From: a virus
Virus record (IMG/VR): IMGVR_UViG_3300035487_000104
Coordinates: 1-23,569 of that record
Length of the DNA: 23,569 nucleotides
Strand: one strand, 5' to 3'
Shown: piece by piece, positions 1-23,569 of the stretch
Layout of the letters: each line of letters starts with the position of its first letter
How positions within the stretch are numbered: position 1 is the stretch's first letter
The notes under the pieces: generated by a model
What the model was told of the DNA's origin: nothing
Databases searched by the model: none
The model's input: only the letters and a program-made list of their open reading frames with translations
Position numbers and translations under genes: made by a program

Positions 1-15
1 ATAAGGAAATAACAT

Positions 16-141
16 ATGACTTTTTTATCAGCAGCAATCGTAGTCCCTATCGTAGTACTCTTCTTAGGTACCGCCATGTCGGAGGTATCATCTGCATTGA
101 CTGAGCCACCTGCACCTGAGGTTGTCGAAGTACTAGAGTAA
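16..141 (+). CDS. small membrane protein, 41 aa, unknown function
   Basis: This short frame starts with ATG at 16, eight bases after an AAGGAA ribosome binding site at 4-9, and ends with TAA at 139-141. The product has one hydrophobic stretch at about residues 4-20 (AAIVVPIVVLFLGTA) followed by an acidic, proline-containing tail with several Glu residues. It looks like a single-span membrane peptide with the tail on one side. It lies 56 bases upstream of the glutaredoxin gene on the same strand and is probably in the same operon. I do not recognise a family. The clear ribosome binding site and the organised hydrophobic/acidic layout make it more likely real than chance. Confidence 0.6.
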   Translation: MTFLSAAIVVPIVVLFLGTAMSEVSSALTEPPAPEVVEVLE

Positions 142-197
142 CCCTGCCACCTAAGCATGTGCCTAAACTGCTTACCTCTCTCACATAAGGAATTATA

Positions 198-440
198 ATG
201 TACACTATCATTACAAGAAATCAATGTAACTTCTGTGACACAGCTAAGAAATTATTAGAAGCATCTAGCCAAGGCTACACTGAATACAACATACAGTCAG
301 AGAGTTCTAAGTGGGTGTTGTCTCTACTTAAACAGGCTAACATTACTACAGTACCTCAAATCTTTTCAACGTCAGGTGAACACATCGGGGGCTATGCAGA
401 GCTAAAGAATTTACTGGACAAGGTAGAGGATAGAATTTAA
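198..440 (+). CDS. glutaredoxin
   Basis: An 80-residue glutaredoxin, a cytoplasmic thiol-disulfide oxidoreductase. In phages it usually serves as electron donor to ribonucleotide reductase; that enzyme is not in this window. What is seen: the active-site CxxC as C10-N-F-C13 (the common form is CPYC), the cis-proline loop TVPQIF at 51-56, and the glutathione-side GGYAEL at 64-69, all in correct order. Length is normal for a phage glutaredoxin. Start ATG at 198 follows a TAAGGAA ribosome binding site. The next gene begins one base after its stop, so the two are in one operon. The Asn in place of Pro in the active site should change the redox potential, but that is inference. Confidence 0.93.
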   Translation: MYTIITRNQCNFCDTAKKLLEASSQGYTEYNIQSESSKWVLSLLKQANITTVPQIFSTSGEHIGGYAELKNLLDKVEDRI

Positions 441-441
441 G

Positions 442-639
442 ATGCCTGATGATGAGGACTTATCTGAGTTTGACTACATAGCTGGCTCACTGGTAGGTTT
501 TTGTATGACCTACATAGATAAAGATATGCTGTGGACTATACTCAACCATGTTCGGAACAGCTACGAACTTGCCGTTGCTCTTGAGACACAGGAAGACTTG
601 ATGATATGTGTTGAAGAGTACTATGAAATAAATAAGTGA
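442..639 (+). CDS. hypothetical acidic protein, 65 aa
   Basis: A 65-residue protein that I do not recognise. It is acidic, beginning MPDDEDLSEFDY, with a mostly helical central part and a final EEYYEINK. It has two cysteines and no membrane segment or known motif. It starts one base after the glutaredoxin stop (TAA-G-ATG), with an AGAGG at 424-428 that is rather far from the start. It ends just before the ribosome binding site of the PhoH-like gene. Its place between glutaredoxin and PhoH makes it part of the same transcript. Function unknown; its reality is supported by exact packing between two certain genes. Confidence 0.72.
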   Translation: MPDDEDLSEFDYIAGSLVGFCMTYIDKDMLWTILNHVRNSYELAVALETQEDLMICVEEYYEINK

Positions 640-649
640 GGACAGAACT

Positions 650-1354
650 TTGGTTCAACAGAAACCTAAACGACAAACAACTAAACGTGACACCACCTAT
701 AAGGGTGCAGCCAACAAAGCTACAGCCCCGTTACTCGCCCGTAACCCTAACCAACAACTCTACATAGATGCACTGCAGTCACACAATCAAGTCATAGTGT
801 TTGGCCCAGCTGGTACAGGAAAGACTTACGTTGCTGCCACCTATGCTGCAAACCAGTACACTCTTAAGACCATAGATAAGATCGTGATAACTAGGCCTCA
901 CGTAGCCGTAGGAAGGGATGTAGGGTACCTCAAAGGCTCGTTAGAGGAGAAAACGTTACCGTGGGCCTTACCAGTAATAGACGTCCTTGAGCAGCATTTA
1001 ACGAAGGGTACAGTAGAGACAGCAGTTAAGAATGGTAACATCGAAGTAGCACCTATGGCCCTTATGAGGGGAAGATCATTCGACAAAGCATTCATTATCG
1101 TAGACGAAGCACAGAACGTCACGGTACATGAGATGAAGATGTTGTTGACAAGGGTAGGAGAAGGGAGTACCATTGTACTTAACGGAGACATACAACAGTC
1201 AGACATTAAGGAGACAAGTGGCCTAGCTAAGATCACCCACCTAGCTAAGAAACACAGCCTACCTCTACCTGTTGTAGAGTTTGGTATTGATGATGTTGTT
1301 CGTAGTGCAACCTGTAAAATGTGGATAGAAGTTTTTATGAAAGAGAATATATAA
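650..1354 (+). CDS. phoH: PhoH-like P-loop ATPase
   Basis: A 234-residue PhoH-family protein, a cytoplasmic P-loop ATPase of still unclear role, very common in marine phages and linked in the literature to phosphate stress and RNA handling. What is seen: Walker A GPAGTGKT at residues 52-59, Walker B with IIVDEAQN at 149-156, and the family's NGDIQQ block at 179-184. The start is TTG at 650: the frame is closed by a stop at 629-631, no ATG or GTG lies between, and GAGG at 638-641 stands eight bases upstream. Its stop overlaps the next start as TAATG. The N-terminal 30 residues are basic and probably disordered. Confidence 0.92.
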   Translation: MVQQKPKRQTTKRDTTYKGAANKATAPLLARNPNQQLYIDALQSHNQVIVFGPAGTGKTYVAATYAANQYTLKTIDKIVITRPHVAVGRDVGYLKGSLEEKTLPWALPVIDVLEQHLTKGTVETAVKNGNIEVAPMALMRGRSFDKAFIIVDEAQNVTVHEMKMLLTRVGEGSTIVLNGDIQQSDIKETSGLAKITHLAKKHSLPLPVVEFGIDDVVRSATCKMWIEVFMKENI

Positions 1355-1800
1355 TGACTATGGTTAGATTTAAGTTCGACAAACGTTTGTACATGGCCTA
1401 CGATACACCAGCCAAGGAAGCCTTAGTTAAGTTACTAGAGGCAGGGGGCCACACCATTGAGAGTACTGTAGAGAACTACAATGCTGATGTAGTATCCTCT
1501 AAGGATGGCCTGATGTACTACAATGAGGCAGAAGTTAAGACAGGATGGAAAGAAGAGTGGCCCCCTCACTGGGCTGAGATTAGGTTACCTGAACGTAAGA
1601 AACGTTTGGTTAAGATGTACGAAGAAAGGGAGGGTGTGCTAAACTTCTACATCTTTAGGCCTGACTTCAAGCAAGTGTGGAGGATCAAAGACACCTTGCT
1701 GAAAGACAGCAGCCTTAGGGTAGCCAAGGGTAGGTACATCACTCACGGAGAGAGGTTCTTTCATATACCTTACGGGGATGCTGAGTTAATTAAACTGTAG
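1354..1800 (+). CDS. possible PD-(D/E)XK nuclease-like protein, 148 aa
   Basis: A 148-residue protein, last gene of the plus-strand operon. I chose ATG at 1354 because it overlaps the PhoH stop as TAATG; the frame stays open upstream to a GTG at 1321, but that lies inside phoH. Residues 45-62 hold a pattern that fits the PD-(D/E)XK nuclease core: D45 in ADVV, then a turn (KDG) and strand ending E60-V-K62. Glu22 sits in an N-terminal helix where many members have one. The rest is rich in Trp and charged residues (KTGWKEEWPPHW). Phages carry such small nucleases as resolvases or DNA-degrading enzymes. The assignment rests on motif spacing only, so function is tentative; the gene itself is solid. 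A terminator follows directly. Confidence 0.75.
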   Translation: MTMVRFKFDKRLYMAYDTPAKEALVKLLEAGGHTIESTVENYNADVVSSKDGLMYYNEAEVKTGWKEEWPPHWAEIRLPERKKRLVKMYEEREGVLNFYIFRPDFKQVWRIKDTLLKDSSLRVAKGRYITHGERFFHIPYGDAELIKL

Positions 1801-1809
1801 ATAAAAGTA

Positions 1810-1848
1810 AACCCCCTTGGATTTCTCCTTGGGGGTTCTTTATTTTTT
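1810..1848. terminator. intrinsic terminator between converging operons
   Basis: AACCCCC at 1810-1816 pairs with GGGGGTT at 1831-1837. Inside, after a TT/TT mismatch, GGA (1819-1821) pairs with TCC (1826-1828) around a TTTC loop. On the plus strand CTTTATTTTTT follows, a classic U-tract. On the minus strand the same hairpin is followed by TACTTTTAT, a weaker tract. It lies ten bases after the nuclease-like gene and its T-tract touches the stop codon of the last minus-strand gene, so it probably stops both converging transcripts. Confidence 0.85.
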
Positions 1849-1963
1849 AGTAGCCTGACTTCTTTGTCTTCTTCTTAGGCTTCTTCATAGCTGAGTCCTT
1901 CATCAGCTTACCACTAGGCATGTAGTGTGACCCCTTAGGTGCTGGTTTCTTTTTCGTCTTCAT
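1847..1963 (-). CDS. very basic 38-aa protein, last gene of late operon
   Basis: A 38-residue, extremely lysine-rich peptide beginning MKTKKKPAPKGSHYMPSGK and ending KKTKKSGY. About two fifths of its residues are Lys, mostly in two clusters around a central MPSGKLMKDSAM. The start ATG (1963-1961) overlaps the previous gene's TGA as ATGA, and AGGGAG stands upstream at a suitable distance. Peptides with this MPSGKLMKDS core seem familiar to me from marine phage genomes, but I know no function. Strong basic charge suggests nucleic acid or membrane contact. Its stop falls in the T-tract of the terminator. Confidence 0.7.
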   Translation of the reverse strand: MKTKKKPAPKGSHYMPSGKLMKDSAMKKPKKKTKKSGY

Positions 1964-2103
1964 TTCTTTCTACTCCCTTTAGGTTTCTTAGTTGAAGAAT
2001 CTCTTATTGCCTTATCTGTTGGTGCTCCTTTTGCACCTTTCTTTCTCATTTTCTTTCCCGCCTTTCTCTTCAGCTCTATATTGTGCCACAGTGAATGTCC
2101 CAT
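1960..2103 (-). CDS. basic 47-aa protein, unknown function
   Basis: A 47-residue basic peptide beginning MGHSLWHNIELKRKAGKK and containing GAKGAPTDKAIRDS, ending KGSRKK. I chose ATG at 2103 because it overlaps the preceding stop as TAATG, the junction type used repeatedly in this operon, and because an AGGAG lies ten bases upstream. The shorter start at 2049 is also possible and would leave 29 residues. A rival frame (2012-2110) overlaps it and starts closer to the same AGGAG; I consider that less likely. The WHNI...KR...G..GAPT layout resembles small proteins often seen near the ends of marine podovirus operons. Function unknown. Confidence 0.65.
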   Translation of the reverse strand: MGHSLWHNIELKRKAGKKMRKKGAKGAPTDKAIRDSSTKKPKGSRKK

Positions 2104-2291
2104 TATGCATTGTCTCCTACTTTAAAACACTTAGGTACGGCGTAGTGTCCATTGATTATTATAATACCAGCCATCTTAACGGCATCCTTTTCACATTGCT
2201 CACGGGTGTACCAAATGTTACCCTCATTGGCTACCACCACACAGGTAGTAGCTTCAAAGGTAGCACAGGCAAGTACTGCAGCTAAAAACAT
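2103..2291 (-). CDS. small secreted protein, 62 aa, four cysteines
   Basis: A 62-residue protein starting ATG at 2291, directly after the TAG of the previous gene. Residues 1-20 are hydrophobic (MFLAAVLACATFEATT) and look like a short signal peptide, without the usual basic start. Cysteines are at 9, 17, 33 and 55; two pairs could form disulfides in the periplasm. C9 follows VLA, which only partly resembles a lipoprotein box. Sitting close to holin-like and spanin-like genes, it could be an outer-membrane lysis partner, but this is speculative. Its stop overlaps the next start as TAATG. No family recognised. Confidence 0.65.
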   Translation of the reverse strand: MFLAAVLACATFEATTCVVVANEGNIWYTREQCEKDAVKMAGIIIINGHYAVPKCFKVGDNA

Positions 2292-2540
2292 CTACCACTT
2301 CACCTTATTTGCCCAGTATGCAGCTGAAGATTTACCCTTAGCTATATTCTTTTTGTGTCTAGCTTTAAAGGCTTTGTTCCTAGCTGTACCATCTGGGCTA
2401 CCCTTGACGCCCTTCTGTCCAAACCTAATAATCTTTTCTTTGCCATCAAAACATGCCTTGACAACATGAGATTTAGTCTTATGGTCTGGTGTAGTCTTAG
2501 GTGTGTTACACTTCATCTTTGCTTTGTCAAGTTTTGCCAT
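2292..2540 (-). CDS. conserved phage-type basic protein, 82 aa
   Basis: An 82-residue basic protein. The start ATG at 2540 overlaps the previous stop as TAATG; a GTG two codons upstream (2546) is less likely. The first third is variable and Lys-rich; residues 24-48 (SHVVKACFDGKEKIIRFGQ then KGVKGS) form a compact strand-type segment. The C-terminus holds FKARHKKN, IAKGK and SAAYWANKVKW, a dense set of conserved-looking Arg/His/Trp positions. I recognise this layout as a widespread phage protein of unknown role. The mix of basic and aromatic residues would suit nucleic acid binding, but that is inference. It lies in the late operon after the lysis-type membrane genes. Confidence 0.8.
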   Translation of the reverse strand: MAKLDKAKMKCNTPKTTPDHKTKSHVVKACFDGKEKIIRFGQKGVKGSPDGTARNKAFKARHKKNIAKGKSSAAYWANKVKW

Positions 2541-3013
2541 TACCACTTCCCTTGTTTAGTACCAGTGAACCACAGTACTGTAATTAGAGTACCTACACCA
2601 GCTAGAATTAACAGTGCAATCAGAGCACCGTTCACACAGTTATCAAATAACTCTTGCTTCTTATACATCTCATCTTGCCTGATCTTCCTCATCTGGCCCT
2701 CAATTTGCAGCACTTCTTTCCAAGCTGATGGCCCGTAAGTCCATGATATATGGTCTTTAATTTCTTTTCTCATGTGTTCCATCTTCTTCTTCTGTGCAAA
2801 GATTTCAATGGCGTTAGCACTGTTGTCAGAGAGAGCCTTGTAGAACGGAGGGTTCTTTGCCTTATCTTCTGCATACTGGAAGTCACTGAAGGCAGCACCC
2901 CACTTAGAGAGAGCACCACTCATCTGTTGAATGTCTTTACCTGCACTAATCCCTTGCTTTAAAATGTTAAAAGCACTGGTAGCTAACCCGACAGCAGTGA
3001 TAGGGTCAATCAT
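2540..3013 (-). CDS. late-operon protein with C-terminal membrane anchor, 157 aa
   Basis: A 157-residue protein. Residues 1-30 are mildly hydrophobic and helical (MIDPITAVGLATSAFNILKQ), the middle (about 50-120) is charged, coiled-coil-like and contains ISWTYGPSAW at 89-98, and residues about 127-149 form one strong membrane segment followed by a short basic tail ending KQGKW. So it is probably anchored by its C-terminus with most of the protein on one side. It starts directly after the TAG of the spanin-like gene (TAGATG) and its stop overlaps the next start as TAATG. Homologues are familiar to me from marine phages without a known function. Lysis or membrane attachment of virion parts are possible. 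Confidence 0.8.
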   Translation of the reverse strand: MIDPITAVGLATSAFNILKQGISAGKDIQQMSGALSKWGAAFSDFQYAEDKAKNPPFYKALSDNSANAIEIFAQKKKMEHMRKEIKDHISWTYGPSAWKEVLQIEGQMRKIRQDEMYKKQELFDNCVNGALIALLILAGVGTLITVLWFTGTKQGKW

Positions 3014-3289
3014 CTACTTACCCCAATTCTGGTTTCTCAAGTCTTCCATCATCAGTCTAATAGACTTAATGTTCTCATCTATACGTCCCATAGTGACAGC
3101 CTGTGCCTGTACGATATTCTCAAGGGCCATGATCCTTGTTTCTTGACGTACAATCTCTCTTGTATTGCTCTCAATATCACTGTTAAGAGCAGACACAAAC
3201 CACACAAGTGCTGTTGTTTGAGCTACGATAGCTAATATAAAAGTCAACGGTATCGACTTAGACAAGTGCCATTCTTTTTCTCTGTTCAT
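3014..3289 (-). CDS. spanin-like membrane protein with coiled coil, 91 aa
   Basis: A 91-residue protein with a basic start (MNREKEWHLSK), one membrane segment at about 13-35, and a long heptad-type coiled coil from about 37 to 85. This is the layout of inner-membrane spanins (Rz type), which link the inner membrane to an outer-membrane partner at lysis. ATG at 3289 overlaps the holin-like gene's TGA as ATGA, which fixes the start; the frame stays open upstream but inside the holin-like gene. Position directly after a holin-like gene supports a lysis role. It is short for Rz, and no certain outer partner is visible, so another membrane role is possible. Confidence 0.7.
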   Translation of the reverse strand: MNREKEWHLSKSIPLTFILAIVAQTTALVWFVSALNSDIESNTREIVRQETRIMALENIVQAQAVTMGRIDENIKSIRLMMEDLRNQNWGK

Positions 3290-3708
3290 TTTGTAAACCC
3301 TGCTCCGAAATAAAGTCCGACTATAGCCGATACAATGTGTGTGTCTAACGGTGTAATGACGAAGCCTGTTGCTGACTGCCATACGATCTGCTTGTCTGGG
3401 CCAAATAGGAAGTTCCAGAAACCTCCTTGTATTTCTGTGTAACCCACAAACACTGGCACTTCAGGGTAAAATACAGCAACCAGTTTAGGTAGTACTATTA
3501 TAGAGAACACAGCTGATAGTGCTATGATCCTACGTGTCCAAGCAAAGTGAACGTCCTTAGCTCCGTGCTCCCTTGCCTCTTGCTGACCAGCTATGAGTAG
3601 CTTCTGTTGTTCAGCCTTGTTCTTGTTGTTCATTCCCCAGATGGACATAACCCCACCTAAGATGGTTGATAGTAACATGGTGAGTAGTTCTAAAGGTAAT
3701 CCAAACAT
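3286..3708 (-). CDS. holin-like membrane protein, three predicted spans, 140 aa
   Basis: A 140-residue membrane protein with hydrophobic segments at about 5-25, 58-82 and 117-137, and a charged linker KNKAEQQK...EAREHGAKD between the first two. The segment FAWTRRIIALSAVFSIIVLPK at 55-75 and VITPLDTHIVSAIVGLYFG near the end are typical of a membrane protein that I recall from many marine phages. Three short spans and position right after the lysozyme-like gene and before the spanin-like gene suggest a holin, which would make holes in the inner membrane at lysis. Proof is lacking. Start ATG at 3708 overlaps the lysozyme-like stop as TAATG. Confidence 0.72.
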   Translation of the reverse strand: MFGLPLELLTMLLSTILGGVMSIWGMNNKNKAEQQKLLIAGQQEAREHGAKDVHFAWTRRIIALSAVFSIIVLPKLVAVFYPEVPVFVGYTEIQGGFWNFLFGPDKQIVWQSATGFVITPLDTHIVSAIVGLYFGAGFTK

Positions 3709-5036
3709 TATAAACTCGGTACTGTGCCACTGGAGGTATTTCCTCCAGCTGCTCTTGTGATTTCGTATGTAGAACCATCAGCAAAAGTGTAAGTACCTAC
3801 TCCAAAAGAGGTATCCCAAGACACTACCCTATCCTCTGCTAGTACAGACCAGTTATATTCTACAGCCCTCCGTTTCATCAAACCTCCAAGTATTCTACCA
3901 TTCTGGGTGGGGGAAGTGTTGAGGATACCACGAATATTTACAGGATTTCTTTGGTCTATTGGCAGCTGTAGTTCTTCTATTACATCAGTCATAGAATCAT
4001 AACCGATAGAAGCTGGCCCTGCATTCCAAGCTAAATCTGTCAGAGTTTTTAAAGCTGTAGTATCCAAGTCAGAAACTTGTACGTTGGCGGGTAAGTTGTC
4101 TGTAGCCTTATCTTTAAAAGCTTGTATAACAGCCGTAACCCAACTATCTGTTGTCGAGTAATCTTTAGATCGGACACCTTCTTTAGTTGCATCCTCAATA
4201 GAAACTAAACTTGGGTCTAAATCATCGTTACCAGCAACACCTTGTGAAATCCAAAATCTTCTACGGCTAGTTTCATCTCTAGGTACAGACAGACCGTTAT
4301 ACTTAATACTGTCTGTGACAATACCAAAGGGTAAAGTCAGCATTGGAAACTCGTTGGGGCCAAAGTGAGCTTCTAAACCCTCTAAGTTACCCACACCTAG
4401 TGCAGTTTTTAAAGCAGGTACATCCTCTGTAGGCTGAAACTTCTTTGTTTTAGGGTCTTGTATTCTTTCGTATGTTGTGGCGTCAAGGGTTCCAGTAACA
4501 GGTAATCCTTCTGCTTCTTGAAATGCCCTTAAAGCAGCTTGAGTACCAGCACCAGCCCCGCCATCAATACCCCTTGGTACATAACCAAGCTGTGTTAAAC
4601 CAGCCTGAGCAGAACGAGTAGCTTCTCTGGTGTCTGTAAAGTCAGCATAACCTTGTCCTATTGTTTGTGTCACCAACTCACTTGAGTACCTAGGACTTTC
4701 TGCCATTGATATAAAGTTTTGTTCGTCAGGTGACAAATTCCGTTCTACAAATTGATCGTCTGATTGTGGTGTTACTATAGCTTCAGGTAATACAGGTTCG
4801 ACAAACCCTTCTGCTTCAGGTTCAAATGTCCTATCCTCCATACCAACACCTGACTGAAAGAACTGACGATCTGGGTCTTCTGACACAGGGGCAGGGTCTG
4901 CTTTGGTAGTTGCTGTGTCAACAAGCTCAACAATCTCATCAAAGTCCCAGAAGTTACCCTTAGCAGGTGTTGTTTCAGTGACCTTAGCAGTTTCTGCTTT
5001 AGTAACTACTTCATCGTTGTCCCAAAAATTAGCCAT
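3708..5036 (-). CDS. peptidoglycan-binding lysozyme-like protein, 442 aa
   Basis: A 442-residue cell-wall hydrolase candidate. Residues about 136-195 match a PG_binding_1 fold (LTQLGYVPRGIDG, TQAALRAFQEAEGLPVTGTLD). Residues about 215-397 look like a phage-type lysozyme: LTDLAWNAGPASIGY at 332-346 and the closing GGLMKRRAVEYNW at 384-396 recall the GH24 C-terminal helices. I could not assign the catalytic Glu. The N-terminal 130 residues are acidic and disordered and hold two copies of NFWDxDE[VI]V (3-11, 28-36). It follows two internal virion genes, so it is probably the virion wall-cutting enzyme, or the endolysin, or both. Start ATG at 5036 follows the previous stop by four bases; a longer form from ATG 5126 would add a hydrophobic segment. 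Confidence 0.82.
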   Translation of the reverse strand: MANFWDNDEVVTKAETAKVTETTPAKGNFWDFDEIVELVDTATTKADPAPVSEDPDRQFFQSGVGMEDRTFEPEAEGFVEPVLPEAIVTPQSDDQFVERNLSPDEQNFISMAESPRYSSELVTQTIGQGYADFTDTREATRSAQAGLTQLGYVPRGIDGGAGAGTQAALRAFQEAEGLPVTGTLDATTYERIQDPKTKKFQPTEDVPALKTALGVGNLEGLEAHFGPNEFPMLTLPFGIVTDSIKYNGLSVPRDETSRRRFWISQGVAGNDDLDPSLVSIEDATKEGVRSKDYSTTDSWVTAVIQAFKDKATDNLPANVQVSDLDTTALKTLTDLAWNAGPASIGYDSMTDVIEELQLPIDQRNPVNIRGILNTSPTQNGRILGGLMKRRAVEYNWSVLAEDRVVSWDTSFGVGTYTFADGSTYEITRAAGGNTSSGTVPSL

Positions 5037-5040
5037 ACCC

Positions 5041-7092
5041 TTACTGTCTCCTCTTAATTCTGAGAGTAGGGTCAGTACCAACCCTATAATAAGTATCAAA
5101 AGGAATCTTTGTATAATCTTGTTCATTCTTTATAAGCCAAGGGCTTTCTTCAGACCCATCTGCCGTTAGCTCTTCCAGTGGGACTACCTCACCAACCTGT
5201 ATCTCTTTATCATACACCCCGCCACCTTGACCCATATTCAGACCCGTAGTATCCTCTACTAAAGGAGGGCCAGTAGTAATAGGTGGTAAGTTTACTTTTA
5301 ACTTCTTAGAGACAGTTTTAAACCTAGCAAGTTGTTCAGGTATGCCTTGAAACTCAGAGTACCTCATAGCCATCCCTTTGAACAACGGGCCTTGAAGGAC
5401 TTTAGTAGCTGCATCAAACTGTTTGTAACCTAAATCATCTGTTGTCGTGAATTTACCTTCTCTTGCTAGTCTGTTACGTAAAGTTTCTTTTGCACTTGTA
5501 CCAGCCTTCCAGAGGGCTTCAAAGTTTCCTCCATAGTAAAGGTCAACAACAGCTGCAATGCCCTGTATTTGAGGGTCACTACTATTGGGATCAAGCATAA
5601 ACTTGCCTGTATCTTTATCTAGTGAAATACCTGCCAGTGTCTGAATCTTACCAACTGCTTTTAAACCGTAAATCTTCTGATTGTGCTCAAGGGCTTTACC
5701 TATCTGAAGTCTAAGGGTATCAGCCATGTCTGCACTTGCCCCACCTAGTCTCTCAAGTGCATTTAGATTCATAATAACACTGTCAGATGTTAGAACGTCT
5801 AGGTTAAGGCTTGAGTACTGTTCATTCTGTGTTAATGCAACAGCAGTTGTTGTAACACTTGTAGCAAAAAGGTTAGCAGATGCAGAATCTGCAAGGTCTA
5901 CTGGCTGCAGCCTACTTATGTTGTGTCTGTGCAAGTTAAGAGATAAAGTTTTCTGTTCTTTGTTTAACTTGTCCCACTCTGCTACGGCTGCAGCTGGTAT
6001 GACAGAACTAGTTTCTATTTCTGACGTAGTGACACTACCTGCATCATCAGTTATTCCCATAAATTCTAATACTATTGGATCGAAGTTTAACGTAGAGTAG
6101 TCTATTGGAGTAAGTTCAGTTGCTGTAGCTAAACTATTCATAACTTCTTGAGAAGCAGTTGTTACTACTCTTGCTAAAGCATCAGGGTTTTGCAAGGCCA
6201 TTGCAGTAAACGGGCCATCCCCAGACAGAACAATACTAGCTATTGCTTGGTTTGATTGAGCTGTAGCATTTTTAAAGTCGTAGTCCTCTAAGGCCTCAAA
6301 GGTAGCTTCAATAGATTTTAGCTTTGCATTCATTGCCTCCCACTTTTTCATACCTATTTTATCAGTAGGTTTCTGAAATGCACGTTGACCTTTAAGCTCA
6401 AGGAAGCCAGCCTTCAGCCTATTTAAAGTATCTAAGCTTAAGTCCCCTCCTTCTACCTCTACACCAAGGGCTGCAATAAGTGCTGATGTAAAGCTCTCAA
6501 GGGTTGTCATGTTTTGATCGAAACCTTTATTAAAGTTACGGTTACCTTGTATGATACCCACAGCCTGTGCCTGTACATCTATTGCATAGGCATCTATAGC
6601 AAGAGCAGCTGCCTCATCTTGACTAATAGTCCTACCATTCTCTGCAGCTAAGTTTATCTGCTCCTGTATTTTACCTAGTCGGATAAAACGATCTTGCTCC
6701 TCGAATAGTTCTACCTGAAGATTCTTAACATTTTCTGGCCCCTTAACGGTAATGAATATATCTTCACCAAAGAACTGAGAAGTCACTCCCTTCTGCTCTG
6801 GGTTTAAACCTAAGTTAGCAAATTCTGCAGCATACTTCTGTTGAAGATTATCTTCTGACATACCCTTTGCTCTGTCCTGTTTAGCTTTAAGGAGTAAGTT
6901 ATTAAATGTTGCACTATTTCTATCTGTTTGAGTAGCAGTTGTCCTGTTAGCTATAACACCTTTCTGAAGTACCTCTCCAAACTTTAACAAGTTATTTACT
7001 ACTGCTAAATTTGTTTCGTTCTGAGAGGTACCTTGAACCCCTGCTTCAAATGCAGCTGCCCCCGATATGTTTTGATCTACTGTAAATGCCAT
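5041..7092 (-). CDS. internal virion protein (T7 gp15-like position), 683 aa
   Basis: A 683-residue, largely helical protein with no signal peptide, membrane segment or enzyme motif that I can see. It follows the 1502-residue internal protein and precedes the lysozyme-like gene. By size (T7 gp15 is 747 residues) and place it is most likely an internal core or ejection protein that leaves the capsid with the DNA and helps build a channel across the cell envelope. The middle is rich in Ala, Leu, Thr, Asp and Glu; the C-terminus ends TYYRVGTDPTLRIKRRQ. Start ATG at 7092 follows an AGGAG by six bases and the upstream stop by one base (TAA-C-ATG). The assignment is by context rather than recognisable motif. 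Confidence 0.72.
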   Translation of the reverse strand: MAFTVDQNISGAAAFEAGVQGTSQNETNLAVVNNLLKFGEVLQKGVIANRTTATQTDRNSATFNNLLLKAKQDRAKGMSEDNLQQKYAAEFANLGLNPEQKGVTSQFFGEDIFITVKGPENVKNLQVELFEEQDRFIRLGKIQEQINLAAENGRTISQDEAAALAIDAYAIDVQAQAVGIIQGNRNFNKGFDQNMTTLESFTSALIAALGVEVEGGDLSLDTLNRLKAGFLELKGQRAFQKPTDKIGMKKWEAMNAKLKSIEATFEALEDYDFKNATAQSNQAIASIVLSGDGPFTAMALQNPDALARVVTTASQEVMNSLATATELTPIDYSTLNFDPIVLEFMGITDDAGSVTTSEIETSSVIPAAAVAEWDKLNKEQKTLSLNLHRHNISRLQPVDLADSASANLFATSVTTTAVALTQNEQYSSLNLDVLTSDSVIMNLNALERLGGASADMADTLRLQIGKALEHNQKIYGLKAVGKIQTLAGISLDKDTGKFMLDPNSSDPQIQGIAAVVDLYYGGNFEALWKAGTSAKETLRNRLAREGKFTTTDDLGYKQFDAATKVLQGPLFKGMAMRYSEFQGIPEQLARFKTVSKKLKVNLPPITTGPPLVEDTTGLNMGQGGGVYDKEIQVGEVVPLEELTADGSEESPWLIKNEQDYTKIPFDTYYRVGTDPTLRIKRRQ

Positions 7093-7093
7093 G

Positions 7094-10000
7094 TTATTCT
7101 CCTGATGCAGCTTTTGCTGTAAGTTGTGAACCAGTAGACTGGCCTGTTGCTCTCTTCATTAGGTCAACTACTGTCTCCATTCGGACAACACTCCTATAAA
7201 GTTTGGTTTGGTTCTCAACTGAAAAACCTCCATCACTTATTAAATCCATTACGTCTTCAAAGAGTTCATTACCTGCTCTCATTTTAGCAGGTTCCCCAGT
7301 GGCGATCAAGTTGTATGCTTCATCAGACCAACGGTCTATATTTTTACGGGCATCTTTATACTTAGCATCTTCCTTGTAAGAAATATCCTTAGCATCGTAG
7401 TGGTTAAGAACTCTCATGGGGGTAGCACCACCTATGATTGAGGCAGCTAGACCGTATGTTCTTTCACTCTCATCAAAAGTACCAGCTAGACTACCTCTTT
7501 TGCTACGGTACTCACCTGTTTCAATAAGGTCTTTAATCTTCTGGTACATGTCTACTGACTTTACGTTACGTAGAAGTAAAGCAAGCTCTTCCTCAAAGAT
7601 GTGTCTATGACCACCTGTAAGAACTGTTATCATACTCTTGATGGCTTTGTATGCATCATAACCTATCTGCCCTGATGGGCCTGTGGCTGCTATGAGGAAA
7701 GGGTCTTCAGCAAATAGTTCTTGGTACTGTTGTACTAGCCCACCTAAGGGAGATATACGAGAACCTAAGGAAACGTCTGCACCAGATGTAGGCAAGTTAA
7801 GTAAGTAGTCAAACAAACCAAACTTTACTATGTTTAAAGAATTTGTGGAGTTTTCATCTTGTGGGTCAATACCTAAAGCAGCTGCACCTGCAGTCCATTT
7901 AGCTGGGAAACCCATACCTCTTGTACCAAACAGGATAGTATTAAAGCCTACCATTCTGGCTCGTTCTGCACCTGTCAAGTCCCGTCCAATAAGAACGTTA
8001 TCTGCAAATCTTAGGGTGTAAGACTGCCACTGTGTAGCTAGGCCTAAGATTGCACCCTCTTGGTAGGCACCTTTCTGCCCTGAGGTCATTCTGAAAGACA
8101 TTACCTGCTCACGGTTGGCTACAAACTGCAGTCCTTTTTCAGTAAAGACACCACCCTTGTTTCCTTTGGCTCCGTACTCAATAACTGCTGCACCTGCAGC
8201 TGCAATACGTCCGTAAAGCTCACCCATTTTAAAGGGAGTAAGGCCAAGCTCTAAAGCTTCTGCTACAAGTGTCTGATTATTTCCAAATGCTGCTCCACTC
8301 CGTTCCAGAACTGACGAACCTACCACATCTCTACCAGATTCCCTCATATAACGTACTGTATCTAGAAGTTCTTGCTTAGACATGCCAGAAAAACCCTTTT
8401 TGTACATAGAATCTATGTCGGCAAGCATTGCCTTTTCAGTTTTTCTCATTAGTTGGTAGATTACAGGTACTGCAACTGAAGCTTTTGCCCCAGCAAGGGG
8501 GGAGATAGCTATAATTTGTGCAACGTGTGAGGCATTAAGAACAAACTGATCTGGATTAGCAAGGCCCATCTTAAGGTGGAAAACAAAACCCCTTGCCCTG
8601 CCAGCTGCACCACCAATCCAATCTTCTGGCTTAGTCTTTAAACCTTTACCAAGCTTAAATACTCCCTCATCAAAAATATATTGTGCTGCCATAGAGTAGT
8701 AAGTATGTTCTTTGTCTGCAGCTTCGTGGATATTAAGGCGGCGTTTTAGAACTGACTGTTGATCTATCATATCTGCCTCGACAGATTTAGAACCAGTATT
8801 CTTAGCTTGAACCTTAGCTAACCTTATGTAGTCTTCTGGGTTGGAAGGCTCTGCACCGTCAAACCGTACATTCTTTAATCTTTTTGCCTTGCTTACCCAT
8901 CCGTTAATACCTGCCTGAGTTGCTTTGTAGTGAGCAAAGCCGTAGGCTGAAGACTGAAATTGCTCTATGATGTTTTTAACGGGGTCTTGGTTAACAACTT
9001 CTGCACCGCCGTACTCTGTAAGAGGGGCATCACCACGTTTACGGGCTACTTTCATGGATTGATATTCACCAATATTCATTCCTTGACCGTCTACGATTTC
9101 AGCATCAACCTGTTCGTCCCTACGTTTCAAGTCAAACTTTGAAGTAAAGGTTTCTTTTCTTGCAACTGAAGCAGCCTTCAAGTCTGCAAAGGTAGTTATG
9201 TTGGGGTTCCAAGAGTTGTTAGCTGCAATAACTTTATTAACTCTTATAAGATTGGCACCAGAAAGGTTTAGTTCTTTAATACTCTTAATACTTAAACTTT
9301 TAAATATAGGGGCCAAAGAAGCTTGAATGTTATTTAACTCAGTCACTGCTTTTTTTGCATCTCTAGCACTAAAAGAACCAACAAGGGTACGGAAGCCTGT
9401 AACCATTTCAGAACCACCTTCAGGTGTTACCTTAGTGACAGTTCCAATAAAGAAGTTTAGTGTTTCATTGTTACGTGATCCACCAAAGTTGTAACCTAAA
9501 ACGTCTGACTTCTGTGGTATGTTAGCTTTCTTAACATCAGTAACGAACATGTAATGTTTACCATCTACATCCATAAAAGGAGTGTCAAGCCTGTACACTA
9601 TACGGTCACCAACATTGGAACCCTTAACCCGTCCTTGCAAAGTACTGAAGATAATATCAGTATCCTTAACGGTTTCATGGACAACACCTATTGCACTAAA
9701 GTCATTACTGAGAGTAACATTCCAGCCTTTACGGGCTGTGACAGTCTTTAAAATAGCAGTAGCTTTGATGTTCCAAGAACTATTATTAAAGTCAACCAGT
9801 GTACGGTATGCTTTCATTTCTTTTTCACTAGGTATTCTATTATTGATAAGCTTAAATGCAGCTGCAAACTCTCCGTCTGAAGGTACTGCCCTCGTAGAAG
9901 CTAAGTCTAACTCAACATCACCAGATGGCCCGTCCCTATAGCTTTTCATAACCTTGTTAACTGCTTCAAGTTCTTCCTTTGATAAAGCAGTCAAGTCTTT

Positions 10001-11602
10001 TAGTATAACATCAGCCTCTTTACCAATTTTAGATACCATACTTTCGGCTGCATTAAGCATAAAACCAAGTCTTGGCCCTAAGGCTGTTTGCCCTGCAGAT
10101 AGGATACGTGCAGAAGCCCTCTTAATAAAGCCTTCCTCTACTGTTACACTTTCAATTTCGTCACCAAGTTTACTTGTGTCAATACGTTCTTCATAACGTA
10201 GATACCAACCACGTTTACTTTCGTTTACACCAAAGTCAGCCTCTAGTTCATCACTGTTTCTACGGATAGGTACATAACGTGGATCATCCTTCACTGCCTT
10301 CATGGCTGCAGCCTTTGTTGGGAATGCTGCACCGTCTTTATTCTTACCCATTATAGCTGTGTAGATGTACTGGTCATTACCTTCTGTACGTGTTCGAGAT
10401 AGTTTAACAAAGGCATTAGTAGATGCAACCTTTAAACGTGCAGCAACCTCTTCTGTTGCCTTACCTAAGTCCTCCATTGAAAAGGTTTTACCAGTTATAA
10501 TACCATCCATAAGCTCCGACATTCTGTTGAACATCATAGATGTTTTGGTACCTTCAATAACTGTAGCTGAGTGAGGTACGTTTACGTTAGGGGTAGGGTC
10601 TAGAGTTGAGGGGCCAGCCTTACCTGCTACCTGAGTAGAGGCACTACCATTGTTAAGCTGCAAGACAGTAGCCTTGCCACCAGCCTCTGCACCCTTTGTA
10701 GCTGTGATAGCTTCTGAAGGGCTACGTGCAGCCATTAACTTTTTAATAGTCTCACGGGACGGTACAGTATTTAGTACTTTTGAGCCAGCTGCTTTAGCAC
10801 CTGAAGATAAAAGCCTTCCAGCCGTTTTAGTAACGCCAAGGGTAGCTATGTCTAGAATAGCTATAAGTTGATTAAAGCCAGCATTCTCATCTACCCCAAA
10901 GTTGTCTACAATTTCGATAGCATCCTTAATGGACTCATACTCTCGAATGTTAAACAGCCCTCTTGACTCTATGCTCTCAAACTCTTCATCCCAGTAAGTG
11001 TCAAACTCTTCTGAGTTCATAGAGAGAGTTTGTACGTACTCTTCTGACCTTGCCTGATCTCCACGGAATAGATTTTTAATTACGTTAGTAGTGAAGTCTC
11101 TACCTAACTCACCAAAGCCAGCTGTTATCCATTTAAATGTACTTGGGTCATTAGCTTCTAACTTTTCAGCAAACCGTTTCTGTAGAATTTCATAGTTTGT
11201 AAAAACTTGTAGGGTTTCTTTGTTAATTGTGTCATCATCTACAAGTAAAATGCTGTTAAGGATAAACTCACGGGGAGCTATAGCTATTTCTTTACGGGCA
11301 ATGTACTCCTTAGTCATAGTACCAGCCTGTTCTATAGGGATACCAGCCTCATACAGAGTGTTAAGGTAGCTTTCCATGTCTGGGTACTGTTTAGCTAAAC
11401 CTTCAGCTGAGAAGTCACGTTCAGATCGTGCTGCCTCAATCTCAGAAGGTGGTACCTCTAAGATAGTAGATAGTTCTGCAACAGAATTTCTCTCAATAGG
11501 AGATGCTGGGTCAACTCTAGTTTCTACTATTATCTCTTCAGATAAGCTTTCATCAAGAGGAGTTTCTGTAATCTCAAAGGAGGGAATACCAACCATTCTC
11601 AT
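7094..11602 (-). CDS. large internal virion (ejection) protein, 1502 aa
   Basis: The largest gene here, 1502 residues. Its place after the gp14-like gene, and its size, fit the large ejection protein of podoviruses (T7 gp16 is 1318 residues). I see no lytic transglycosylase motif at its N-terminus, unlike T7 gp16; the first 100 residues are acidic and helical (ELSTILEVPPSEIEAARSE). The C-terminal half has hydrophobic helical stretches rich in Gly and Ala (SPLAGAKASVAVPVIYQL, GRIAAAGAAVIEYGAKGN) that could insert in a membrane. ATG 11602 overlaps the previous stop as ATGA; a second ATG at 11596 (MVGIPSF) has better spacing to AAGGA and may be the real start. Function is from context. Confidence 0.78.
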   Translation of the reverse strand: MRMVGIPSFEITETPLDESLSEEIIVETRVDPASPIERNSVAELSTILEVPPSEIEAARSERDFSAEGLAKQYPDMESYLNTLYEAGIPIEQAGTMTKEYIARKEIAIAPREFILNSILLVDDDTINKETLQVFTNYEILQKRFAEKLEANDPSTFKWITAGFGELGRDFTTNVIKNLFRGDQARSEEYVQTLSMNSEEFDTYWDEEFESIESRGLFNIREYESIKDAIEIVDNFGVDENAGFNQLIAILDIATLGVTKTAGRLLSSGAKAAGSKVLNTVPSRETIKKLMAARSPSEAITATKGAEAGGKATVLQLNNGSASTQVAGKAGPSTLDPTPNVNVPHSATVIEGTKTSMMFNRMSELMDGIITGKTFSMEDLGKATEEVAARLKVASTNAFVKLSRTRTEGNDQYIYTAIMGKNKDGAAFPTKAAAMKAVKDDPRYVPIRRNSDELEADFGVNESKRGWYLRYEERIDTSKLGDEIESVTVEEGFIKRASARILSAGQTALGPRLGFMLNAAESMVSKIGKEADVILKDLTALSKEELEAVNKVMKSYRDGPSGDVELDLASTRAVPSDGEFAAAFKLINNRIPSEKEMKAYRTLVDFNNSSWNIKATAILKTVTARKGWNVTLSNDFSAIGVVHETVKDTDIIFSTLQGRVKGSNVGDRIVYRLDTPFMDVDGKHYMFVTDVKKANIPQKSDVLGYNFGGSRNNETLNFFIGTVTKVTPEGGSEMVTGFRTLVGSFSARDAKKAVTELNNIQASLAPIFKSLSIKSIKELNLSGANLIRVNKVIAANNSWNPNITTFADLKAASVARKETFTSKFDLKRRDEQVDAEIVDGQGMNIGEYQSMKVARKRGDAPLTEYGGAEVVNQDPVKNIIEQFQSSAYGFAHYKATQAGINGWVSKAKRLKNVRFDGAEPSNPEDYIRLAKVQAKNTGSKSVEADMIDQQSVLKRRLNIHEAADKEHTYYSMAAQYIFDEGVFKLGKGLKTKPEDWIGGAAGRARGFVFHLKMGLANPDQFVLNASHVAQIIAISPLAGAKASVAVPVIYQLMRKTEKAMLADIDSMYKKGFSGMSKQELLDTVRYMRESGRDVVGSSVLERSGAAFGNNQTLVAEALELGLTPFKMGELYGRIAAAGAAVIEYGAKGNKGGVFTEKGLQFVANREQVMSFRMTSGQKGAYQEGAILGLATQWQSYTLRFADNVLIGRDLTGAERARMVGFNTILFGTRGMGFPAKWTAGAAALGIDPQDENSTNSLNIVKFGLFDYLLNLPTSGADVSLGSRISPLGGLVQQYQELFAEDPFLIAATGPSGQIGYDAYKAIKSMITVLTGGHRHIFEEELALLLRNVKSVDMYQKIKDLIETGEYRSKRGSLAGTFDESERTYGLAASIIGGATPMRVLNHYDAKDISYKEDAKYKDARKNIDRWSDEAYNLIATGEPAKMRAGNELFEDVMDLISDGGFSVENQTKLYRSVVRMETVVDLMKRATGQSTGSQLTAKAASGE

Positions 11603-12063
11603 ACATCCTTAGGCTTAGGCTTAGGAAGACTGTCTTTTATTGTCTGAAAACCATCCATGCCCATAAAAGCATTTGCAGCCATCCCAGCTGCCTGAAAAGC
11701 TACCTTAGATTTCATATTTAATTCAGATGCTCTAAGGCCAAATTCTGCAGCATTAGCATTCAAGCCACTTAGTTGTGAGCCAAAGCCAAACTCAGAACCT
11801 AGCTGAGATTGTCCAGCACCTACTGCACCAGACAACCCTGAACTCTGAGAAGTACCTGAAGCTTCAGCACTTGCCCTTGAACGTGCCGTTGCTAAGATAT
11901 TAGCCCTGATAGCTGCTCTACGTTGCCTTTTGACTTGAAGCCTCTGTGCTTTCTGTTGTGCTTCTACCTGTAGTCGGCTTTGATAAGCAGCCTTACGCTG
12001 TTCATTTAAACCAACACCAGTACCTACTACTGCTATTGTAGCCAGAATTGCTGTTACTGCCAT
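11599..12063 (-). CDS. internal virion protein, gp14-like, 154 aa
   Basis: A 154-residue protein with an N-terminal hydrophobic stretch (residues 2-18, AVTAILATIAVVGTGVG), then a basic, glutamine-rich helix (about 19-60, RKAAYQSRLQVEAQQKAQR), a Ser/Gly/Ala-rich middle and a Lys/Pro-rich end (PKPKPKDV). This layout, hydrophobic start plus long Gln/Arg/Ala helix, is typical of T7 gp14-type internal proteins, which insert in the outer membrane during ejection. T7 gp14 is 196 residues. It lies one base after the GNAT gene, with AAGGA eight bases before ATG, and overlaps the 1502-residue gene. Order GNAT, gp14-like, large internal proteins mirrors T7 13-14-15-16. Confidence 0.78.
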   Translation of the reverse strand: MAVTAILATIAVVGTGVGLNEQRKAAYQSRLQVEAQQKAQRLQVKRQRRAAIRANILATARSRASAEASGTSQSSGLSGAVGAGQSQLGSEFGFGSQLSGLNANAAEFGLRASELNMKSKVAFQAAGMAANAFMGMDGFQTIKDSLPKPKPKDV

Positions 12064-12064
12064 C

Positions 12065-12523
12065 TTATAATTCCTTTATGTAGTTAGTCTCAGACTTTAA
12101 GTAACCCTTTTTCTCGTATATATCTGAAAGGTCTGTTGTATCTTCTAAGTAAGTCATTGCAACGAAATCAGCACCCTTAGTCAAAGCCCAATTTTCGTAT
12201 GTTTTAAGAAGTCTAAAACCTGCAGTAGTCGTTCTGTGTTCTTTGTTCACGAACCATGCAATCTCAGTAGCTATTCTAGCAGAGGAGAATATAGGCTCAC
12301 CGTACAGGCAAGCAAGAAGACCTATCAACTCATTATCTTTTTCAGCTACAAATATCTCATAGTTATCTGTAGGTAAAGACTTAATAATTGCTTCTTGTGT
12401 TTTCTTAGCATCCCACGAATATGGTAGTTTAGACTCTTTGTGGAATTGTTTGAATAAGATAAGGCAGTCTAGTATGTCTTCTTCTACTGCTGATCTAATG
12501 TTAATAGCTGTTGTTTTTTGCAC
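12065..12523 (-). CDS. GNAT family N-acetyltransferase, 152 aa
   Basis: A 152-residue GNAT-fold acyltransferase, which would move an acetyl group from acetyl-CoA to an amine on an unknown target. Signs: the N-terminal strand NIRSAVEEDI, the segment NELIGLLACLYG, the acetyl-CoA region around IAWFVNKEHRTTTAGFRLL, and the closing DIYEKKGYLKSETNYIKEL, in family order. The acetyl-CoA loop is unlike the standard RxxGxG/A, so activity is uncertain. The start is GTG at 12523 with GAGG six bases upstream; a TTG one codon earlier is possible. It overlaps the tail tubular B gene by 23 bases. Position and size match T7 gp13 (138 residues), so it may be a virion or morphogenesis protein rather than an active enzyme. 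Confidence 0.8.
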   Translation of the reverse strand: MQKTTAINIRSAVEEDILDCLILFKQFHKESKLPYSWDAKKTQEAIIKSLPTDNYEIFVAEKDNELIGLLACLYGEPIFSSARIATEIAWFVNKEHRTTTAGFRLLKTYENWALTKGADFVAMTYLEDTTDLSDIYEKKGYLKSETNYIKEL

Positions 12524-14621
12524 CAATAACCTCGTATCCTACTATATGAAAATCTTTACCAGCTGTACTCTCAAAGCGTAGCTTTAGATTTGTACCCCGT
12601 CCCCTTACTTTAGACTTGGTGACGATAGTATCTGTCGGATAGTTTATTGAACCAAGGTCTGAAGGGTCTACAACTGGTACATTTTTTAATTTATATATCT
12701 CTCTAGGTGTTCCAGCAGATTTACTCAGTCCCCAGTAAGCAGACATAAGGCAACTAGATGGGTTTATGAAATCGTATCCAAGACCGTTAGATACGTAGCC
12801 CTCTTCAGTCAGCCTCATGTAAGTTGTAATAAGTGGAGCATTCTTTTCAGAAGTCATGTCACCCATAAAGTCATAGCCAGCTTCTACAAAACTTTTGTAG
12901 TTGGCAGTTCCCCAATCTAAGTAAGATGAGCTACTGAAGGTAGCAAATGTTATCTTACCTGTAGCTCCATCACGAACTAAAACTTTAATTTCACTATCAC
13001 CCTCAAGGTAGTTCCTGAACAAAGTAGATGTTACATCATCTGCACCATTTATAATATCGTCTACTCCGTTAACTACATCAAGCACTGTTTCTGTAGCACC
13101 TAGTCCACCGTAGTAAGACGATCCCATAATGTAAGAAGTATTAGCAGTTTCATCTTCAATCCTCCAAGGATAGAAAGCCTGTAGAGCCATATCCATCACT
13201 AGGATGTTGTTATACTTGTAAGCTATACTCTCATCGTTATCTGGATAAAACCAAAACACACGTTGGTTTATCGTGTCATACTCTACGTGTATTTCAGCTT
13301 TCTTAGAGTTGTCTATCTTTTTCCAAAACTTTTGAATAGTTGTTAAGGTAAGGTTCTGTACACTAGGTACGTTTAATGATTCACCTTGTTGAATTGCAAA
13401 GATGCCTGTCTTGCTCCACCATACAGGAAGACCCTCTGCTACGGTAAAAGAGTTTTCATACGTAAGACCTGTATCACTGATACGGGTAATAGCATACTCT
13501 GTAGCTCTAAAAACATTGTCAACACCAGCAACTGCCCATACACCGTTCTCAGCAAAGACTAGAAGGGATGCACCTATAACGTGTAGCTTACGTACATTGA
13601 AAGCATCTGGTATACTAACAACACCACCATCTGTATCTAGCAGGTCACTAAGCACCTCAGATGTTGGGTCAAACTGTTGGTAACAATTTCCCATGTCGGC
13701 AAGTCTATCAGACAAACGAGAGAAGTAAATCTTTCCTCCGTTCTTAGCTGAGTCTATACCTGAGTAAAAAATTCTACCAGCATAAGCTGCAACGGTACGA
13801 AACCTAGCTGACTCTACCTCGTTTGAAAGGCCTGATCTGGCTTTGTTGAATACGTTTAAAACAAAGTGTCCGTTAGCTGCTAGTGAGGAGCCAGTATAAA
13901 TTTCTGCCCAATCCGTTGCACTAAATGCACCATTTGCATCTTTACCTGCATACCAAGCATGGGTAAGGGGAAGACCAGTATACGCTGGAGCATTGGTAGC
14001 TCCCCAGCCTACGTTCTTAGCATCGTATGCCCTTGCTCCACTATTACTACCGTTAGAAAAATAAGAACTTGTTACCTCAGTATCTGAACCTTGCCATTCA
14101 AAGTCTCTTTCTTTAAAGGCTATAACTGCTTCAGAGAAGGCACTGGTAGAAGTATTAAACTCTACGTAGAAAGTATTACATGCAGGTGAAGCTACAACTA
14201 AAGCCCCGTTAAGGGCTGAAACTTGTATCCGTTCATTTGCAGGGGAAAGGCCGTTAGAGGCTGTGTAGGTGTTCAGGTTTACAGTGTCTGCATACTTGTT
14301 AGCAGACAGAGGGTCAGCAGACTTCTCGTAGAAGTAAAGAGTTTCATTGACTTGAACAACGAGAAACTCAAGGTTAGGTTGACCAGCAACGTTGTACCAG
14401 TTTAGAGTTTGGATAAGAGCACCTTCAGGTACAACAATATCTGATAGTACATGGTTGGGTTCGTAAGCTAAACCTTTACGCCTACGTCTAGTACCGTCAA
14501 GTTCTAATGCACAGTTAAGTTCATCTACAGAAGCACCTTCTGGGAACGTAAGTTCAGAAGCCTCAGTAATAAGACCTTTAACAAACTTGTTAACCGTTCT
14601 CTGAATAAGGCTCTGTGCCAT
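12501..14621 (-). CDS. tail tubular protein B (gp12-like), 706 aa
   Basis: A 706-residue tail tube/nozzle protein that closes the lower end of the short tail and carries the fibres. The N-terminus (SLIQRTVNKFVKGLITEAS, then ELTFPEGASVDELNCALE and DGTRRRRKGL) is a clear hallmark of the podovirus tubular protein B family. The rest is rich in beta strands with many Tyr, Trp and Asn residues, as expected of a propeller-like nozzle. T7 gp12 is 794 residues. It comes after tail tubular A and a 105-residue gene that it overlaps by 32 bases. ATG 14621 has AAGGA eight bases upstream. Confidence 0.9.
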   Translation of the reverse strand: MAQSLIQRTVNKFVKGLITEASELTFPEGASVDELNCALELDGTRRRRKGLAYEPNHVLSDIVVPEGALIQTLNWYNVAGQPNLEFLVVQVNETLYFYEKSADPLSANKYADTVNLNTYTASNGLSPANERIQVSALNGALVVASPACNTFYVEFNTSTSAFSEAVIAFKERDFEWQGSDTEVTSSYFSNGSNSGARAYDAKNVGWGATNAPAYTGLPLTHAWYAGKDANGAFSATDWAEIYTGSSLAANGHFVLNVFNKARSGLSNEVESARFRTVAAYAGRIFYSGIDSAKNGGKIYFSRLSDRLADMGNCYQQFDPTSEVLSDLLDTDGGVVSIPDAFNVRKLHVIGASLLVFAENGVWAVAGVDNVFRATEYAITRISDTGLTYENSFTVAEGLPVWWSKTGIFAIQQGESLNVPSVQNLTLTTIQKFWKKIDNSKKAEIHVEYDTINQRVFWFYPDNDESIAYKYNNILVMDMALQAFYPWRIEDETANTSYIMGSSYYGGLGATETVLDVVNGVDDIINGADDVTSTLFRNYLEGDSEIKVLVRDGATGKITFATFSSSSYLDWGTANYKSFVEAGYDFMGDMTSEKNAPLITTYMRLTEEGYVSNGLGYDFINPSSCLMSAYWGLSKSAGTPREIYKLKNVPVVDPSDLGSINYPTDTIVTKSKVRGRGTNLKLRFESTAGKDFHIVGYEVIGAKNNSY

Positions 14622-14907
14622 CTAGTGCTTCCTTCTTAACCTTACGTTCTTTAAATCGGTCATTGACAGCTTTTTGTTTGGTAGGTTTTCTAGCTTCAAG
14701 GTGGGCTAAGAGAGCTTTTAAAGCACCTGAGATACCAGTGTAGCTTCCTGAAATTTCTTCTGGTACTGGCCCTCCACCTTCGTACTTAATCTTGTGAAAC
14801 TTAAAACCATCTTGAGGTTTGTAAACTAGGAGAGCTTGTTCTGTCTTGGGACTTTCTACTCTAATTTCTGATCCATCTGGACTGTGAGTAATCTTAACGT
14901 CTACCAT
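14590..14907 (-). CDS. hypothetical protein between tail tubular genes, 105 aa
   Basis: A 105-residue protein of unknown function. It starts MVDVKITHSPDGSEIRVESP, which suggests a small beta domain, continues with a glycine/proline turn (YEGGGPVPEEI) and a helix (SGALKALLAHLEARK), and ends in a highly charged tail with Lys/Arg clusters and SENG. The gene overlaps tail tubular A by 14 bases and tail tubular B by 32 bases, so it is surely translated with them. ATG 14907 has AGGA six to seven bases upstream. Similar small genes lie between the two tubular genes in other marine podoviruses as far as I recall; a minor tail or assembly role is plausible. Confidence 0.78.
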   Translation of the reverse strand: MVDVKITHSPDGSEIRVESPKTEQALLVYKPQDGFKFHKIKYEGGGPVPEEISGSYTGISGALKALLAHLEARKPTKQKAVNDRFKERKVKKEALDGTEPYSENG

Positions 14908-15643
14908 AGTTGTTCCTAAACCTTCCTGTGTTTAGTCTGTGCTTGTCATTCTGTACATAACTCTTGTGTCTTTTAGCAGCCTGTTCAATCTTAGGATCGA
15001 CACCAGACTTAAACAATGACATTGCTGTTGATTTGGATTCGGCTAGTAGGTAGGGAAACATTGTACCGTCAATGTCAGGAATAAAACCATCCTGTGTTAC
15101 ATCGAAGGTAGGGTACTTAACTCCGTAGCCCCTTGTCTTACTGCTCTGTAGGGTAGCCTCAAAACTGGAATCAAAGCTATCGAACACGATTGTCTCATCA
15201 TCAAAGGATGTGTAGTAAGAAGGCATAGTATCGTTACGAATAAGTAAAGTGCTTCCAGAGTTTACATCTGCAACCTTTACTACTGTACTGGAAAGACTGT
15301 CTCTTCCATCTGAGATAGAGAAGAACTCGTCTGGTGTTAGGTAGGTTGTCCTACGGTAATCAATGCCACCAGAAGTCTCAGATACGTTGTAGTCTAAAAA
15401 CTCAATGTTCTTTACACGTAAAGGAAAGGCAAAGTGTGTAGGTCTAGCTGACTGAGATAGTGAGTCCAGCTTTAATATTTGGGCATGTTCAGGGATAAAA
15501 CGAGAAGCTACAAGGCTGAAGAAGGTTGTCTTAATAACTAAAGCAACTTGCTCTGCTTCATTAGAATCCGATAGGCTGTTAATCTCTTCCGAATCCATGT
15601 CGGATAAGATGTTCTGCACCATCTCTAGAAGAGTCATTTTCAT
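14894..15643 (-). CDS. tail tubular protein A (gp11-like), 249 aa
   Basis: A 249-residue tail adaptor of the podovirus tubular protein A family, which forms the ring under the portal and links head to tail. Seen: N-terminal helix with LLEMVQNILSDMDSEEINSL, the segment VIKTTFFSLVASRFIPEHA, the strand region FAFPLRVKNIEFLDYNV and a basic C-terminus (KRHKSYVQNDKHRLN). T7 gp11 is 196 residues, so this one is somewhat long. I chose ATG at 15643, one base after the upstream stop (TAA-C-ATG); the frame also offers GTG at 15652 and ATG at 15637. It follows a surface-type protein and overlaps the next gene. Confidence 0.87.
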   Translation of the reverse strand: MKMTLLEMVQNILSDMDSEEINSLSDSNEAEQVALVIKTTFFSLVASRFIPEHAQILKLDSLSQSARPTHFAFPLRVKNIEFLDYNVSETSGGIDYRRTTYLTPDEFFSISDGRDSLSSTVVKVADVNSGSTLLIRNDTMPSYYTSFDDETIVFDSFDSSFEATLQSSKTRGYGVKYPTFDVTQDGFIPDIDGTMFPYLLAESKSTAMSLFKSGVDPKIEQAAKRHKSYVQNDKHRLNTGRFRNNYGRR

Positions 15644-15644
15644 G

Positions 15645-16217
15645 TTATGCACTCATTCCAATAATTGTAAAGTAGATAGATGCATAGTTAACCGTCACAG
15701 CATCAGCACTTGCTTTAGTTTTAATTTCAATGTAATCGTTCTGGGCCAAGGCAGTTAAACCTGTAACTGTAATAGAACCCCAAGTACCTGTGGATATACT
15801 ACGGATTGCTCTTGATCCTACAATCTCTGTTCCGTTCTTAAACAAGGCCCACTCAATATCGTGGCTGGGGCCAGTGGACTGTGTAGCAGATAGAGTAAGA
15901 TTTAAAAGACCTGTGATTGCTGTAGCACTTGTATACTTTAAACGTAGGTTAGGAGAGGTAACTACTGTAAAGCCATTGTTTACTGTACTGTCTACCGTAG
16001 GAGAAAGAAAAGTCTCTGTTGTACTCGTAACAAGGATGTGACCATACGGGGAAGCTTTATCAAATGTTGTAGCTACTGCTAAGTGTTGGTGTATAGGTTG
16101 CCACGTACCTGAACCAGAACCATTAGCTACGTAAGTAGAACCACTGCTTGCAGCAGCCGTACCTTTAGGTTCGTGAAGGGAGCTACCAGTAAGTACTGAG
16201 TGTTCTACGTTAGCCAT
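15645..16217 (-). CDS. putative virion surface or fibre-type protein, 190 aa
   Basis: A 190-residue, Ser/Thr/Gly-rich beta protein. The N-terminus (NVEHSVLTGSSLHEPKGTAA then SGSTYVANGSGSGTWQP) has a layout that I recognise from phage structural proteins attached to capsid or tail. The C-terminal 100 residues alternate short strands (LLNLTLSATQSTG, DYIEIKTKASADAVTVNYAS) and look like a jelly-roll or sandwich. It is the first gene after a terminator-like hairpin and a consensus promoter, and lies between major capsid protein and tail tubular A. It may be a head decoration or head-fibre protein; no enzyme motif. AAGGA lies nine bases before ATG 16217. Confidence 0.75.
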   Translation of the reverse strand: MANVEHSVLTGSSLHEPKGTAAASSGSTYVANGSGSGTWQPIHQHLAVATTFDKASPYGHILVTSTTETFLSPTVDSTVNNGFTVVTSPNLRLKYTSATAITGLLNLTLSATQSTGPSHDIEWALFKNGTEIVGSRAIRSISTGTWGSITVTGLTALAQNDYIEIKTKASADAVTVNYASIYFTIIGMSA

Positions 16218-16254
16218 TGTGATTAGTCCTTATCGGGGGAGACTTGTTAAGACT

Positions 16255-16283
16255 ATTATACACACAAGTAAAATAGTTGTCAA
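16255..16283 (-). promoter_or_regulatory. consensus sigma-70 promoter for tail genes
   Basis: Read on the minus strand: TTGACA (16283-16278), a spacer of exactly 17 bases, then TATAAT (16260-16255). Both boxes are perfect consensus. The expected start of transcription is near 16248, giving a leader of about 30 bases before the 190-residue gene, with AAGGA in it. It sits in the 118-base gap after the major capsid gene. The spacer contains TTACTTGTG, shared nearly exactly with the portal promoter. Confidence 0.88.
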
Positions 16284-16290
16284 GTGAAAA

Positions 16291-16320
16291 AGAGTAGAAG
16301 GAGGAGATTTCTCCCCTCCC
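16291..16320 (-). terminator. probable terminator after the major capsid gene
   Basis: On the minus strand, GGGGAG (16316-16311) can pair with CTCCTC (16306-16301) around AAAT, with one G-U pair, and the stem can extend weakly. CTTCTACTCTTTTTC follows, so the U-tract is present but starts about nine bases after the stem. It lies some 20 bases past the capsid gene stop and directly before the promoter for the tail genes. The distance of the tract makes it a partial or weak terminator. Confidence 0.55.
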
Positions 16321-16335
16321 CCTGTATTTATGTCA

Positions 16336-17283
16336 CTATGCTAAAGGAGCAGTAAGTACAGTAACAAAGTTTTCTGGACGGTACAATTTCAGACCGTAAC
16401 GTGCAGTAGTAACAAACTCTGTACGTTGGTAGTCTTTGTTGTACTCTGTGTCCACAGTTGGCATCTGACGCCATGCACCAACAAACGGTACTACTGCTTG
16501 GTCAGCAGAGAAGAACATGTTGTTGAGAGCTACGTTTGGAGCAGCTATGCCACCAACTGTTTCAGCACCAGCATTGGCACGAAGGTAGTTAGAAGTATAA
16601 ACGTCAAAGCCGTAGATGTTGGCGATGAAGGACATACCTGTTGCAATACCTGTGTTGACGATACCTTCCCACTTTGGGTTGTTAGCAACTGTTGTCAAGG
16701 ATGAAAGTGTGTTCAGTTCAAACTCAACTGATGGGTCTACAATAGCAACGAGGTTACGTTGTGGAACCTTACCAGTTTTTAATGCACGAAGGGCTTTAGC
16801 AAAGTCAGCTACACCAATCTTGCCACTGCCACCTGATCCTACCATACGGTGAGCAACACCATTGATAAGGTTCGGGTTAGCATTTGTTTGTTCGGAACTT
16901 AGTTTCATAATGTCTGTTTCCAGACGTTCCATCAAAGCACGTTCCTGAAGTGGTACGAACTGTGACATTACTTCGTTTGCATAGTACACATCTTGCATTG
17001 CTTTGTTTGTGATGTAGTTACCAGACTGCAAGTACTCAGTAATTGTGAAAGTAAACTGAGCATCGTCAAGTGCTGTGTATGCAACACTTGTGTCCTCAGT
17101 GTAGTTAGCAACGGTTGCATCACCCAAGGATGGGATTTTAAAGGTATCACCGTCTGGGAAGCTGTCGAGCCACTTCACATACTGCATACCTTGCAGTTCG
17201 TCACGTAAGATTTCTTTAAGTTCGGCAGACCAAACTTCAGCACGTTTCATTAGTGCTAGGGTTGCTACTGTATTACCAGCCAT
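16336..17283 (-). CDS. major capsid protein, 315 aa
   Basis: A 315-residue major head protein, expected to have the HK97 fold and form the capsid shell. It follows the scaffold gene by 11 bases, as in T7 (gene 9 then 10; gp10A is 345 residues). Seen: N-terminal helix (AEVWSAELKEILRDELQ), the loop/strand region DTFKIPSLGDATVANYTED, a long helix (VMSQFVPLQERALMERLETD) and a C-terminal YGLKLYRPENFVTVLTAP, the usual ending of a capsid protein. The gene has its own strong ribosome binding site (AAGGA, eight bases before ATG) and is followed by a terminator-like hairpin. No sign of a frameshifted long form. Confidence 0.9.
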   Translation of the reverse strand: MAGNTVATLALMKRAEVWSAELKEILRDELQGMQYVKWLDSFPDGDTFKIPSLGDATVANYTEDTSVAYTALDDAQFTFTITEYLQSGNYITNKAMQDVYYANEVMSQFVPLQERALMERLETDIMKLSSEQTNANPNLINGVAHRMVGSGGSGKIGVADFAKALRALKTGKVPQRNLVAIVDPSVEFELNTLSSLTTVANNPKWEGIVNTGIATGMSFIANIYGFDVYTSNYLRANAGAETVGGIAAPNVALNNMFFSADQAVVPFVGAWRQMPTVDTEYNKDYQRTEFVTTARYGLKLYRPENFVTVLTAPLA

Positions 17284-17294
17284 TGTCGTATTCC

Positions 17295-18062
17295 TTATTT
17301 CATAAAGTTGTCACCCAGACGGTCGGCATCAGCCATCATTTGCCGTTGGGTTGAGGGTTTATAGTATAGCTTAGAGTTTTCTCTACGTAGCTTCTGATAG
17401 AAGGCGAAGTCTTGAGTAGAGGATGCTTGCATTGTAGAACCTTCAGTACGAATGCTCCCTTGAATTATTGGAGAGAGTTGAGGTGCTGGCTTACCCATGA
17501 GTTGCATAAATGCAGATGGGGATTTAGCAGCCATACCTTGTAGCTCTGCCATTGGTAGTCCAAGTTCAGAAGCCTTCTGTTGTACAGCAGAGGCAGCTTC
17601 CGTTCCGTAGGACTTTTCAAGTTCCGATTCAACTAGGGCAATATTGCTCTTTGCAAAACCTTCTTGCTCTCGTTTCTTCAGGGTCTGTTCAACTAGGCTC
17701 TCAATGTTTGCTTCACTCGAATTTAGCTGGGTGTTAGCCGTACTCGAAGTGCCACCGTTATTATTATTGGGGTCTGAAAGTTCGGCGGTGGATTCCGAGG
17801 CCGTTTCTCTCAGTTGGTCTGCAACTCCTAGTCGATAAGCCTGTTTCTCTAGGTCAGATTTTAAAGCAGCATTCTCTTGTTTCATCTGTTCGATAAAACT
17901 ATCTGCTTCTAACTTCCCTTTAGCTAGTGCTTCGACATCATTGAACTTACGTCCCTCTCCCACAAGATCACCTAGGACTGAAGAACTGGTCGGCTCTCCA
18001 AAGGCGGATACTTGTTCAGTCTGTGATACAGGGGTCACCTGATCCTCAGAAAATACCCTCAT
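17295..18062 (-). CDS. capsid scaffolding protein, 255 aa
   Basis: A 255-residue scaffold that directs assembly of the prohead and then leaves. It lies between portal and major capsid genes, the standard place. It is acidic and helical with a coiled-coil segment at about 46-80 (KGKLEADSFIEQMKQENAAL), a low-complexity linker with four Asn in a row (DPNNNNGGTSS) near 97-107, and a C-terminal basic/aromatic end (FYQKLRRENSKLYYKPS) followed by DRLGDNFMK, typical of scaffold domains that bind the coat protein. T7 gp9 is 307 residues. ATG 18062 follows AAGGA by six bases. Confidence 0.86.
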   Translation of the reverse strand: MRVFSEDQVTPVSQTEQVSAFGEPTSSSVLGDLVGEGRKFNDVEALAKGKLEADSFIEQMKQENAALKSDLEKQAYRLGVADQLRETASESTAELSDPNNNNGGTSSTANTQLNSSEANIESLVEQTLKKREQEGFAKSNIALVESELEKSYGTEAASAVQQKASELGLPMAELQGMAAKSPSAFMQLMGKPAPQLSPIIQGSIRTEGSTMQASSTQDFAFYQKLRRENSKLYYKPSTQRQMMADADRLGDNFMK

Positions 18063-18064
18063 TG

Positions 18065-18307
18065 TTATTCCTTGTCTAAGTTGATGAGATCAAGAACAGT
18101 GGTCACTGCCCTATTAAACCCATTACGATCTGCTTGCTTGTATGCCCACGAAGGGGAGTCATAGTCACTAGCAGGGTTACTATCCTTGAGCAGAGGCTCT
18201 AGAATTTCTTTAAGACGGTCAAGGCTCTCACGATTTGATTGGAGTACTTGGGTAACCGACTCTTTATCTTTCTTAGTCTTACAGCCCTTAAACCATGCTG
18301 TCTTCAT
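18065..18307 (-). CDS. hypothetical protein between portal and scaffold, 80 aa
   Basis: An 80-residue protein of unknown function. It begins MKTAWFKGCKTKKDKESV, has a helix with a leucine pattern (LDRLKEILEPLLKDS), then YDSPSWAYKQADRNGFNRA and a final helix VTTVLDLINLDKE. No membrane segment or known motif; the central aromatic block looks conserved. The start overlaps the portal stop as TAATG, so its translation is probably coupled to the portal, and it ends two bases before the scaffold start. A small assembly factor for the portal or scaffold is plausible from place alone. Confidence 0.8.
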   Translation of the reverse strand: MKTAWFKGCKTKKDKESVTQVLQSNRESLDRLKEILEPLLKDSNPASDYDSPSWAYKQADRNGFNRAVTTVLDLINLDKE

Positions 18308-20103
18308 TACTGCTGTTCCTCTTCAGCTACTTGCTCTGCAGGTGCAGCCTCAAGCTCTTGCATACCCTCTTCAGCCTTCTCTTCCTGTTCAGCTTCAAAA
18401 TCAACTTGAGCTTCTGTGACAACTTTCTGTGTTTCAAGTTGCTCAGTAACTGAGATGTTTTCACTGAAGAGTGCTGGCTCACCAAGTTCATCTGCAAGCA
18501 AACGAGCAAACTCTTTACCTGAAAGGTGGGCAGCTACCGTAGGATCAGATGCTTTAATTTGGAACATGGTGGTGAGGTTCTGCACACGTTGAGCACGTTC
18601 AGCAAAGTGTCTGGCTCCCAAGGGAACAAGCTTACCATTTGCCTTAATGTCCTCACGGGTAATCTGTGTAAAAAAGTAAAGACCTGTATCATCGTTAAGC
18701 ACACGTACTGTATCTTGATAGTCCATATTTCTACGGGATACTTCAAGCATAGCATTTAAGATTGGCTCAAGGAACACACGTTCAAAGTGAGCAGTCTTGT
18801 GTTGGAAGATACGTCCAGCTGCAGTCATTAGCTGACCTACTTCAAAGGCTGTCTTCTCACCTGCACTACGAATACCCATAGCTTCACGGGGAGCACCAGC
18901 CATCATTTCCATCTTAGCTTCGATGTTGTTTATCTGGAAGTCAGCATTCAAGGCTGTTGTATCTGGTGCTAAGTAACCAACGTCACCCTCATCTCCAAGG
19001 TAGATACGAGCATTAGGAGCAAAGTCAAAGTCCTCTACATCTCCACGTATCTTAAGAACGGGGTAGGCTATCTGGTCAAACACATCAGCCTTTAAGTTTT
19101 CAAGATGGTCGATACGGTACTGCATCCCAACTAGATTGTCAAGCGGCCCCATAGCATAAAGGTTGTCAGGACGTTCTCTCCACCCTGCATGGAAGATAGG
19201 GTCACGGCCTAACCAGCTAGGGTTTTCTTCATTGCTTAAAACGTATGCACGATCAACAATAGTAATTATACGGTTGTTTAAAAACTCTCCGTTCTCTGAG
19301 TCGTATATGTCTCCGTAGAAAGTAAGTACCTCTACGTAGTTAGATTCATAGTACGAGGAAATGTTTGAGAAACCATCAGCTACAAAACCTTCTGACTTAC
19401 TGGTAGTTACGTCTGCACCAAGAGAAGTTGAACGGTTCTTTAACATCCTATCAAAGATTTCAGAAGTGTACTCAGGATTTAAACCTGACTTAATCTTACG
19501 TTGTATCTCACCCATTGTAAGAATAGATCGTATAATTTTAGGGCTGTCACCAAATTCAGATGCAACAGGATTGAAGCAAATGTCGTAAGGAGAAACACGT
19601 ACAAGTTTAGGCCCAATATAATTTACTACACGGTCACCGTCTTTGTACTCTGTTATCTTACGTTGAAACTCTACCATAGCAAAACAATTACCGTACTGGA
19701 TATAGTCGTTAATCAGTCGGCTTGTTGTATTAACAAAGTCTGACTGATTGATCTTGTTGTCCATGTAGGCTTGTATAATGTCTCGTTTTATCTTAACGTC
19801 TGAGTCTTCATCAGTTGCCTCAAACCTCATCCAACGCCTCTGGGGAAACAGTGCTGCAAAGTAGTTAGCATGTAGGTTGTCAGCAATCTGTGTGAGCTTT
19901 GGAGTAGTAGTAGAGTTAGACCAAGGCAACTTGTTATTGCTTGTTGTACGTGTATCTGTAGCATAGATGTAGTTACGAAGCTCTTTCCATTCCTTAATCT
20001 TTTCAGAACGGGCATTGTTCCACTCAGTCCAACGGCTAGAAACATCCACAGCCAAGGCGTGAGGATCAATCATGCTTTCAATATCTATTGTAGTACCAGC
20101 CAT
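18307..20103 (-). CDS. portal (head-to-tail connector) protein, 598 aa
   Basis: A 598-residue portal of the podovirus gp8 type, forming the ring at one capsid vertex through which DNA enters and leaves. Strong signs: N-terminal helix (SSRWTEWNNARSEKIKEWKE), the LPWSNSTTTPKLTQI block, RVSPYDICFNPVAS, the segment DNLVGMQYRIDHLENLKADV and the family hallmark GIRSAGEKTAFEVGQLM followed by a long helix with FERVFLEPILNAMLE. The C-terminal 50 residues are very acidic with many Glu and Gln, probably disordered. T7 gp8 is 536 residues. AGGAG lies five bases before ATG 20103, and a strong promoter lies just upstream. Confidence 0.94.
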   Translation of the reverse strand: MAGTTIDIESMIDPHALAVDVSSRWTEWNNARSEKIKEWKELRNYIYATDTRTTSNNKLPWSNSTTTPKLTQIADNLHANYFAALFPQRRWMRFEATDEDSDVKIKRDIIQAYMDNKINQSDFVNTTSRLINDYIQYGNCFAMVEFQRKITEYKDGDRVVNYIGPKLVRVSPYDICFNPVASEFGDSPKIIRSILTMGEIQRKIKSGLNPEYTSEIFDRMLKNRSTSLGADVTTSKSEGFVADGFSNISSYYESNYVEVLTFYGDIYDSENGEFLNNRIITIVDRAYVLSNEENPSWLGRDPIFHAGWRERPDNLYAMGPLDNLVGMQYRIDHLENLKADVFDQIAYPVLKIRGDVEDFDFAPNARIYLGDEGDVGYLAPDTTALNADFQINNIEAKMEMMAGAPREAMGIRSAGEKTAFEVGQLMTAAGRIFQHKTAHFERVFLEPILNAMLEVSRRNMDYQDTVRVLNDDTGLYFFTQITREDIKANGKLVPLGARHFAERAQRVQNLTTMFQIKASDPTVAAHLSGKEFARLLADELGEPALFSENISVTEQLETQKVVTEAQVDFEAEQEEKAEEGMQELEAAPAEQVAEEEQQ

Positions 20104-20111
20104 TTCGACTC

Positions 20112-20122
20112 CTAAGACTTAG
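20112..20122. promoter_or_regulatory. palindrome overlapping the portal ribosome binding site
   Basis: CTAAGTCTTAG on the minus strand is a perfect inverted repeat with one central base. Its right arm overlaps TTAGGAG, the ribosome binding site of the portal gene. With a three-base loop it could make a weak hairpin hiding part of the site; as double-stranded DNA it could be a small operator. It may also be chance, given its short length. Confidence 0.35.
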
Positions 20123-20126
20123 CTTA

Positions 20127-20144
20127 TGTGATAATAATATCACA
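20127..20144. promoter_or_regulatory. inverted repeat over the portal promoter -10 region
   Basis: TGTGATA (20127-20133) and TATCACA (20138-20144) are a perfect seven-base inverted repeat around ATAA. The -10 box TATTAT of the portal promoter lies inside it. Placement over the -10 fits an operator for a repressor or activator; no U-tract follows, so it is not a terminator. Confidence 0.45.
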
Positions 20145-20162
20145 ATGTAATTTTATTGTCAA
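20134..20162 (-). promoter_or_regulatory. near-consensus sigma-70 promoter for portal and head genes
   Basis: On the minus strand, TTGACA (20162-20157), exactly 17 bases, then TATTAT (20139-20134): one mismatch from consensus. The start of transcription would be near 20127, giving a leader of about 25 bases before the portal ATG. The -35 sits directly behind the terminase stop codon. CACTTGACAA and TTAC-TTGTG elements are shared with the tail promoter at 16255-16283. Confidence 0.85.
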
Positions 20163-20165
20163 GTG

Positions 20166-21710
20166 CTAAAATGCAACACCACCAAACTTAGGGTGAAATA
20201 CTACATTGTTTTCTTGACCTTGGGTTCTTCTTACTGACACACTTGGCTTGATAGCTACCTCAACAGCAGCTGCTAAACAGTCCTTGCAGTCATCGTGGGC
20301 TGGGTTGTAAGAGACTAGCTCTTCCTCTAAGACTTGACAGTTGCCGCCACGGTAGTGATACACCTGTAAGTTGTCGTAACGTGGTTCAAGGATTGCTGCA
20401 ATACGTTCCTCTTTAGAACCTTGGTGACGGTTAGGTCTGTGCTCATCAATCTTTAATGCTAGACCGTTAGGCTTGATGTAGTTATCTTTAAGTTCAGATA
20501 CGATGGCTGACTGAGCAGCTGTACACTCTGCTCTTAGCTTCCTGAAGTCCCAACGGTTTAACAAGTCAAGTATGTGCCTGAAGTATTCAGAAATCTTATC
20601 TGTCTTAAAACGATCTATGTCTAAAACATATACGTTATTTTCAGAGTCCACTCCAATGACGATGATGGCAGTGTAGTCGGCACGTTTACTGACAGAGTAA
20701 GCAAAGTCCACAGCTGCACTAACATTTAATTTACGTCCTAGATAATGCCACTGTCCGTTGTCTCTAGTCATATGCTTACGTTCATAGTACTGAAACTTCT
20801 CATAGGCTATAGGCTGAGTGTCAGGATCAGTAGGGTCATTGTAGTACTGAGCACGAAACTGAACTCTGTCTAAGTACTGTCCACGTTTCTTAGCTAAGAT
20901 TTTAATGTTAAACCCAAAGTACTTACCATCTCTACGTAGCTGACGGGGCCAAAGAAAGTCACCAGTACCGTCACCATCATCCTCTACAGCCCTCTCCATT
21001 ACTTCATAGATTTCTGCCTTACCTTCTAGCTCACCAGCATCTGAGTACAGGTCTTCCTCCATGCCCATTAGATCACTGTAAAGGTCTTTCGGGTGGTAAC
21101 GTGTACCGACTACCCACTCCTGTGCCTCACTGCCCTCTATAGAGGATAACAGGGAGTACTGAGATTTAACTTTGTTACGTCCCTCGTTAGTGTAAGCATT
21201 CTCAAACACAACAACATCATCTAGTACTGCAATGTCACAGTGCATACCTGTAAGGGAAGTAGTAAGTCCACCAGTAAAGATTGATGGGTCACGTATAGAT
21301 TCTTTCTTACGGTCTGGGTGGTCTAAGGCAATCTCAGATGTAGTCCACTTCTCTCGTTTACTCTCATCTTTGTTTAAGTGTTGAGGCCAATACTTCTGGT
21401 GTATGTCTGACTCAAAGATGTTCTTGATAAACGATAGCTGCTTCTGGGCTAGGTTGGAGGTAGCTGAAATGTACAGCACCCGTAGGCTAGGGTTCTTAGT
21501 TAACTCCCATGCAACCCTGTAGGCTACCATAGCTGACTTGCCGTGGTCACGAGGAAACAGAAGCAACTGATGGGTCTTAGCTTCTTGCCTAGTCCACCAC
21601 TTGCACACATCTTCGTGGCAGTTACCTAGTACTCGTTGAGGAGCTACAAGCCTAATGAAAGTTATTAAGCTTGTTTCTGCAGCCTCTCTGATTTCAGTTA
21701 GAGTAGCCAT
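20166..21710 (-). CDS. terminase large subunit, 514 aa
   Basis: A 514-residue DNA-packaging motor and nuclease. With ATG at 21710: deviant Walker A FPRDHGKSA at 52-60, the SATS helicase-type block at 82-85, Walker B with IAVLDD at 160-165 and VGTRYHP at 201-207. The nuclease half shows AAVDFAYS (D335), RAECTA (E395) and HDDCKDCL (D473, D474, D477), fitting the RNase H-like acidic triad. T7 gp19 is 586 residues. The frame is open back to ATG 21749, which would overlap the previous gene by 32 bases and has no ribosome binding site; MATLTEIREAA at 21710 is the better start. The small terminase subunit is not seen here. Confidence 0.94.
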   Translation of the reverse strand: MATLTEIREAAETSLITFIRLVAPQRVLGNCHEDVCKWWTRQEAKTHQLLLFPRDHGKSAMVAYRVAWELTKNPSLRVLYISATSNLAQKQLSFIKNIFESDIHQKYWPQHLNKDESKREKWTTSEIALDHPDRKKESIRDPSIFTGGLTTSLTGMHCDIAVLDDVVVFENAYTNEGRNKVKSQYSLLSSIEGSEAQEWVVGTRYHPKDLYSDLMGMEEDLYSDAGELEGKAEIYEVMERAVEDDGDGTGDFLWPRQLRRDGKYFGFNIKILAKKRGQYLDRVQFRAQYYNDPTDPDTQPIAYEKFQYYERKHMTRDNGQWHYLGRKLNVSAAVDFAYSVSKRADYTAIIVIGVDSENNVYVLDIDRFKTDKISEYFRHILDLLNRWDFRKLRAECTAAQSAIVSELKDNYIKPNGLALKIDEHRPNRHQGSKEERIAAILEPRYDNLQVYHYRGGNCQVLEEELVSYNPAHDDCKDCLAAAVEVAIKPSVSVRRTQGQENNVVFHPKFGGVAF

Positions 21711-21717
21711 AGTGTGC

Positions 21718-21996
21718 TCATGGTGCTTCCCAGATGCATGTGTCTTCATTCAGAACCCAGCCTTCATCTGGCTGAGGCTCATAGAAGGCATCCCGTGTTG
21801 CATCGTATATTGAGCCAATGCCAGCATAGTTCTTACGTAGAGGTGTGCCACCGTCTGAGTGTACGCCGCCTAAAGTGTTGTAGCTAGTTTGCAGCCACGT
21901 ACCCGCCGAGCTATCTATGAATGTATCGAAGAACTCAGCCTCTGCTACAATGACTTGCTCGACGATGCCGCCGTTTACTTTTGCATAATGTGCCAT
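21718..21996 (-). CDS. conserved phage protein next to tail fibre, 92 aa
   Basis: A 92-residue protein beginning MAHYAKVNGGIVEQVIVAEA and containing EFFDTFIDSSAGTWLQTSY and RKNYAGIGSIYDATRDAFY, ending DTCIWEAP. I recognise this pattern as a common phage protein often found beside tail fibre genes in marine phages of several morphologies; the function is not known to me, perhaps a tail or assembly part. The copies I recall often run on with extra repeats after the IWEAP-type end, so this one may be a short form. It lies between fibre and terminase genes, eleven bases after the fibre stop, and ATG 21996 has a GGAG-type site just upstream. Confidence 0.82.
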   Translation of the reverse strand: MAHYAKVNGGIVEQVIVAEAEFFDTFIDSSAGTWLQTSYNTLGGVHSDGGTPLRKNYAGIGSIYDATRDAFYEPQPDEGWVLNEDTCIWEAP

Positions 21997-22007
21997 GTTT
22001 TATTCTC

Positions 22008-23183
22008 CTATGCCGTTAGATAACGGATTATTACGATGCCTGATCCGCCGTTAGAGCCTATTTTTTCAGAAGCAGTGTTAGAGTCATCTGCTCCACCGCC
22101 CCCACCGCTACGATTTGCAACAGCATTTATTGCATTGGTTACGTTCCTTCGAGCAGCGGTACCTGCATTAGTACCTGCTGTTCCTGTGGCACCACCAGTT
22201 CCAGAAGACGCTGCGCCACCGCCAGAAAGAGATATTGATGTCCCGTAAGTGTTAATCGCCGCAGAGCCTCCATTCATTCCTGATCCAGCAGTACCTGAGC
22301 CACCTCCACCGCCGCCATTTGCCGTGTTTCCACTAGCACCTGCATTGCCTTGACCAGCAGTACCTGCGCCACCTGCGTATGTAATTGAACCATATCCACC
22401 CATTCCGCCACCAGAGCCACCTGCTACTCCGACAGACCCTGAACTAGGCCCTGCGTGGCCTCCCGTTCCGCCTCCTACTGCTGTCTGACTATTAAAAGTA
22501 GTGGTTGCTCCATTGGCACCATTCGCATTGGAAACTCCACCTGCGCCACCTGCTCCGATAACAATAGGGAAAGTCCCAACAGCTATAGCTTGGTCGGATA
22601 GGACTATAAGGCCACCTGCTCCGCCGCCACCTGCTCCACCCGATGCATTTTCACCACCTATAGCTCCACCGCCGCCACCACCACCCGCTGCAACATAGAA
22701 ATCTATGCTACCACTGGAAGAAACGACAAAGTTACTAGAAGATGTAAATGTGTGGATTGTATAAAGACCAGATGTTGTTACTGTCCCACCTGTTGCAGAT
22801 GGGTTTGGACTAATATCTCCAGTTCCCTCACCCACGTTTTTCCAAAGATTAGACCCAGCCGTAGCATCCGTTAAGATATACTGCTCACCAGAAGTCTTGT
22901 TAATCCACATATGTCCAACACCAGATGTCGGGTTGGTGTTTCGTGTTGGGTCTGATGTGGAAACTGTGCAGTCTGTCAGGGTAGCTAGGCTACTGGAAAC
23001 ACCAGTAAGGTTAGCACCACTACCAGTAAACGATGTAGCTGCAATGTTACCAGCACTGTCTAATGTTGCAACAGTTCCATTACTGTCTGGTAGTGTAATG
23101 GTTCGATCAGTGTTTGTGTTAGGAGTAGAAAGTGTGACTACGCCAGTGCCTGATGCATTCGGGGTAAGGGCTATCTTACTCAT
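22008..23183 (-). CDS. glycine-rich tail fibre protein, 391 aa
   Basis: A 391-residue fibre-type protein. The N-terminal 60 residues (SKIALTPNASGTGVVTLST, DRTITLPDSNGTVATLDSAG) are a virion-attachment motif common to marine phage fibres. Residues about 75-165 form a small beta domain with HMWINKTSGEQYILTD. From about 167 to 383 the chain is glycine-rich, with runs of up to seven Gly separated by Ala, Ser, Asn and Thr, ending in NGGSGIVIIRYLTA. Such domains can pack as polyglycine helices and serve as receptor-binding adhesins. The gene is visibly richer in G+C than its neighbours because of Gly codons. ATG 23183 overlaps the previous stop as TAATG. Likely host-recognition protein. Confidence 0.85.
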   Translation of the reverse strand: MSKIALTPNASGTGVVTLSTPNTNTDRTITLPDSNGTVATLDSAGNIAATSFTGSGANLTGVSSSLATLTDCTVSTSDPTRNTNPTSGVGHMWINKTSGEQYILTDATAGSNLWKNVGEGTGDISPNPSATGGTVTTSGLYTIHTFTSSSNFVVSSSGSIDFYVAAGGGGGGGAIGGENASGGAGGGGAGGLIVLSDQAIAVGTFPIVIGAGGAGGVSNANGANGATTTFNSQTAVGGGTGGHAGPSSGSVGVAGGSGGGMGGYGSITYAGGAGTAGQGNAGASGNTANGGGGGGSGTAGSGMNGGSAAINTYGTSISLSGGGAASSGTGGATGTAGTNAGTAARRNVTNAINAVANRSGGGGGADDSNTASEKIGSNGGSGIVIIRYLTA

Positions 23184-23569
23184 TATACTATCTCCTGACT
23201 TATAAGATCAACTGTAGTGCCGCCATCCAGAGTGAAGAAGTCGTAGGTTACTCTTTTTAAATTTTGGGGTGTAGTAGGTGGGGTAACTACTGATGAAGGA
23301 AGGCTCAAAGTGTAGTAATCAGCTAAGAGGAACTGGTGTATTTTTGTATTTGAACCATCTTGCCCTATAACGTACATATCCTCTCCTAGAGGACTGAAAA
23401 AAACCGATTTAATAGCAGAACTTTGACTTGATGTTGACGTAGACCTAACATAAGTTGCAGTAGAAATATCCCAGCCAGTAGATAGTGTATATTCTAAAAC
23501 AGCTTGGTTTTGGTCATCTGCAATATACATTTTAAGGCCATCAGTCTTTCTAAAGTGTAGACCGATAGG
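23183..23569 (-). CDS. C-terminal part of a propeller-like fibre or tail protein, cut by window edge
   Basis: The frame is open through the right edge of the window, so this is the end of a longer gene whose start lies outside. The visible 128 residues hold two repeat-like units: LHFRKTDGLKMYIADD with EYTLSTGWDISTATY, then FFSPLGEDMYVIGQDGS with HQFLLADYYTL. This spacing of aromatic DGxxMY and YTLST blocks fits beta-propeller blades in phage receptor-binding or tail proteins. The last 35 residues are a different, Thr/Pro-containing end (VVTPPTTPQNLKRVTYD). An ATG at 23530 is internal to the repeat and is probably not the start. It is coupled to the glycine-rich fibre gene by TAATG. Confidence 0.75.
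   Translation of the reverse strand, partial: PIGLHFRKTDGLKMYIADDQNQAVLEYTLSTGWDISTATYVRSTSTSSQSSAIKSVFFSPLGEDMYVIGQDGSNTKIHQFLLADYYTLSLPSSVVTPPTTPQNLKRVTYDFFTLDGGTTVDLISQEIV

Follow-up and report, generated by a model that had tools for sequence, protein, structure and literature searches.

Putative host sigma-70 promoters in the late arm of a Siovirus: a duplicated late core and a candidate operator at the portal promoter

The late arm and its features

The window, which is the whole stretch of DNA that was analysed, is an incomplete virus contig of 23.6 kb. In profile searches its late-arm proteins matched the PHROG families of portal, major head protein, terminase and tail. The portal, capsid, tail and internal-virion proteins were closest to those of Siovirus, and the portal was 83-84% identical to the portals of Celeribacter phage P12053L (83.7%), Lentibacter phage ICBM1 and Roseobacter phage SIO1. 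Judged by these similarities, the window represents a Siovirus late arm, from an SIO1-like member of the Cobavirinae (Zobellviridae), which are phages of Rhodobacteraceae. Glutaredoxin and PhoH lie at the start of the window; in relatives both come after the gene for a cobalamin-dependent ribonucleotide reductase, the place of which would be beyond the contig end. The head of the late arm of this phage is also outside the contig. SIO1 was the first marine phage to be sequenced, and cobaviruses belong to the phage groups that abound in coastal seas. The genes and elements considered here are as follows.

20166 to 21749, minus strand: terminase large subunit gene, upstream of P2 (PHROG 38, E 3.9e-91)
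20134 to 20162, minus strand: P2, the putative portal promoter, with TTGACA at 20162-20157, a 17-base spacer and TATTAT at 20139-20134 (11/12)
20127 to 20144, minus strand: inverted repeat TGTGATA-TTAT-TATCACA, a perfect 7-4-7 dyad over the P2 -10 hexamer, about -17 to +1
18307 to 20103, minus strand: portal (head-tail connector) gene, the first gene after P2 (PHROG 332, E 2.5e-109)
16336 to 17283, minus strand: major capsid gene, the last gene before the putative terminator (PHROG 267, E 5.8e-40)
16296 to 16323, minus strand: hairpin of 12 pairs with a T-rich tail, resembling a Rho-independent terminator, after the major capsid gene and just upstream of P3
16255 to 16283, minus strand: P3, the putative post-capsid promoter, with TTGACA at 16283-16278, a 17-base spacer and TATAAT at 16260-16255 (12/12, perfect consensus)
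16242 to 16264, minus strand: late-promoter core TGTGTATAATAGTCTTAACAAGT; the late-arm head promoter of relatives is almost identical here
15645 to 16217, minus strand: gene for a 190-residue protein of unassigned function, the first after P3 (PHROG 38624, E 9.8e-86)

Two near-consensus sites and their conservation

An earlier note on this DNA had described two near-consensus sigma-70 sites on the minus strand, and both were confirmed, with scores of 12/12 for P3 (16283-16255) and 11/12 for P2 (20162-20134). Each fits the host sigma-70 pattern of TTGACA, a spacer of 16-18 bases and TATAAT, each is conserved, and P2 has in addition a TG one base ahead of the -10 hexamer, as in an extended -10 promoter. 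No other site in the window, on either strand, scored 11/12 or better; first-order Markov copies of the sequence are expected to contain 0.7 such sites, so that the number of strong sites is not significant by itself. The two sites do, however, fall one each in two gaps of the late operon, P3 in a gap of 118 bases (16218-16335) and P2 in a gap of 62 bases (20104-20165). Another strong-looking site (23211-23182, 10/12) overlaps a start codon.

The pre-portal and post-capsid gaps were extracted from the fetched viral contigs and isolates. A degenerate portal-promoter pattern was also run against all viral contigs; the matches listed were mostly unrelated sites, and the analysis used just the ones that a portal start follows. 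Each of the 31 distinct pre-portal gaps of Siovirus type had TTGACA, a 17-base spacer and a -10 element, while TTGACA-17-TATAAT was found in 117 of 128 fetched post-capsid gaps, which are not all independent because some contigs were fetched twice. The comparison across related genomes that the earlier note had proposed thus found both promoters kept in dozens of distinct relatives. The portal promoter was absent from more distant members, where the terminase and portal genes abut or have another gene between them.

The gene order, both promoters, the dyad and the post-capsid hairpin of the window were also found in SIO1, P12053L and ICBM1, the records of which carry no promoter annotation. 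The same four strong sites were found in each of these genomes, with 0.4-0.6 expected, and SIO1 had one further match. In the complete Siovirus genomes three of the four lie in the late arm, at its head, before portal and behind the capsid gene, and one follows closely on the DNA polymerase gene on the early strand. The early-arm site, TTGACA-17-TACAATAATCAAACAGA directly after DNA polymerase (L001 10211, + strand; L002 9336; L003 17241), is a fourth conserved strong promoter and probably starts a middle transcription unit.

The Veravirus phages resemble the window in part. ICBM2 and CRP-5 have the same post-capsid promoter, with strong promoters also upstream of the terminase and at the late head. 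Unlike the window, however, ICBM2, CRP-5 and CRP-4 have neither the portal promoter nor the dyad; terminase and portal abut in ICBM2 and CRP-4, and another gene lies between them in CRP-5. CRP-4 has no site at all that scores 11/12 or better.

The hairpin after the capsid gene folds at -19.2 kcal/mol (z -2.7), and the succession of hairpin and promoter at this place also occurs in relatives. Inspection by eye of sequences without the post-capsid promoter (CRP-4, T5S1, L080 and L088) found a hairpin that lacked the T tail. This pattern of the gap after the capsid gene, noted for L005, L007, L080 and L088, looks as if putative terminator and promoter were gained and lost together. Coliphage T7 has the terminator T-phi directly after gene 10, which encodes its major capsid protein, an arrangement like that of the window. 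The late genes of T7 are nevertheless served by T7 RNA polymerase and phi promoters, whereas here a host-type promoter comes after the terminator.

The twin of the post-capsid promoter

P2 and P3 had been regarded in the earlier note as a matched pair, perhaps under a common regulator that would act through three spacer elements, CACTTGACAA, TTAC and TTGTG. The elements are present in the window as described, and the likeness of the two spacers there is real. It is, however, within chance: the 17-base spacers agree at 7 positions, where letter shuffles predict 5.0 (p about 0.19). The elements are also confined to a minority of relatives, TTAC occurring at that spacer position in 7/31 distinct portal promoters and 11/24 post-capsid promoters, TTGTG in 4/31 and 7/24, respectively, and CACTTGACAA in 1/10 portal contexts and 2/24 post-capsid promoters. 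Moreover, in genomes from which both gaps were available, the portal element goes from TGTG to GTTG, but TGTG is retained in the post-capsid promoter of that contig. Wherever the two promoters could be compared, they had in common only the hexamers and scattered spacer letters, and position-by-position identity past the hexamers was low. Joint control of P2 and P3 through these elements is therefore very unlikely.

The true twin of P3, as far as sequence likeness tells, is the promoter at the late-arm head of relatives, designated P1, which lies off the window and is assigned to this phage from those relatives. Across ten genomes, the identity of P1 and P3 was 0.6-1.0, and mostly 0.8-1.0, at every position from -16 to +12, and it dropped outside this interval except in the -35 hexamer. 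The common core, TGTG-TATAAT-AGTCTTAACAAGTCYCC, spans about -16 to +12, and the shared block continues past 16242-16264 through TCYCCCC. This promoter twin in relatives, the dyad at the portal -10 and the terminator-like hairpin before P3 were features that the earlier note had missed.

Two further observations concern the core. Because the duplicated segment (16242-16264 and about 10 bases beyond) extends over transcribed bases, AACAAGTCYCCCC, the shared block may have a role at the 5' end of the message as well. The idea that the core mimics a host chromosomal promoter was rejected: when TTGACA-17-TATAATAGNCTTAAC was searched for in 84,980 species genomes, there were 27 matches, nearly all of them in clostridial gut bacteria and none in a genome titled alphaproteobacterial.

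Host polymerase as the reader of the late genes

The Siovirus/Cobavirinae group has been reported to be without RNA polymerase (PMC6775973, PMC6918029). The searches agreed with these reports. The T7-type RNA polymerase family (RNA_pol) was found in none of six complete Cobavirinae isolate genomes, so that the phage single-subunit polymerase that goes with T7-type late promoters is missing from the complete relatives, and it was likewise absent from the window, itself an incomplete genome. Sigma-70 region 4 was found in none of seven complete Cobavirinae isolate or deposited genomes. The reported and searched absence of a phage polymerase, the lack of sigma-70 region 4 and the conservation of the promoters together favour the suggestion of the earlier note that the host polymerase reads the structural genes, and transcription of these genes by the host sigma-70 polymerase is well supported. 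The premise that host-type promoters are unusual here, as they would be in a T7-type phage, was mistaken; this phage is not a T7 relative that bears an RNA polymerase, and in a group without the enzyme host-type late promoters are to be expected rather than paradoxical.

It is hardly credible, by comparison, that other promoters serve the late genes through a phage RNA polymerase encoded beyond the 23.6-kb contig. The window is indeed incomplete, and one contig of 73 kb that contains Siovirus sequence (G003) holds a T7-type polymerase, but all six complete Cobavirinae isolates searched are without it, and the SIO1-like sequence of G003 stops just before the polymerase, with thyX-like sequence again at the contig end. 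This sole match within the group was set aside since the contig is apparently chimeric: at about 39-72 kb of G003:C1 (IMGVR_UViG_3300032085_000337; L330, L331) a near-complete SIO1-like genome is joined to a polymerase-bearing phage, and its sequence indicates that G003 is likely a chimeric assembly joined at thyX.

More than 60% of the sigma-70 promoters in the alphaproteobacteria studied are without T at -7 (PMC8407463). This T is kept in all three late promoters (P1, P2 and P3), which suggests that the phage promoters would be independent of the host activator CarD.

The dyad over the portal -10

The inverted repeat at P2 occurs once per complete Siovirus genome and was found in none of the relatives without the portal promoter; genomes in which terminase adjoins portal, or in which a further gene intervenes, have neither dyad nor promoter. 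The arms, TGTGATA/TATCACA in the window, are TGTGTTA/TAACACA in SIO1, P12053L and ICBM1, and these two classes recur among relatives together with a third, TGTTGTA/TACAACA, and with single-mismatch intermediates. Among the 31 distinct sequences, 96.3% of the dyad cells were paired, compared with 86.3% in shuffles, and the covariation score was 0.209, compared with 0.049 for shuffled sequences and at most 0.049 for slid controls. Pair 4/15 changed four times on the portal-gene tree, and every change was compensated on the other side, although the true count could be lower if phages exchange the short gap by recombination. Pair 5/14 was unpaired in 6/31 variants and pair 1/18 in 2. The TGTTG class has lost the TG of the extended -10 while its right arm has changed to CAACA to match, which indicates that it is the symmetry, and not the extended -10, that is kept.

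As read from these alignments, the dyad is a candidate operator, a two-fold symmetric site over a promoter with its symmetry kept by selection. A symmetric site that covers -10 and +1 is the usual geometry of steric repression, and the operators of repressors of the lambda CI, LacI and TetR type lie over promoters in a similar way, although the portal dyad is a single site per genome rather than one of a set of operators. The simplest reading of the dyad would be the operator of a dimeric repressor that blocks the polymerase, and the repressor is probably phage-encoded. The one annotated candidate, a phage winged-helix protein (PF14090), was set aside as doubtful because its distribution does not match that of the dyad: it occurs in the Siovirus isolates and in the dyad-less ICBM2 as well, and the Siovirus-like contig G002 has the dyad but lacks the protein.

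The main alternative is that the dyad acts as an RNA hairpin in transcripts that read through from terminase to portal, where it could serve processing, stability or control of translation, the overlap with the -10 being incidental. The dyad alone does fold at -6.3 kcal/mol (z -4.2), the fold persists in context, and a G-U pair is kept in one variant class. That class, however, is the only imperfect variant in which the mispair is G-U, the others having true mismatches; the dyad is present only where the promoter is; and, as it is centred on the -10, the transcripts of P2 itself would be without the left arm. This explanation is accordingly improbable. We consider it similarly improbable that a host transcription factor or nucleoid protein binds the dyad, so that portal expression senses the state of the host. 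TGTGA...TCACA resembles the half-sites of the CRP/FNR superfamily, but the spacing is TGTGA-N8-TCACA where CRP has N6, and the half-sites become TGTGT and TGTTG among close relatives, changes that would be more likely with a phage regulator that evolves fast, or after a host switch.

Proposed late programme

Taken together, the observations make it likely that the late arm of a polymerase-less Siovirus is served by three host sigma-70 promoters, P2 and P3 among them, with P1 and P3 as copies of one another and P2 under a symmetric operator. The host polymerase would read the late arm from P1 at the head, from P2 at the terminase/portal junction and from P3 after the capsid terminator. The terminator would stop most of the capsid messenger and cap the read-through, while P3 would restart transcription into the genes for the 190-residue protein, the tail, the internal-virion proteins and lysis, so that terminator and P3 could uncouple the dose of capsid from that of the downstream genes. 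At P2, a dimeric and probably phage-encoded protein bound to the dyad would cover the -10 and the start site, and the portal-scaffold-capsid unit would stay off until its release.

A more specific version is conceivable, although we advance it only tentatively: a rapidly diversifying Siovirus repressor may have one operator per genome, on the portal-scaffold-capsid promoter. It would fall into two or more specificity classes (TGTGN...NCACA, TGTTG...CAACA) and would be independent of the duplicated late-promoter type. If this is true, a lytic phage without RNA polymerase would have two separately controlled late transcription units.

Host-type promoters in phages without a polymerase and operators over the -10 are of kinds already known; what appears to be new is the detail, namely an operator that covaries and a late core that is duplicated. 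In the open-access literature, no published description of promoters in this phage group was found, nor any account of late-gene timing in cobaviruses without RNA polymerase. With the promoters conserved, the core duplicated and the operator covarying, there are exact sites to be tested, and they predict a late programme run by the host polymerase with at least two kinds of switch.

Minor observations on the genes

The portal in the reference SIO1 record (L003 1581-3346) is annotated as two frames, and the split probably reflects an old error of sequencing. A stretch with 64-72% identity to the first 39-42 residues of the 190-residue protein (MANVEHSVLTG...) also opens otherwise unmatched proteins in other virus contigs, which are without the promoter (L142 6001-6117; L143 6001-6126; L144 6001-6126). 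This N-terminus resembles an exchangeable module, perhaps a virion anchor.
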